DNA from: Luteimonas kalidii
Lineage (GTDB): Bacteria; Pseudomonadota; Gammaproteobacteria; Xanthomonadales; Xanthomonadaceae
Direction: 5' to 3'
Length of the DNA: 64,000 bases
Assembly: GCF_029887935.1 (NCBI RefSeq)
Contig: NZ_JARXRO010000015.1
Location: 1 to 64,000 of the forward strand
Shown in pieces: positions 1-64,000 of the stretch. The notes under the pieces were generated by a model. The model did not search any database and was not told the origin of the DNA. It worked only from the letters and a program-made list of their open reading frames with translations. The translations under genes were made by a program, and so were the position numbers. How positions within the stretch are numbered: position 1 is the first letter of the stretch; each line of letters begins with the position of its first letter.

Positions 1-363
1 TTTCGCCGCGAAGGCCCACCGCCTGCTGCCAGGCTCGGCTCCGGTTGGATCCGGTGTGAGCTTTTTCGCGGCAGCGAGGCAGATGGTTCGTGCCCGGGTG
101 GTCGGCCTCCGTGAACACCCGCGATGCCGAAGCGCCGGGCGCGGGTGTCCTCGGGGGCGAACTCAAGGGGGAGGCGACGGCCACGGGCCGTCGCCGAAGG
201 ACATTCGTCCGCGAGGGCGGCCGTCCCGGTGCCGCGCGCAAATGATGCGTGACTGTCCGGCGCGTCCAGGCCCAGGTGTCTCACGGAGTGGACCGTACGA
301 TGCGAGGCCGGTTCGACCGCGCGGTGGATGGCGGATCCGGAACGGCGGGAAGCTGCAGGAGAA
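1..363. other. Stretch without recognisable gene
   Basis: I see no convincing gene here. A frame on the plus strand stays open through much of the stretch, but its translation is Arg/Gly/Pro-rich, low in complexity and matches no family I know, as expected by chance at this GC content. The right edge runs into the terminator of the tRNA-Glu gene transcribed leftwards. Confidence 0.5.
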
Positions 364-398
364 GCGAAAAAAGAAAAGGCCCGCGTGCGCGGGCCTTT
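364..398 (-). terminator. Rho-independent terminator of tRNA-Glu
   Basis: Read on the minus strand, a perfect 10-bp stem (arms 389-398 and 375-384, loop 385-388) starts 8 nt after the CCA end of the tRNA-Glu gene and is followed by a T-rich tail (374 down to 364, TCTTTTTTCGC). GC-rich stem plus U-tract right after a tRNA is the classic intrinsic terminator layout. Confidence 0.85.
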
Positions 399-406
399 CC
401 GGAACA

Positions 407-482
407 TGGCGCTCCCTACGGGATTCGAACCCGTGTTTTAGCCTTGAGAGGGCCACGTCCTAGGCCTCTAGACGAAGGGAGC
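407..482 (-). tRNA. tRNA-Glu (anticodon CTC)
   Basis: On the minus strand a 76-nt cloverleaf can be folded: 7-bp acceptor stem GCTCCCT/AGGGAGC, D-arm of the glutamate type, anticodon stem TGGCC/GGCTA around loop CTCTCAA (anticodon CTC, reading GAG codons), T-arm with GGTTCGAATCC, and an encoded CCA end. It resembles the Escherichia coli tRNA-Glu in layout but with C at the wobble position. It is a single gene divergent from pcnB and is followed by a strong terminator. Confidence 0.95.
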
Positions 483-562
483 TGGGTGCTGCGGAACGCA
501 GCGCCGGTTGGACGACCGGCTGCCCCGACCACCCGGGAAGCAAGAGGCCGATGCAGCTTGCT

Positions 563-568
563 AGTATA
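563..568 (-). promoter_or_regulatory. Candidate -10 box for tRNA-Glu
   Basis: Minus-strand TATACT lies about 80 nt upstream of the tRNA-Glu 5' end. No good -35 hexamer is visible 16-18 nt further upstream, so this rests on the -10 match alone. The same A/T-rich spot could also serve pcnB on the other strand. Confidence 0.35.
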
Positions 569-626
569 GCAGCGATACGGCGGCCGACACTCCATCCCGG
601 CGCCGATCCCGGAAGCCCCTGGCCTG

Positions 627-1955
627 ATGCCGACCCATACCTCGTCCATCCCGACCGAACTGCGGATCATCCCCCGCGACCAGCATCCGATCTCGCGCCG
701 GGGCATCAGCCCCAACGCGCTGCGCGTGCTCTACCGCCTGCACGAGGCCGGCCATCGCGCCTGCCTGGTCGGCGGTGCCGTCCGCGATCTGCTGGCTGGG
801 CTCGCCCCGAAGGACTTCGATGTCGCCACCGACGCCACGCCCGAGGAAGTCCGGCATCTGTTCCGCAACTGCCGCCTGATCGGCCGCCGCTTCCGGCTGG
901 CGCACGTGGTGTTCGGACGCGAAATCATCGAGGTGGCCACCTTCCGCGCCAACATCGACGACGGCAGCGGCGATCGCCAGGTGCACGACGACGGCCGCCT
1001 GTTGCGCGACAACGTCTACGGCTCGATCGAGGACGACGCGGTCCGCCGCGACTTCACCGCCAACGCGCTGTACTACGACATCGCCGACTTCTCGGTGCGC
1101 GACTATGTCGGCGGCTTCGAGGACGTCACCCATCGGGTGATGCGGCTGATCGGCGATCCGGAGACGCGCTACCGCGAGGATCCGGTGCGCATGCTGCGCG
1201 CGATCCGCCTGGCCGGGAAGCTCGGGTTCGACATCGCCGAAGACACCGCCGCGCCGCTCCCGGGCCTGGCGCCGCTGCTGTCGGAGGCCGCGCCGGCGCG
1301 CCTGTTCGAGGAATGCCTGAAGATGTTCCTCTCCGGGCATGCGGTGGCGAGCTTCGAGGGCCTGGAGCGCCACGGCCTGCTGGCCGCCCTGTTCCCCGAG
1401 ACCGCGGCGGCGCTGGCATCCAACCGCAGCGGCGCGCTGCGCCGGATGCTGGTCGAGGGCCTGCGCGGGACCGACCGGCGGGTGGCGATGGACGAGCCGG
1501 TCTCGCCGGCGTTCCTGTTCGCCGTGCTGCTGTGGCCGGCGTATTGCCGTTCGCTGATGGCGCTGCAGGCGCAGGGCCTGCACACGGTGGAGGCCGAGCG
1601 CCGCGCCGCCGACCGGGTGACCCTGCACCAGCTGTCCACGATCGCGCTGCCGCGCCGCTTCTCGCTGCCGATGCAGGAAATCTGGCTGATGCAGGCGCGG
1701 TTCTCGCAGCGCCAGCGCAAACGGGTGGTGCGCACGCTCTCGCATCCGCGATTCCGGGCCGCGTTCGATTTCCTGGTGCTGCGGCGCGCCGCTTCGCCTG
1801 CGCACGAGGACGACATCGCGTTCTGGCAGGAGGCGCAGGGCGATCCGGACATGGCGATCGCGCACCAGGCGGATCCGGGAATCTCCGACGGCGCGGACGG
1901 AGAGGTGCCGCGCAAGCGGCGCCGGCGCCGCCGGCGCCACGCGGCCGGGGAATGA
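627..1955 (+). CDS. pcnB: Poly(A) polymerase I
   Basis: Predicted poly(A) polymerase, which adds 3' A-tails to RNAs and so promotes their decay in the cytoplasm. The 442-aa protein shows the class II nucleotidyltransferase signature: GGAVRDLL at residues 49-56 and the metal-binding DFD at 63-65, then the RRFRLAH segment used in RNA binding. A C-terminal Arg-rich tail (about 428-439) is typical of PcnB and argues against a CCA-adding enzyme, which shares the N-terminal fold. Start ATG at 627 gives the normal family length. It overlaps folK by an ATGA junction, so the two are translationally coupled; panB and panC follow. Confidence 0.93.
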   Translation: MPTHTSSIPTELRIIPRDQHPISRRGISPNALRVLYRLHEAGHRACLVGGAVRDLLAGLAPKDFDVATDATPEEVRHLFRNCRLIGRRFRLAHVVFGREIIEVATFRANIDDGSGDRQVHDDGRLLRDNVYGSIEDDAVRRDFTANALYYDIADFSVRDYVGGFEDVTHRVMRLIGDPETRYREDPVRMLRAIRLAGKLGFDIAEDTAAPLPGLAPLLSEAAPARLFEECLKMFLSGHAVASFEGLERHGLLAALFPETAAALASNRSGALRRMLVEGLRGTDRRVAMDEPVSPAFLFAVLLWPAYCRSLMALQAQGLHTVEAERRAADRVTLHQLSTIALPRRFSLPMQEIWLMQARFSQRQRKRVVRTLSHPRFRAAFDFLVLRRAASPAHEDDIAFWQEAQGDPDMAIAHQADPGISDGADGEVPRKRRRRRRRHAAGE

Positions 1956-2449
1956 ACCGGGTACAGGCCTGCGTCGGCCTCGGCGGCAACGTCGGCGAGG
2001 TGGCGCGGACGCTGGCCGCGGCGCTCGATGCGCTCGCACGCTTGCCGGGCACGAGTCTGCTGCGCGCTTCGCGCCTCTATCGCACCCCGGCCTGGGGCCG
2101 GCGCGACCAGCCCGATTTCCTCAATGCCGCGGCCGTGCTCGACACCGGCCTGGCTGCGCGCGACCTGCTCGATGCCCTGCTCGCGACCGAACGCGGCTTC
2201 GGCCGCGAGCGCCTGGACGGGGAGGGTGATCGCTGGGGCCCGCGCACGCTCGACCTCGACCTGCTGCTGTACGGCGAGGCGGTGATCGACGCCCCCGGCC
2301 TCCGCGTGCCGCACCCGCACCTGCACGAGCGCGCCTTCGCGCTGGTGCCGCTGGCCGAGATCGCACCGACGGCAATGATCCCCGGGCACGGGACCGTGGC
2401 CGCTGCACTGTCGGCGTTGGATGCCGCCGGCATCGAAGCGATACCCTAG
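1952..2449 (+). CDS. folK: 2-amino-4-hydroxy-6-hydroxymethyldihydropteridine pyrophosphokinase
   Basis: HPPK transfers pyrophosphate from ATP to the pterin in folate synthesis. The 165-aa product has the expected length, an N-terminal GLGGNVG segment (variant of the usual GSNLG), YRTPAWG, and the HPPK signature [12 protein letters not shown] at residues 95-106 with metal-binding Asp101 and Asp103, followed by VPHPHLHER. The ATG at 1952 overlaps the pcnB stop (ATGA). A longer in-frame open stretch exists upstream, but it lies inside pcnB in another frame and is not part of this gene. pcnB-folK-panB is a common proteobacterial order. Confidence 0.95.
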
Positions 2450-2453
2450 GCGC

Positions 2454-3272
2454 ATGGACCGAGCCGCGCCCGACAAGCCCATGACCGTTCCGGCGCTGGC
2501 CGAGGCGCGCCGCGCCGGCCGGCGGCTGGCGATGCTCACCGCCTACGATGCCGGCTTCGCGCGCGTCCTCGACGCCAACGGCACGGACATCGTCCTGGTC
2601 GGCGATTCGCTGGGCATGGTGGTGCAGGGCCACGCGTCCACCCTGCCGGTCGCCGTGGAGGACATGGTCTACCACGTCTCGGCGGTCGCCCGGGGCCTGC
2701 GTCGCGCACTGCTGCTGGCGGACCTGCCGTTCCAGGCCGACGCTACGCCCGAGCGCGCGCTCGATGCCGCCACCCGGCTGCTGCAGGCGGGTGCGGGCAT
2801 GGTGAAGCTCGAGGGCGCCGGCCCGCACAAGCTGGCGGCGATCCGCTTCCTGGCCGCGCGCGAGATCCCGGTCTGCGCGCACCTGGGGCTCACGCCGCAG
2901 TCGGTGCTTCGCTTCGGCGGCTACAGGGTGCAGGGTCGCGAGGCCGATGCCGCCGCGCAGCTGCGTGCCGATGCGCTGGCGGTGGCCGAGGCGGGCGCGA
3001 CCCTGCTGGTGCTCGAATGCGTGCCGTCGGCGCTGGCGGAGCAGATCACGCGCGACTCCGCAGTGCCGACCATCGGCATCGGTGCGGGTCCCCACTGCGA
3101 TGGCCAGGTGCTGGTGCTGCACGACATGCTCGGGCTCGACAGCGGCCACCGGCGCCCGAAGTTCGTCAAGGATTTCCTCGAAGACGGCGGCTCGGTCGCC
3201 GGCGCGGTGCGGGCCTACGTGTCCGCGGTCCGCGAGGGCAGCTTCCCGGGCCCCGGGCACGCCTACGACTGA
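2454..3272 (+). CDS. panB: 3-methyl-2-oxobutanoate hydroxymethyltransferase
   Basis: PanB makes ketopantoate from 2-oxoisovalerate and methylene-tetrahydrofolate, the first committed step to pantothenate and CoA. The 272-aa protein carries [12 protein letters not shown] (Asp51 in the Mg site), the LVLECVP segment with the catalytic Glu, and [15 protein letters not shown], all hallmarks of the family. I place the start at ATG 2454, 4 bp after the folK stop, which gives the usual length; an internal ATG at 2481 is the alternative. panC follows after 12 bp, so both pantothenate genes should be on one mRNA. Confidence 0.95.
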
Positions 3273-3284
3273 GCGAGGCGGCGC

Positions 3285-4142
3285 ATGCTCGAGATCATCG
3301 AAGAGCTGGCCGCGCTGCGCGCGCGCGTGGCGGAGTGGAAACGACTGGGCCTGCGCGTCGGGTTCGTGCCGACCATGGGCAACCTGCATGCCGGCCACTT
3401 CTCGCTGGTGCGACTGGCGCGTCGGCACGCCGACCGGGTGGTCGTCAGCGTGTTCGTGAACCCGACCCAGTTCGGCCCGAACGAAGACTACGCGCGCTAC
3501 CCGCGCACGCCGGTGGAAGATGCCGCGGGACTCGACGGCGCCGGTTGCGATGCGCTGTGGATGCCGTCGGTGGAGACGATGTATCCGTTCGGAGCGGAGC
3601 AGGCCGTGCGCATCCGCGTGCCCGGCATCACCGATGTGCTGGACGGCGCGCACCGCCCCGGCCACTTCGACGGCGTGGCGACCGTGGTCGCGCGCCTGTT
3701 CAACCAGGTGCAGCCGGACGTGGCCGCCTTCGGGCGTAAGGACTACCAGCAGCTGGCGGTGATCCGCTTCCTCGTCCGCGACCTCGCGATGCCGATCGAA
3801 CTGCTTGCCGGTGAAACGATGCGCGAGCCCGACGGGCTGGCGATGAGTTCGCGCAACCAGTACCTGGATGCCGGCGAGCGCGCGATCGCACCGGAACTCC
3901 ATCGCACGCTGCAGGCGATGCGCGACGCCGTGGATGCCGGGACGGGCGTGCAGCGGGCCGAGGCCGATGCGGCCGCACGCCTGCGCAGCGCCGGTTTCGA
4001 CGTCGACTACGCGGCGCTGCGGCGCGCCGACCTCTCCGGCGTCGGCGACGAACGCGCCACGCCGGGCGCATACGTGGCGCTGGTCGCGGCGCGGCTGGGG
4101 CGGACGCGCCTGATCGACAACCTCGCCTTCGACATCGACTGA
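3285..4142 (+). CDS. panC: Pantoate--beta-alanine ligase
   Basis: PanC condenses pantoate and beta-alanine with ATP through a pantoyl-adenylate. The 285-aa protein shows the nucleotidyltransferase HxGH motif in PTMGNLHAGH (His35 and His38), VFVNPTQFGPNED, GRKDYQQL, and the KMSKS-like MSSRNQYL. It is 12 bp downstream of panB. In many relatives panD (aspartate decarboxylase, the beta-alanine source) comes next, but here only 150 bp separate panC from pgi and no panD is present. Confidence 0.96.
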   Translation: MLEIIEELAALRARVAEWKRLGLRVGFVPTMGNLHAGHFSLVRLARRHADRVVVSVFVNPTQFGPNEDYARYPRTPVEDAAGLDGAGCDALWMPSVETMYPFGAEQAVRIRVPGITDVLDGAHRPGHFDGVATVVARLFNQVQPDVAAFGRKDYQQLAVIRFLVRDLAMPIELLAGETMREPDGLAMSSRNQYLDAGERAIAPELHRTLQAMRDAVDAGTGVQRAEADAAARLRSAGFDVDYAALRRADLSGVGDERATPGAYVALVAARLGRTRLIDNLAFDID

Positions 4143-4179
4143 CGACTGACGACGTCTTCGGGTGGACGCGGTTCGATCC

Positions 4180-4185
4180 TATACT
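4180..4185 (+). promoter_or_regulatory. Candidate -10 box for pgi
   Basis: TATACT lies in the panC-pgi gap, about 108 nt before the pgi ATG. No convincing -35 hexamer is seen. It would give pgi its own promoter with a leader of about 100 nt. Confidence 0.4.
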
Positions 4186-4292
4186 CCGTCGTGATCCAGG
4201 CCGCCGGCGCGTGCTGCGCGATCTGCGCGAATGCAGCGCACCCCCGTGCGGCCCGGGACGGATTCCTCTCTCCCCATACTGCAGGCCCGACC

Positions 4293-5795
4293 ATGCCGGA
4301 TTTCGCGACCCTCCGTTCCCACGCCGCACGCCTGGCCGACACGCCGGTGGTGCGCCTGCTGCAGGACGACCCGGAGCGCGCGCGCGCGCTGTCGCTGCGG
4401 GTGGGACCGCTGTACGCGAACTTCGCCCGCCAGCGCTACGACGGCGCCGCGCTGGACGCGCTGTACGCGCTGGCCGACCAGGCAGGCTTCGCGGCGGCCA
4501 TGCGGCGCCTGCTCGACGGCGAGACCGTCAACGCCACCGAGGGCCGCGCCGCGCTGCACAGCGCGCTGCGCGGCAATGCCTCCGCGGCGCCGTTCTCGCG
4601 TGAATGCAGCGCGCAGGCGGCGCAGGCGCGGACGCGGATGCGCGAGCTGGTGGATGCGGTGCTGGCGGGCGGCGTGACCGACGTGGTCAGCGTCGGCATC
4701 GGCGGCTCCGATCTCGGACCGCGACTGGTGGCCGATGCCCTGGCGCTGCCGGGCGCGCCGGTACGCGTGCACTTCCTGTCCAACGTCGACGGCAATGCCG
4801 CGCGCCGGACGCTGGTCGGCCTCGACCCGGCGAAGACCGCCGCGATCCTGATCTCCAAGACCTTCGGCACCCAGGAAACACTGCTCAACGGCGCCATCGT
4901 GCGCGACTGGCTCGGCGACGACGCGCGCGTGTACGCGGTGAGCGCCAACGTCGAGCGCGCGGCTGCGTTCGGCATCGCGCCGGAGCGGATCCTGCCGATG
5001 TGGGACTGGGTCGGCGGTCGCTACTCGCTGTGGTCGGCGGTGGGCTTCCCGATCGCGCTGGCGATCGGAATGGACCGGTTCGAGGCGTTGCTGGCGGGCG
5101 CGGCGGAACTCGACGCGCACGCGGTGGAGGCCGCGCCGCGCGAGAACCTCGCATTCCTGCATGCGCTGACCGCGCTGTGGAACCGCAATGCGCTCGGGCT
5201 GGCGACTCAGGCCGTCCTGCCCTACGACGAGCGGCTCAGGCTGTTGCCCAACTACCTGCAGCAGCTGGTGATGGAGAGCCTGGGCAAGTCGGCGCGCCTC
5301 GACGGCGCCCCGCTCGACGAGGACACCGTGCCGGTGTGGTGGGGCGGCCCCGGCACCGACACCCAGCACAGCTTCTTCCAGGCCCTGCACCAGGGGACCC
5401 AGGTGGTGCCGGCGGATTTCATCGGCGTGGTGCGCAGCGAGGACGGCTTCGAGGGGAACCATCGCGCGCTGCTGGCCAACCTGCTGGCGCAGACCGAGGC
5501 GCTGGCCAACGGCCAGGCCAGCGACGATCCGCACCGCGCCTATGCCGGCAACCGACCCAGCACCCTGCTGCTGCTCGACGCGCTCACGCCGCAGTCGCTG
5601 GGCATGCTGATCGCGCTGTACGAGCACAGCGTGTACCTGCAGTCGGTGGCCTGGGGCATCAATGCGTTCGACCAGTTCGGCGTCGAGCTGGGCAAGCAGG
5701 TGGCCAACCGCCTGCTGCCGGCGCTGGAAGGCAAGGCCGAGGCCGACGATGCGGTGACCCGCGTCCTGCTGGCTGAGATCGCCGCACGCGCCTGA
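4293..5795 (+). CDS. pgi: Glucose-6-phosphate isomerase
   Basis: Interconverts glucose-6-phosphate and fructose-6-phosphate in glycolysis and gluconeogenesis. The 500-aa product has the PGI signature [15 protein letters not shown], the sugar-phosphate binding SKTFGTQET loop, the VMESLGKSA segment with the catalytic Glu, [16 protein letters not shown] with the active-site His, and a C-terminal [10 protein letters not shown] with the conserved Lys. The open frame extends upstream to 4191, but the ATG at 4293 starts the conserved region and gives a family-typical length. queG lies convergent 36 bp downstream. Confidence 0.96.
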
Positions 5796-5831
5796 CGCCT
5801 GCTTCAGGGCACGCGTAGCCGGGCCGGGCCG

Positions 5832-6902
5832 CTACACGCCGTGCCGCGCCAGCGCCCACGCGACATGCTCGCGTACCACCGGATCGTCCACGTCGCGACG
5901 CGCGCGCAGCGCAGCCAGCACCTGCGGCGAAGACGGCGCGTTGCCCAGCGCCACCGCCAGGTTGCGCAGCCAGCGCGCATAGCCGCTGCGGCGGATCGGC
6001 GAGCCTTCGGTGCGCTGCAGGAACTCGTCCTCGCTCCACGCGAACAGCTCCTCGAGCGTCGCTTCGTCCAGCCGGTTGCGCGCGCGGAAGTCCGGCTCGT
6101 CGGTGCGCCTGGCGAACTTGTTCCAGGGACACACCAGCTGACAGTCGTCGCAACCGAAGATCCGGTTTCCGATCAGCGGTCGCAACGCCTCGTCGATGCT
6201 GCCTTCGTGCTCGATGGTCAGATAGGCGATGCAGCGACGTGCATCGAGCCGGTGCGGCGCGGTGATCGCGCGCGTCGGGCAGACCTCGATGCAGCGCACG
6301 CAGCTGCCGCAGTGGGCGCTGGCGGGGGGATCGACCGGCAGGGCGAGATCGACATAGATCTCGCCGAGGAAGAACCACGAGCCGCCGTCGCGGTCGATCA
6401 GGCAGGTGTGCTTGCCGATCCAGCCCAGCCCGGCGTTGCGCGCCAGCGCGCGCTCGAGCACGGGCGCCGAATCGACGAACACCCGGTGCCCGAACGGCCC
6501 GATCTCGGAGCCGATGCGGTCGGCCAGCCGCTGCAGGCGCTGGCGCATGAGCTTGTGGTAGTCGCGGCCCAGCGCATAGCGCGCGACGTAGGCGCGCGAG
6601 CCGTCGGCGAGGGTACGCCATGCCGGGTCCGGATCCTGGCCGTAGTCGAGCCCCACCGAGACCACCCGCACCGTGCCGGGCACCAGCCGGTCCGGGCGTG
6701 CGCGCTTGTCGCCGTGGCGCGCCATCCAGTCCATGTCGCCATGCAGCCCCTGCGCCAGCCAGTCGCGCAGGTGGCCTTCGTCCTCGCCCAGTTCGACGCC
6801 CGCGATGCCGCAGCGCTGGAAGCCCGCCTCGCGCGCCAGCGCCTTGATGCGCAGCGCGAGTGCGGCGGGGTCGGGGGCCTGTAGGGCGGGGCGGGTGGAC
6901 AC
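5832..6902 (-). CDS. queG: Epoxyqueuosine reductase
   Basis: QueG is a cobalamin-dependent iron-sulfur enzyme that reduces epoxyqueuosine to queuosine in tRNA wobble positions. The 356-aa product contains FVDSAPVLER (Asp144, the likely proton donor), GWIGKHT, and two ferredoxin-type Cys sets: C198, C201, C204, C208 and C224, C251, C254, C258, enough for two [4Fe-4S] clusters. I chose the GTG at 6902 because conserved sequence begins soon after it and no ATG is available in frame nearby. The gene diverges from nnr with only 24 bp between the two starts, so their promoter elements must overlap. Confidence 0.92.
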   Translation of the reverse strand: MSTRPALQAPDPAALALRIKALAREAGFQRCGIAGVELGEDEGHLRDWLAQGLHGDMDWMARHGDKRARPDRLVPGTVRVVSVGLDYGQDPDPAWRTLADGSRAYVARYALGRDYHKLMRQRLQRLADRIGSEIGPFGHRVFVDSAPVLERALARNAGLGWIGKHTCLIDRDGGSWFFLGEIYVDLALPVDPPASAHCGSCVRCIEVCPTRAITAPHRLDARRCIAYLTIEHEGSIDEALRPLIGNRIFGCDDCQLVCPWNKFARRTDEPDFRARNRLDEATLEELFAWSEDEFLQRTEGSPIRRSGYARWLRNLAVALGNAPSSPQVLAALRARRDVDDPVVREHVAWALARHGV

Positions 6903-6913
6903 CGGCGCAAGTA

Positions 6914-6919
6914 TAGAAT
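6914..6919 (+). promoter_or_regulatory. -10-like box directly before nnr
   Basis: TAGAAT ends exactly 7 nt before the nnr ATG and no Shine-Dalgarno-like sequence lies between, so a transcript from here would begin at or within a base of the start codon. The -35 region is weak. On the other strand TATACT (6915-6910) lies 7 nt from the queG GTG. Confidence 0.4.
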
Positions 6920-6926
6920 CCGGGCC

Positions 6927-8423
6927 ATGTACGCCGTCCCCGCCCCCCGTGGCACGCCGCTGTATGACGCCGCCGCGTTGCGCGGGATCGAGGCGTCGAT
7001 GGCGACGCGCCTGGGCGACGACTTCGCGCTGATGGCGCGCGCCGGCCAGGCCGCGTGGCGCGAACTGCTGGCGCGATGGCCGGACGTGCAGCGCATCGTG
7101 GTGGTCTGCGGGCCCGGCAACAACGGCGGCGACGGCTACGAACTGTGCCGCTACGCGCACGAGTCCGGTCGCGATGCGCGCGTGCTGCGGATCGATGCCC
7201 ACGCGCCGCGCACGGCGCTTGCGCAGCGGGCCTGCCAGGCCTACCGGGAGGCCGGTGGTCGCATCAAGGCGTTCGACGACGGGTTCGGGCGCGCGCAGCT
7301 CGTTGTCGATGCCCTGTTCGGCATTGGCCTGTCGCGCGAGCCCGATGCCGACGCGGCACGGGTCATCGACGCGATCAATGCCTCGGGCCTGCCGGTGTTC
7401 TCGCTCGACGTGCCCAGTGGACTGGACGCCGACCGCGGCAGTGCACCCGGACGGGTGGTGCACGCGACCCACACGCTGCAGCTGCTCGCGCCGCACGCGG
7501 GCCTGTACACGGGCGCCGCCGCGCGTTGCACCGGATCGCTGGCGCTGGCCACGCTCGACGCCGAGGAGGCGCTGGCGCAGGCGCCGGTCGCTGCGATCCG
7601 GCTCGGCCAGGAGGACCTGCGCGACTGGATCCCGCTGCGCGCGCGCGACGCACACAAGGGCGACAGCGGCCACGTGCTGTGCATCGGAGGCGACACCGGC
7701 AAGGGCGGGGCGGTGCTGCTGGCGGCCGATGCGGCGCTGCGCTGCGGCGCCGGACTAGTGAGTGTGGCGACCCGCCCGGGACACGTGCCGGCCCTGCTGG
7801 CGCGACGGCCCGAAGCCATGGGCCATGGGCTGGACGACGCCGGCGCGCTGGCGCCGTTGCTCGAGCGCGCCGATGTGGTCGCAGTCGGTCCCGGCCTCGG
7901 TCAGGAGGCGTGGGGCGCCGCATTCCATGACCTGGCGCTGGCCTCGACGAAACCGCTGGTGCTCGATGCCGACGCGCTGAACCTGCTCGCACGGCGCACC
8001 CGCGTGCTGCCGGCCGGCACCATCCTGACCCCGCATCCGGGCGAGGCCGCTCGGCTGCTCGGGTTCACCACGGCCGAGGTGCAGGCCAACCGCTTCGCCG
8101 CGGCGCGGCTGCTGGCGGAGATGTTCGGCTGCGTGGTGGTGCTCAAGGGCGCCGGCACCCTGGTGGCCGCGCCGGAGCAGGTGCCGCGTGTGATCGCGGC
8201 CGGCAACCCGGGGATGGCCGTCGGCGGCATGGGCGACCTGCTGACCGGCTGCATCGCCGCATTGCGCGCGCTTGGGCTGGACGCATTCGACGCCGCCTGC
8301 CGCGGCGCACTGCTGCATGCGGTCGCCGGCGATGCCGCAGCCGCGGACGGTGAGCGCGGCCTGCTGCCCTCGGACCTGCTCGGTCCGCTGCGCACCTGGG
8401 TCAACGGCGGGCCGGGCGCGTGA
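6927..8423 (+). CDS. nnr: Bifunctional NAD(P)H-hydrate epimerase / ADP-dependent dehydratase
   Basis: Repairs hydrated, damaged NAD(P)H: the N-terminal YjeF_N domain epimerises NAD(P)HX and the C-terminal ribokinase-like domain dehydrates it using ADP. The 498-aa protein has GPGNNGGDGYE near residue 65 (epimerase), and in the second half GDTGKGGAV, AVGPGLGQ, LDADALNLLA, TPHPGEAARLLG, LKGAGTLVA and the AAGNPGMAVGGMGDLLTG active-site stretch with the catalytic Asp. Both domains look complete. It overlaps tsaE by one base (TGATG), matching the widespread nnr-tsaE-amiC-mutL order. Confidence 0.95.
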   Translation: MYAVPAPRGTPLYDAAALRGIEASMATRLGDDFALMARAGQAAWRELLARWPDVQRIVVVCGPGNNGGDGYELCRYAHESGRDARVLRIDAHAPRTALAQRACQAYREAGGRIKAFDDGFGRAQLVVDALFGIGLSREPDADAARVIDAINASGLPVFSLDVPSGLDADRGSAPGRVVHATHTLQLLAPHAGLYTGAAARCTGSLALATLDAEEALAQAPVAAIRLGQEDLRDWIPLRARDAHKGDSGHVLCIGGDTGKGGAVLLAADAALRCGAGLVSVATRPGHVPALLARRPEAMGHGLDDAGALAPLLERADVVAVGPGLGQEAWGAAFHDLALASTKPLVLDADALNLLARRTRVLPAGTILTPHPGEAARLLGFTTAEVQANRFAAARLLAEMFGCVVVLKGAGTLVAAPEQVPRVIAAGNPGMAVGGMGDLLTGCIAALRALGLDAFDAACRGALLHAVAGDAAAADGERGLLPSDLLGPLRTWVNGGPGA

Positions 8424-8908
8424 TGGAACTGTCGCTGCCCGACGAACCCGCGACCCGCCGGTTGGCCGCCGCCCTGGCCCAGAGCGCGCCTGCGCGCGCC
8501 GTCGTGCACCTGCACGGCGACCTCGGCGCGGGGAAATCGACCCTCGCGCGGGCCTGGCTGCGGACCCTGGGAGTCACCGGCACCGTCCGCAGCCCGACCT
8601 ACACCCTCGTCGAACGCTATCCGCTGGCGAGGGGAGGCGAGGCCCTGCACCTGGACCTGTACCGGATCGGCGATGCGGCCGAACTCGAATTCCTCGGTTT
8701 GGACGAGGCCGAAGCCGCCCTGTGGCTGGTGGAATGGCCCGAACGCGGCGCCAGCGCCCTGCCGCCCCCCGACCTGGACGTGCATCTGGGCTTCGAGGGC
8801 ACCGGACGGGCGGCGCGCCTGTCTGCGTCGACTCCGACGGGGACTGCCTGGCTTGCCACTCTGCGGGACATGCCCCAGTTGCATCGGATTGCTGAACCGA
8901 ACCCATAG
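8423..8908 (+). CDS. tsaE: tRNA threonylcarbamoyladenosine biosynthesis ATPase TsaE
   Basis: TsaE is the ATPase that works with TsaB and TsaD to attach threonylcarbamoyl to A37 of ANN-decoding tRNAs. The 161-aa product has the P-loop GDLGAGKST near residue 34, the SPTYTLVERY segment that follows it in the family, HLDLYR and LVEWPE. ATG at 8423 overlaps the nnr stop; a GTG one codon earlier (8420) is also possible. amiC begins 75 bp downstream. Confidence 0.94.
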   Translation: MELSLPDEPATRRLAAALAQSAPARAVVHLHGDLGAGKSTLARAWLRTLGVTGTVRSPTYTLVERYPLARGGEALHLDLYRIGDAAELEFLGLDEAEAALWLVEWPERGASALPPPDLDVHLGFEGTGRAARLSASTPTGTAWLATLRDMPQLHRIAEPNP

Positions 8909-8983
8909 GAAGGGGCGGCAGGTGACCGATTTGAAAGGAAAAGTGCGTTGCAAACGTGGGTCATCGATGATTCACTAGTCGGT

Positions 8984-10564
8984 ATGCGCACGCGGGGGCT
9001 CAACGTCCAACAGATCCTGCTCGGCCTCGCCCTGCTGGCGGCGCTGGTCTGGAACCTCGCGCACGCCGCGGAACTGCGCGCCGTGCAGCTGGACAGCGGC
9101 CCCACCGGGACCCGCGCCGAACTGCAGGTGGACCAGGAGGCCGAATACCGGCTCATCCATCTCCAGAATCCCGACCGCCTCGTCGTGGACCTGCCCGGCA
9201 GCCGCCTGGCCGGTGCCCTGGCGCTGCCGCGCGCGGCCGGGGTGGTGCGATCGGTCCGCAGCGGCCAGCCGGAGCCGGGCACCACCCGTATCGTGTTCGA
9301 CCTGGCTGCGCCGGTGGTGGCGCTCAAGCCGCGCTTCGAAGCCGGCCCGGGCGGCACGCGGCTGGTCATCGAATGGCCGGATGACGGCCCGGTCGACCCC
9401 ATCGCGCAGCTTGCCGCCGGCCGGACCGCCAGCGTCACGACCACCTCCGTTGCCGCCACTTCGCCGGCGGCGGCTCCTGCCGCGCCGTCCACGACCGAGG
9501 CGCCCCCGACGGCTGGATCCGTCCCGACGACAAAGCCGGATCCTGCCGCCGCTTCCGCCGCGGCGACCTCGCGTCTGGTCGCCGAACTGCGTGCCGCCGG
9601 CCAGGCCGCCCCCGCCCCCGCCCCGAATCCGGCATCGCCGCCGCAACTGCCGCCGACACACGATCCGTCGTTGCCGCGCGCGGTGCCGAACTCCACCCCG
9701 TCACCGGCCACGGTCGCCGCGGCCGTCGTGCCTGCGACGTCCCCGGTCGTGTCGCCGCCGCCAGCGGTGGAATCGCCCCCGCCGCCGGTGCGCGCGGTGA
9801 CCGGCGGCACCCGGCCGCTCGTGATCGCGATCGACGCCGGCCATGGAGGCCAGGATCCCGGCGCCATCGGACCGAGCGGCAAGCGCGAGAAGGACATCAC
9901 CCTGGCGATCGCGCGCGAGCTCGCGCGCCAGGTCAACGCCACGCCCGGCCTGCGCGCGCACCTGGTGCGCGACCGCGACGTGTTCATTCCGCTCAACAAC
10001 CGGGCCCGGCTGGCGCGCCAGGCCAAGGCCGACATGTTCATCTCGATCCACGCCGATGCGGCCGAGAACCGCAATGCGAAAGGCTCGTCGGTGTACGTGC
10101 TGTCGCTGCGCGGCGCGTCGTCGCAGCGGGCGCGCTGGCTGGCGGACAAGGAGAACGCGGCCGACCTGATCGGCGGCGTGCGCGCGCCGTCGAACGACAA
10201 CGTGCTGACCAACGTCCTGCTGGATCTTACCCAGAGCGGCCAGATGAAGGCCTCCGAGGACGCGGGCAACCACATCCTGTCGGGGCTCAAGCGCATCGGC
10301 AACAACCACAAGCCGCACATCGAGCGTGCGAACTTCGCCGTGCTGCGGACGTCCGACATGCCCGCGATGCTGGTCGAGACCGCCTTCCTCTCCAACCCGG
10401 AGGAGGAAAAGCGCCTGATCGACCCGAAGTTCCAGGGCACCGTGGCGCGCGCGATCCTGGACGGCGTGCACACGTATTTCTCCAGCCAGCCGCCTCCCGG
10501 CACGCTCTACGCCGCGCGGGCGGCAGGCGACCGGGTCGCCAGCGCTTCACCAGGCGGCCGCTGA
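8984..10564 (+). CDS. amiC: N-acetylmuramoyl-L-alanine amidase with AMIN domain
   Basis: Periplasmic zinc amidase that removes stem peptides from peptidoglycan during cell separation. From ATG 8984 the 525-aa protein has a signal peptide (hydrophobic core [12 protein letters not shown], cleavage near HAA), an AMIN domain for septal targeting (about 30-130), a long Ala/Pro/Thr-rich linker (about 145-275), and an Amidase_3 domain with [26 protein letters not shown] and LVETAFLSN (zinc ligands His/Glu/His and catalytic Glu). An in-frame TTG at 8948 would add 12 residues before the signal peptide and is less likely. It may also be called amiB; the subclass cannot be fixed from sequence alone. Confidence 0.92.
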
Positions 10565-10601
10565 AGGACACGCGCGGAGCAACCGCGACGCCGCGCGCCG
10601 G

Positions 10602-10607
10602 TATCAT
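10602..10607 (+). promoter_or_regulatory. -10-like box directly before mutL
   Basis: TATCAT ends 6 nt before the mutL GTG start in the 49-bp amiC-mutL gap, with no Shine-Dalgarno sequence between. If used, the mRNA would be leaderless or nearly so. The -35 region is not recognisable. Confidence 0.35.
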
Positions 10608-10613
10608 GCGCAC

Positions 10614-12446
10614 GTGCCCATCCAGCAACTGCCCGACACCCTGATCAACCAGATCGCCGCCGGCGAGGTCGTGGAACGACCTGCGTCGGTGGTCAAGGAA
10701 CTCGTCGAGAATGCGCTCGACGCCGGCGCGGGGCGGATCGACATCGACCTCGAGGAGGGTGGCGTGCGCCTGGTGCGGGTGCGCGACGATGGCGGCGGCA
10801 TGGCGGCCGACGATTTGCCGCTGGCGGTGTCGCGCCACGCCACCAGCAAGATCGCCAGCCTCGACGACCTGGAGTCCGTGGCGACGCTCGGTTTCCGCGG
10901 CGAGGCGCTGCCGTCGATCGCGTCGGTGAGCCGGTTCCTGATCGCCACCCGGCGCGACGGCGACGCACACGGCGCGGCACTGGGCGTGGACGGCGGGCGC
11001 GTGGGGCAGGTGGCGCCGAAGCAGCAGCCGGTCGGCACCGTGGTCGAGGTCCGCGACCTGTTCTACAACGTGCCGGCGCGGCGCAAGTTCCTGCGCGCCG
11101 AGCGCACCGAGCTCGGCCACATCGAGGAATGGCTGCGCGCGCTGGCCCTGGCGCGTCCGGACGTGGAACTGCGTGTCACCCACAACGGCAAACCGTCGCG
11201 GCGCTACCGCGCCCTGTCCGAATCCGGCGCCGGACTGTTCACCGACGAGCGGCTGGCCGGGACGCTGGGCGAGGAGTTCGCGCGCCAGGCGCTGCGCATC
11301 GAACACGCGGGGGCTGGCCTGCGGTTGCACGGCTGGGTGGCGCAGCCCGGTTACTCGCGCGCCAGCGCCGACCAGCAGTACGTCTACGTCAACGGACGCG
11401 CGGTGCGCGACCGCAGCATCGCGCACGCCGTGCGCCAGGCCTTCGCCGACGTGCTCTACCACGGGCGCCAGCCTGCCTACGTGCTGTTTCTCGAACTCGA
11501 TCCCACCCGGGTCGACGTCAACGTGCATCCGGCCAAGCACGAGGTGCGGTTCCGCGACTCGCGCCTGGTGCACGATTTCGTCTACCGCACCGTACAAGGC
11601 GCGCTGGCGGCGACGCGCGCGGGCACCGCGCCTGCGTCTCCGGGCGTGGGGGCCAGCATGTCGCCGGCGGACCCTGCGCAGCGCCAGGCCGGGGGCATCG
11701 AGGACGCGCGTGCCCGGTCAGCCATGGGCGCGATGGCGCCGGGCGCGACCCACCAGGTCCCGATGCGGCTGCAGGTCGACGAGGCGAGGGCCGCGTATGC
11801 GGCCCTGTACGCCGGGGACCCCGGGCGCCCTGCGCTGCCGCGCGAGGATGCCGGCGCCGGCGTGCCGCCGCTCGGGTTCGCCATCGCGCAGCTGCACGGA
11901 ATCTACATCCTGAGCGAGGCGGCGGACGGCCTGATCGTGGTCGACATGCATGCCGCGCACGAACGCATCGGCTACGAGCGCCTGAAGACTGCACACGACA
12001 GCGAGGGGCTGCGTGCGCAGCCGCTGCTGGTCCCGCAGGCGGTGGCGGTGTCCGAACGCGAGGCCGACGTGGCCGAGCAGGAGGCCGGCACGCTGGCCGA
12101 ACTGGGCTTCGAGCTCTCGCGCGGCGGGCCGCAGTCGCTGCTGCTGCGCAGCGTGCCCGCGCTGCTGGCGCAGGGCGATATCGAGGCGCTGCTGCGCGAC
12201 GTGCTGGCCGACCTGCGCGAACGCGGCGAGAGCCTGCGCGTGCGCAGCGCGCGCGACGCGCTGCTCTCGACCATGGCCTGCCACGGCGCGGTGCGCGCCA
12301 ACCGCCGCCTCGGCATTCCCGAGATGAATGCGCTGCTGCGGCAGATGGAGGCGACGGAGCGCTCCGGACAATGCAATCATGGACGTCCGACCTGGGCGCA
12401 CTTCCCGCTGCCCGAGATCGACCGGTGGTTTCTGAGGGGGCGTTGA
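10614..12446 (+). CDS. mutL: DNA mismatch repair protein MutL
   Basis: MutL links mismatch recognition by MutS to strand removal. The 610-aa product has the GHKL ATPase motifs: [25 protein letters not shown] and TLGFRGEAL, plus PARRKFL. The C-terminal dimerisation domain carries [12 protein letters not shown] from residue 444, matching the metal-binding pattern DQHA(X)2E(X)4E except Gln to Met, and CNHGRPT from Cys587, matching the CPHGRP zinc motif of nuclease-type MutL. This suggests an endonuclease-active, MutH-independent protein. The start is GTG 10614, since the nearby ATG at 10606 is out of frame. A variable, Ala/Pro-rich linker lies around residues 330-410. Confidence 0.95.
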
Positions 12447-12448
12447 GC

Positions 12449-13405
12449 ATGGGCATGCGTGGGAGATGGACGGGCGTCGCGCTCGGTGTGTTGCTGGCGG
12501 GTTGTGGCGGCGGCGAGCCCGGGGACCGCGGCACGGGCGATGCATCCGCCGAGCCGGTGGGCGCCGATCCCGCCTTCGTGTCCGGGAATGAAGCCTGGCG
12601 CGCGCAGCGACGCGAACGCCTGCTCGAGCCCGACGGCTGGGCCAGTCTGATCGGCCTGCACTGGATCGAACTGCCGGCGCACTACGTGGGCAGCGGTGCG
12701 ACCAGCGGCATCCGCCTTGCCCGCGGTCCCGAGCGCATGGGTCTGCTGCAGCGCCAGGGCGGCAAGGTGTATCTCACGCCGGACGCCGATGCGGCGCTCA
12801 CCGTGGACGGTGCCCCCGCGAAGGGGCGCTTCGAACTGTTGCCCGATCTCTCAGGCACGCCGACGCTGGTCGGCTTCGACGAGGGCAAGGGGCAACTGGT
12901 GCTGGTCGATCGCGGCGGCCGCAAGGCGCTGCGGGTGCGCCACGCCGAGGCCGACACGCTCACCGGGCTGGGCCCGCTCGATTACTGGCCGGCCGATCCG
13001 GCGTGGCGGGTACAGGCGCGCTTCGTCGCCCACCCCGCCGGCAAGACGATCCCGATCATGGACATCCTCAGCCAGCAGCAGCCGCAGCCCAATCCCGGCG
13101 TGGTGGAGTTCGAACGCGGTGGCGCCAGCTATCGCCTCGAGGCGCTGGAGGGCGAGGACGGCGGGCTGTTCCTGGTGTTCGCCGATCGCACCAGCGGCCA
13201 CGAGAGCTACGCCGCCGGGCGCTACCTGTACACGTCGGCGCCGGCAGGCGATGGCACGGTGGAGGTCGATTTCAACCGGGCCTACAACCCGCCATGCGTG
13301 TTCACCGACTACGCCACATGCCCGCTGCCGCCCCCGGAAAACCGCCTCGACCTGGCCGTGACCGCGGGCGAGAAGAAATACGTGCGGCCGGGGCCTGCCA
13401 CCTGA
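12449..13405 (+). CDS. DUF1684 family lipoprotein
   Basis: A 318-aa predicted lipoprotein of the DUF1684 family, function unknown. The N-terminus is a lipoprotein signal (basic residues, VALGVLL, lipobox LLAGC with Cys19). The mature part shows family features: an EAWRAQRRERLLEPDGW opening, a beta-rich middle, and a C-terminal FNRAYNPPCVFTDYATCPLPP segment that is very conserved in DUF1684. It starts 2 bp after the mutL stop, so is probably translated from the same mRNA, though no role in repair is implied. An alternative start at 12455 would shorten it by two residues. Confidence 0.85.
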   Translation: MGMRGRWTGVALGVLLAGCGGGEPGDRGTGDASAEPVGADPAFVSGNEAWRAQRRERLLEPDGWASLIGLHWIELPAHYVGSGATSGIRLARGPERMGLLQRQGGKVYLTPDADAALTVDGAPAKGRFELLPDLSGTPTLVGFDEGKGQLVLVDRGGRKALRVRHAEADTLTGLGPLDYWPADPAWRVQARFVAHPAGKTIPIMDILSQQQPQPNPGVVEFERGGASYRLEALEGEDGGLFLVFADRTSGHESYAAGRYLYTSAPAGDGTVEVDFNRAYNPPCVFTDYATCPLPPPENRLDLAVTAGEKKYVRPGPAT

Positions 13406-13511
13406 CGCCGACGCCTGCAGCGCGACGGGACTGCCCACCGGCGGCCCGTTTCGTCACACCCGGCTCGCCGGGCATGTCCGGGATTTACCTCACCACCACC
13501 ATGGATGTCCG

Positions 13512-14477
13512 ATGAGATTCCAGCACGCGCGCGCGCCACGCCTGATCCGATCCCTCCTCGCGGCCACCGCACTCGTCGCGTTCGCCGGCGCGCTGCATGC
13601 CGACACCGCGCGCACCGATGCACCGGTGCCGCTGCTGTGGAAGGTCTCCGACGACGACAACGCGCTGTACCTGCTGGGGTCGTTCCATCTGCTCAAGCCC
13701 GACGACTATCCGCTGTCGCGTGACGTGGATGCCGCGTTCGCCGATGCGGAGAAGGTCGTGTTCGAGATCCCGCCCGAAGAGCTGGGATCGCCCGCGCTAG
13801 GCATGCAGATGGGGCAGGCCGCGCTGCGCACCGACGGCACCGGACTCGACAGCGAACTGCCGGCGGAGACCCGACAGGCGCTGGCGGAGTGGCTGGAGGC
13901 CAACGCGGCCGAACTGCAGAAGCTGCAGATGACGCCGCAGACACTGCAGCTGTTCGAGCCGTGGTTCGTCGGCCTGATGGTGGCGATCGTGGAGATGGGC
14001 AAGGCCGGGCTCGATCCGTCGCTGGGCCTGGACAGCAACCTCGCGCAGAAGGCCGCGCAGGCGGGCAAGCCGACCGGCGGACTGGAGACCGGGGTCCAGC
14101 AGATCGCGTTCCTCGACGGCATGGACCGGGCCGAACAGCTGCAGTTCCTGCAGGAGTCGCTGAAGACCGCGGACGAGGGTCGCGCGGAAATCGACAAGCT
14201 GCACGCGGCCTGGCGGCAGGGGGACGCGGAAGCGCTGTGGTCCGGCATGGCCGCGGAGATGCGCAAGCAGTTTCCGAAGCTCTATCACCGCATCAATGTC
14301 GAACGCAACGACGCCTGGGTGCCCAAGCTCGAGGCGAAATTGTCCGCGGCCGGCACGGACGACACGCTGGTCGTGGTCGGCGCGCTGCACCTGCTGGGCG
14401 AGGATGGCGTGGTGGAGAAGCTGCGCGCGAAGGGTTACGAGGTCCAGCGCATCTGTTCGGCGTGCCCGGTGCGGTAG
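13512..14477 (+). CDS. TraB/GumN family protein
   Basis: A 321-aa exported protein of the TraB/GumN (Tiki-like) family. It starts with a signal peptide (cleavage near residues 29-31, LHADTA). The mature protein begins with LLWKVSDDDNALYLLGSFHLLKP, the family's first conserved block with the GxxH motif, and ends with a second block VVVGALHLLGEDGVVEKL; these supply the putative metal ligands. Tiki relatives are metalloproteases, but activity of bacterial members is largely unproven, so function here is inference. The protein ends with a CSAC motif four residues from the C-terminus. The gene is 106 bp after the DUF1684 gene. Confidence 0.8.
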   Translation: MRFQHARAPRLIRSLLAATALVAFAGALHADTARTDAPVPLLWKVSDDDNALYLLGSFHLLKPDDYPLSRDVDAAFADAEKVVFEIPPEELGSPALGMQMGQAALRTDGTGLDSELPAETRQALAEWLEANAAELQKLQMTPQTLQLFEPWFVGLMVAIVEMGKAGLDPSLGLDSNLAQKAAQAGKPTGGLETGVQQIAFLDGMDRAEQLQFLQESLKTADEGRAEIDKLHAAWRQGDAEALWSGMAAEMRKQFPKLYHRINVERNDAWVPKLEAKLSAAGTDDTLVVVGALHLLGEDGVVEKLRAKGYEVQRICSACPVR

Positions 14478-14664
14478 GGCGTCAGCGCCTGGGTCACGCC
14501 ACCCGACGTGCTATCAAGGCGCGTCGAGGGTGCGTGGACACGCCGCCTTCCGACCGCGGACGCCTGGCGGGCGGCACGGGGCGAGTCGGGGTCTGAGCAC
14601 TGGGCCGGCCGTCGCGACGCGCTTGGCGGGTGCGCAGGCCATCGAGGCCTTCCCATCGGTGCGG

Positions 14665-15099
14665 TCAGATGTCCGCAGCGTCGCGTGCCGCGCCCGGGCG
14701 CAGTTCGATGCAGTCCACCGGGCAGGCCGGCACACACAGTTCGCAGCCGGTGCACAGGGGCGCGACGACCGTGTGCATCAGTTTGGAGCCGCCGACGATG
14801 GCATCGACCGGGCAGGCCTGGATGCACTTGGTGCAGCCAATGCAGTCGGCTTCCACCACCCACGCCACCTGCGGCGGTTTGCACGCGCCGCGGGCCCGGT
14901 CGTAGGGGCGGGCGGGCACGCCGAGGACGTGCGCGAGCGCACGTGCGCCCGCGTCGCCGCCGGGCGGACAGCGGTCCACGCCGGCCTCGCCGCGGTCCAT
15001 CGCCTCGGCATAGGGGCGGCAGCCATCGAAACCGCACTGCCCGCACTGCGTCTGCGGCAGCAGCCGGTCCAGCCGTTCGATGCGGACGGGGGCCGCCAC
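14665..15099 (-). CDS. RnfB-like iron-sulfur protein (orphan)
   Basis: A 144-aa soluble iron-sulfur protein. It has the RnfB-type [4Fe-4S] motif C-x2-C-x4-C-x16-C (Cys19, 22, 27, 44) followed by two ferredoxin clusters, [12 protein letters not shown] and [12 protein letters not shown]. RnfB/RsxB passes electrons within the membrane Rnf/Rsx complex, but this protein lacks the N-terminal membrane anchor and no rnfACDGE genes lie nearby. It starts at GTG 15099, 22 bp after metG on the same strand, an arrangement seen in Xanthomonas relatives. Likely an electron carrier; the partner is unknown. Confidence 0.8.
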
Positions 15100-15121
15100 C
15101 GGAATCGGACGCGTGGCGCGC

Positions 15122-17239
15122 TCAGCGCACCGGCATGCCGGGCCGGGCGCCGGTGTCGGCGTCGAGCAGGGCGAGGGCGCCGGCGTCGAATCCGGCCGAG
15201 AGGATCATCCCCTCGCTGAGGCCGAAACGCATCTTGCGCGGCGCGAGGTTGGCGATGAACACGACATTGCGCCCGACCAGTTTCTCCGGCTCGGCGTAGC
15301 TGGCGCGGATCCCGGAGAAGATCTGGCGCTGGCCGAGCTCGCCGGCATCGAGCAGGAAGCGCAGCAGCTTGTCGGAGCCGTCGACGAACCCGCATTCGAG
15401 CACCTTGCCGATGCGCAGGTCGAGCCTGGCGAAGTCGTCGATGCCGACGTGCGCCGGCGCATTCTCCACCGACGCGGGCATGGGCGCCGGGGGCGTGGCG
15501 CCGGCGACGGCTGGCGCCACCGTGGCGGCGTCGGGCCTGGCGGCGAGTGTGTCCTTCGAGGCTTCGGTCATGGCGTCGATCTGCTTGGGGTCGATGCGGG
15601 TGAACAGCGGGGTGTAGACGTCGAGCGTATGGCCGGCGAGTTCGCTGAACCCTCCCGGCCGCAGTTCGACGCCGCCGAGGTAGTGCTCGACCCGCGCGAC
15701 GATGCCCGGCAGGATCGGCTTGAGCATGCCGGCGATATCGGCGAAGGCCTGCAGCGCGGTGCCGAGCACCAGGTGCAGGTCGGCGCGGCGGGCAGGGTCC
15801 TTGGCCAGCGCCCACGGCGCGGTCCGGGCGATGTATTCGTTGACGCTGTCCGCCGCCGCCATCGCGTTGCGCGCCACGGCGGCGAAATTGCCGAGTTCGT
15901 AGTCCTGCGGCGCGAGCAGGCACGCCTCGCGCACGCCGTCGCGTACGGCGCGTGCCTGTGCGTCCCAGCCTTCGCTCGTGCCAGCCGTCGTGTCGCCTGG
16001 CAGGACATTGTCGAAGTGGCCCTGGAGCAACCTGGCGCAACGGCTGGCGATGTTGACGAACTTGCCGACCAGATCGCTGTTCACGCGCGCCACGAAGTCG
16101 GACAGGTTGAGGTCGACGTCGTCCACGCCACCGGAAGACTTGGTGGCGAAGTAGTAGCGCAGCGCTTCCGGATCCAGGCCGCTCTCGAGGTAGGTGCGCG
16201 CCATGACGAAGGTGCCGCGTGACTTGGACATCTTGTCGCCATTGACCATCAGGTAGCCATTGACGTGCAGCCGTTCGGGCAGGCGCAGGCCGTTGCCCGC
16301 CAGCACCGCCGGCCAGAACAGGCCGTGGAAGTTGACGATGTCCTTGCCGATGAAGTGGCGCAGTTCGGCATGGTCGCCGGGCTGCAGCATCATTTCGAAC
16401 GCTGCCTCGTCGAAGCCGGGCTTGCGGCCGCTGCGGGCGAGCGCCAGCAGGCTCGACAGGTAGCCGATCGGCGCGTCGAGCCAGACGTAGAAGTATTTGC
16501 CCGGATGGCCCGGGATCTCGAAGCCGAAATACGGTGCGTCGCGCGAGATGTCCCAGTCGCGCAGGCCGCCCTCGGCGTCGATCCACTCGCGCAGCTTGGC
16601 CTTGACTCCGGGGATGCCGACGTCGCCCTGCAGCCAGTCGCGCAGCACGCTGGTGAAGTCGCCGACCTGGAAGAAGAAGTGTTCGGACGCACGCAGCTCG
16701 GGCGTCGCGCCCGAGACCACCGAGCGCGGGTTCTTCAGCTCGGTCGGCGAATAGGTCGCGCCGCAGTTCTCGCAGTTGTCGCCGTACTGGTCCTCGGTGC
16801 CGCACACCGGGCAGGTGCCCTTGACGTAGCGGTCGGGCAGGAACATCGCCTTGACCGGATCGTAGAGCTGCTCGATCGAGCGTCGCGCGATATGCCCGCC
16901 GGCCTCGAGCGTGGCGTAGAAGCGCTCGGTCAGCTCGCGGTTCTCGGCCGAATGCGTGGAGTGGTACCAGTCGAAGTCGACGGAGAAATCGGCGAAATCG
17001 CGCTGCTGGCTCGCCTGCGTGACCTGGATGAACTCCTCGGGCGCCACGCCGGCCTTCTCGGCGGCGAGCATGATCGGCGTGCCGTGGGTATCGTTGGCGC
17101 ACACGAAGTGCACCGTGCCGCCCGCCATGCGCCGCGCGCGCACCCAGATGTCGGCCTGGATGTAGCCGACCAGGTGGCCGATGTGCAGGTGGCCGTTGCC
17201 GTAGGGCAGGGCACTGGAGACGATCGCGGGGCGGGGCAT
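15122..17239 (-). CDS. metG: Methionine--tRNA ligase
   Basis: Charges tRNA-Met. The 705-aa protein has the class I HIGH motif (LHIGH, residues 18-22), a zinc-binding insert with CPVCG and CENCG, the KMSKS loop around residue 335, and a C-terminal EMAP/Trbp111-like tRNA-binding domain starting near [12 protein letters not shown], which also mediates dimerisation. Start ATG 17239 fits the conserved N-terminus [16 protein letters not shown]; the open frame runs 15 codons further up without support. The rnfB-like gene follows in the same orientation. Confidence 0.97.
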
Positions 17240-17430
17240 GGAGGCGGGCGACGGCGAGGGGCCGCGATTATCGCATGACCCCACGCCTCTCCTGGCGTGC
17301 GTGCCGGCGCTGGTGTTCGTGCTTGTTCCGGGCCGTGCTCATGCGCTTATCCACCCATACGCTCACGGGCCCATGCGCTCACGGGCGTCGCGGACCGCCG
17401 GGAGCCCGCTGCTTCCCGCCGGCACGAGCA

Positions 17431-17476
17431 CAACCCGCGCGAAAGCGGGTTGCGCGAAGCCCGGCGCAGGCCGGGC
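17431..17476 (-). terminator. Two adjacent hairpins after the DUF2147 gene
   Basis: Two perfect inverted repeats lie side by side: arms 459-465/470-476 of the 17,4xx region (7 bp, GCAG loop) and 17431-17438/17445-17452 (8 bp, GCGAAA loop). They start about 20 bp beyond the DUF2147 stop on the minus strand. No U-tract follows, so this may be a factor-dependent terminator or simply an RNA-stabilising structure. Confidence 0.35.
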
Positions 17477-17497
17477 CGGCGGGGATGCCTGGGGCGG

Positions 17498-17923
17498 CTA
17501 CTGCCGCACCCAGACCTGCGACTTGCAGATGAAGGCGACGCAGCCCGAGACCTCGAGCTTGCCCCCGCCCTCGAGCAGTTCCATCTTCGACTTGTACACC
17601 TTGCCCTCGTCCGGCTTGAGGATCGTGCCGCCGGAATAGGCGTCGCCATCGGGCTTCATGCCGCGAATGATCTCCATCCCGGTGATCGGCTTGCCCTTGC
17701 GGTCGTCCTTGCACTTGTCGCAGGCCGGGTTCGGCCGGCTCGGAGCGAGCAGTTCGACGATCCGCCCGCTCAGCGTGCCGTTCGCGCCCTGGGTGATCTC
17801 CACGATCGACTTGGCCTGGCCGGTCTCGTCGTCGATGGTCTTCCAGCGGCCTTCGGCGGGGTCGGCGGCGGCCGCCTGCATGGGCAGCAGTGAAAAGGCC
17901 AGCAGGCAGATGTACTTGAACAT
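17498..17923 (-). CDS. DUF2147 family exported protein
   Basis: A 141-aa small exported protein. Signal peptide residues 1-20 (YICLLAFSLLPMQAAA, AxA cleavage), then a DUF2147 domain: EGRWKTIDDETGQAKSIVEI opening, a CDKCKDD cysteine pair, GMKPDGDAYSGGTILKPDEGKVY and a C-terminal SGCVAFICKSQVWVR strand. DUF2147 proteins are periplasmic beta-rich proteins of unknown function. Start ATG 17923 places the signal peptide at the N-terminus; the frame is open upstream without support. It stands alone between metG and the TonB-dependent receptor gene. Confidence 0.82.
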   Translation of the reverse strand: MFKYICLLAFSLLPMQAAAADPAEGRWKTIDDETGQAKSIVEITQGANGTLSGRIVELLAPSRPNPACDKCKDDRKGKPITGMEIIRGMKPDGDAYSGGTILKPDEGKVYKSKMELLEGGGKLEVSGCVAFICKSQVWVRQ

Positions 17924-18020
17924 GGTGCTCTCCGTACGCGGCATCCGCCGCTGTGGGCGAACCTTATACCGCATCGCATGGCGGGGACAGGTCTGTCCTC
18001 CCATCGCCATTCACCGGAAA

Positions 18021-18052
18021 GCAGGAAGCCCGACCAGGGCCGGGCTTCCTGC
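18021..18052 (-). terminator. Hairpin terminator after TonB-dependent receptor
   Basis: A perfect 12-bp inverted repeat (arms 18021-18032 and 18041-18052, 8-nt loop) begins 17 bp after the receptor stop codon. On the minus strand it is followed by only TTT, so the U-tract is short, but the long GC-rich stem at a gene end is good support. Confidence 0.6.
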
Positions 18053-18069
18053 GTCATCACGTCGGCGGT

Positions 18070-20928
18070 CTATTGCCCGAACGCGTACTTCGCTTCCAGA
18101 TACACGGCACGACCCAGAATGTCGAAGTAGTAGTTGTTCCAGGGCGTGCCGGTCGTGCCGGGATGGTTCTCCGCCTGCTCATCGGGCATCTTGTTGAGCA
18201 CGTTGTTCACCATCATCGAGAGCGTGAGGTCCTCGGTGGCACGCCAGTTCACACTGGTGTTGTAGGTGATGTAAGGCGCCCACTTGCCGCCCGTCTGCCC
18301 GCTCGGATGCTCGTATCCGTAGCCCTGCGCGTACGCCAGGTAATTCGGCGTTGAGCCGATCCGGTTGGCATACAGGGTCGTGGTCCAGTCGCCCTTCGCC
18401 CATGCGACCGAACCATCGGTGCGGGTCTTGGCGTAGGAGTCGTAGATCCACATCGAGTACGGATCGCGCAGCAGGTCCACCCCCGGTGTCTCCGGAGTGG
18501 CCTGCAGCTTGTGGCGAATCTTGTTGGTGTAATTGCCGGCGAAGGACAGGCTTCCGAAGTTGCCGATGTCCAGCATGTAGTTCAGGCTCGCGGTCACCAG
18601 CTCGAGGCTCTGCTTGGCGATGTTGACCTTCGGCGTATACAGGGAGACCAGCTCGCCGTTCGGTCCGCGCGATACCCATTCCAGGATGTTCTCGCACGCG
18701 GTAATCGGCGTGCCATCCGCTGCCGAGCGGCAGTAGTATTCGCCGCGCATCAAGCCATCGGCACTGATCGAGTCCACCTCGTTCTCGATCTGCCAGCTGT
18801 AGTAGTCCACAGCCATCGACAGGCTGGAGGTAGGCGACCAGACCACGCCGGCATTCCAGACGTCCGCCTCGATCGGCTCAAGCTCGCGGTTGCCGGAGGA
18901 CTGTCCGAAGAACTGCTCGCTGTCCCATGTACAGTCGTCGGTGTTCCCGGGCTCGAAGCCGGCTTCCCCGCAGCGGTAGTAGTCGGTCACCGAGCTGTAG
19001 TACCCGCTGAGACCCTGGAACGTGTCGGCCAGCGACGGCGCGCGGAAAGCGGTGCCGATCTTGCCACGCAGCAGCAGGCTCTCGAGCGGACGGTATTCCA
19101 CGCCCAGGCTCCAGGTCGGCTTGTCCACGGTCTCGTCGGCGATCTCGAATGCGTCGTAGCGTGCCGAAGCGGTGACCGTCAGCGGTTCGAACAACGGCAT
19201 GCGCAGCTCGCTGGTCAGAGAGTAGCGGCTGCGGCGTCCCGCACCGCTTACCGAGGTCTGCCCCCAGATCTCCGAAAGCAGCGTGTCGGGATCCTCGATC
19301 ATGCGGGCGTCCGGGCTGTAGTCCCAACCCTCGTTGCCTACCTCCGCCGCTACCGCGAACCCCGCGTCGCCTCCGGGGAGCGAGAACAGCGAAGTGCTGG
19401 TCAGCTGGAAGTGCGCCAGGTTGTCCCAGGTCCGCGATTCGCTATCGACGAAGCCGGTGAACGAGCGGAAATCCTCCGGATCGATCGGGGAGTAGAACGC
19501 GGCGTAGTCGGGGGTGAAGACGGGGTAGACGCCGAAAAACGGGTCCACGCCCTGCTGCGGGCCGAGCACATTCTCCAGGAAATAGTTGTCGATCGGATCG
19601 CGGAACCTGACCCAGTTGGTTTCGGTCAGGCGGTACTCCGCTCGCGACACGTAGGCGTTGTAGTCCCATTCGCCCAGCATGCCGTTGGCACCGAAGGTGA
19701 CAGTCAAGGCCTTGTTGGTGTCGGTGTTGGTGATGTCGCGGTAGCCCTCGCCGCCGATGTCCTCCGGCGCGAAGGACCGCTGCAGGTTGACCAGTGTGTC
19801 CGGAATGTTGGGATCGTAGAAAGCGCCGAACGTTACGCCGGTTCCCCACCAGGTGTAGTTCGAACCGGTGGCGTATTCCACTTCCTCGTACAGTCCCATC
19901 ACTTCCGCGTACAGCTGAGTAGTGTCGCTCAGATCGAACGTGCTGTAGGAGTAAATCTGACCGGCATCCTTGCCGTTGCGCAAGGTGCGATAGCCCGGAC
20001 TCTGGAACGAACCACAGTAGGTCCCGAAGTTGGGACGCGTGAACTGCTGCGTGCTCCCGCTGAAATTACCGGTGGTGTTCTCGCAGTTGTTGGGATCGGT
20101 GAAGTAGTACGTGCCGTCGAACGCGTCGAGCACCACGAAATCACGGCTGGGAGCCGCGGCAGTGTAGCCATCGAAGTTGTAGGTGCTCGACAGGTCGCGC
20201 TGGTAACCCCACACGGGGTCGCGGGTATCGAGCTGGACGCCTAGGAGGGTGTTGAACCGGCCATCCGCGCTGCTGAAGCTGTCGGCGAAGGTGAAACGGA
20301 CGCTGTCGCCACCACCCTCGCTGAAAAAGCCCCCGCGCACAGAAAACTCACCCTCTTCGACCGTCTTCTTCAGGATGACGTTGACGACGCCGGCGATCGC
20401 GTCCGATCCGTACAGCGACGACTGGCCTCCAGGCAGGACTTCAATGCGGTCGATCAGCGCTACGGGAATGCCGCTGATATTGTTGAACACGTCCGAGCCA
20501 TTGTAGAGGGCTGGGTAATTGGCCATCGGGCGGCCGTTGATCAGATATTTGGTGTAGCCCGGGTCGAGGCCGAACATGCTTGCAGCCTCGGCGCCCTGGG
20601 TGAAGGACGCGCTGGTCTGGCCGCCCTGAATTCCGCCTGTCGCGAAGCTCGATTGCTGGAGAACATCGGAGACGCTCTGGAAGCCGCGCATCTGGATGTC
20701 TTCCGCGGAGATCACGGTCACCGGCGTCGCTGTCTCGATCTGACTCTGCGGGATCAGCGAGCCGGTTACGGTGACCTTGTCGAGGGTGCGGGCGGTGGTC
20801 GGCGTGTCGGAGGCGTCCTGCCCGTCAACGTCCTGGGCGAATCCGGCGCCGGTCGAACTCAGCATTACGGCGGTCATCAGCGCCGAGCTCAGGCGGCTCG
20901 GTCGCGGGCGGGTGTGTCGAATCGTCAT
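18070..20928 (-). CDS. TonB-dependent outer membrane receptor
   Basis: A 952-aa TonB-dependent receptor for uptake of an unknown substrate across the outer membrane. From ATG 20928 it has a signal peptide (SSALMTAVMLSSTGAGFAQ), a linker containing TLDKVTVTGSLIPQ, a plug domain (VTVISAEDIQMRGFQSVSDVLQQSS, then RIEVLPGGQSSLYGSDAIAGVVNVILKK in part), and a long C-terminal beta-barrel ending YLEAKYAFGQ. It resembles the large receptor family expanded in Xanthomonadaceae. The ligand cannot be named; no siderophore or sugar-utilisation genes adjoin. GC content is visibly lower than in the neighbours, as is usual for barrel genes rich in Asn, Tyr and Thr. Confidence 0.9.
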   Translation of the reverse strand: MTIRHTRPRPSRLSSALMTAVMLSSTGAGFAQDVDGQDASDTPTTARTLDKVTVTGSLIPQSQIETATPVTVISAEDIQMRGFQSVSDVLQQSSFATGGIQGGQTSASFTQGAEAASMFGLDPGYTKYLINGRPMANYPALYNGSDVFNNISGIPVALIDRIEVLPGGQSSLYGSDAIAGVVNVILKKTVEEGEFSVRGGFFSEGGGDSVRFTFADSFSSADGRFNTLLGVQLDTRDPVWGYQRDLSSTYNFDGYTAAAPSRDFVVLDAFDGTYYFTDPNNCENTTGNFSGSTQQFTRPNFGTYCGSFQSPGYRTLRNGKDAGQIYSYSTFDLSDTTQLYAEVMGLYEEVEYATGSNYTWWGTGVTFGAFYDPNIPDTLVNLQRSFAPEDIGGEGYRDITNTDTNKALTVTFGANGMLGEWDYNAYVSRAEYRLTETNWVRFRDPIDNYFLENVLGPQQGVDPFFGVYPVFTPDYAAFYSPIDPEDFRSFTGFVDSESRTWDNLAHFQLTSTSLFSLPGGDAGFAVAAEVGNEGWDYSPDARMIEDPDTLLSEIWGQTSVSGAGRRSRYSLTSELRMPLFEPLTVTASARYDAFEIADETVDKPTWSLGVEYRPLESLLLRGKIGTAFRAPSLADTFQGLSGYYSSVTDYYRCGEAGFEPGNTDDCTWDSEQFFGQSSGNRELEPIEADVWNAGVVWSPTSSLSMAVDYYSWQIENEVDSISADGLMRGEYYCRSAADGTPITACENILEWVSRGPNGELVSLYTPKVNIAKQSLELVTASLNYMLDIGNFGSLSFAGNYTNKIRHKLQATPETPGVDLLRDPYSMWIYDSYAKTRTDGSVAWAKGDWTTTLYANRIGSTPNYLAYAQGYGYEHPSGQTGGKWAPYITYNTSVNWRATEDLTLSMMVNNVLNKMPDEQAENHPGTTGTPWNNYYFDILGRAVYLEAKYAFGQ

Positions 20929-21030
20929 GTGGTCTGATTCCAAGTGGGGAAGACAGGCGGACCCATTCCGGACAAGGTCCGGCACACGCGAGGTCCGCGA
21001 AGGATCGGGTGAAGGCCCGACGTCCCGAAC

Positions 21031-21073
21031 TTAACATATGGTTAACCGACGGAACAAACACTGCAAACAGTGT
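21031..21073 (-). promoter_or_regulatory. AT-rich palindromic control region of the TonB receptor
   Basis: In the 222-bp divergent gap before the receptor gene lie two perfect inverted repeats: TTAAC-ATATG-GTTAA (21031-21045), which overlaps GGTTAACC, and ACACTG-CAAA-CAGTGT (21058-21073). They sit about 100-145 bp upstream of the receptor start in a stretch unusually AT-rich for this genome. This looks like promoter plus operator sites; the regulator is unknown. Confidence 0.45.
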
Positions 21074-21137
21074 CATCGCAATCTGTTAGCACGCCTATTC
21101 GCGGGGGCGACGGGCCTCGAAAATCCTCGCCGGGGCT

Positions 21138-21143
21138 TAGAAT
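21138..21143 (+). promoter_or_regulatory. -10-like box directly before apbC
   Basis: TAGAAT ends exactly 7 nt before the apbC ATG, the same geometry as upstream of nnr. It could yield a leaderless mRNA. No clear -35 is visible. Confidence 0.35.
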
Positions 21144-21150
21144 TGTCGAG

Positions 21151-22008
21151 ATGACGCTCCCGCAAGTTCCCGGTCGTTCCGTCCAGCCGAAACTGTCGCC
21201 CCATCCCCGCATCCGCAACATCCTCGCCATCGGCTCGGGCAAGGGCGGGGTGGGGAAGTCGACCACGGCGGTGAACCTGGCGCTGGCGCTCGCGGCCGAG
21301 GGTGCCCGGGTCGGGGTGCTCGACGCGGATGTCTACGGACCGAGCATCCCGACGATGCTGGGCCTGTCGGGCAAGCCCGACAGTCCGGACGGCAAGTCGA
21401 TCCTGCCGATGCGGGCGCACGGGATCGAGGCGATGTCGATCGGGTTCCTGGTCGACGCCGACACGCCGATGATCTGGCGCGGGCCGATGGCGACTTCGGC
21501 GCTCACCCAGTTGCTCAACGACACGCTGTGGGGGGGTGAAGAGGGGCTGGATTACCTGATCGTCGACCTGCCGCCGGGAACCGGCGACATCCAGCTCACG
21601 CTCGCGCAGAAGATCCCGGTCGCCGGCGCGGTGGTGGTGACCACGCCGCAGGACGTGGCCACGCTCGATGCGCGCAAGGCGCTGCGGATGTTCGAGAAGG
21701 TGGAGGTGGCAGTCCTGGGGCTGGTGGAGAACATGGCCCAGCACGTGTGCTCGAACTGCGGCCATGTCGAGCACCTGTTCGGGCACGGCGGCGGCGAGCG
21801 AATGGCCGCGCAGTACGGCGTGCCGCTGCTGGGATCGCTGCCGCTGGAGATCGGGATCCGCGCGCAGGGCGACGCCGGCGTGCCAATCGTGGCCGCGTCC
21901 CCGGGCTCGGCCGCCGCCGCGGCCTACCGCGCCACTGCCGAGCGCCTGCGCGAGGAACTCGAGAAGCGTCCGCGCGCGCCGCGGGGCATTTCCGCTTCAC
22001 TCCTGTAA
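21151..22008 (+). CDS. apbC: Mrp/ApbC family iron-sulfur cluster carrier ATPase
   Basis: P-loop ATPase that holds and transfers Fe-S clusters. The 285-aa protein has the deviant Walker [10 protein letters not shown] (residues 30-38), [23 protein letters not shown] and the cluster-binding CxxC in CSNCGH. It lacks the N-terminal DUF59/MIP18-like domain found in the 369-aa E. coli protein, a short form also seen in Xanthomonas. ATG 21151 is chosen because it opens the conserved sequence; the frame is open to 21070. dcd follows after 257 bp with its own promoter. Confidence 0.92.
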
Positions 22009-22193
22009 ATCGGCCTGGATCTGCGCAGCAGCGCTGTCCGGGTGAGCGCCTGCGATCCGGCGCCGGCGCAGGCGTACCCGGGCGCTTCGATCCCTGCGAC
22101 CATCGACGAGTGGGGCAACTACGCTTCCGGCCTTGTGCCACCTCCGAGCGTGAGGCACCCGGCGCGATGCGCAGAACCAGCGGGGATCGACGG

Positions 22194-22223
22194 CTGACGG
22201 CGGGCCGGGGCCCGCCCTACAAT
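22194..22223 (+). promoter_or_regulatory. Candidate dcd promoter
   Basis: CTGACG (22194-22199) and TACAAT (22218-22223) are 18 bp apart, giving a plausible sigma-70 promoter about 43 nt before the dcd ATG. The rest of the 257-bp apbC-dcd gap holds no recognisable gene. Confidence 0.45.
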
Positions 22224-22265
22224 GCCGGGTTCAGGGCCGCGTGGCCGCAGGGAACTCCGCACCGC

Positions 22266-22838
22266 ATGAGCATCAAGAGCGACCGCTGGATCCGGCGCAT
22301 GTCCGAGCAGCACGGCATGATCGAACCCTACGAGCCGGGTCAGGTGAAGGAAGCCGCCGGCGGTCGCATCGTCAGCTACGGCACCTCCAGCTACGGCTAC
22401 GACGTGCGCTGCTCGCGCGAGTTCAAGATCTTCACCAACATCAACTCGACCATCGTCGATCCCAAACGGTTCGACCCGAAGAGCTTCGTCGACATCGAAG
22501 CCGACGAGTGCATCATCCCGCCCAACAGCTTCGCGCTGGCGCGCACGGTCGAGTACTTCCGCATCCCGCGCGACACCCTGGTGGTGTGCCTGGGCAAGAG
22601 CACCTACGCGCGCTGCGGCATCATCGTCAACGTCACGCCGCTGGAGCCGGAGTGGGAAGGACACGTGACCCTCGAGTTCAGCAATACCACGCCGCTGCCG
22701 GCGCGGATCTACGCCAACGAGGGCGTGGCGCAGATGCTGTTCTTCCAGTCGGATGCCGACGACGTGTGCGAGACCTCGTACCGCGACCGCGGCGGCAAGT
22801 ACCAGGGACAGACCGGCGTCACGTTGCCGAAGACCTGA
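22266..22838 (+). CDS. dcd: dCTP deaminase
   Basis: Deaminates dCTP to dUTP, feeding dTMP synthesis. The 190-aa product has the usual length and the conserved trimer-interface and active-site block [19 protein letters not shown] followed by [11 protein letters not shown] (catalytic Ser/Arg/Glu) and [11 protein letters not shown]. Start ATG 22266 begins [12 protein letters not shown], the standard N-terminus; the upstream open frame overlaps apbC in another phase. It converges on pcp, with a hairpin in the 24-bp gap. Confidence 0.96.
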
Positions 22839-22841
22839 GTT

Positions 22842-22861
22842 GGCGCGCAGCGAGGCGCGCC
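22842..22861. terminator. Bidirectional hairpin between dcd and pcp
   Basis: A perfect 7-bp inverted repeat, GGCGCGC/GCGCGCC with a 6-nt loop, fills nearly the whole 24-bp gap between two convergent genes. No U-tract is present on either side. Confidence 0.45.
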
Positions 22862-22862
22862 C

Positions 22863-23522
22863 CTATTCCGTCGCGCCCGCGCCGATGCGCCGGTCGTGCG
22901 GCGTGCTGAGTGCGACGCGGAGGGCGATGCGCAGCGCTTCCACGATCGATTCCAGCGGCAGCGCGCCCGGGGTGCCCGCGGCGGCGTTGTCGATCGCCGG
23001 AGGGACGTGTACGAAGCCCGCCCGGATCCTGCGCCGGCGAAGCATGTGCATCATGCCGTAGAACACGTGATTGCAGACGTAGGTGCCGGCGCTCTGCGAG
23101 ACTTCGGCCGGAATCCCGGCTTCGCGGATCGCGGCGTACATCGCCTTGATCGGCAGGGTCGAGAAATAGGCCGCCGGGCCGCCGCGCACCACGGCGAGGT
23201 CGACCGGCTGGCGGCCCGCGTTGTCGGGGATGCGGGCATCGTCGACGTTGATCGCCACGCGCTCGAGCGAGATCTTGTCGCGACCGGAGGCGAGGCCCGT
23301 GCACAGCACCAGCGCGGGACGCACCTCGAGGATCGCGCGCCGCAGCGCATCGCGCGCCACGCCGAACTCGACCGGCAGTCGACGCGCGACCACGCGATGA
23401 CCCGCGATCTCCTCCCCATCGAGCACGCGCGCCGCGTCCCAGCTCGGATTGCCCGCGGCGCCGTCGAACGGCGCGAAGCCGGCAAGCAGCACGTGGCGCA
23501 TGCGTGGGTGCCGGGTGCTCAT
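22863..23522 (-). CDS. pcp: Pyroglutamyl-peptidase I
   Basis: Cytoplasmic cysteine peptidase that removes N-terminal 5-oxoproline (pyroglutamate) from peptides. The 219-aa product has GFAPFDG near the N-terminus and the full catalytic triad of family C15: Glu87 in ISLERVAIN, Cys150 in SAGTYVCNHVFYG and His172 in GFVHVP. ATG 23522 overlaps the DUF979 stop (ATGA); an internal ATG at 23501 is the alternative. As last gene of the operon it provides the 5-oxoproline that PxpABC hydrolyses. Confidence 0.95.
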   Translation of the reverse strand: MSTRHPRMRHVLLAGFAPFDGAAGNPSWDAARVLDGEEIAGHRVVARRLPVEFGVARDALRRAILEVRPALVLCTGLASGRDKISLERVAINVDDARIPDNAGRQPVDLAVVRGGPAAYFSTLPIKAMYAAIREAGIPAEVSQSAGTYVCNHVFYGMMHMLRRRRIRAGFVHVPPAIDNAAAGTPGALPLESIVEALRIALRVALSTPHDRRIGAGATE

Positions 23523-24472
23523 CGGAAGACGATCAGGTACATCAGCACGATATTGCACGCCAGCAGCGGCAACGCGGTGGCGACCTGCTGGCGGATCACC
23601 GCATTGGGGTCCTTGAGTTCCAGCAGCGCGGCGGGCACCAAATTGAAGTTCGCCGCCATCGGCGTGAGCAGGGTGCCGCAGTAGCCCGAGAGCATGCCGA
23701 TCGCGGCCAGCGGCGCGGCATCGGCCCCGTGCAGCTGCACCAGCAGCGGCAGGCCGATGCCCGCGGTCATCACCGGGAAGGCGGCGAAGGCGTTGCCCAT
23801 GACCATCGTGAACAGCGCCATGCCCAGCGCGTAGGCGAGTACCACCACGAAGCGGTTGTCGACCGGGATCGCCATTTCCACCAGCGCCGCCACCGCCTCG
23901 CCCACGCCCGCGGCCGCGAACACGCCGCCCAGCGTGGCCAGCAGCAAGGGCAGCAGCGCGGCCCAGCCGACGGCATCGATCAGCCGACGCGACTGCTCCA
24001 CCGCGCTCCAGGGCGTCTGCCGCGTCAACCGGCAGGCGGCGACCGCCGCGACCACGCAGGCGATGCCGAGCGCGACCAGGGTGGTCTGCTCGCGCCCCAG
24101 CAGGTAGACGCCGCCGAAGGCCACGTCCTTCAGCACCACCGCCAGCAGCACGCAGACCCCGGGGATCAGCAGCGCAGGCCAGAACAGGCGGTTGCCCAGG
24201 CGCGTGGCTTCGATCCGTTTCGCCTCGTCCGAAGGCTCGTCGTAGCGCCCGCGACCGAGCCCTCCGAATCCGGCCAGGCAGGCCAGCACCACGACCACGA
24301 CGCCGACCACGACGGGCGCCAGCCGGTCCGCTGCCAGGAACATCAGCCCGAGCAGACCCCAGAACAGCGCGGTCGCGTGGCGGCGCGGATTGTGGCGATC
24401 GCGCAGGCCGAGCGCGGCCACCGCCAGCAGGTAGATGCCGGCGAGCCAGTAGATCATCTGCAGGGTGATCAC
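23519..24472 (-). CDS. DUF979 family membrane protein
   Basis: A 317-aa polytopic inner-membrane protein of the DUF979 family, with about nine or ten hydrophobic segments (for example IYWLAGIYLLAVAALGL, APVVVGVVVVVLACLAG and the C-terminal ALPLLACNIVLMYLIVF). The TMVMGNAFAAFPVMTAGIG and GYCGTLLTPMAANFN segments look like transporter re-entrant or substrate-site motifs. DUF969 and DUF979 genes are typically paired and linked to pcp, so the two are a presumed transporter for 5-oxoproline or its peptides; this is inference. GTG 24472 overlaps the DUF969 stop (GTGA); ATG 24457 is an alternative. Confidence 0.88.
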   Translation of the reverse strand: MITLQMIYWLAGIYLLAVAALGLRDRHNPRRHATALFWGLLGLMFLAADRLAPVVVGVVVVVLACLAGFGGLGRGRYDEPSDEAKRIEATRLGNRLFWPALLIPGVCVLLAVVLKDVAFGGVYLLGREQTTLVALGIACVVAAVAACRLTRQTPWSAVEQSRRLIDAVGWAALLPLLLATLGGVFAAAGVGEAVAALVEMAIPVDNRFVVVLAYALGMALFTMVMGNAFAAFPVMTAGIGLPLLVQLHGADAAPLAAIGMLSGYCGTLLTPMAANFNLVPAALLELKDPNAVIRQQVATALPLLACNIVLMYLIVFR

Positions 24473-25176
24473 GCGGCCGGTTCCCGGTTTGCCGCGTCCC
24501 GCAGTGCCGCTGCCTCGCGCGCAAGCTGCGCGTCCATCCGCAACAGCCGCGAGGCGTGGATGAGGAAGGCGCAGATCGCCGTGGGAATGCCCCACAGCGC
24601 GATGTGTAACGGTTCGAGCACGATGCCGTGTTCGGCGAAGAAGCCCTGCATCAGCAGCACCGCGCCGAAGGCGATGAACACGTCTTCGCCGAAGAAGCGG
24701 CCGACGTTCTCGCTGGCGGCGGTCATCGCCTTGATCCGCTCACGGGTGGCCTCCGGCAACCTGCCGTGGGCGTTCTCGGCGGCACCGACCGCCATCGGAG
24801 CCATCAGCGGGCGCACCGTCTGCGCGTGCCCCCCGAGATCGACCAAGCCCAGTGCCGACAGCAGTTGCCGGCCGCCCAGATACGCCGTGAGCGCGCGACC
24901 GGCGGTGGCACCGCGCAGGCGCGCGATCCACTGCTGCGCGCGTTCCTTCAGGCCGTGGCGCTCGAGCAGGCCGATCGCCGGCAGCGTGAGCAGGAACAGC
25001 GCGAGGTAGCGCTGCTTGGTGAAGGCCTCGCCGATCAGCGCCAGCACGTCCAGCGGGGCGATCCCCGCGAGCAGGCCGGTGGCGATGCCGGCGGCCACCA
25101 CCACCAGCGCGGGATTGAGCCGCAGCACGAAGCCGAGGACGACCAGGGCGATGCCGAGCAGCGGCCACCAGTTCAT
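24469..25176 (-). CDS. DUF969 family membrane protein
   Basis: A 235-aa polytopic membrane protein of the DUF969 family, partner of the DUF979 protein encoded next. It begins MNWWPLLGIALVVLGFVLRL and contains further membrane segments with FLLTLPAIGLLERHGLKERA, GGHAQTVRPLMAPMAVGAAE and FFGEDVFIAFGAVLLMQGFF; the charged residues inside these helices suggest a transport role. Start ATG 25176 overlaps the pxpA stop by ATGA. Its position between pxpA and pcp supports a link to 5-oxoproline uptake or export. Confidence 0.88.
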   Translation of the reverse strand: MNWWPLLGIALVVLGFVLRLNPALVVVAAGIATGLLAGIAPLDVLALIGEAFTKQRYLALFLLTLPAIGLLERHGLKERAQQWIARLRGATAGRALTAYLGGRQLLSALGLVDLGGHAQTVRPLMAPMAVGAAENAHGRLPEATRERIKAMTAASENVGRFFGEDVFIAFGAVLLMQGFFAEHGIVLEPLHIALWGIPTAICAFLIHASRLLRMDAQLAREAAALRDAANREPAA

Positions 25177-25928
25177 GCCGCCGCGTCCGGTGCGAGAACG
25201 CGGATGCCTTCGGCTTCCAGCGCGGCCCGCAGCGCGGCGGCGAAGCGCGGTGCGTCCGGGCGATCGCCGTGCAGGCACAGGGTGTCGGCGCGCAGCGGGA
25301 CACGACTGCCGTCGAGCGCGACCACCACACCCTCGCGCAGCATCGTGCGGACCTGGGCCAATGCCGCTTCGAGGTCCTCGATCACCGCGCCGGGAAGGTC
25401 GCGTGGCGTGAGGCGGCCATCGGCGCCGTAACTGCGTTCGGCGAAGGCTTCCTCGGCGACGGGCAGGCCGGCGAGACGACCGGCCTCGGCCAGGGCCGAG
25501 CCGGACAGCGCGTACAGCCGCAGCGTCGGATCGATGGCATGGACCGCCGCCGCGATGGCATCGGCGACGTCGATGTCGCGCGCAGCGAGGTTGTACAGCG
25601 CGCCGTGCGGCTTGACGTGCCGCAGGCGCGCGCCAGCGGCGTCGCAGAGTGCCGCCAGCCGCCGTACCTGGGCCAGTACCAGGACGTGGATGGCGCCGGG
25701 GCCGAGGCCGAGTTCGCGCCGGCCGAAGTGCTCGCGATCGACGAACGACGGGTGCGCGCCGATCGCCACGCCATGCGCAAGGCACAGCGCGACAGCTGCC
25801 TGCATGGTCTCGTCGCTGCCGGCATGGCCGCCGCAGGCGATGCTGGCCGAGCTGATGTGCGGCACGATCGCGGCGTCGTCGCCACAGCCTTCGCCGAGGT
25901 CGCAGTTGAAGTCGATGCGGTCAGGCAA
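25173..25928 (-). CDS. pxpA: 5-oxoprolinase subunit A (LamB/YcsF family)
   Basis: Subunit of the ATP-dependent prokaryotic 5-oxoprolinase PxpABC, which opens 5-oxoproline to glutamate. The 251-aa protein shows the family signature: DFNCDLGEG at the N-terminus, SIACGGHAGSDETM, GAHPSFVDREHFGRR, HVKPHGALYN and LCLHGD near the C-terminus. The start appears to be TTG 25928, as the conserved N-terminus MPDRIDFNCDLGEG begins there and no ATG is available; it overlaps the pxpC end by 8 bp. Confidence 0.94.
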   Translation of the reverse strand: MPDRIDFNCDLGEGCGDDAAIVPHISSASIACGGHAGSDETMQAAVALCLAHGVAIGAHPSFVDREHFGRRELGLGPGAIHVLVLAQVRRLAALCDAAGARLRHVKPHGALYNLAARDIDVADAIAAAVHAIDPTLRLYALSGSALAEAGRLAGLPVAEEAFAERSYGADGRLTPRDLPGAVIEDLEAALAQVRTMLREGVVVALDGSRVPLRADTLCLHGDRPDAPRFAAALRAALEAEGIRVLAPDAAA

Positions 25929-26883
25929 GTGCGCGCTTCGCGTCGAGGGCCAGCGCGATTCTATGCAGGCGCTGGCGCTGGCGGCAAAGCGCGTCGCGGG
26001 CCTCGCCGGGCGTGCAGGGCGCGAAGCGCACCCGGTCGCCGGGCCGCAGCTGGGCCAGCAGCGGCCAGTCGGCGCGGATCGCGTGGCCGATGCGCGGGTA
26101 ACCGCCGTGCGTCTGGGCGTCGGCGAGCAGCACGATGGGCTGGCCGTCGGCCGGCAGCTGGATCGTGCCGGGCATCACCGGTTCGGAGACGCGCTCGCCG
26201 CCATCGGCCGCGGTGAGCACGGGCCCCGCCAGCCGCAGCCCCTGACGATTGCTGTCGGCGCGCACGGTCCAGGCGCGGCCGTGCAGCGCAGCGGGTGGCG
26301 CGGTCGCGTCGCTGCCCGGCAGGACGCGCACCAGCGGCTCCGCGCCCGCGGGCCGGTCGTCGAACGCCGGGTCGATCCACCACGGTGCGATGTGCAGCGT
26401 CGCGGCCCCGGCGGACGGTGCGGCAAGCGCCAGGCGGTCGCCCCGGCACAGGGCGCGGCCCGCGTGGCCCCCGAATCCGCCGCGCAGGTCGGTGCTCGCG
26501 CTGCCCAGGATCGCCTCGGAGCGCACGCCGCCTGCGATCGCCAGGTAGGCGCGGGCGCCTTCCGTGCAGCGGCCGATCCGCAGCGTGCTGCCGGGGGGCA
26601 GGTCGAGCGGACGATGGCCGGGCACCGGCGCGCCGCCGACTTCGGCGTCGACCGGGGCGCCGCACAGTGCGATGCGCGCCGCGCGGTGGAAGCGCAGCGT
26701 CGGGCCCGACAGGGTGATCTCCAGTGCCGCGGTGCCGGCGGGATTGCCGACGACCAGGTTCGCAAGCGCGAAGGCCCACGGATCCAGCGCACCCGCGCCG
26801 CCGACGCCGAGATGACGCAGGCCCTGGCGACCGCCGTCCTGCAGCAGCGTCGCCAGCCCCGGCGAGAGGACTTCGATGCTCAT
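25921..26883 (-). CDS. pxpC: 5-oxoprolinase subunit C
   Basis: Biotin-dependent-carboxyltransferase-like (AHS2) subunit of 5-oxoprolinase. The 320-aa product begins IEVLSPGLATLLQDGGRQG, followed by GVGGAGALDPWAFALANLVVGN, both characteristic of PxpC, and has the C-terminal MPGTIQLPADGQPIVLLADAQT and GGYPRIG motifs. ATG 26883 overlaps the pxpB stop (ATGA). PxpB and PxpC are fused in some organisms (as in urea amidolyase-type proteins); here they are separate but coupled. Confidence 0.94.
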   Translation of the reverse strand: MSIEVLSPGLATLLQDGGRQGLRHLGVGGAGALDPWAFALANLVVGNPAGTAALEITLSGPTLRFHRAARIALCGAPVDAEVGGAPVPGHRPLDLPPGSTLRIGRCTEGARAYLAIAGGVRSEAILGSASTDLRGGFGGHAGRALCRGDRLALAAPSAGAATLHIAPWWIDPAFDDRPAGAEPLVRVLPGSDATAPPAALHGRAWTVRADSNRQGLRLAGPVLTAADGGERVSEPVMPGTIQLPADGQPIVLLADAQTHGGYPRIGHAIRADWPLLAQLRPGDRVRFAPCTPGEARDALCRQRQRLHRIALALDAKRALA

Positions 26884-27593
26884 GCCGCGCCGCGCCCGCA
26901 TGCGGCGCGGAACGCGGCCTCGTCGATCGCCACGAAGCGCACGCGCGCGCCGGCCGGCAGCAGGCAGGGCGGATCGCGACGGGGGTCGAACAGCGCGACC
27001 GGCGTGCGCCCGACCAGATGCCAGCCGCCCGGACCTTCGCGCGGATAGATGCCGGTCTGGGCGCCGCCGATCGCCACGCTGCCGGCGGGCACGTGGGTGC
27101 GCGGCGTACTCCGGCGCGGAATCGCAAGGCGCGGGTCGAGTCCGAGCAGGTACGGGAAGCCCGGAGCGAACCCGGTCATCGCCACCCGGTAGTCGCCCGC
27201 GCAATGCAAGGCGACCACCTCGGCCGCGGAGAGTCCCGCGTGCGCGGCCACCGCCTCCAGGTCGGGTGCGAACGCCGGGAGATGGCAGACCGGCACCTCG
27301 ATCGCCGGCAGGGAGGCCTCAGGCGATGCGTGCGGTTCGTCATCGCCCGCCAGCAGGGCACGCAGCGCTTCCGCCGCATAACCCGTGTCGTGGAGGCGAT
27401 CGCAGGCGTCCTGCGCGAGGCAGACCGCGAGCGATGCGTACGCCGGCACCACTTCGCGCACCCACGGCAGCCCGGCCGCCTCGATCCGCCGCACCAGCGC
27501 GTGCACGCGCGCGTTCACGGCCGGATCGATGCGGCGGTCCAGGCGCAGCAGCAGCGCGTCCTCGCCGAGCGGCTCGATCGTGAGGCCGCTCAC
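26880..27593 (-). CDS. pxpB: 5-oxoprolinase subunit B
   Basis: KipI-like (AHS1) subunit of 5-oxoprolinase. The 237-aa product has the family signature MTGFAPGFPYLLGLDPRLAIPRR (in part), HVPAGSVAIGGAQTGIYP and GPGGWHLVGRTPVALFDP. Start GTG 27593 overlaps the HIT gene stop by GTGA. Bacillus KipI regulates sporulation kinase, but in this gene context the 5-oxoprolinase role is far more likely. Confidence 0.94.
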   Translation of the reverse strand: MSGLTIEPLGEDALLLRLDRRIDPAVNARVHALVRRIEAAGLPWVREVVPAYASLAVCLAQDACDRLHDTGYAAEALRALLAGDDEPHASPEASLPAIEVPVCHLPAFAPDLEAVAAHAGLSAAEVVALHCAGDYRVAMTGFAPGFPYLLGLDPRLAIPRRSTPRTHVPAGSVAIGGAQTGIYPREGPGGWHLVGRTPVALFDPRRDPPCLLPAGARVRFVAIDEAAFRAACGRGAA

Positions 27594-28015
27594 GCGCGCA
27601 GCGCGGCCTCGAGCAGGCGGATGCGCCCGACCAGCGCGTCGGGCGAGTACGGGCGCGCGGCCACGCGCCCCCAGACCGGCGCCGGCCAGGCGGGATCGTT
27701 CTCGAAGCGTGCGATCACGTGCACGTGCAACTGCGGCACCAGGTTGCCCAGGGCGGCCACGTTGAGCTTGAACGGGTGGAAGACCTCGCGCAGCGCGCGT
27801 CCGGCCAGATCAATCTCGTCGGTCAGGCGGTGGCGCTGGGTGGCGTCGAGGTCGAGCATTTCGCGCGCGCCGGCCACGCGCGGCACCAGCACCAGCCACG
27901 GGTAGTTGGCGTCGTCCATCAGCCGCAGCTCGCACAGGTCGAGCGTGGCGAGTGGATGGGTATCGCTCGCGAGCTGCGGATCGAGCGCGTAGGGGCCGTG
28001 GGCATTCGTGTTCAT
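27590..28015 (-). CDS. HIT domain protein
   Basis: A 141-aa histidine-triad superfamily protein, probably a nucleotide hydrolase or transferase. The triad region reads QLHVHVI (residues 95-101): the first His of the classic H-x-H-x-H is Gln95, while His97 (nucleophile position) and His99 are kept. A long helix with LTDEIDLAGRALREVF precedes it as in the fold. ATG 28015 overlaps the dienelactone hydrolase stop (ATGA). Its link to 5-oxoproline use is unknown; the tight coupling suggests co-expression at least. Confidence 0.88.
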   Translation of the reverse strand: MNTNAHGPYALDPQLASDTHPLATLDLCELRLMDDANYPWLVLVPRVAGAREMLDLDATQRHRLTDEIDLAGRALREVFHPFKLNVAALGNLVPQLHVHVIARFENDPAWPAPVWGRVAARPYSPDALVGRIRLLEAALRA

Positions 28016-28701
28016 GGTGCCTCCGGGCCGCGCAGCGCGGCATCGAGGAAGGCCAGCGTACGCTTGCGCGCAAGCGCCGCGCTGGCTGGATGGAAGTGGC
28101 GGGGATCGACGTCGCGGTTGAAGGCATGGCCGGCGCCGGGATAGACGTGGATCTCGGCTTCGGGCCACGCGTCGCGGTGGGCCTGGATGTCGTCCGCGGG
28201 GGTCGTCGCGTCCTCTCCTCCGAAGTGGAACAGCATCGGCGCCCGCAGCGGTTCTCCCAGAAACGGGCGCGAGCGCGCGCCGTAGTAGGACACCGCCGGC
28301 AACCCGAGCCGTGTATTGGCGAGCAGAGCCATGCTGCCGCCCCAGCAGAAGCCGGCCACCGCCGTCTTCAGGCCCTCGCCGCGCAGCTGCTCCGCCGCGG
28401 CCCCGATCACCGCCACCGCCCGTCCGGTGCCCAGTTCCTCGACGAGCGCCCGTCCGCGCGCGAAGCCGGCCTCGTCGTAGCCCAGCTCGACATTGCGGGC
28501 CACCGGGTCGAACAGCGAAGGCGCCAGCGCCACGTAACCGGCCGCCGCGAACCCCTCGGCCACGCTGCGGATATGGGCGTTGACGCCGAAGATCTCCTGC
28601 ACCACCACCACCGCGCCCAGCGCGGCGGCGTGTCCGGGCGGATCGGCGCGCCAGGCGTCGGCCGGCCCCTGCGGCCCGTGGATGACGATGTCGCGGCCCA
28701 T
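28012..28701 (-). CDS. Dienelactone hydrolase family protein
   Basis: A 229-aa alpha/beta hydrolase of the dienelactone hydrolase family. The catalytic set is visible: nucleophile Cys119 in GFCWGG, Asp164 in GGEDATTP, His192 in GAGHAFN, and Glu36 in VVVQEIFGV, the residue that controls the Cys in DLH. Substrate is unknown; members include carboxymethylenebutenolidases and general esterases. It is the first gene of the eight-gene minus-strand operon and diverges from rimO over a 102-bp gap. Confidence 0.9.
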   Translation of the reverse strand: MGRDIVIHGPQGPADAWRADPPGHAAALGAVVVVQEIFGVNAHIRSVAEGFAAAGYVALAPSLFDPVARNVELGYDEAGFARGRALVEELGTGRAVAVIGAAAEQLRGEGLKTAVAGFCWGGSMALLANTRLGLPAVSYYGARSRPFLGEPLRAPMLFHFGGEDATTPADDIQAHRDAWPEAEIHVYPGAGHAFNRDVDPRHFHPASAALARKRTLAFLDAALRGPEAP

Positions 28702-28728
28702 GCGCAGGCTCCATCCGGCGGAGGCCCG

Positions 28729-28748
28729 ATTCTAGCCGAGGCTATAAT
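28729..28748. promoter_or_regulatory. Divergent -10 boxes between DLH operon and rimO
   Basis: A perfect TATAAT (28743-28748, plus strand) lies 55 nt before rimO, and TAGAAT on the minus strand (28734-28729) lies 28 nt before the hydrolase start. Neither has a good -35 hexamer. The close packing implies that the two promoters compete or are co-controlled. Confidence 0.45.
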
Positions 28749-28803
28749 TCGCGCCCCGTGACGCGTCGGTGCGTCGCGCGTCCCCGTCCGCGTCCGGTCC
28801 CTC

Positions 28804-30168
28804 ATGCCCGCTGCCAGTCCCAAGGTCGGTTTCGTCAGCCTCGGCTGCCCCAAGGCGCTGGTGGATTCCGAGCGCATCCTCACCCAGCTGCGGGTCGAGG
28901 GCTACGACCTGGTCCAGAGCTACGACGATGCCGACGTGGTGGTGGTGAACACCTGCGGCTTCATCGATTCGGCGGTGGCCGAATCGCTGGATGCGATCGG
29001 CGAGGCGATGGCCGAGAACGGCAAGGTGATCGTGACCGGCTGCCTGGGCAAGCGTTCGGAGCTGATCCGTGAACAATACCCGGACGTGCTCTCGATCAGC
29101 GGGCCGCAGGACTACGACAGCGTGATGGGCGCAGTGCATCGCGCGTTGCCGCCGACGCACGATCCGTTCCTCGACCTGCTACCGCGGCGCGCGCGCGAGG
29201 ACGAGGTCGGCATCAAGCTCACGCCGAAGCACTACGCGTATCTCAAGATTTCCGAAGGCTGCAACCATCGCTGCAGCTTCTGCATCATCCCCTCGATGCG
29301 CGGCGACCTGGTCTCGCGCCCGGTGGACGAGGTGCTGCGCGAGGCCGAACGGCTGGTCGAGCGCGGCGGGGTGCGGGAACTGCTGGTGGTCTCGCAGGAC
29401 ACGTCCGCCTACGGCGTCGACCTGCGGTACGCCGAACGGGAATGGCGCGGCCGCGCGTATCAGACGCGGATGAAGGCGCTGTGCGAGGGCCTGTCCGAAC
29501 TGGGCGTGTGGACGCGGCTACACTACGTGTACCCGTACCCGCACGTGGACGACACCATCCCGCTGATGGCCGAAGGCCGCCTGCTGCCCTATCTGGACAT
29601 CCCGTTCCAGCACGCCAGCCCGCGCATCCTGCGGCTGATGAAGCGCCCGGGCGCGGTGGACCGGGTGATCGAGCGCATCGCAAGCTGGCGCGCGATCTGC
29701 CCCGAACTGACGATCCGCAGCACCTTCATCGTCGGCTTCCCCGGCGAGACCGAGGCCGAGTTCGAGGAACTGCTCGATTTCCTGCGCGAGGTGCGGCTGG
29801 ACCGGGTCGGTGCGTTCGCCTATTCGCCGGTCGCGGGCGCCACCGCGAACGCGCTGCCCGATGCCGTGCCCGAGGCGGTGAAGCAGGCGCGGCTGGCGCG
29901 GTTCATGGAGGTGCAGGCGGAGATCTCCGCGCAGAAGCTCGAAGCGAAAGTCGGCAGCGTGCAGCGCTGCCTGGTCGACCTGGTCGACGGCGAGCTCGCC
30001 ATCGCCCGCTCGATGGCCGATGCGCCGGAGATCGACGGCGTGGTGCAGGTGCAGGATGGCCGCGATGCTGGACTGCAACCGGGAGACTTCGTCGACGTGC
30101 GGATCCTGGGCAGCGACGAGCACGACCTGTACGGCGAGACGCTCGCGCCGCTGCGCGTGCTGGACTGA
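28804..30168 (+). CDS. rimO: Ribosomal protein S12 methylthiotransferase
   Basis: Radical SAM methylthiotransferase that modifies Asp88 of ribosomal protein S12. The 454-aa protein has the N-terminal cluster cysteines Cys15, Cys51 and Cys80, the radical SAM motif CNHRCSFC (Cys153, 157, 160), and a C-terminal TRAM domain from about residue 385. The [14 protein letters not shown] opening and GDLVSRP segment are typical of RimO, not of MiaB. It is a single gene facing greB. Confidence 0.95.
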
Positions 30169-30224
30169 GCCCTGCGCCCTTGCGGGCCCGGCTGCCGGGA
30201 GTGCGAGCGCGGAGAGGTGTTCGA

Positions 30225-30244
30225 CGACCTCGATCGCGAGGTCG
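30225..30244. terminator. Hairpin between rimO and greB
   Basis: Perfect 8-bp inverted repeat CGACCTCG/CGAGGTCG with an ATCG loop, in the 105-bp gap between two convergent genes. There is no U-tract, so termination is only suggested by position. Confidence 0.35.
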
Positions 30245-30273
30245 ATGGCATTCCCTGAGCCGCCGGACGGCGC

Positions 30274-30777
30274 TCAGCCGCCGTAGCGCACGTCGAGGAT
30301 GAAGAAGCGCGCCACGCCGGCCGGCAGCTGTGCCTCGAATTCGTCGTCCACGCGTTTCTTGAGCATTGCGCGGGCCAGGGGCGAGTCGATGCTGATCCAC
30401 CCGCGTCGCGCGTCGGTCTCGTCCGGACCCACCACGCGGTAGCGCGCGGTCTCGCCACTGGCGGCATCTTCCACCTCGACCGTCGCGCCGAAGAACACGG
30501 CCAGCGGATCCGACGGCACCGTATCCACCACGCGCAGCGTCTCGAGCCGTTTGCCGAGGTAGCGCACGCGCCGGTCGATCTCGCCCAGCTGCTTCTTGCG
30601 GTAGGTGTATTCGGCGTTCTCGGAGCGGTCGCCCTCGGCCGCCGCCGCCGCCAGGGCGCGGACCACCTCCGGCCGCCGCACGCGCCACAGGTCGTCCAGC
30701 TCGGCTTTGAGTCGCGCGTGGCCCTCCGGTGTGACCAGCGCGGTGCTTTTCTCGGCGGGAGGACGCCAGCGGCCCAA
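30274..30777 (-). CDS. greB: Transcription elongation factor GreB
   Basis: Rescues backtracked RNA polymerase by stimulating transcript cleavage. The 167-aa protein has the N-terminal coiled-coil with the acidic tip in [20 protein letters not shown], where GreB acidic residues act in the polymerase channel, then [11 protein letters not shown] and the C-terminal FKBP-like domain ending with [14 protein letters not shown]. The [16 protein letters not shown] segment marks GreB over GreA. The start is taken as TTG 30777, matching the [15 protein letters not shown]-terminus of relatives. It is 10 bp after the NlpE-like gene. Confidence 0.93.
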
Positions 30778-30787
30778 GTCGGTGCGG

Positions 30788-31300
30788 TCAGCCGCGGCGC
30801 AGGCTGGTGTTGGCGTTGCCGGCGATCGGCCTGCCCTCGGTATCGAGCGCGCGGAGCTCGTCCTTCGACACGATCTCGAACCAGCGATCCGCGGCCTGCT
30901 TGGTGTCCGGATCGAACTGCAGGCGCGTGCCGTCGGCGTCGACGGTCCAGGTGCCCGCCGTCTCGTGGCGCGTGTCGCGGTCCCGGTATGCCTCGACCAG
31001 CCGGAAGGTGCCGTCGTCGCCGATCTGCACGCTGGTGTCGATGCCGGGGCAATCGGCGCAGGGCAGGGTGCCGGCGAACCGGCCGGCGAAGGCCTTGCGG
31101 TCGAAACCCGCGGGATCGTCGGGGCTGTGGTGCACCACCGCGGTGGCATCGATGCCATCGGGCGTGCCCGCTTCCGCGTGGGCGGCCGTCGCGACCGGCT
31201 CGGGAGCCGGTTCGGGGCTGGGGTCGGGGTCGGGCGTGCAGGCGGCCAGCGCCCACAGCAGCGGGGCCAGGGCAAGACGGGTGAGGTGGCGATGGACCAT
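30788..31300 (-). CDS. NlpE N-terminal domain lipoprotein
   Basis: A 170-aa predicted outer-membrane lipoprotein. Signal peptide with lipobox LAAC (Cys21), then a Pro/Glu linker, then an NlpE N-terminal (copper resistance, Cpx sensor) type domain: [33 protein letters not shown] (in part) with the CADC pair, and a C-terminal [14 protein letters not shown]. In E. coli NlpE reports surface contact and lipoprotein stress to CpxA; whether this homologue does so is unknown. It sits between the HerA-like ATPase gene (83 bp) and greB (10 bp), all on the minus strand. Confidence 0.85.
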
Positions 31301-31383
31301 GGGAGCGGCTCCTTGTCGAACGGAACGGGCGAACGCGAGTCTGGGGCGGCGGGGGTGAACGGTCCGTGCCGCCGCCGTCCGAC

Positions 31384-32874
31384 TCACTTCAGGATGCCGC
31401 CGAGGATGCCGCGCACGATCCGGTTGGTGATCGTGCGCGCGGCCTGTTTGCCGGCGGCCTGCACCACGCCCTGGCGACGCTTCGTGCCGAACAGCCACTC
31501 GTTGACCGCCCGGCCCATGCCGCCTTCCTGCGCGGCAGCTTCTTTGTCCGACTTCGCGGCGGGCGCGCCGGCCTGCGCGGTCGCCGTTTCCGCGCGCCTG
31601 GCGAGCAGCTCCGCGGCCGATTCGCGGTTCACCGCAGTGTCGTACTTCGTGCCCAGCGGACTGGCGGCGCGCACCTGTGCGCGCTCGGCATCGGTGATCG
31701 CGCCCATGCGGCAGCGGGGCGGGGCGACCAGGGTGTGTTCGACCGGCATCGGGACGCCCTTGTCCTGCAGGGTCGAGACCAGCGCCTCCCCGGTGCCGAG
31801 CCTGCCGATCGCCTGCGCCACGTCGAGGTGCGGGTTCGCGACGAAGGTCTCGGCGGCCGTCCGCACCGCCTTCTGGTCGCGCGGCGTGAATGCGCGCAGC
31901 GCGTGCTGCACGCGGTTGCCGAGCTGGCCGAGGATGTCGTCCGGCACGTCGTCGGGGAACTGCGAGCAGAAGTACACGCCCACGCCCTTGGAACGGATGA
32001 TGCGCACCACCTGTTCGATGCGTTGCTGCAGCGCCGGCGGCGCGTCGTCGAACAGCAGGTGCGCCTCGTCGAACACGAACACCAGCCTGGGCTTCTCGAG
32101 GTCGCCGACTTCCGGCAGCGATTCGAACAGTTCCGACAGCAGCCACAGCAGGAAGCTCGAATACAGCCGGGGCCGCAGCACCAGCTGGTCGGCGGCCAGG
32201 ATGCCGACCACGCCGCGGCCGTCGTGGGTGGTGCGCATCAGGTCGTGCAGCTCGAGCGCGGGCTCGCCGAAGAAATGGTCGCCGCCGTCCTGCTCCAGCC
32301 GGAGCAGCGCGCGCTGGATGGCGCCGATCGACTGCGGGCTGACCAGGCCGTACTCGGTGGAGACGGTCTTGCGCTCGGCGGCCACCAGGTTGAGCAGGGC
32401 GCGCAGGTCGTCGAGGTCGAGCAGCAGCAGGCCGCGGTCGTCGGCCAGCTTGAAGGCGATGTCGATCACGCCCGACTGGGTGTCGTTGAGTTCCAGGATC
32501 CGCGAGAGCAGGGTCGGCCCCATTTCGCTGACGGTGGTGCGCACCGGATGGCCCAGCTTCCCGTACAGGTCCCAGAACACCACCGGGCTGCCTTCGGGCG
32601 CCCAGCCGTCGATGCCGATCTGTTCGATGCGTGCCTGCAGCTTTTCGTTCGCGGTGCCCGGCACCGCCAGGCCGGCCACGTCGCCCTTCACGTCGGCCAG
32701 GAACACCGGCACGCCGATCCGGGAAAAGCCCTCGGCCAGCGTCATCAGCGTCACCGTCTTGCCCGTGCCGGTGGCGCCGGCGACCAGCCCATGGCGATTG
32801 CCGTAGCGCGGCAGCAGGTGCACGTGGCCGCCGTCCGCGGTGGTGATCGCCTTGCCGACGAGGAGGGGGTCCAT
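31384..32874 (-). CDS. HerA-like ATPase, DUF853 (YjgR) family
   Basis: A 496-aa P-loop ATPase. Walker A is GATGTGKT (residues 33-40), followed by VPVFLADVKGDVAGLAVPG and a Walker B region LVFVFDEAHLLFDD; CSQFPDDVPDDILGQLGNRVQHALRAFTP (in part) holds the arginine-finger area typical of the HerA/FtsK group. A C-terminal low-complexity stretch (about 425-455) precedes a basic helix. The cellular role of YjgR-type proteins is not established. There is no adjacent nurA-like nuclease or other defence gene, so a defence role is not supported here. Confidence 0.88.
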   Translation of the reverse strand: MDPLLVGKAITTADGGHVHLLPRYGNRHGLVAGATGTGKTVTLMTLAEGFSRIGVPVFLADVKGDVAGLAVPGTANEKLQARIEQIGIDGWAPEGSPVVFWDLYGKLGHPVRTTVSEMGPTLLSRILELNDTQSGVIDIAFKLADDRGLLLLDLDDLRALLNLVAAERKTVSTEYGLVSPQSIGAIQRALLRLEQDGGDHFFGEPALELHDLMRTTHDGRGVVGILAADQLVLRPRLYSSFLLWLLSELFESLPEVGDLEKPRLVFVFDEAHLLFDDAPPALQQRIEQVVRIIRSKGVGVYFCSQFPDDVPDDILGQLGNRVQHALRAFTPRDQKAVRTAAETFVANPHLDVAQAIGRLGTGEALVSTLQDKGVPMPVEHTLVAPPRCRMGAITDAERAQVRAASPLGTKYDTAVNRESAAELLARRAETATAQAGAPAAKSDKEAAAQEGGMGRAVNEWLFGTKRRQGVVQAAGKQAARTITNRIVRGILGGILK

Positions 32875-33007
32875 GCGTGCGATCCTGGTGGAGTCGTGCC
32901 GATTCTAGGCGCTGGCGACGACCCGTCACAGACGATGCACGCGTTCCTTGTCGCCCCCTGGCACAGCGGATACCCTGCGGGCCGCGTTTCCGTCTTCCTG
33001 GTGGTCG

Positions 33008-34543
33008 ATGTCCCTGCTGTCCTGCGCCGCACGCCGGTGGCTGCTCCCCGTCCTCGTCTTCTCCTGCGTCCTTGCCGTGCCCGCGCAGGCGCAATCCCGC
33101 CGCGCCCAGGCCGCGATCGACGCCCTCAACCAGCGCATGGCCGTGGCCGAAACGCGCTACCGCGAGGCGCTGGTGAAGATCGGCAACGCCGATCCGGCCG
33201 GGCTTGACGAGAGCAACGCCGCGCTCGAGGACATGGAGGACGTCCTGGTCGAATGCGGCCGGATCAAGGGTTGCGGCACCGGCGACCTGCTGGCGAGCTA
33301 CAAGCGCCTGCTCAAGGCGCAGGCCGATGCGGCGGCCGGCGTGGTCGGGCCCGACGGCGACGACACCCTGGTCGACGACGGTCAGGGCCTGCCGACCGGC
33401 GACGTGCCCGACGCCGCCTCCGCGGCCTCGCTGCTGACGGCCGAGGACCGCCGCTTCCTCGAACGGGTGCAGATGAACCCCGCGGTGCAGGCGGGCATCC
33501 GCCGCTGGCTGACGGACATGCGCGTGGCGCTGATCACCAGCCACGAGAACTACCAGTACATGCAACACATGATGTCGCCGGCGTTCAAGCGCCGCGGCCT
33601 GCCCGAGGCGCTGCTGTTCGGCATCCTGGCCAAGGAATCCAACGGCCGCGTGCACTCGCGCTCGCGCGCCGGCGCCGCGGGACCGCTGCAGTTCATGCCC
33701 GCGACCGGCCTGCGCCTGGGCCTGGGGCCCGACGGACGCGGCTTCGATACCCGCTACGACCCGCGCGCGTCCGCCGACGCCGCGGCGGTGTACCTGGGCG
33801 AACGCTACGCCGAACTGGGCAACAACATCGAACTGTGGCTGGCGGCGTACAACGGCGGCGAAGGGCGCGCGCGCCGCGTTTACCGGGAATTCGGCGGGCG
33901 CAGCTTCTGGGACGCGGACGTGTACAACGAGTTTCCGCCGGAGACCAAGGACTACGTGCCGATGGTGATCGCGGCCGCGTGGCTGTACCTGCATCCGAAG
34001 GAGTACGGGCTGAGCTTCCCGAAGGTCGACGCGCGCCCGGCGACCATCGCGCTGCAGCGGCCCGCGTCGATCTACGAGCTGACGATCTGCCTCGGCAACG
34101 GCGGCACCCGCGACGGGTACATGCGCGTGCTGCGCAACCTCAACCCGCAGTACGAAGCCGAAGGCTGGATTCCCGCAGGCACCCGGCTCAACGCCACCGT
34201 GCGCATGGCCGGCCTGTACGAACGCTGGTGCACCCGCGGTGCGCGCGCCGACCTGGCGCGTTCGCTGGTCAACAGCGATCCGTCCACCGCGATCGTACGC
34301 GTGGGCGACGTGACGACGGTGACCGCGCCCGACGGTAGCGTCAGTACGGTGCAAACACCGTCGCCCGCGCCCGCGCCACCCGCCGCGCCGCGCAGCCACC
34401 GCGTGGCGCGTGGCGAAACCCTGGTGTCGATCGCGCAGCGCTACGCCTGCGACACGAAGGTGCTCGCGTCGGCCAACGGCCTGAAAGCGCCGCGCTACCT
34501 GCTGCGGCAGGGCCAGCAACTCGAACTGCAGGGGTGCCGCTAG
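33008..34543 (+). CDS. Lytic transglycosylase with LysM domain (MltD-like)
   Basis: A 511-aa exported peptidoglycan lytic transglycosylase. Signal peptide (WLLPVLVFSCVLAVPAQAQ), an N-terminal helical region with possible coiled coil (about 30-105), and a GH23/SLT domain with catalytic Glu in ILAKESNGRVHS, GAAGPLQFMPAT and LWLAAYNGGEGR. A single LysM repeat at the C-terminus (HRVARGETLVSIAQRYACD onward) should bind glycan. ATG 33008 puts the signal peptide at the start. It diverges from the HerA-like gene. Confidence 0.9.
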   Translation: MSLLSCAARRWLLPVLVFSCVLAVPAQAQSRRAQAAIDALNQRMAVAETRYREALVKIGNADPAGLDESNAALEDMEDVLVECGRIKGCGTGDLLASYKRLLKAQADAAAGVVGPDGDDTLVDDGQGLPTGDVPDAASAASLLTAEDRRFLERVQMNPAVQAGIRRWLTDMRVALITSHENYQYMQHMMSPAFKRRGLPEALLFGILAKESNGRVHSRSRAGAAGPLQFMPATGLRLGLGPDGRGFDTRYDPRASADAAAVYLGERYAELGNNIELWLAAYNGGEGRARRVYREFGGRSFWDADVYNEFPPETKDYVPMVIAAAWLYLHPKEYGLSFPKVDARPATIALQRPASIYELTICLGNGGTRDGYMRVLRNLNPQYEAEGWIPAGTRLNATVRMAGLYERWCTRGARADLARSLVNSDPSTAIVRVGDVTTVTAPDGSVSTVQTPSPAPAPPAAPRSHRVARGETLVSIAQRYACDTKVLASANGLKAPRYLLRQGQQLELQGCR

Positions 34544-34553
34544 CGGTTCGGAC

Positions 34554-34573
34554 CGGGCGGGCAGTCCCGCCCG
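34554..34573. terminator. Bidirectional hairpin between lytic transglycosylase and psd
   Basis: Perfect 8-bp inverted repeat CGGGCGGG/CCCGCCCG with a CAGT loop, in the 45-bp gap between convergent genes. It has no U-tract but is well placed. Confidence 0.5.
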
Positions 34574-34588
34574 CGACCGCCGCGACTC

Positions 34589-35437
34589 CTAGCCGCCAGT
34601 GCGCCGGGCCAGTGCCTGGCCGAGCCGGACCGGTGATTCCGCGCCGAGCCCCGGCTCCAGGTCGGCCACGCCCGGCGGCAGCACCACCACCACGGTCGAG
34701 CCGTAGTTGAAGCGCGCCATTTCCTCGAACCGTTCGAGCACGATGTCCTCGCCGGTCCACGACTTGCTGGTGATGCGGTCGCCGTAGGCGGGAATCTCCT
34801 CGCCGCTCCAGACCGTCTCCACGCCCGACACCAGCAGCGCACCCACCATCACCACCGCCATCGGGCCGAAGTCGGTCTCGAAATGGCAGACCAGGCGCTC
34901 GTTGCGCGCGAACAGCCGCGGCACCCGCGCCACCGCCGCAGGCCCGACCGAGAACAGCCGCCCGGGCACGTGCACTGTCTCCAGCAGGCGCCCGGTCCAG
35001 GGCATGTGCACGCGGTGGTAGTCCTTCGGCGACAGGTAGACGGTCGCGAACAGGCCGTCGTGGTAGGGCCGGGCCGCGGCCTCGCTGCCCAGCAGTTCGG
35101 CGGCGGTGAACGAGCGGCCCTTGGCCTGGAAGATGCGACCGGCGGCGATCGGCCCGCACTGGCTGATGCGGCCGTCGGCGGGCATCAGCAGGGCGCGCGG
35201 ATCCGGGTCGGGCGCGCGCGCACCGGGCTTGAGCGCGCGGGTGAAGAAGGCGTTGAACGTGGCGTAGGCGGCCGGTTCGGATTCGGCGGCCTCGCCCAGG
35301 TCCACGCCGAAGCGGCGCGTGACGGTGTCGATCAGCCAGCCGCGCAGGCGCGGGGAATCGGAGTACGCCAGCGACCGCGCGAGCGAGGACAGCAGCCGGT
35401 GCGGCAGCGCGTAGGTCAGCACGGTGACCAGGCTCAC
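34589..35437 (-). CDS. psd: Phosphatidylserine decarboxylase proenzyme
   Basis: Inner-membrane enzyme making phosphatidylethanolamine; it self-cleaves to form a pyruvoyl cofactor. The 282-aa protein has [14 protein letters not shown], the MPADGRISQ segment (Asp of the triad), [12 protein letters not shown], and the cleavage site in [11 protein letters not shown], where cleavage between Gly and Ser is expected. The residue before GST is Tyr instead of the usual Leu of LGST. GTG 35437 overlaps the SCO gene stop (GTGA), so the gene is coupled to a copper chaperone gene. Confidence 0.93.
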
Positions 35438-36084
35438 GGACGCGGCGCCGCCGTGAGTGCGGCGAAATCCGCGGCGATCGCCGCCGGATCGTCCACCGCA
35501 TTGCCGGTGACCACGCCGGCCATGCGGCCCCGGGGGTCGAGCACCGCCATCGAGGCGCTGTGGTCGACCGAGTACTGGTCCTGCGGCGCGTCGTCGGGCC
35601 CGGGCACCTTGGCGAACACCAGCGACAGCGAGCGGGTGAACGCCTCGAGCGAGGGGATGTCGGCGGTGGCGGCCAGGGTGTCGCGGTGGAACGCGTGCGC
35701 GTATTCGCCGATCCGGTCGGGCGAGTCGCGTTCGGGGTCGACCGAGACGAACAGCACCCGCGGCCGGGTCGATTCGGGCAGCGCTTCCCACTGCCGCTGC
35801 GCCTGCGCCATCTGCGCCAGGGTGGTGGGGCACACGTCCGGGCAGAACGTGAAGCCGATGAACACGAGCGTCCAGTGGCCGTGCAGCTCTCCCGGCACCA
35901 GCTGGGTACCGTCGGACTGCTGCAGCGCGAATGGCGGGATCTCGCGCGGGGTCGGGAACAGCTTGACCGCGCGCAGCTCCGGCTGCGGCGCGGCCGGCGC
36001 GGACAGGAACTGGCGCGAGGCCAGCAGGCCCAGACCGGCGAACACGGCCACCAGCAGGATGATGAGGACGGTGCGGTTGAACAT
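35434..36084 (-). CDS. SCO family copper chaperone/thioredoxin-like protein
   Basis: A 216-aa membrane-anchored SCO1/SenC protein, thought to deliver copper to cytochrome oxidase or to act as a thiol reductase. It has an N-terminal membrane anchor ([17 protein letters not shown]), the CxxxC copper motif in [11 protein letters not shown], and the distal His in [17 protein letters not shown] 36084 is preferred because the anchor follows directly; ATG 36111 is possible. No oxidase genes adjoin; it is coupled to psd. Confidence 0.9.
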
Positions 36085-36281
36085 CCGGGGTTCCAAGTGC
36101 GGTACGGCCATGATACCCCTGCCGCCGCTATACTCGCCGGTCCCCAGCGCGACACCGGCCAGGGCCGCGGATGGCCGGGCCGGCATGTGCCGGATCCACG
36201 CGCGAGGCCCTGAACGACGGTCCGCGCGGGACGCGTCCGCCTCCGTTCACCGCACCGACTCCATCGCCCCGACCCGCGCCC

Positions 36282-37256
36282 ATGACCGACGAACTGCACA
36301 CGATCATCGACCTGATCCGCTACGGCGCGAGCCGGTTCCAGGCCGCGGGGCTGACGTTCGGGCACAGCTACGACAACGCGATCGACGAGGCCACCCAGCT
36401 CACCCTGCACGCGCTGCACCTGCCGCACGACCTCGGCCCTGCCTACGGCCAGGCGCGGGTGACGCTGGCGGAGAAGGAGGACGTGCTGGCGCTGTTCCTG
36501 CGCCGGATCGAGGAGCGCGTGCCGGCCGCGTACCTGGCCGGCGAAGCCTGGTTCGCCGGCCTCAGTTTCAAGAGCGATCCGCGCGCGCTGGTGCCGCGCT
36601 CGCCGATCGCGGAACTGATCGAGTCGGGCTTCGAGCCCTGGCTCGGCGGCCGCGAGGTGCGGCGCGCGCTCGACCTGTGCACCGGCTCGGGCTGCATCGC
36701 GATCGCGATGGCGCACTACCGGCCGGACTGGCACGTGGACGGCGCCGACATCAGCGAAGACGCGCTGTCGCTGGCGCACGAGAACGCGCAGCGGCTGCTT
36801 TCGCGCAACACCCGCTTCGTGCAGTCGGACCTGTTCGCGAACCTGCAGGGCGAGCACTACGACCTGATCGTCAGCAACCCGCCGTACGTGACCAACGCCG
36901 AGACCGACGCGCTGCCGCGCGAGTATTCGTACGAGCCCGAGCTCGGCCTGCGCGCCGGCGACGACGGCCTGGACCTGGTGCTGCGCATGCTGCGCGACGC
37001 GCCGCTGCACCTGACCGACGACGGGCTGCTGATCTGCGAGGTCGGCGAGTCCGAGCAGCACCTGGTCCGGCTGCTGCCGGAGCTGCCGCTGATCTGGGTC
37101 GAGTTCAAGGTCGGGCAGATGGGCGTGTTCGTCGCCGACCGCCACGACCTGGTGGCGCACCATGCCCGCATCCGCGCGCTGGCCGACGCACGCGAGGCCG
37201 GCGCGCCGGCGCCGCCCGCTGCCGCCGCGCCACCGTCGGCCGGCGCTTTGTTCTGA
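36282..37256 (+). CDS. prmB: 50S ribosomal protein L3 N5-glutamine methyltransferase
   Basis: SAM-dependent methyltransferase that methylates a Gln in ribosomal protein L3. The 324-aa product has [15 protein letters not shown] (SAM motif I), [11 protein letters not shown], and the catalytic SNPPYV motif that binds the target Gln amide. The N-terminal helical domain and the [10 protein letters not shown] segment fit PrmB; PrmC (release factors) is shorter and has a different N-terminal part. A short Ala/Pro tail is added at the C-terminus. Start ATG 36282. aroC follows after 16 bp. Confidence 0.92.
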
Positions 37257-37272
37257 ACCGGGGCATCACTGC

Positions 37273-38370
37273 TTGAACACCTTCGGCCATCTGTTGCGCG
37301 TCACCACCTTCGGCGAATCGCACGGCCCGGCGATCGGTTGCGTGATCGACGGCTGCCCGCCCGGCGTCGCGATCGCGCCGGAGGACTTCGCCCACGACCT
37401 GGCGCGCCGCGCCACCGGCAGGAGCCGCCACACTTCGGCCCGGCGCGAGGAAGACGCGGTCGAGATCCTGTCGGGCGTGTACGAGGGCGTGACCACCGGC
37501 ACCCCGATCGCGCTGCTGGTGCGCAATACCGACCAGCGCAGCAAGGACTACCGCGACATCGCGCGCCAGTTCCGCCCCGGCCACGCCGACTACGCCTACT
37601 GGCACAAGTACGGCGTCCGCGATCCGCGCGGCGGCGGGCGTTCGTCCGCGCGCGAGACCACGATGCGGGTGGCCGCGGCGGTGGTCGCGAAAAAGTGGCT
37701 GGCCGAGCGCCATGGCGTGACCGTGCGCGGCCACATGGCGCAGATCGGCGACGTGCTGCCGCGCGCCCACGACTGGAATGCGGTCGAGGACAATCCGTTC
37801 TTCTGGCCGTGCGCGGAACAGGTGCCCGAGCTGGAGGCGTACGTGGATGCGCTGCGCAAGTCCGGAGACTCGGTCGGTGCGAAGGTCGTGGCGGTCGCCG
37901 ACGGCGTGCCGCCGGGCTGGGGCGAACCGGTCTACGGCAAGCTCGATGGGGAACTGGCCGCGGCGATGATGTCGATCAACGCGGTCAAGGGCGTGGAGAT
38001 CGGCGACGGCTTCGCCAGCGTGGCGCAGAAGGGCACGGTGCATCGCGACGTGATGACGCCGGCGGGCTTCCTGAGCAACCACGCCGGCGGCGTGCTCGGC
38101 GGCATCTCCAGCGGCCAGCCGGTGGTGGTGTCGGTGGCGTTCAAGCCGACCTCGAGCCTGCGCCTGCCGGTCGAGGGCGTGGACGTCGACGGCAACGTCG
38201 TCGACGTGATCACCACCGGCCGCCACGATCCCTGCGTGGGCATCCGCGCCACCCCGATCTGCGAGGCGATGCTGGCGCTGGTGTTGATGGACCAGGCGCT
38301 GCGCCACCGCGCGCAGTGCGGCGACGTGGACGAGGTGACGCCGCGCATTCCGCCCTCCGCCGATGCCTGA
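37273..38370 (+). CDS. aroC: Chorismate synthase
   Basis: Last step of the shikimate pathway, forming chorismate with reduced FMN. The 365-aa protein opens with [14 protein letters not shown] and contains [14 protein letters not shown] and [11 protein letters not shown], followed by [15 protein letters not shown], all diagnostic. The start is TTG 37273, giving the expected N-terminus [17 protein letters not shown]; no ATG or GTG is suitably placed. It overlaps the following dehydrogenase gene by 8 bp. Confidence 0.95.
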
Positions 38371-39379
38371 AGCGCGCCCCCGGGTCTGGGTGTCGCAGCC
38401 GCTGTTCGGCGACATCATCGCCGGGCTGGACGAGCATTTCGAGGTCGACGACACGCGTGAGGTAACTGCATGGTCTCCCGCGCAGGTGGCGCGGAAGCTG
38501 GCGGATGCGGACGGCGCGCTGGTCACGCTCAACGAACGCGTGGGCGCCGCCGAGATCGCGGACGCCCCGCGGCTGCGCGCGGTCGCCAACGTGGGCGTGG
38601 GCTACGACAACCTCGATGTCGCCGCGCTGCGCGCGCGCGACATCGTCGCGACCAACACGCCCGACGTATTGACCGAGACCACGGCCGACATGGGCTTCGC
38701 CCTGCTGATGGCGGCCGCGCGCAGGATCACCGAAGGCGAGCGCTGGCTGCGCGACGGGCGCTGGACGCAGTGGTCGTTCGACACCCTGCTCGGGCACGAC
38801 GTGCACAGCACCACGCTCGGCATCCTGGGCATGGGCCGGATCGGGCAGGGCATCGCCCGGCGCGGGGCGCTCGGCTTCGGCATGCGGGTGCTGTACCACA
38901 ACCGCAGCCGCCTGCCGGACCGTATCGAACGCAACAGTCGTGCGGCCTGGGTCGATCTGGATACACTGCTGCGCGCCGCGGACCACCTGGTCCTGGTGCT
39001 GCCGTATTCCGCCGCGACCCGCCACCTGATCGATGCCGCCGCCCTCGCGAAGATGAAGCCGACCGCGACGCTCACCAACATCGCCCGCGGCGGACTCGTG
39101 GACGAGGACGCACTCGCCGATGCGCTGTCCGCCGGTCGCCTGGCCGCCGCGGCGCTGGACGTGTTCGAGGGCGAGCCGGCGGTGAACCCGCGCCTGCTCG
39201 CGCTGCGCAACGTGGTGCTGACCCCGCACGTGGGCAGCGCGAGCCTGGCGACCCGGCGCGCGATGGCGACGCTGGCGGTCGACAACCTGGTCGCCGCGCT
39301 CGGCCGCGGCCCGCGCGCCGGCGATCCGCCGACACCGATCGCGGCGACGGCAACCGGCGCGACCACCGCCAAACGATAG
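38363..39379 (+). CDS. D-isomer 2-hydroxyacid dehydrogenase
   Basis: A 338-aa NAD(P)-dependent dehydrogenase, closest in character to glyoxylate/hydroxypyruvate reductase (GhrB type). It has the dinucleotide motif [13 protein letters not shown], the substrate-side VGVGYDN loop, catalytic Arg in [13 protein letters not shown], Glu in FEGEP, and His in LTPHVGSA. The exact substrate is not clear. It overlaps aroC by 8 bp. A hairpin follows its stop. Confidence 0.88.
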
Positions 39380-39415
39380 GGGAACCGTCCGCGGGTCGTC
39401 CCGCGCGGGTTCCCC
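39379..39415 (+). terminator. Two-part hairpin after the dehydrogenase gene
   Basis: Nested inverted repeat: outer arms GGGGAACC (39379-39386) and GGTTCCCC (39408-39415), inner arms CGCGGG and CCCGCG around a TCGT loop. It begins at the stop codon. There is no U-tract, but its strength and position suggest an operon end before asd. Confidence 0.5.
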
Positions 39416-39506
39416 CGAAGCCAGCGATGGCGCGCGCGCCCGGTCGGCGCCTGCCGCGCGCGCACCTCCACGACACTTCTTCCTGCACACCTTCCGGACC
39501 ATCCCG

Positions 39507-40535
39507 ATGAACTCCCCCAGCACCCGTCGCTTCAACGTTGCCGTCGCCGGCGCCACCGGCGCCGTCGGCGAAGTCATGCTCTCGATCCTGGCCGAACGCG
39601 ATTTCCCGGTCGGCACGCTGGTGCCGCTGGCGTCCGAACGCTCTGCCGGCAGCACCATCGAATTCCGCGGCGACGACATCGTCGTCCAGGACCTGGCCAC
39701 GTTCGATCCCACGGGCATCGACATCGCCCTGTTCTCCGCCGGGGGCGACACCTCGAAGGAATATGCGCCGAAGTTCGCTGCCGCCGGCGCGGTGGTGATC
39801 GACAACTCCTCGGCCTTCCGCTACGACGACGACGTGCCGCTGGTGGTGAGCGAGGTCAACCCCGAGCAGGTAACGCAGCGCCCGCGCGGCATCATCGCCA
39901 ATCCCAACTGCTCGACCATGCAGATGCTGGTGGCGCTGGCGCCGCTGCACCGCAGGTACGGCATCGAGCGCATCAACGTGACCACCTACCAGTCGGTCTC
40001 GGGCGCCGGTCGCAGCGCGATGGAGGAACTGGGCAAGCAGACCGCGCAGCTGCTGGGCTTCCAGGAGATCGATCCGCAGAAGTTCCCGGTGCAGATCGCG
40101 TTCAACCTGATCCCGCACATCGACAGCTTCCTCGACAACGGGTTCACCAAGGAAGAGATGAAGCTGGTCTGGGAGACGCGCAAGATCCTGGGCGACGATT
40201 CGATCCAGGTGAACCCGACCGCGGTGCGGGTGCCGGTGTTCTACGGCCACTCCGAAGCGGTGGCGATCGAAACCCGCGAGAAGGTGACGCCGGAAGCCGC
40301 GCGCGAGCTGCTGGCGTCCGCGCCCGGCGTCGAGGTGGTGGACGAGCGCAGGCCGGGCGGCTATCCAACGCCGGTCACGCACGCCTCGGGCAAGGATGCG
40401 GTGTTCGTCGGTCGCATCCGCGAGGATCTGTCGCATCCGCGCGGTCTGAACCTGTGGATCGTCTCGGACAACATCCGCAAGGGGGCGGCGCTCAACGCGG
40501 TGCAACTCGCCGAGCTGGTAGCCGCCGAGGGCTGA
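39507..40535 (+). CDS. asd: Aspartate-semialdehyde dehydrogenase
   Basis: Reduces aspartyl phosphate to the semialdehyde for Lys, Met, Thr and diaminopimelate synthesis. The 342-aa product has the NADP motif GATGAVGEVM, ASERSAG, the catalytic Cys135 in ANPNCSTMQ, and TTYQSVSGAGRSA. Length and features match the proteobacterial type. ATG 39507 gives the conserved N-terminus. fimV lies 188 bp downstream with its own promoter. Confidence 0.95.
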   Translation: MNSPSTRRFNVAVAGATGAVGEVMLSILAERDFPVGTLVPLASERSAGSTIEFRGDDIVVQDLATFDPTGIDIALFSAGGDTSKEYAPKFAAAGAVVIDNSSAFRYDDDVPLVVSEVNPEQVTQRPRGIIANPNCSTMQMLVALAPLHRRYGIERINVTTYQSVSGAGRSAMEELGKQTAQLLGFQEIDPQKFPVQIAFNLIPHIDSFLDNGFTKEEMKLVWETRKILGDDSIQVNPTAVRVPVFYGHSEAVAIETREKVTPEAARELLASAPGVEVVDERRPGGYPTPVTHASGKDAVFVGRIREDLSHPRGLNLWIVSDNIRKGAALNAVQLAELVAAEG

Positions 40536-40638
40536 GCCAGGGCTGGGTCCGGCCGGCGCCGACCGACGGTGCCGCCTCGCACCGGCGCGCGCGTACGGCG
40601 ATACGTGCCGCCGAGGGCGTCCGTCAGGGGCGCCGCGC

Positions 40639-40667
40639 TTGACGTCCGCCACGTGAATCAATACGTT
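40639..40667 (+). promoter_or_regulatory. Candidate fimV promoter
   Basis: TTGACG (40639-40644) and TACGTT (40662-40667) with 17 bp spacing, about 57 nt before the fimV ATG. The -35 match is good and the -10 moderate. Confidence 0.45.
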
Positions 40668-40723
40668 GCGTGCGGAACCTGACAGGTGCCGGGAAGACGG
40701 GGATCAATGGGAACGCAGCCGTG

Positions 40724-42637
40724 ATGAGATGGGCCGGTCGGCTGGTGGCGCTGTGCCTGCTGCTCCAGTGCCAGGTGGCGCTGGCGCTTGGCCTGGGCCA
40801 GGTCGAGGTGCGTTCGCGCGCCGGCGAGCCGCTGCTGGCCGAGATCCCGATCATCTCCACCGATCCGGCCGAGCTGGAGAACCTGCAGGCGCGCCTGGCC
40901 TCGCCGGAGACCTTCCGCCGCATCGGGCTCGATCCACCCGCGGGCCTGGTCTCGGACCTGCGCTTCACCGTGGCGCTCGATGCCCAGGGCCGGCCGGTGA
41001 TCCGCATCACCACCGATGTCCCGGTGCAGCAGCCGGTGCTGAATTTCCTGGTGGAGGTCGAATGGGCCCAGGGCCGGCTGGTGCGCGAATACTCCGCACT
41101 GGTCGATACCCCGCAGACCGTGGCCGCGCCCGCCCAGCCGCCGATCCAGGCACCGCAGGCCGCGCCGTCCAACCTGATCGAACGGCCTGCCATCGCGGCG
41201 CCGGCCGAACCCGCGCCGGCGGACGGCGCGGACGCAGCCACCGCCGACGAATCGTCCAGTGTCGACGCCGATGCCGACGCCGAGGCGGTTGCGAGCGAGA
41301 CCCCGGCGGGCGAGCCCGTGCCCGAGCCGGCTCCCGCACCGGCCCCGCCGCCCGCGAGTCCGGCGGTGACGCCGGTCGCGACGTCCGTTCCCGGCGAGAT
41401 CGGCCCGGTGCAGGCGGGACAGACCCTCGGCCAGATCGCCTCGTCCCTGTCCGCAGGCAGCGGCCACAGTCTCAACCAGGTGATGCTGGCGCTGCTGCGC
41501 GCCAATCCCGAGGCGTTCATCGGCGGCAATCTCAACCTGATCCGCCAGGGCGCGGTGTTGCGCGTGCCCGCGGCCGACACCTGGTCGCAGGCCAGCGTGG
41601 CCGAGGCCAATGCGCTGGTGCGCGATCATGTCAGCCGCTGGCGCGAATTGCGCCGCCCGGTGGCCCAGCCCGATGCGGTGGCCGGCGACCGGACGCCGGA
41701 TGCGGAGGCTGGCGACCGCCCGGCGGACGCGTCCCCGGCTGCGGCCAGCCGGATGGCCGAAGCGCGGCTGGAGATCGTGCCCGCGGCTGCGGGCGCCGGC
41801 GCGAGCGCAGGAACACGAACCGGCACCGCCGCCGGGGGCGAGGGCGACATGCTGCAGCAACAGGAACTGGTCCAGACCCGCGAGACCCTGGCCGCGCGCG
41901 ATGCCGAGGTCGAAGAACTGAGGACGCGGCTGGCCGAACTCGAACAGTTGCAGCAGCAGCAGTCGCAGCTGATCGCGATGAAGGACAGCGAGCTGGCCGC
42001 CGCGCAGCAGCGCCTGGCTGAGAGCAATGCCCGGCCGGCCGCCAGCGTCGCCGAGTCCGGTGCCGCGGCGCCGGTCACGGAGGCGGGCGGTGCAGTGCCG
42101 TGGCTGTGGATCGGGCTTGGCCTGGTCGCCGCCGCGCTGCTGGTCGCCTGGCTGGTGTCGCGCCGGCGCGCGACGTCCGAGCGCAAGTCGGGTCCGAGTT
42201 TCGCGACGGCGTCGAACCGGTCGACTCCCAGGCGCGCGGTCGTGGTGCCGACGGCGCCCGAGGCACCCGCGCCGGCGTCCTCGACGGCTGAACCGCCGGT
42301 CGTTCCGGTGGAACGCGCCTCCAGCTGGCAGGCGCCGCCGCCGGCAGCCTCGGGCGCCTCGCCGACATGGCATGCGGCGGGCGAGGCACGTACACCTGAT
42401 CCGGACGACGCACCCACGACCGGGGCACCGCCGCAGTCGCAGAGCCAGTCGCAGACGCAGGTGCAGCCCGAGTCAACATCGCAAGCCGCCGCCGGACACG
42501 ACCGGATCGAACTCGCACGCGCCTACCTCGACCTGGGCGATACCGACACCGCACGCAGCCTGCTGCAGGAAGTCGCCGACGCCGGGGATCCCGACGCCCG
42601 CGACGAGGCACGCCGGCTGCTGCGCGACATGGCCTGA
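40724..42637 (+). CDS. fimV: FimV-family pilus assembly/polar hub protein
   Basis: A 637-aa FimV/HubP-like inner-membrane protein involved in type IV pilus function and polar organisation. It has a signal peptide ([15 protein letters not shown]), the FimV N-terminal domain ([20 protein letters not shown] in part), a LysM-like segment beginning [11 protein letters not shown], a coiled coil around residues 380-440, one transmembrane helix ([18 protein letters not shown]), an acidic Pro/Gln-rich cytoplasmic stretch, and the conserved C-terminal FimV helix-repeat motif ([20 protein letters not shown] onward). It is shorter than Pseudomonas FimV (about 900 aa). ATG 40724 places the signal peptide first. 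Confidence 0.88.
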
Positions 42638-42642
42638 GCGGT

Positions 42643-43431
42643 GTGCCGCGTTACGCGCTAGGCGTCGAGTACGACGGAGGCGGCTTCCGCGGCTGGCAGC
42701 GGCTCGCACCCCCGGGCGCGGCCGACCAGGCCACGGTGCAGGGCGTGCTGGAGACGGCGCTGTCGTCGGTGGCGCACGCACCGGTCTCCACCGTCTGCGC
42801 CGGGCGCACGGACGCCGGGGTGCACGCGCAGTGCCAGGTGGTGCATTTCGACAGCGATGCGCGACGCGATCCGCGCGCCTGGACGCTCGGCACCTCGACC
42901 CGGCTGCCGCCCGCGGTGAGCGTGGTGTGGTGCCGTCCGGTGGCCGACGACTTCAACGCCCGGTTCTCGGCCCTCGCGCGTCGCTACCGCTACCGCATCC
43001 TCAACCGCCAGGTGCGCCCGGCGCTCGCGCGGCAATGGCTGTCGTGGCACTGGCGCCCGCTCGATGCCGACGCCATGCATCGCGCCGCGCAGGCGCTGGT
43101 CGGCGAGCACGACTTCGGCGCGTTCCGCTCTGCAGAGTGCGAAGCCACGCACGGCCGGCGCGACCTGCAGCGGATCGCGGTCTCGCGCATGGGCGAGATG
43201 GTCACCATCGACGTGCAGGCCAATGCGTTCCTGCACCACATGGTGCGCAACATCACCGGCTCGCTGCTCGAAGTTGGCGCGGGCGCACGCGCGGAGACGT
43301 GGATCGCCGACCTGCTGGCCGGGGGCGATCGGCGGCTGGCCGGCCCGACGGCGCCGCCCACCGGCCTGGTGTTCGTCGGGCCGCTGTACCCGGGCTGTTG
43401 CGGGCTGCCGCCCGACGTCAGCCTCGACTGA
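42643..43431 (+). CDS. truA: tRNA pseudouridine(38-40) synthase
   Basis: Converts uridines 38-40 of the tRNA anticodon arm to pseudouridine. The 262-aa protein has [10 protein letters not shown], the catalytic Asp in [31 protein letters not shown] and [17 protein letters not shown]. Start GTG 42643, five bases after the fimV stop, giving the usual N-terminus. fimV-truA-trpF is a frequent gammaproteobacterial order. Confidence 0.95.
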
Positions 43432-43545
43432 GCCGCGGCGTCGCATCCGCGCACCGGACATGGCCGCCGCGGTCCGTGCCTGCGTGCGCGCTCCCACAAG
43501 CGCGGGGAATTCCGCACAATGCACCACCTTCCAGGAAAGCCCGCC

Positions 43546-44202
43546 ATGTTGCCGCCCCTGTTCCGCACCCGCATCAAGTTCTGCGGCATGACCCGCCCCG
43601 GCGATGTCCGCCTGGCCGGCGAGCTCGGCGTCGACGCGGTCGGATTCGTGTTCGCCGCGACCAGCCATCGCCGGGTGGAGCCCGAGCAGGCGGCGGCGAT
43701 GCGCGATGCGTTGGCGCCGATGGTCGATGCGGTCGCGCTGTTCATGGACAGCAGCGCCGACGAGGTCCGTCAGGTGTTGTCGATCGTCCGGCCGTCGTTG
43801 CTGCAGTTCCATGGCGACGAGGACGAGGCGTTCTGCCGCAGCTTCGGGCTGCCCTACATCAAGGCGGTGGCGATGGGTGCGGACGCGCCGCCCGATCCGC
43901 TGGCCCTGCATTCGCGCTTTCCCAGTGCCTCCGGCTTCCTGCTCGACGCCCACGGGCCCGGCGAGGCCGGCGGGACCGGACGCGCGTTCGACTGGGCGCG
44001 GGTGCCGCGCGGGCTGACCAAGCCGATCCTGGTCGCGGGTGGGCTGACGCCGCACAACATCCATGAAGCGGTGGTGACGACCCGTCCCTGGGGCGTGGAC
44101 GTCTCCGGCGGGATCGAGGCCGATCGCGAATCGCCCGGCGTCAAGGACGGCGCGCGCATGCGCGAGTTCGTCGAGGAAGTGCGGCGCGCCGACTGCGGCT
44201 GA
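43546..44202 (+). CDS. trpF: Phosphoribosylanthranilate isomerase
   Basis: Third step of tryptophan synthesis from anthranilate. The 218-aa TIM-barrel protein has [11 protein letters not shown] (catalytic Cys), [33 protein letters not shown] and LAGGLTPHN-type [13 protein letters not shown], plus [10 protein letters not shown] prefer ATG 43546 because AGGAAAG lies 6 nt ahead; ATG 43519 would add nine residues. It faces the LysR gene, beyond which lie trpB and trpA. Confidence 0.94.
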
Positions 44203-44213
44203 CCGCGCGCCCC

Positions 44214-44234
44214 GGCCGCCCGATGCGGGCGGCC
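44214..44234. terminator. Hairpin between trpF and lysR
   Basis: Perfect 8-bp inverted repeat GGCCGCCC/GGGCGGCC with a GATGC loop in the 51-bp gap between two convergent genes. No U-tract. Confidence 0.45.
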
Positions 44235-44253
44235 GCGCCTCGGGAGCTTCCTG

Positions 44254-45153
44254 CTAGATGGGCTGCCCCTGGGCCAGTTCCGTGCGCAGCCAGGCGGCCA
44301 GCCGATCGAGCTGCGGATCGTCCGCCGTGCGCGTGCACAGGCACCACTGCGCGCCGGTCTCGACGAAGCCCCAGGGGGCGGCGAGCCGGTCGGCGCCGAG
44401 GTCGGCCGCCACCAGCGGCGCGGGCGCGATCGCGATCCCCAGGCCCGCCACCGCCGCCTCGAGCAGGTAATAGAGATGCTCGAAACCGGTCCCCGTGCGC
44501 AGCCGGTCGGGCGCCAGCCCCTGGCTTCGCGCCCACTGCGGCCAGGCCTGCGGGCGCGAGGCGGTGTGCAGCACGGCTTCGTCCAGCAGCGCGTCCGCGG
44601 GCCGTCCGGCCAGCCGCGCGAACGCCGGATGGCGCGGGCTGAGCACCGGCCCGATCTGCTCCGGTCCCAGCGCATGCACGCGCCAGCCCGCGGGCCAGGG
44701 CGGAGCGCCGGCCAGCAGCACCGCGTCCAGGCCGGGCAGCGCAGGATCCGGGTCGCTGTCCTGGGCCGACAGGTGCAGGCGCAGCCCGGGCAGGTCCGCG
44801 TGCAGGCGCTCCAGCCGCGGGATGATCCAGCGCGCCAGCAGGCTGCCCGGGCAGCCGATGACCCGGGTTCCCGCGCCGGCGCCGCGGCGCAGGGTGCGCA
44901 CGGTGGCCTGCAACTGGTCGAACGCGGTGCCCGTCGCTTCCCGCAGGCGCTCGCCGGCCGTCGTCAGTCGCAGTCCGCGGCCCTCGCGCAGGAACAGCGC
45001 GGCCCCGAGATCGTCCTCGAGCAGCCGCACCTGGCGGCTGACCGCACCGTGGGTGACGTGCAGCTCCTCGGCGGCCCGGCTCATGCTGCCGAGCCGGGCC
45101 GCGGCCTCGAAGGCGCGCAGGGCGTTGAGCGGGGGCAGGGCGCGGGCGACCAT
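44254..45153 (-). CDS. LysR-family transcriptional regulator (TrpI/GcvA-like)
   Basis: A 299-aa LysR-type regulator. The N-terminal winged helix-turn-helix (about residues 8-65) reads [24 protein letters not shown] in part, then [15 protein letters not shown], close to the GcvA/TrpI/AmpR subgroup; the rest is a periplasmic-binding-like effector domain. It is transcribed divergently from trpB across 96 bp, the same layout as trpI-trpBA in Pseudomonas, where TrpI activates trpBA with indoleglycerol phosphate. That role is inferred here from position. Confidence 0.88.
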
Positions 45154-45249
45154 ACGTGAGTTTTACTGACGGATTGGCCAGATCTTATCGGTTCTGGTGG
45201 GCCGGCATGTGCATTAGAGTGGGGTCCTGTCTCGCCATCGCTGCCTGCC
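45154..45249. promoter_or_regulatory. Divergent lysR-trpB control region
   Basis: This 96-bp gap contains a dyad CCAGA-N10-TCTGG (45178-45197), in a locally AT-richer stretch, plausible as the binding site of the divergent LysR regulator. A -10-like TTAGAG lies about 30 nt before trpB. The assignment is from position and symmetry only. Confidence 0.4.
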
Positions 45250-46457
<1,208 letters not shown>

Positions 46458-46461
<4 letters not shown>

Positions 46462-47279
46462 GCGCGGACGCGCAGGCGGGCGGCCGGATCGCGCGCAGGT
46501 TCGCGCGTCTGTCGGACAGCGGCCGCAAGGCCCTGATCCCGTTCGTCACCGCCGGCGATCCGTCGCTGGAGGCGACGGTGCCGGTCATGCACGCGCTGGT
46601 CGGCGCGGGCGCGGACGTGATCGAACTGGGCGTGCCGTTTTCAGACCCGATGGCCGACGGCCCGACGATCCAGCGCAGTTCAGAGCGCGCGCTGGCACGC
46701 GGGGCGGGGCTGCGCTGGGTGCTCGGGGCGGTGCGCACGTTCCGGGCACGCGACACCGAAACACCGGTGGTGCTGATGGGTTACCTCAATCCGGTGGAGA
46801 TCCGCGGTGCCGACCGGTTCGCGCGCGACGCACAGGCCGCCGGCGTCGACGGCGTGCTGCTGGTCGACCTGCCGCCGGAGGAGTCGCCCGAATTCCGCGA
46901 CGCGTTCGCCGCCCACGGCATCGACCTGGTCCTGCTGGCTTCCCCCACCACGACCGATGCGCGCCTGTCGCTGTTGCTGGGCAACGCGCGCGGCTACCTG
47001 TACTACGTCAGCTTCGCCGGCGTGACCGGGGCCTCCGAGCGGCTGGACACCGCCGCCGCCAGCGAACACCTGCGCCGGATCCGCGCCGGCAGTCCGGTGC
47101 CCGTGGTGGCCGGTTTCGGCATCCGCGATGCCGCGGGCGCCGCGGCCATGGCCGTGGACGCCGACGGGGTGGTGGTGGGAAGCGCCCTGGTCGCGGCGCT
47201 GGCCGAAGCGGGGGACGCCGACGAGGCGGCCCGCCGCGCGGCAGAGTTCCTGGCGCCGTTGCGCGCGGCACTGGACTGA
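46458..47279 (+). CDS. trpA: Tryptophan synthase alpha chain
   Basis: Cleaves indole-3-glycerol phosphate and channels indole to TrpB. The 273-aa TIM-barrel protein has [11 protein letters not shown], the catalytic Glu and Asp in [15 protein letters not shown] and [26 protein letters not shown] and [10 protein letters not shown]. It overlaps trpB by 4 bp. A 244-bp gap with no gene precedes accD; a -10-like TAAACT at 47473-47478 may serve accD. Confidence 0.96.
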
Positions 47280-47523
47280 CCGCGCCCAGCGCGGATATCC
47301 GGCCGCTGCCGCGCAGGCACGTCCGGGCTCCCGGCGCTGCCGCGATCGCACTCGGCCACGGCAAACCGCCGTCGAGGACCGCCTGCGTAGACCTCCGGTC
47401 CACACATGCGGACCTGACAGAGCGCAGTTCCGGCGCGGCCTCGATCCGTCGGGGCCGCCACCGGCCTTGCGCTAAACTGCGCGCCTTCCGCGGCCGCGGC
47501 CGCCCCCGGATCCGATCCCAGGC

Positions 47524-48401
<878 letters not shown>

Positions 48402-48405
<4 letters not shown>

Positions 48406-49763
48406 GCCGTCGCTACTTCGGCACCGACGGCATCCGCGGCCGGGTGGGCGAGGGCGCGATCTCGGCCGACTTCGTCCTGCGCCTGGGCAACGCCTACGGC
48501 CACGCCCTGCGCGAGGCCGCCGAACGCGGCGGCGACGCGCGCAAGCCGCTGGTGGTGATCGGCAAGGACACGCGCATCTCCAACTACATGTTCGAGGCGG
48601 CGCTCGAGGCGGGGCTGGTCGCGGCCGGCGTGCACGTGCAGCTGATGGGGCCGATGCCGACGCCGGCGGTCGCGCACATGACGCGGTCGCTGCGTGCCGA
48701 CGGGGGCATCGTGATCTCCGCCTCGCACAACCCGCACTACGACAACGGCATCAAGTTCTTCTCGGCCGAGGGCGAGAAGCTCGACGACGCCACCGAGCTG
48801 GCGATCGAAGCCGCGCTCGACCGGCCGTTCGCCACCGTCGCGTCGGAGCGGCTGGGCAAGGCGGTACGCACGCGCGACGCCGTCGGCCGCTATGTCGAGG
48901 CGTGCAAGAGCTCGGTCTCGCGCAGCTTCAACCTCTCGGGCATGCGCGTGGTGGTGGACTGCGCCAACGGCGCCACCTATCAGATCGCGCCGCTGGTGCT
49001 GCGCGAGCTCGATGCGCGGGTGGACGCGATCGGCGTCGACCCCGACGGCATCAACATCAACGCCGGCGTGGGCTCGATGCATCCCGAAGGCCTGGCCGCG
49101 CGCGTGCGCGAGACCGGCGCCGACCTCGGCATCGCTTTCGACGGCGACGGCGACCGCCTGCTGTTCGTCGACAGCGACGGCGCGGTGCACGACGGCGACA
49201 ACCTGTTGTACCTGCTGGCGACCGACTGGCAGGCCAGCGGCCGCCTGCGCGGCCCGGTGGTCGGCACGATCATGACCAACTACGGCCTCGAGCAGGCGCT
49301 CGATCGCGCCGGGATCGGCTTCGTGCGCACGAAGGTCGGCGACCGCTACGTGCACCAGGCCTTGCTGGAGCACGACGGCATCCTCGGCGGCGAGGCCTCC
49401 GGCCACCTGCTGTGCCTGGACCGCGCCACCACCGGCGACGGCATCATCAGCGCGCTGCAGGTGCTGGAGGTGCTGCAGCGCCGCGGCATCACCCTGCAGG
49501 AGGCCCTGGCGGACGTGCGCAAGCTGCCGCAGAGGACGGTCAACGTGCGCTACGGCAACGGCGCCAAACCCGCCGAGTCCGACAGCGTGCAGGCCGCCCT
49601 GGTCCGCGCGCAGGCCGCGGTGGAAGGGCGCGGCCGCGCGTTCCTGCGCCCGTCGGGGACCGAACCGGTGGTGCGGGTGACGGTCGAGGCCGATGACGAG
49701 GCGCTGGTGGCCTCGACGCTCGAGGCGCTGGCCGGCGCGGTGCGCGACGCGGCCGGCGCCTGA
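48402..49763 (+). CDS. glmM: Phosphoglucosamine mutase
   Basis: Converts glucosamine-6-phosphate to glucosamine-1-phosphate for UDP-GlcNAc and the cell wall. The 453-aa protein begins [11 protein letters not shown], has the phosphoserine Ser108 in [16 protein letters not shown], the metal loop DGDGDR, sugar loop GGEASGH and phosphate-binding [11 protein letters not shown]. The FGTDGIRG opening marks GlmM, not phosphomannomutase. Translationally coupled to accD. Confidence 0.96.
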
Positions 49764-49835
49764 CCCGATCCGGATCACGGCGTCCTGCGCGCCGCCGTGG
49801 CCGAATATCCCGGACCCGCTTCCCCGGAGCCCATG

Positions 49836-50774
49836 ATGAGTTCGCGAATCCCGACCCTCGACATCCGCCGCTTCGACACCGACCGCGATGCCTTCGTCGC
49901 CGAACTCGGCGCGGCCTACCGCGAATGGGGATTCGCCGGCATCGGCCATCACGGCATCGCGCAGTCGCTCATCGACGATGCCTACGCTGCCTTCCGCGCG
50001 TTCTTCGCACTGCCCGACGACGTCAAGCGCCGCTACCACGTGCCGGGGCAGGGCGGGGCGCGCGGCTATACGCCGTTCGGCATCGAGACTGCCAAGGGTT
50101 CGAAGCACTTCGACCTCAAGGAGTTCTACCACATCGGTCGCGAGCTGCCGGACGATTCGAAGTACCGCGACGTGATGCCGCCGAACGTGTGGCCCGACGA
50201 GGTGCCGGAGTTCCGCGCCCGCGGCCTGGCCCTGTACGACGCGCTCGACGCGCTCGGATCGCGCGTGCTGTCGGCGCTGGCGCTGCACATCGGACTGCCG
50301 GCCGGTTTCTTCGCCGACAAGACCGACTTCGGCAACTCGATCCTGAGGCCGATCCACTATCCGCCGATCACCGCCGACGACATCCCCAACGTGCGCGCTG
50401 GCGCGCACGGCGACATCAACTTCATCACCCTGCTGGTCGGCGCCTCGACCGCCGGACTCGAGGTGCAGTCCAAGCAGGGCGAGTGGGTGCCGTTCACCTC
50501 CGACGGCGACACCATCGTGGTCAACATCGGCGACATGCTCGAGCGGCTGACCAACCACGTCTATCCCTCGACCATCCACCGCGTGGTCAACCCGCCCGGC
50601 GAGGCCGCGCGCAAGCCGCGCTACTCGGTGCCGTTCTTCCTGCACCCGAACCCGGACTTCCTGATCGACGTGCTGCCGGCCTGCATCAGCGCCGAGCGCC
50701 CCAGCCGCTATCCCGAGCCGATCACCGCCCACGGCTTCCTCGAGCAGCGCCTGCGCGAGATCAAGCTGAAGTAG
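49836..50774 (+). CDS. 2-oxoglutarate/Fe(II) oxygenase, isopenicillin-N-synthase family
   Basis: A 312-aa non-haem iron oxygenase. It has the DIOX_N domain at the N-terminus (IPTLDIRRF, YREWGFAGIGHHGI), the iron triad His-x-Asp in GAHGDINFITLL and His in STIHRVVNP, and the oxoglutarate-binding RYSVPFF (Arg-x-Ser). The substrate is unknown; bacterial relatives are annotated only by family. GGAG is 6 nt before ATG 49836, so I choose it over ATG 49833. It stands between glmM and tpiA with no metabolic link evident. Confidence 0.87.
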   Translation: MSSRIPTLDIRRFDTDRDAFVAELGAAYREWGFAGIGHHGIAQSLIDDAYAAFRAFFALPDDVKRRYHVPGQGGARGYTPFGIETAKGSKHFDLKEFYHIGRELPDDSKYRDVMPPNVWPDEVPEFRARGLALYDALDALGSRVLSALALHIGLPAGFFADKTDFGNSILRPIHYPPITADDIPNVRAGAHGDINFITLLVGASTAGLEVQSKQGEWVPFTSDGDTIVVNIGDMLERLTNHVYPSTIHRVVNPPGEAARKPRYSVPFFLHPNPDFLIDVLPACISAERPSRYPEPITAHGFLEQRLREIKLK

Positions 50775-50870
50775 GGCGCCGACGGCCCGGCCGCGCAGCG
50801 CTCCACGCGTCGCGCGGAGCCCGGCCGCGATCGGCTATCCTCGGCGCCACTGACCCGAACGGAGCCGCCG

Positions 50871-51623
50871 ATGCGCCGCAGGATCGTCGCCGGAAACTGG
50901 AAGCTGTACGGAACCCGCGAGTCCGCCACCAGCCTGCTGTGCGCGGTCGCCGCGGAACTTCCGGTCGACGGGGTGGACGTGGTGGTGCTGCCGCCGATGC
51001 CCTACCTGGGCGACCTGGTCGAGGACTTCGAGGCGCATCCGATCGCGTTCGGCGCCCAGGACGTGAGCCACAACGAGGAGGGGGCCTACACCGGCGAGGT
51101 GTCGGCGCGGATGCTGCTCGACGTCGGCGCCCGCTACGGCCTGGTCGGCCACTCCGAGCGCCGGCAGCACCACCACGAGACCAGCGAGCTGGTGGCGAGG
51201 AAGTTCCTGGCCGCGTCCAACGCCGGGCTGGTGCCGATCCTGTGCCTGGGCGAAACCCTCGACGACCGCGAGGCCGGCAGGACCGAGGCGGTGATCGCTT
51301 CGCAGCTGAAGCCGGTGCTGGAACTCGCCGGGGTGGCCCGGTTCTCCGGCGCGGTGCTGGCCTACGAGCCGGTGTGGGCGATCGGCACCGGCCGCACCGC
51401 CAGCCCGGAGCAGGCACAGGCGGTGCACGCCTTCATCCGTGGCCAGGTCGCGGCGCTGGATGCTAGAATCGGCGATTCGCTGCCGATCCTGTACGGCGGC
51501 AGCGTCAAGCCGGCCAATGCGCCCGAACTGTTCGCCCAGGCGGACATCGACGGCGGCCTGATCGGCGGCGCTTCGCTGGTGGCGGCGGATTTCCTCGCCA
51601 TCGTCCGCGCAGCCGCCCGCTGA
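50871..51623 (+). CDS. tpiA: Triosephosphate isomerase
   Basis: Interconverts dihydroxyacetone phosphate and glyceraldehyde-3-phosphate. The 250-aa protein has the active-site Lys in GNWKLYG, His in GHSERR, the catalytic Glu in LAYEPVWAIGTG, and YGGSVKPAN. GGAG lies 7 nt before ATG 50871. A TATCCT at 50836-50841 may be its -10. secG follows after 33 bp. Confidence 0.96.
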   Translation: MRRRIVAGNWKLYGTRESATSLLCAVAAELPVDGVDVVVLPPMPYLGDLVEDFEAHPIAFGAQDVSHNEEGAYTGEVSARMLLDVGARYGLVGHSERRQHHHETSELVARKFLAASNAGLVPILCLGETLDDREAGRTEAVIASQLKPVLELAGVARFSGAVLAYEPVWAIGTGRTASPEQAQAVHAFIRGQVAALDARIGDSLPILYGGSVKPANAPELFAQADIDGGLIGGASLVAADFLAIVRAAAR

Positions 51624-51656
51624 CGCCGGGTCCCAAGCCCTCCCGAGTAAGCCGCA

Positions 51657-52115
51657 ATGCTGCTGTTGACCCTCAACATCCTGTTCGTCCTGGTCGCGAT
51701 CGCGATGATCGCGCTGATCCTCATGCAGCGCGGCGCGGGCGCGTCCGCCGGTTCCGGGTTCGGTGGCGGCGCCTCGTCCACCGTGTTCGGCGCGCGCGGC
51801 TCGGCCAATTTCCTGAGCAAGGCCACCAAGTGGCTGGCGATCGCGTTCTTCGCGATCACGCTGTTCATGGCGTGGTACGCCACCCACCGCGCCGTGAGTC
51901 CGGAGGCCAGCAGCGACCTCGGCGTGATGTCGCAGGTACCGGCGGCGCCATCGGCCCCCGGCGCCGTGGCGGTGCCCCAGGCCCCGGCGGCCGATGCGAG
52001 CGTGCCGGTCGCGCCGGATGCGGCGCCTGCCGCCAGCGATACGGTGGTGCCCGATGCGCCGGCCGCCGACACGCCGGCGGCGGAAGATGCCGAACCCGCT
52101 GCTCAAACGCAGTAG
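51657..52115 (+). CDS. secG: Preprotein translocase subunit SecG
   Basis: Accessory subunit of the SecYEG channel. The 152-aa product has two membrane helices (ILFVLVAIAMIALILMQRG and WLAIAFFAITLFMAWYA) separated by the conserved GAGASAGSGFGGGASSTVFG loop. It carries a long Ala/Pro/Asp-rich tail (about residues 85-152), making it longer than the 110-aa E. coli protein; such tails are common in this lineage. The tpiA-secG-tRNA-Leu-nuo order is typical. Confidence 0.95.
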   Translation: MLLLTLNILFVLVAIAMIALILMQRGAGASAGSGFGGGASSTVFGARGSANFLSKATKWLAIAFFAITLFMAWYATHRAVSPEASSDLGVMSQVPAAPSAPGAVAVPQAPAADASVPVAPDAAPAASDTVVPDAPAADTPAAEDAEPAAQTQ

Positions 52116-52122
52116 GAAGGCT

Positions 52123-52128
52123 TACAAT
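52123..52128 (+). promoter_or_regulatory. Candidate -10 box for tRNA-Leu
   Basis: TACAAT lies 40 nt before the 5' end of tRNA-Leu, just after the secG stop. No good -35 is visible, so the tRNA may instead be processed from the secG transcript. Confidence 0.4.
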
Positions 52129-52168
52129 TGCGTGATGCCGCGCAGCACATGCGCGGCAACCTGAACTT

Positions 52169-52253
52169 GCCCAGGTGGCGGAATTGGTAGACGCACTACC
52201 TTGAGGTGGTAGCGGCTTCGGTCGTGGGGGTTCGAGTCCCCCCTTGGGCACCA
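52169..52253 (+). tRNA. tRNA-Leu (anticodon GAG)
   Basis: An 85-nt class II tRNA with a 7-bp acceptor stem (GCCCAGG/CTTGGGC with two G-T or A-T pairs near the base), anticodon stem CTACC/GGTAG around loop TTGAGGT (anticodon GAG, reading CUC and CUU), a long variable arm, GGTTCGAGTCC T-arm and an encoded CCA. Seven T residues follow the CCA directly. It sits between secG and nuoA. Confidence 0.96.
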
Positions 52254-52329
52254 TTTTTTTGACCTGTCGCGCGCCTGGCGCGTCGAGCAACGGCCGCGGC
52301 GACGCGGCAAGTAGCCGAGAGAACAACGA

Positions 52330-52686
52330 GTGCTGGCCGAATACCTGCCGACCCTGCTGTTCCTGATCGTGGCCACCGGTATCGGCATCGCGTTGCTGAT
52401 CATCGGCAACCTGCTCGGTCCCAAGCGGCCGTCCCCGGAAAAGCTGTCGCCCTACGAGTGCGGGTTCGCGGCGTTCGAGGACGCGCGCATGCAGTTCGAC
52501 GTGCGCTATTACCTCATCGCGATCCAGTTCATCATCTTCGACCTGGAGATCATCTTCATCGTGCCGTGGGCGACGGTGTTCCGCGAGCTGGGTCCGCTGG
52601 GCCTGGTGGAGATGGGCATCTTCGTCGGCATGCTGCTGCTCGGGTTCGTCTACGTCTGGAAGAAGGGAGCGCTGGAATGGGAGTGA
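52330..52686 (+). CDS. nuoA: NADH-quinone oxidoreductase subunit A
   Basis: Small membrane subunit of complex I at the junction with the peripheral arm. The 118-aa protein has three hydrophobic helices and the conserved loop [20 protein letters not shown] with its invariant Cys, then [18 protein letters not shown]. Start GTG 52330 opens the operon. It overlaps nuoB by 10 bp. Confidence 0.95.
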
Positions 52687-53261
52687 TCCAGGCGGTCCGC
52701 GGCCTGGCGGATGCGGCCAGCAATCCGCTGCCGGAAGGCCGGCTCGACGACATCCTGCGCCCGGAGGGTGAGAACCCGCTGCTGGAGCGCGGCTTCGTCA
52801 CCACCAGTTCCGACGTGCTGCTCAACTGGGCGCGCACCGGTTCGATGTGGCCGATGACCTTCGGCCTGGCCTGCTGCGCGGTGGAGATGATGCACGCCGG
52901 CGCGGCGCGCCTGGACCTGGACCGCTACGGCGTGGTGTTCCGCCCGTCGCCGCGCCAGTCCGACGTGATGATCGTGGCCGGCACCCTGGTCAACAAGATG
53001 GCGCCTGCGCTGCGCAAGGTCTACGACCAGATGCCCAGCCCGAAGTGGGTGATCTCGATGGGCAGCTGCGCCAACGGCGGCGGCTACTACCACTATTCCT
53101 ACGCCGTTGTGCGCGGCTGCGACCGCATCGTGCCGGTCGACGTGTACGTGCCCGGCTGCCCGCCGACGGCCGAGGCGCTGGTGTACGGCATCCTGCAGCT
53201 GCAGAAGAAGATCCGCCGCGCCACCAACTTCGGCGACGACAAGACGGGGCTGCGCGAATGA
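52677..53261 (+). CDS. nuoB: NADH-quinone oxidoreductase subunit B
   Basis: Carries cluster N2, which hands electrons to quinone. The 194-aa product has the tandem Cys motif [24 protein letters not shown] and [11 protein letters not shown], giving the four N2 ligands. ATG 52677 overlaps the end of nuoA. The last dozen residues ([14 protein letters not shown]) extend beyond the core. Confidence 0.96.
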
Positions 53262-54016
53262 GCGAGCCGCTGTCCACCTTCGTCGAGCGCCTGCGCGCGC
53301 GCTTCCCCGACGCCACCGTGACCATGGCCGTGCCGCGCGGCGAAGTTGGACTCGTGACCGCCGGCGACTGGCTCGAGACCTGCACCGTGCTGCGCGACGA
53401 GTTCGGCTTCGAGTCGCTGGTCGACCTGTGCGGCATCGACTACCTCGGCTACGGCAGCGACGAGTGGGACACCGACACCTCGTCGGAAGGCTTCAGCCGT
53501 GGCGTGGAAGGACGCGGGCCCGGGCGCTTCGGCTTCGGCCAGGCCACCACCCAGCAGCTCGACGAGCCCGACGGGGTGGGCGCTATCCCGGTGCCGCAGC
53601 GGCGCTTCGCCGCCGTGGCGCAGCTGCTGTCGGTCCAGCACAACCGCCGCGTCCGGGTGACCTGCTTCTCGCCCAGCGACGACCTGCCGGTGGTGTCGTC
53701 GCTGACTGGCCTGTGGCCGGTCGCCAACTGGTTCGAGCGCGAGGCCTTCGACCTGTACGGCATCATCTTCCAGGGCCATCCCGACCTGCGCCGGATCCTG
53801 ACCGACTACGGTTTCATCGGACATCCCTTCCGCAAGGATTTCCCGCTGATCGGCAACGTCGAGGTCCGCTACGACGCGGAACGCAAGCGCGTGGTGTACG
53901 AGCCGGTGACCTCGGTCGAGCCGCGCGTGAACGTGCCGCGCGTGATCCGCGACGACGCGCGCTACGCCACTGCGGTCGGCGAGCAGATGGCGCGCCGCAC
54001 CGGAGACGCGAAATGA
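53258..54016 (+). CDS. nuoC: NADH-quinone oxidoreductase subunit C
   Basis: 30-kDa peripheral-arm subunit. The 252-aa protein ends with the conserved [20 protein letters not shown] and HPFRKDFPL segments. It has an insertion of about 40 residues (roughly 68-110, [20 protein letters not shown] and on) absent from most proteobacterial NuoC but found in Xanthomonas relatives. It is separate from NuoD, unlike the fused E. coli NuoCD. Overlaps nuoB and nuoD by ATGA junctions. Confidence 0.95.
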
Positions 54017-55335
54017 GCGCCGTTCCCCATGCGCCCGTGCCCCAGGCCAGCGAAGGCTTCGCCAGCAGCGCCGCCGAGGGCCGCCAGGAGATCCGCAACT
54101 ACACCCTGAACTTCGGCCCCCAGCATCCGGCTGCGCACGGCGTGCTGCGCCTGATCCTGGAGATGGACGGCGAAGTGGTGCAGCGTGCCGATCCGCACAT
54201 CGGTCTGCTCCACCGCGGCACCGAGAAGCTGGCCGAGTCCAAGCCGTTCAACCAGTCGATCGGCTACATGGATCGCCTGGACTACGTGTCGATGATGTGC
54301 AACGAGCACGCCTACGTGCTCGCGATCGAGACCCTGATGGGGATCGAGGCGCCGGAGCGCGCGCAGTACATCCGCACGCTGTTCGACGAGGTCACGCGGA
54401 TCCTCAACCACCTAATGTGGATCGGGTCCAATGCGCTCGACCTGGGTGCGATGGCGGTGTTCCTGTACGCGTTCCGCGAGCGCGAGGAACTGATGGACGT
54501 CTACGAGGCGGTGTCGGGCGCGCGCATGCACGCGACCTACTACCGTCCCGGCGGCGTCTACCGCGACCTGCCCGACCGCATGCCGCAGTACCGCGAGTCG
54601 CCGTGGCGCAAGGGCGCCAAGCTCAAGCGCTTCAACGAATGGCGCGAGGGTTCGCTGCTCGACTACATCGAGGCGTTCGCGAAGGATTTCCCCGCGCGCG
54701 TGGACGAGTACGAGACCCTGCTCACCGACAACCGCATCTGGAAGCAGCGCACGGTCGGCATCGGCGTGATCCCGCCGGAACAGGCGCTCGCGTGGGGCAT
54801 GACGGGGCCGATGCTGCGCGGGTCCGGCGTCGCGTGGGATCTGCGCAAGAAGCAGCCGTACGCGAAGTACGACGTGGTCGACTTCGACATCCCGGTCGGC
54901 GTCAACGGCGACTGCTACGACCGCTACCTGGTGCGCGTGGCCGAGATGCGCCAGTCCGTCCGCATCATCGAGCAGTGCGTGGCCTGGCTGAAGGCCAACC
55001 CCGGCCCGGTGATGATCGACAACTACAAGGTCGCGCCTCCCTCCCGCGAGGAGATGAAGGACGACATGGAAGCGCTGATCCACCACTTCAAGCTGTTCTC
55101 GGAAGGCTATTGCGTGCCGGCCGGCGAGACCTACTGCGCGGTCGAGGCCCCGAAGGGCGAGTTCGGCTGCTACCTCGTCAGCGACGGCGCCAACAAGCCC
55201 TTCCGCGTGCACCTGCGCGCGCCGGGGTTCGCGCACCTGTCGTCGATGGACGAGATCGTGCGGGGCCACATGCTGGCCGACGTGGTGGCGATGATCGGCA
55301 CCTACGACATCGTGTTCGGCGAGATCGACAGGTAA
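54013..55335 (+). CDS. nuoD: NADH-quinone oxidoreductase subunit D
   Basis: 49-kDa subunit that shapes the quinone site next to cluster N2. The 440-aa product has [27 protein letters not shown] (quinone-site His), [12 protein letters not shown] and a C-terminal [10 protein letters not shown] short N-terminal Ala/Ser-rich extension precedes the core. ATG 54013 overlaps the nuoC stop; nuoE begins 8 bp downstream. Confidence 0.96.
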
Positions 55336-55343
55336 GGCAGGCG

Positions 55344-55871
55344 ATGAGAGCGACCGGCAATTTCGAGAATGCGCGCAACGTCGACCCGATGGTCGTGCTG
55401 AGCGATGCCACGCGTGCGCACATCGACCATTGGCTGACCAAGTTTCCGCCCGACCGGAAGCGGTCGGCGGTGCTGCAGGGGCTGCACGCGGCGCAGGAGC
55501 AGAACGGCGGCTGGCTGAGCGACGAACTGATCGCCGGCGTGGCCAAGTACCTCGACCTGCCGCCGGTATGGGCGTACGAGGTGGCGACGTTCTATTCGAT
55601 GTTCGAGACCGAGCAGGTCGGGCGCCACAACGTGGCCTTCTGCACCAACATCAGCTGCTGGCTCAACGGGGCCGAGCAACTGGTCGGGCACGCCGAGAAG
55701 AAGCTCGGCTGCCGGCTGGGCGAGTCGACCGCAGACGGGCGCGTGTACCTCAAGCGCGAGGAAGAATGCGTGGCCGCCTGCTGCGGCGCGCCGGTGGTCG
55801 TGATCAACGGGCATTACCACGAGAAGCTCACGCCAGAGCGCGTGGACGAGTTGCTGGACGGGCTGAAGTGA
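55344..55871 (+). CDS. nuoE: NADH-quinone oxidoreductase subunit E
   Basis: Holds the [2Fe-2S] cluster N1a in the NADH-dehydrogenase module. The 175-aa thioredoxin-like protein has the paired cysteine motifs CTNISC and [10 protein letters not shown], plus [10 protein letters not shown]. The second motif has an extra adjacent Cys. It overlaps nuoF by one base (TGATG). Confidence 0.95.
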
Positions 55872-57238
55872 TGGCGGGTCATTCGCACTATTCGGAAGGC
55901 TACGGCCCCGTCGGTCCCGCGCCGAAGGAGCATCAGGCCGTCTATACCACGCTGCATTTCGACAAGCCGTGGTCGTACGAGAACTATCTCAAGACCGGCG
56001 GCTATTCGGCGCTGCGCCGGATCCTGAGCGAGAAGATCCCGCCGGCCGACATCATCGAGATGGTCAAGCAGTCCGGCCTGCGCGGCCGCGGCGGCGCGGG
56101 CTTCCCGACCGGCCTGAAGTGGAGCTTCATGCCCAAGGGCGAGATGCAGAAGTACATCCTCTGCAACTCCGACGAATCCGAACCGGGTACGGCGAAGGAC
56201 CGCGACATCCTGCGCTACAACCCGCATTCGGTGATCGAGGGCATGGCGATCGCCTGCTACGCCACCGGCGCCAGCGTGGGCTACAACTACCTGCGCGGCG
56301 AGTTCCACCACGAGCCGTTCGAGCACCTAGAGGAGGCCACCCGCGAGGCCTATGCCAACGGCTGGCTGGGCAAGGACATCCTCGGCTCGGGCATCGACAT
56401 CGACCTGTACAACGCACTCGGCGCCGGCGCCTACATCTGCGGCGAGGAAACCGCGCTGATGGAGTCGCTGGAGGGCAAGAAGGGCCAGCCGAGGTTCAAG
56501 CCGCCGTTCCCGGCCAACTTCGGCCTGTACGGCAAGCCGACCACGATCAACAACACGGAAACGTTCGCCTCGGTGCCCGCGATCGTACGCAACGGCTCCG
56601 AATGGTTCCTGGGCCTGGGCAAGCCGAACAACGGCGGCTGCAAGATCTTCTCGGTCTCCGGCCACGTGACCCGCCCGGGCAATTACGAACTTCGCCTGGG
56701 CACGCCGTTCTCGGAGTTGCTGGACATCGCCGGCGGCCTGCGCCCGGGGCGCAGGCTCAAGGGCGTGATTCCCGGCGGTTCGTCGATGCCGGTGCTGCCC
56801 GCGGACACGATCATGGGTCTGACCATGGACTACGACGCGCTGCAGAAGGCCGGTTCCGGCCTCGGCTCGGCCGCCGTCGTGGTGATGGACGACAGCACCT
56901 GCATGGTCCGCGCCTGCCAGCGCGTGGCGCGCTTCTACTTCAAGGAAAGCTGCGGCCAGTGCACGCCGTGCCGCGAGGGTACCGGCTGGATGTACCGCAT
57001 GCTGACCCGGATCGCGAACATGGAGGCCACGCTCGACGACCTGCACATGCTGCGCGCGGCGGCGGGCCAGATCGAGGGACACACCATCTGCGCGTTCGGC
57101 GAGGCCGCCGCGTGGCCCGTGCAGGGCTTCCTGCGCCATTTCTGGCATGAGTTCGAATACGCCATCGTGAACAGGCGCTTCTACGTCGACGACGAACGGG
57201 CCGGCACCCTGGTCCAGGCCGAGCAGGTGGCCGCGTGA
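55871..57238 (+). CDS. nuoF: NADH-quinone oxidoreductase subunit F
   Basis: Binds NADH, FMN and [4Fe-4S] cluster N3. The 455-aa protein has the FMN/NADH motif [45 protein letters not shown] and the cluster motif [16 protein letters not shown] with the fourth Cys in [13 protein letters not shown] 55871 is directly coupled to nuoE. It overlaps nuoG by 4 bp. Confidence 0.97.
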
Positions 57239-59499
57239 GCGCACAGCCGGTCAACCCGAACCTGCCGCCCGACCACGTCACCGTCTTCATCGACGGCGTG
57301 GAGCTGGCCGCGCCCAAGGGCTCCATGATCATCCATGCCGCCGACAAGGCCGGCATCCCGATCCCGCGTTTCTGCTACCACGACAAGCTCTCGATCGCGG
57401 CCAACTGCCGCATGTGCCTGGTCGACACCGAGGTCGGCGGCAGGTCCGCGCCGAAGCCGTCGCCGGCCTGCGCCACGCCGGTGATGGACGGGCTGAAGGT
57501 GTTCACGCGCAACGAGAAGGCGCTCAAGGCGCAGCGCAACGTGATGGAGTTCCTGCTGATCAACCATCCGCTCGACTGCCCGATCTGCGACCAGGGCGGC
57601 GAGTGCGAGCTGCAGGACCTCTCGCTCGGTTACGGGCGTTCGGTCAGCCGCTTCGTCGAGCGCAAGCGGGTGATCGCCGACGAGGACATGGGGCCGCTGG
57701 TCGCCACCGAGATGACCCGCTGCATCCAGTGCACGCGTTGCGTGCGCTTCACCGCGGAAGTCGCCGGCACCTACGAGCTGGGCGGCATGCAGCGCGGCGA
57801 GAACCTGCAGATCGGCACCTACGACGGCAAGCCGCTGACCACCGAGCTGTCGGGCAACGTCATCGACGTGTGCCCGGTCGGCGCGCTGACCAACAAGGTG
57901 TTCCGCTTCCGCGCACGGCCGTGGGAACTGATCGCGAGGGAGTCCCTGGGCTTCCACGATGCGCTGGGCAGCAATCTGTTCCTGCATTTGCGCCGCGGCG
58001 ACGTGATGCGCGCGGTGCCGCGCGACAACGAGGCGGTCAACGAGTGCTGGCTGTCGGACCGCGACCGCTATTCGCACCAGGGCCTGTACGCCGACGACCG
58101 CGCGTTCCGGCCCCTGCTGCGCGTGGCGTCCAACGGCGACGACGGCGACTGGCGCGAGGCGACGTGGGAGGAGGCGCTGGCGAAGGCCGCGCAGATCCTG
58201 CGCGACAATGCCGCCGACAATCTGGGCGTACTGGTGCATCCGGCGACCTCGAACGAGGAGGGTGCGCTGCTCGCGCGCCTGGCCGAGGGCCTGGGCACCG
58301 GCAACCTCGACCATCGCATCGGCCAGCGCGACCTGTCCGATGGTGCGGTCGCCGAGGCGTTCGCGATGCCCGTGGCCGAGATCGAGCAGGCCGACACGAT
58401 CGTGATCGTCGGCAGCAACCTGCGCCACGAAATTCCGCTGCTGCACCAGCGCGTGCGCAAGGCCTTCCTGCGGGGCGCGAAGGTGCACGTGGTGGGCCCG
58501 GTCGATTTCGAGTTCACGTTCGACATCGCGTCCAGGGCGCTGGTCGCGCCCTCGGGGATCGCGGACGCGCTCGGGGCCGGCGAGCTGGCGGAGGCCGTAG
58601 GCGGCACTGGCCGCATCGTGGTCATCGTCGGCGCGGTGGCCGAGAACGGGCCGCACGCCGCCGGGATCCGCCGCGCGGCAGCCGACTTCGCGGCCGCGCA
58701 CGGTGCGTCGCTGTGCCGCATCCCGCAGGGTGCGAACGCGCTGGGACTGGCGCGCCACGGCGTGCTGCCGGCTGCGCGCGACGCCGCCACGATGCTGGCC
58801 GACCCGCGCAGCGCGTACGTCCTGTACGGAATCGAGCCCGGGCTCGACTTTGCCGACCAGGCGGCGGCGGGCGGGGCGCTCGGCGCCGCCCAGGTCGTGG
58901 CCTTCAGTCATTTCGCCTGCCAGTCCACCCGGCGCGTGGCCGACGTGATCCTGCCGATCGCCACCCTGTTCGAGAACGATGCCACCCTGACCAACCTCGA
59001 CGGTCGCGACCAGCGCGCGTTCGCCGCCGGCAAGCTGCCGGGCGATGCGCGCCAGGGCTGGAAGGTGCTGCGCGCGCTCGCGGCCGAGCTCGGTCTGCCG
59101 GGCTTCGAGTTCACCGATCTGGGCGGCCTGCGCGCCGGCCTGGTGGCGCGGACGCCGTCGGTGCCGCGTGCCGGTGCCGCGCCCGCGACCGACGGAGGCG
59201 AGGGGCTGGAGCTGGCCGTGTCGCAGGCGATCTACCGGGCGGATGGCCTGGTGCGCCGCGCCCAGGCGCTGCAGGCGCATCCGCTCACCGTCGGTCCGCG
59301 CGTCACGCTGCATCCGGACGACGCACGCGCGGCCGGCCTTGCGACCGGCGCGATGGCGAAGGTCACCAATGGCGCCGGCACGGCGACGCTGCAGGTCCAT
59401 CTCAGCCAGTCCGTCGCCGCGGGCTGCGTGTGGGTCGAATCCGGTTACGGCGCGACCGCCGCACTCGGCGCCGGTCGGGTCCGGGTGGAGGCCGCATGA
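57235..59499 (+). CDS. nuoG: NADH-quinone oxidoreductase subunit G
   Basis: Largest peripheral subunit, 754 aa. The N-terminus carries the [2Fe-2S] N1b site ([15 protein letters not shown]), the His-ligated N5 site ([14 protein letters not shown]), and the N4 site ([10 protein letters not shown] with a later CPVGALTNK). The rest is a molybdopterin-oxidoreductase-like domain without cofactor; the extra N7 cysteines of the E. coli protein are not apparent. GTG 57235 overlaps nuoF (GTGA). Confidence 0.95.
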
Positions 59500-60599
59500 G
59501 CGCGACCAATACCGCCACCCTGCTGTCGGGCTGGACGGCACCGCTGCACGACTGGCTGCTGTCGCTGGGCGCGATTGGCGTGATCGTCTGGATCGTGCTG
59601 AAGGTGCTGCTGATCGCGGTGCCGGTGATCCTCGCGGTCGCGTTCTACGTGGTCTGGGAGCGCAAGCTGATCGGCTGGATGCACGTGCGCCACGGGCCGA
59701 TGTACGTCGGCTGGGGCGTGCTGCAGGCCTTTGCCGACGTGTTCAAGCTGCTGTTCAAGGAAGTCATCCAGCCGACCAAGGCGCAGAAGGCGCTGTACAT
59801 CCTGGCGCCGCTGATCACCCTGGCGCCCGCGTTCGCGGCCTGGGCGGTGGTGCCGTTCGACGCGCAGCTGGTCCTGTCCGACGCCAACGCCGGCCTGCTG
59901 TACCTGCTGGCGATGACGTCGCTGGGCGTGTACGGCATCATCCTGGCCGGCTGGGCCTCGAACTCCAAGTACGCGTTCCTGGGTGCGATGCGCTCGGCCG
60001 CGCAGGTGGTCAGTTACGAGATCGCGATGGGCTTCGCCCTGGTCGGCGTGATGGTCGGCGCGGGCAGCCTGAACCTGTCGAAGATCGTGATGGCGCAGTC
60101 CGGCAACGCGGGCCTGCTGGAATGGTTCTGGCTGCCGATGCTGCCGCTGTTCGTCATCTACTTCATCTCCGGCGTGGCCGAGACCAACCGCGCGCCGTTC
60201 GACGTGGTGGAGGGCGAGTCCGAGATCGTGGCCGGTCACATGGTCGAGTATTCGGGCTCGGCGTTCGCGCTGTTCTTCCTGGCCGAATACGCGAACATGA
60301 TCCTGGTCAGCTTCCTGACCCCGATCTTCTTCCTCGGTGGCTGGCTTTCGCCGATCCCGGCGGCCTGGATCCCCGACATTCCCGTGCTGGGCGTGATCCT
60401 GGGTGACGGCTGGTGGTGGCTGTTCGCGAAGGTGTTCTTCTTCGCCAGCTGCTTCATCTGGTTCCGCGCCTCGTTCCCGCGCTACCGCTACGACCAGATC
60501 ATGCGGCTGGGATGGAAGGTCTTCATCCCGCTGAGCATCGGCTGGATCGTGGTGGTGGCATTGATGGCGTATTTCGGCGTGTTCGAGGCGGGGCAGTGA
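59496..60599 (+). CDS. nuoH: NADH-quinone oxidoreductase subunit H
   Basis: Membrane subunit linking the quinone chamber to the proton pumps. The 367-aa protein has about eight membrane helices and the conserved [34 protein letters not shown], and [19 protein letters not shown] loops. ATG 59496 overlaps the nuoG stop. It overlaps nuoI by one base. Confidence 0.96.
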
Positions 60600-61087
60600 T
60601 GGGCAAGTTCGTGTCATGGGTGCGGAGCCTGCTGCTGCTGGAACTGATCGGCGGCCTGGGGCTGACGCTCAAGTACCTGTTCCGTCCGAAGTACACGCTG
60701 ATGTACCCGATGGAGAAGACCCCGCAGTCGCCGCGTTTCCGTGGCCTACATGCGCTGCGCCGGTATCCCAACGGCGAGGAGCGCTGCATCGCCTGCAAGC
60801 TGTGCGAGGCGGTGTGCCCGGCGCTGGCGATCACCATCGATTCCGAGCCGCGCGAGGACGGCACCCGCCGCACCACGCGCTACGACATCGACCTGTTCAA
60901 GTGCATCTACTGCGGCTTCTGCGAGGAATCCTGCCCGGTGGACTCGATCGTGGAGACCCACGTGCACGAATACCACTTCGAACACCGCGGCGAGAACATC
61001 CTCACCAAGCCGAAGCTGCTGGCGATCGGCGACCGGCTCGAGGCCGAGATCGCCGAGCGCCGCGCCGCCGACGCCGCCTTCCGATAA
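60599..61087 (+). CDS. nuoI: NADH-quinone oxidoreductase subunit I
   Basis: Carries [4Fe-4S] clusters N6a and N6b. The 162-aa protein has an amphipathic N-terminal helix, then two complete cluster motifs, [12 protein letters not shown] and [15 protein letters not shown] 60599 overlaps the nuoH stop (TGATG). nuoJ follows after 10 bp. Confidence 0.96.
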
Positions 61088-61097
61088 GCGACCGACC

Positions 61098-61730
61098 ATG
61101 GATTTCGCACTGCTCGCCTTCCTCGCCTTCGCCGCCGTGGCCGTCGCCTCGGCCGGCGCGGTGATCAGCGTCCGCAACCCGGTGCACGCCGCGCTGTTCC
61201 TGGTGCTGACCTTCTTCACCGTGGCCTGCACCTGGATCCTGGCCGGTGCCGAGTTCCTGGGCGTGGCGCTGATCCTGGTGTACGTCGGTGCGGTGATGGT
61301 GCTGTTCCTGTTCGTGGTGATGATGCTCGACATCGACGTGGTGCCGCTGCGCGAGGGCTACGTGCGCTACCTGCCGGTGGGCCTGCTGGTGGCGGTGGTG
61401 ATGCTGATCGAGATGCTGACCCTGATCGGGGTGAAGGCGCGCACGGTGCCGTTCGGCGCGGATCCGGTGGAGGCGGCGGGCGGCAACAACGTGAGCTGGA
61501 TCGCACGGCGGCTGTTTACCGATTTCCTGCTGCCGTTCGAGGTCGCCGCACTGATCCTGACCGTGGCGGTGATCGCGGCGGTCACGCTGACGCTGCGGCG
61601 CCGGCCCGGCACCAAGCACCAGAACCCGGGCGAACAGGCGCGGGTGCGCGCGGGCGACCGCGTGCGCATCGTGAGCATGGCGGCCGAGAAGCGCGTCGAC
61701 GCCGCGAGCGAAGAGGGGGGGGCGCAGTGA
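61098..61730 (+). CDS. nuoJ: NADH-quinone oxidoreductase subunit J
   Basis: Membrane subunit with five helices. The 210-aa protein has [17 protein letters not shown] and the conserved third-helix stretch [19 protein letters not shown], which includes the pi-bulge site, and a soluble C-terminal tail rich in charged residues. ATG 61098. It overlaps nuoK by one base, or four if the GTG start of nuoK is used. Confidence 0.95.
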
Positions 61731-62053
61731 TGGAATTCCTCGGCCAGGGCCTGGCGCTGGGCCATTACCTCGCCCTCGGCGCCGCGCTGTTCTGCATCAG
61801 CGTCGCCGGCATCTTCCTCAACCGCAAGAACGTCATCATCCTGCTGATGTCGATCGAGCTGATGCTGCTGGCGGTCAACGTCAACTTCATCGCCTTCTCT
61901 CGCCATTTCGGCGACGAGGCGGGACAGATCTTCGTGTTCTTCATTCTGACGGTGGCCGCGGCCGAGGCCGCGATCGGCCTGGCCATCCTGGTCACGCTGT
62001 TCCGCAACCGCAGCACGATCAACGTCGCCGAAATCGATTCGCTGAAGGGGTGA
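61730..62053 (+). CDS. nuoK: NADH-quinone oxidoreductase subunit K
   Basis: Small antiporter-like (MrpC-like) membrane subunit. The 107-aa protein has three helices and the two conserved membrane Glu residues in [16 protein letters not shown] and [17 protein letters not shown] 61730 is used; the GTG one codon earlier is also possible. The usual tight junction to nuoL is lost here because of a 329-bp repeat-bearing spacer. Confidence 0.95.
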
Positions 62054-62066
62054 GCCGCAGCGCTTG

Positions 62067-62157
62067 CGCGCCACTGGCGCGCGCTGCGGCGAACGCCCGG
62101 CCATGGATGGCCGGGCCGGGTCTCTCCGGAGCCCGAGTGGTACCGCCATGGATGGCG
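62067..62157 (+). repeat. Palindrome-rich 91-bp repeat, copy 1
   Basis: Matches copy 2 at 88 of 91 positions with a 117-bp offset; mismatches are at 62085, 62086 and 62136. Internal palindromes: GCGCCA-C-TGGCGC, GCCCGGCCAT-GG-ATGGCCGGGC, an imperfect CGGGTCTC/GGAGCCCG arm pair, and CGCCATGGATGGCG preceded by a GGTACC. It resembles a REP/BIME-type intergenic element. Confidence 0.9.
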
Positions 62158-62183
62158 GCAGGAAAAAAATCAAGCGCCACGTA

Positions 62184-62274
62184 CGCGCCACTGGCGCGCG
62201 CATCGGCGAACGCCCGGCCATGGATGGCCGGGCCGGGTCTCTCCGGAGCCCGCGTGGTACCGCCATGGATGGCG
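62184..62274 (+). repeat. Palindrome-rich 91-bp repeat, copy 2
   Basis: Second copy, with all four palindromic modules of copy 1 kept. It ends 108 bp before the nuoL ATG. No further copy with the CATGGATGG core was found elsewhere in this window. Confidence 0.9.
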
Positions 62275-62382
62275 TGACAACCGGGATTCAACGCACGGCA
62301 GCGGGCGCAGGCCCGCGCCGGCACAACGTCGCCGCAGGGCGGCAGTGAAGGGCGGCCGCATGGCGCCGGCAATGGACGAGAC

Positions 62383-64000
62383 ATGGCGATTTCGACAACC
62401 CACCTGCTGATCATCGTGCTGGCCCCGCTGCTGGGCGCGATCGTGGCCGGCTTCCTCGGCCGCCAGGTCGGGCGCGCGGGCGCGCACTCGGCCACCATCC
62501 TCGGGGTGGCGGTCAGCTGCGCGTTCTCCGGCTACGTGCTGTACCAGCTGGTGTCGCAGGGGGCGGCGCCGTACAACCAGAACCTCTACACCTTCTTCGA
62601 GGTGGGCAACTACGCGGCCCATGTCGGCTTCATGGTCGACACGCTGACCGCGATGATGATGGTCGTGGTGACGTTCGTCTCGCTGCTGGTCCACGTCTAC
62701 ACCATCGGCTACATGGCCGAGGACGACGGTTACCAGCGTTTCTTCAGCTACATCAGCCTGTTCACGTTCTCGATGCTGATGCTGGTGATGTCGAACAACT
62801 TCCTGCAGCTGTTCTTCGGCTGGGAAGCGGTCGGCCTGGTGTCGTACCTGCTGATCGGGTTCTGGTTCAAGCGGCCGAGCGCGGTGTTCGCCAACCTCAA
62901 GGCGTTCCTGGTCAACCGGGTCGGCGACTTCGGCTTCCTGCTCGGGATCGCGGCGGTGCTGTGGTACTTCGGCACGCTCGACTACGCCACCGTGTTCGCC
63001 AATGCGGGCGACGTGCTCGACGGGCGCACCGTTGAGGTGCTGGCCGGGCACGAGTGGTCGGTGGCGACCATGATCTGCATCTGCCTGTTCATCGGCGCCA
63101 TGGGCAAGTCGGCCCAGGTGCCCCTGCACGTGTGGCTGCCGGATTCGATGGAAGGCCCGACCCCGATCTCGGCGCTGATCCATGCCGCGACGATGGTCAC
63201 CGCGGGCATCTTCATGGTCGCGCGCATGTCGCCGATCTTCGAGATGAGCGTGACGGCGCTCAACTTCGTGCTGTTCATCGGCGCCACCACCGCCTTCTTC
63301 ACCGGCCTGATCGGCATGGTGCAGAACGACATCAAGCGCGTGGTCGCGTATTCGACCCTGTCGCAGCTGGGCTACATGACGGTGGCGCTGGGCGTGTCGG
63401 CCTACTCGGCCGCCGTCTACCACCTGATGACGCACGCCTTCTTCAAGGCGCTGCTGTTCCTGGCGGCCGGCAGCGTGATCATCGGCATGCACCACGAGCA
63501 GGACATGCGCAAGATGGGCGGTCTGCGCAAGTACATGCCGATCACGTTCTGGACCAGCGTCATCGGCACCCTGGCGCTGATCGGGACGCCGTTCTTCAGC
63601 GGCTTCTATTCCAAGGACTCGATCATCGAGGCCGCCAAGCTCGGCGCCGAGCGCGCCGGCTGGATCGGCACCTATGCCTACTGGGCGGTACTGCTGGGCG
63701 CGTTCGTGACCTCGTTCTACAGCTTCCGCCTGCTGTACATGACCTACTTCGGGCCGGAACGCTTCCGCGATGCCGTGCCGTCTCATGCGCACGCCACGCA
63801 CGACGAACACGGCCAGGAAACGCACCACGAGCCCCTGCACGACGACGGCCACGGCCACGACGCGCACGATTCGCACCATGGCGTGCACGAGCCGCATGAA
63901 TCGCCGTGGGTGGTGACGCTGCCGCTGGTCCTGCTGGCGATTCCGTCGATCGCCGTGGGCTTCTTCACCGCCGGGCCGATGCTGTTCGGCACCGACTGGA
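62383..64000 (+). CDS. nuoL: NADH-quinone oxidoreductase subunit L (3' end outside window)
   Basis: Antiporter-like proton-pumping subunit at the far end of the complex I membrane arm. 539 codons are visible, beginning MAISTTHLLIIVLAPLLGAIVAG in part; conserved blocks include FFGWEAVGLVSYLLIGFWF with the key Glu, MGKSAQVPLHVWLPDSMEGP with the key Lys, and THAFFKALLFLAAGS. A His-rich insert (14 His in residues 467-507) lies in a loop before a further helix. The C-terminal lateral helix and the stop are outside the window. ATG 62383 is in a weak ribosome-binding context; ATGs at 62360 and 62372 are out of frame. Confidence 0.95.
   Translation, partial: MAISTTHLLIIVLAPLLGAIVAGFLGRQVGRAGAHSATILGVAVSCAFSGYVLYQLVSQGAAPYNQNLYTFFEVGNYAAHVGFMVDTLTAMMMVVVTFVSLLVHVYTIGYMAEDDGYQRFFSYISLFTFSMLMLVMSNNFLQLFFGWEAVGLVSYLLIGFWFKRPSAVFANLKAFLVNRVGDFGFLLGIAAVLWYFGTLDYATVFANAGDVLDGRTVEVLAGHEWSVATMICICLFIGAMGKSAQVPLHVWLPDSMEGPTPISALIHAATMVTAGIFMVARMSPIFEMSVTALNFVLFIGATTAFFTGLIGMVQNDIKRVVAYSTLSQLGYMTVALGVSAYSAAVYHLMTHAFFKALLFLAAGSVIIGMHHEQDMRKMGGLRKYMPITFWTSVIGTLALIGTPFFSGFYSKDSIIEAAKLGAERAGWIGTYAYWAVLLGAFVTSFYSFRLLYMTYFGPERFRDAVPSHAHATHDEHGQETHHEPLHDDGHGHDAHDSHHGVHEPHESPWVVTLPLVLLAIPSIAVGFFTAGPMLFGTDW

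Follow-up and report, generated by a model that had tools for sequence, protein, structure and literature searches.

Luteimonas kalidii carries a dienelactone hydrolase family gene (DLH) and a HIT domain gene (HIT) at the head of an operon for 5-oxoproline use, and the question is what these two genes do there. The operon would recycle 5-oxoproline, a damaged form of glutamate. The locus lies in the window, by which we mean the whole analysed stretch of 64,000 nucleotides. Very likely, it combines two modules in one operon, the DLH-HIT pair and a 5-oxoproline cassette that was attached anciently and then often lost. For all its neatness, the operon is of an ordinary kind.

The eight genes and their products

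The sequence-only reading had described eight genes on one strand with an overlap at every junction. This run was confirmed as DLH-HIT-pxpB-pxpC-pxpA-DUF969-DUF979-pcp on the minus strand from 28701 to 22863. All eight reading frames are open and each of the eight proteins exceeded its Pfam cut-off.

28804..30168, plus strand: rimO, divergent neighbour outside the operon, boundary marker (TIGR01125, 559 bits, over cut-off)
28729..28734, minus strand: TAGAAT, -10-like hexamer and candidate promoter element in the rimO/DLH gap, 33 nt upstream of the DLH start
28012..28701, minus strand: DLH, dienelactone-hydrolase-family enzyme, first operon gene (PF01738, 113.6 bits; aligned to 1din)
27590..28015, minus strand: HIT-domain protein with the variant triad QLHVHV (PF01230, 56.8 bits versus cut-off 21.5)
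26880..27593, minus strand: pxpB, 5-oxoprolinase subunit (PF02682, 240 bits; TIGR00370, 187.8 versus cut-off 145.55; 5dud_B relative)
25921..26883, minus strand: pxpC, 5-oxoprolinase subunit (PF02626, 282 bits; TIGR00724, 256 versus cut-off 230.2; 5dud_A relative)
25173..25928, minus strand: pxpA, 5-oxoprolinase subunit, LamB/YcsF (PF03746, 284 bits; 1xw8, E 2.7e-68)
24469..25176, minus strand: DUF969 protein, half of a putative 5-oxoproline transporter (PF06149, 294 bits)
23519..24472, minus strand: DUF979 protein, other half of the putative transporter (PF06166, 397 bits)
22863..23522, minus strand: pcp, pyroglutamyl peptidase I (PF01470, 235 bits; TIGR00504, 253 versus cut-off 201.75; 4gxh relative)
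22260..22838, plus strand: dcd, convergent neighbour outside the operon, boundary marker (TIGR02274, 157 bits, over cut-off)

A scan of other neighbouring genes revealed no link. All seven junctions can indeed overlap, by 4, 4, 4, 8, 4, 4 and 4 bp in gene order, where each size belongs to the start codon giving the least overlap and starts were chosen from the sequence only. The starts are ATG 28015 for HIT (4 bp overlap with DLH), GTG 27593 for pxpB (4 bp), ATG 26883 for pxpC (4 bp; 22 bp with the alternative ATG 26901), TTG 25928 for pxpA (8 bp), ATG 25176 for DUF969 (4 bp), GTG 24472 for DUF979 (4 bp; a gap if ATG 24457 is used) and ATG 23522 for pcp (4 bp; a gap if ATG 23501 is used). A rough gene caller, whose training set included the operon genes themselves, gave an overlap-capable start for 23 of the window's 47 co-directional neighbour pairs and for 16 of the 40 pairs outside the operon. 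The operon's seven junctions in a row exceed any other such run in the window; the second longest has four. Thus, the run is unusual, but not outlandish, for a window of 71% GC. Records named as Luteimonas, Lysobacter and Coralloluteibacterium show the same order of all eight genes.

All three PxpABC subunit families (PF02682, PF02626 and PF03746) occur together, each far over its cut-off. PxpA also exceeded two NCBIfam subfamily models (NF003814, 281.1 versus 226; NF003816, 221.4 versus 213). It stayed below the cut-offs of all three NCBIfam PxpA equivalog models (best 294.7 versus 337), as did PxpC for the equivalog NF045499 (241.7 versus 500); these scores are a point against the two-module view. 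The DUF969 and DUF979 genes lie side by side, and for DUF979 no solved relative was found by sequence up to an E value of 1. The Pcp motifs ERVAIN, GTYVCNHV and GFVHVP align with 4gxh, and the C15 domain is present with its Glu, Cys and His; we take these three residues to be catalytic. Among the 59 family genomes with DUF979 all except G004 have a pxpC match (58/59). Protein families, this co-occurrence and the literature back the earlier proposal of a 5-oxoproline unit made up of pcp, pxpBCA and DUF969/979, and this part of the operon is a cassette of an already known kind. In L. kalidii DUF969/DUF979 would take up 5-oxoproline, Pcp would trim it from peptides and PxpABC would open it with ATP to give glutamate.

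Alignment of DLH to 1din placed a Cys in GFCWGG, an Asp in GGEDATTP and a His in GAGHAF, presumably the catalytic triad. With the PF01738 domain and this Cys-Asp-His triad the protein belongs to the dienelactone hydrolase family. The nucleophile position holds Cys in 132 of 136 family DLH loci and Ser in 2; in 2 the pattern was not found. The solved relatives of the HIT protein by sequence are 3ohe, 3i4s, 3nrd, 3i24 and 2oik. Canonical HIT hydrolases carry the motif H-x-H-x-H. The window protein has the PF01230 domain but an incomplete triad, in which Gln replaces the first His (QLHVHV). Gln occupies this place in 139 of 140 family HIT loci (135 matched a pattern and 4 were read by eye; L208 has Pro) and also in 3ohe and 3i4s. 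Judged by these residues, the protein is a HIT-fold variant and no canonical HIT hydrolase.

Distribution of DLH and HIT with and without pxp genes

The sequence-only reading had suggested that the two head genes handle a related lactam or lactone, or an adenylated intermediate. DLH would then open the lactam or lactone, HIT would clear the adenylated compound and both would be parts of the 5-oxoproline pathway. This is suggested by their place at the head of the operon with 4-bp overlaps, and by the family loci that have pxpC behind HIT, since pxpB follows HIT in 57 of these 58. The window's family was surveyed in 149 genomes, 66 with and 83 without pxpC, using E value cut-offs of 1e-3 (DUF979), 1e-10 (HIT), 1e-20 (DLH) and 1e-15 (pxpC). 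HIT was present in 66/66 genomes with pxpC versus 80/83 without (Fisher p 0.25), DLH in 62/66 versus 78/83 (p 1.0) and DUF979 in 58/66 versus 1/83 (p 2.6e-31), all p values ignoring relatedness. Consequently, no co-occurrence of DLH or HIT with pxpC beyond chance was found in the 149 genomes, which argues against a role in the pathway.

The surroundings of HIT were compared in 140 loci (149 genomes minus 3 without a HIT match and 5 on short contigs, namely G007, G066, G110, G120 and G136; the window was counted apart). In 82 of them no pxpC lies behind the pair. DLH adjoins HIT in 56/58 loci with pxp versus 79/82 without, and the two genes overlap in 39/55 versus 57/80 measured junctions, which also speaks against a pathway role. 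Junction counts use the start nearest to the aligned start and omit loci with a gene or start missing or a distance outside -150 to +300. In 123 of the 140 loci rimO and HIT are no more than 4 kb apart, and dcd was seen in 109 of the 140 stretches. The median distance from HIT to dcd is 5343 bp with pxp (35 loci with dcd in view) versus 507 bp without (74 loci). The pair is thus kept, placed and overlapping alike without pxp, and the lactam or lactone proposal was not upheld; DLH-HIT is independent of pxp in occurrence.

Linkage of DLH and HIT to pxp genes in this strain only had been named as the sign of unrelated passengers. The linkage proved to be family-wide, but the pair is equally kept in genomes without pxp. 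Since a test for strain-only linkage omits this control, it is the genomes without pxp that decide the question. The cassette lies directly behind HIT in 61 of the 66 family genomes with pxpC, tighter than chance neighbourhood demands and in this respect at odds with two separate modules; HIT and pxpB overlap in 44 of 56 measured family junctions.

Beyond the family, cut-offs were 1e-12 for HIT and pxpB and 1e-20 for DLH. DLH and HIT are adjacent in 37 of the 38 genomes from other families of the order that have both genes. Among these 37, 16 lack a pxpB match, 6 carry pxpB next after HIT and 15 carry it elsewhere, so that 15/21 lack a pxpB directly behind HIT. The six with the HIT/pxpB junction all belong to one second family. 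Two genomes of a third family (G471 and G477) have pxpB on the strand of DLH, some 4.2 kb upstream of it; pxp genes can therefore be close to the pair without the HIT/pxpB junction, which weighs against the two-module view. While the second and third families favour a pathway role, the 15/21 genomes oppose it. Across the order (Lysobacterales/Xanthomonadales by named records) DLH and HIT form a long-standing pair, and the first module would be this pair, encoded divergently from rimO and serving a purpose of its own.

Named genomes were surveyed for DUF979 in the best 80 of 593 loci. In the 70 of these outside the Luteimonas/Lysobacter-like group no DLH was found near DUF979 within the stretch covered at each locus, and a single HIT occurred on the opposite strand, again against a pathway role. 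The class survey covered 274 genomes, three from the window's family, and its tables were read by eye. Apart from this family, no adjacent pair was seen in 8 genomes with DLH and HIT matches or in 18 with HIT and pxpB matches. Cases on the same contig (3/8 and 5/18, respectively) are more than 200 kb apart; the others are split between contigs and might still be neighbours across a contig break. Among the papers listed in literature searches, no title or abstract opening mentions a linkage between DLH-HIT and 5-oxoprolinase. An adenylated intermediate is not expected either, since PxpB/PxpC act by phosphorylation with a γ-glutamyl phosphate step, as described in PMC13274462. DLH and HIT as pathway enzymes were rejected on their distribution in the family, in other families and at named DUF979 loci, and we regard this role as highly improbable.

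In five family loci (L135, L139, L153, L163 and L186) the HIT-dcd gap contains pxpBCA while DUF969, DUF979 and pcp are absent from view, and DUF979 has no match in their genomes. These loci would fit internal clean-up without this uptake system: DLH might clear reactive esters or lactones, HIT adenylated side products and PxpABC 5-oxoproline, each a different unavoidable by-product, with the genes grouped not as one pathway but for steady basal expression. The spontaneous formation of 5-oxoproline in cells, stated in PMC13274462, agrees with such damage control. The missing first triad His of HIT, the retention of DUF979 in 58 of the 66 family genomes with pxpC and the equal frequency of DLH and HIT without pxp argue against it, and we consider it unlikely. 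It is equally doubtful that the operon is a clean-up unit with one steady promoter whose internal-repair form survives in lineages with pxpBCA but without DUF969/DUF979 and Pcp.

Attachment and transcription of the cassette

The history of the cassette was followed on a rimO tree of 123 rows, made up of the window and the 122 of 140 loci in which rimO was usable. Along this tree the pxp label switches 20 times, with 6 of the changes forced by well-supported branches; the count does not separate gain from loss. Such patchiness would suit several independent transfers of the cassette into the gap between HIT and dcd, as would the finding that most pxp genomes of other families lack pxpB behind HIT. 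Against this, pxpC distances track rimO distances with a rho of 0.53, reached by 0 of 500 permutations (45 loci). For the same loci rho is 0.62 for pxpB, 0.57 for HIT and 0.42 for DLH, so that pxpB and pxpC roughly equal HIT in how closely they follow rimO, and surpass DLH. By these distances, pxp appears to have been passed down much like its neighbouring genes. The recurrent HIT/pxpB overlap is hardly reproducible by repeated insertion. Moreover, L120, which lacks pxp, has a DUF885 gene between HIT and dcd, and L115 and L123, pxp-bearing loci of the same genus, have a similar one between pxpC and pxpA; L120 therefore looks like a remnant of pxp loss. Repeated independent insertion is less likely than ancestral attachment with losses, and we give it little credence. 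The cassette would have come to lie behind HIT ahead of the diversification of the window's family, and would since have been inherited with the chromosome and lost many times.

In 37 of 137 sequences the 110 bp ahead of DLH contain a five-of-six match to TATAAT, as in the candidate hexamer TAGAAT; upstream of pxpB or of pxpC such a match occurs in 0/58. That the element is found in just 37 of the upstream regions is a further point against the two-module reading. A consensus scan found no full promoter-like site in the rimO/DLH gap, and the sole match in 22700-28900 lies inside pxpC (25987-25958). A terminator scan of the locus found none. Because pxp lies directly behind HIT, usually overlapping it, and DLH-HIT is kept without pxp, the cassette probably shares the transcript of the pair, not its chemistry. 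It would use DLH-HIT transcription from a shared promoter, and the overlapping starts could couple its translation to that of the pair.

Comparison with known systems

PxpABC clusters are known from B. subtilis, C. difficile (pxpAGBC) and C. glutamicum (pxpTABC), according to PMC13274462. As in these clusters, the subunit genes of L. kalidii are grouped with transporter genes, and ATP-dependent conversion of 5-oxoproline to glutamate is expected. The transporter genes differ, being DUF969/DUF979 in place of the NRAMP-like PxpT/YcsG/PxpG (PMC13274462). The L. kalidii operon further differs in including pcp, in its DLH-HIT head and in having no regulator gene among the eight.

The DUF969/DUF979 pair has been reported from Campylobacter (cj0552-3; PMC12795558), Clostridioides (Q186N2/Q186N4; PMC11467057) and Bacillus (PMC6904757). 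In these sources it is a predicted heteromer and proposed transporter; there, as in the window, the two families are encoded together and tied to 5-oxoproline use. In L. kalidii the pair is a putative transporter. A C. jejuni cj0552-4 mutant lost growth on 5-oxoproline, a preliminary phenotype of a mutation that also covers a DUF2891 gene (PMC12795558).

With this locus, 5-oxoproline cassettes containing DUF969/DUF979 extend to one more lineage, and the near-complete DUF979/pxpC co-occurrence strengthens the case that these proteins move 5-oxoproline. The locus also gives a warning that tight overlap alone is no guide to function, since DLH and HIT overlap equally often without pxp. With its natural pxp-plus and pxp-minus versions of a single locus, the family lends itself to tests of transport and expression.

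Of the solved HIT proteins, 3ohe, 3i4s, 3nrd and 3i24 align with the window protein over 111 to 120 residues, and VPQLHxH is common to both sides in two alignments; compared by sequence and name, these four showed no pxp link. The DLH-HIT pair across the order has the same gene order and strand as in the window, and within the family it also shares the overlap habit and the rimO neighbour.

Architecture of the eight-gene operon

The operon and its flanking genes are arranged in the window as follows:

28701 to 22863, minus strand: genes for a dienelactone-hydrolase-family protein (DLH), a HIT-domain protein (HIT), the 5-oxoprolinase subunits PxpB, PxpC and PxpA (pxp genes), DUF969, DUF979 and pyroglutamyl peptidase I (Pcp), in this order
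Flank, divergent: rimO, above the cut-off of an equivalog model
Flank, convergent: dcd, above the cut-off of an equivalog model

All eight operon proteins passed their Pfam cut-offs, and the start codons permit junction overlaps of 4, 4, 4, 8, 4, 4 and 4 bp from DLH to Pcp. Thus, starts, overlaps and Pfam matches bear out the overlapping operon proposed in the sequence-only reading. An overlap-capable start was found in 23 of the 47 co-directional neighbour pairs of the window and in 16/40 outside the operon, a background obtained with a gene caller trained partly on the operon's own genes. The seven overlaps form the longest run in the window, the next longest being four. Overlap is common in the window, and the seven-junction run is notable, short of extraordinary. 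The nearest named record via DUF979 (best 80 of 593 loci) was Luteimonas saliphila with 97% identity. Beyond dcd and apbC a TonB-dependent receptor gene (PF00593, PF07715) is located at 18070-20985 on the minus strand.

Hexamers resembling a -10 element (no fewer than 5/6 positions matching, among them the first T, the A and the final T; at most 110 bp upstream) were observed upstream of DLH in 37/137 cases (19/56 with pxp, 17/80 without, plus the window), compared with 7/140 for HIT, 0/58 for pxpB, 0/58 for pxpC and 2/48 for pxpA. This higher frequency upstream of DLH than of the inner genes lends modest support to a putative single promoter at the operon head. A consensus promoter scan gave one match only, inside pxpC.

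The DLH-HIT pair with and without the pxp genes

The window's family was represented by 149 genomes, of which 146 have HIT, 140 have DLH and 66 have pxpC. HIT was present in 66/66 genomes with pxpC and 80/83 without, DLH in 62/66 and 78/83, respectively, counts for which the Fisher test ignores relatedness. HIT neighbourhoods were compared in 140 family genomes, 58 with pxpC behind HIT and 82 without. DLH adjoined HIT at 56/58 and 79/82 of these loci, the two genes overlapped at 39/55 measured junctions with pxp and 57/80 without, and rimO lay within 4 kb of HIT at 48/58 and 75/82 loci, respectively. The median distance from HIT to dcd was 507 bp without pxp (74 loci with dcd in view) and 5343 bp with pxp (35 such loci). 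Since presence, adjacency and overlap of the pair are similar with or without pxp, DLH-HIT is a fixed feature and pxp an optional stretch separating HIT and dcd. At L150, L153, L174, L206 and L208 HIT was still found beside rimO with no adjoining DLH, and the genomes of these loci contained no DLH match.

DLH and HIT were rejected as 5-oxoproline enzymes, because the pair is equally present, adjacent and overlapping without pxp in the family. The earlier proposal tying them to 5-oxoproline chemistry was not supported, their presence being much the same with or without pxpC across the 149 genomes. Both most likely serve some other job. Alignment to 1din shows that DLH retains the Cys-Asp-His triad, which makes an active hydrolase likely. 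The HIT motif in the window is QLHVHV. Because Gln replaces the first His, as at 139/140 family loci and in 3ohe and 3i4s, the protein is by its motif a HIT-fold variant. As described in PMC13274462, PxpB/PxpC act by phosphorylation with a gamma-glutamyl phosphate step. Consequently, no adenylate is expected in this route, and the suggested role of HIT on an adenylated intermediate was not supported.

Probable descent of pxp and linkage beyond the family

The neighbourhood survey placed DLH and HIT beside pxp well beyond one strain: pxpC stands behind HIT in 61 of the 66 family genomes with pxpC (the window, 58 neighbourhood loci, and G007 and G120 by coordinates). Exceptions are G034, with HIT and pxpC about 31 kb apart, and G030, G092, G114 and G126, with the genes on different contigs. 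HIT and pxpB overlapped at 44/56 measured junctions. Over 45 loci pxpB and pxpC tracked rimO in distance correlation (rho 0.62 and 0.53) about like HIT (0.57) and better than DLH (0.42). On the rimO tree the pxp state switches 20 times, against 38 on average when the labels are shuffled; 6 of the 20 switches are forced by well-supported branches. We read this as pxp being passed down with the chromosome with many losses, the rimO tree alone leaving gain and loss unseparated.

Locus L120 is without pxp, yet carries between HIT and dcd a DUF885 gene 79% identical to the copy between pxpC and pxpA at L123 from the same genus; it is possibly a scar of pxp loss. Using the L123 copy (PF05960, 303.6 bits) in tblastn, DUF885-family genes (product about 600 aa) were located between pxpC and pxpA at L115, L118, L123, L127, L145, L147, L157, L196, L199 and L200, and similar genes at other positions at L120, L143, L146, L213 and L249. 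None of the window's eight operon genes encodes a DUF885 protein.

The order sample comprised 141 genomes, 118 from other families. Both DLH and HIT were matched in 38/118, adjacent in 37 of the 38; 16 of these 37 were without a pxpB match and 21 had one. pxpB followed HIT directly in 6/21, all from family f182, and lay elsewhere in 15/21. Tables of 274 genomes of the class, read by eye, revealed no such adjacency in other families, many pairs lying on separate contigs. In two of the 15 order genomes with pxpB elsewhere, G471 (contig 52) and G477 (contig 19), both from family f181, pxpB precedes DLH by about 4.2 kb in the same orientation. Among named DUF979 loci (best 80 of 593) HIT stood beside pxp in 10, with DLH in 9 of them; of the 10, five carry Luteimonas or LUTEI1 in the record name, three are Lysobacter, one Coralloluteibacterium and one a Lysobacterales bin. 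The other 70 of these 80 showed, within the stretch examined, no DLH and one HIT on the opposite strand.

The 5-oxoproline cassette

PxpB passed TIGR00370, PxpC TIGR00724, PxpA two subfamily models and Pcp TIGR00504; scores for the equivalog models of PxpC and PxpA stayed below cut-off. YbgL, YbgJ and YbgK are among the solved relatives of PxpA/PxpB/PxpC. A sequence search up to E 1 found no solved relative of DUF979. PMC11467057 assigns DUF979 to the ion transporter superfamily, with DUF969 as its predicted partner in a heteromer, and PMC6904757 cites DUF969/DUF979 of B. subtilis as involved in pyroglutamate transport. According to PMC12795558, a Campylobacter jejuni cj0552-4 mutant, which also covers a DUF2891 gene, lost 5-oxoproline as nitrogen source in a preliminary growth test. 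DUF979 was present in 58/66 family genomes with pxpC versus 1/83 without. Families, literature and this co-occurrence support the proposed assignment of pcp, PxpABC and DUF969/DUF979 to a probable 5-oxoproline unit. The sole family genome with DUF979 (and DUF969) and no pxpC match is G004 (L003); the two proteins share about 55% identity with their counterparts in the window and may act on a different substrate. At L235 (G101) HIT, DLH and DUF979 each gave two-piece matches, which suggests sequencing errors or decay.

Judged from families, literature and anatomy, DUF969/DUF979 would import 5-oxoproline, Pcp would release it from peptides and PxpABC would convert it to glutamate, with the DUF969/DUF979, pcp and pxp genes read from the DLH-HIT transcript. 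The boldest alternative takes the DLH-HIT-pxp unit as a clean-up operon. On its side, at L135, L139, L153, L163 and L186 the genes HIT and dcd flank pxpBCA, while DUF969, DUF979 and pcp were not seen within the stretch examined, and a search of these genomes for DUF979 gave no match, which suggests a 5-oxoprolinase form without the DUF969/DUF979 transporter. We consider a clean-up operon improbable. The operon observation is confirmed and its explanation is ordinary: pxp, DUF969/DUF979 and pcp are a cassette of an already known kind.
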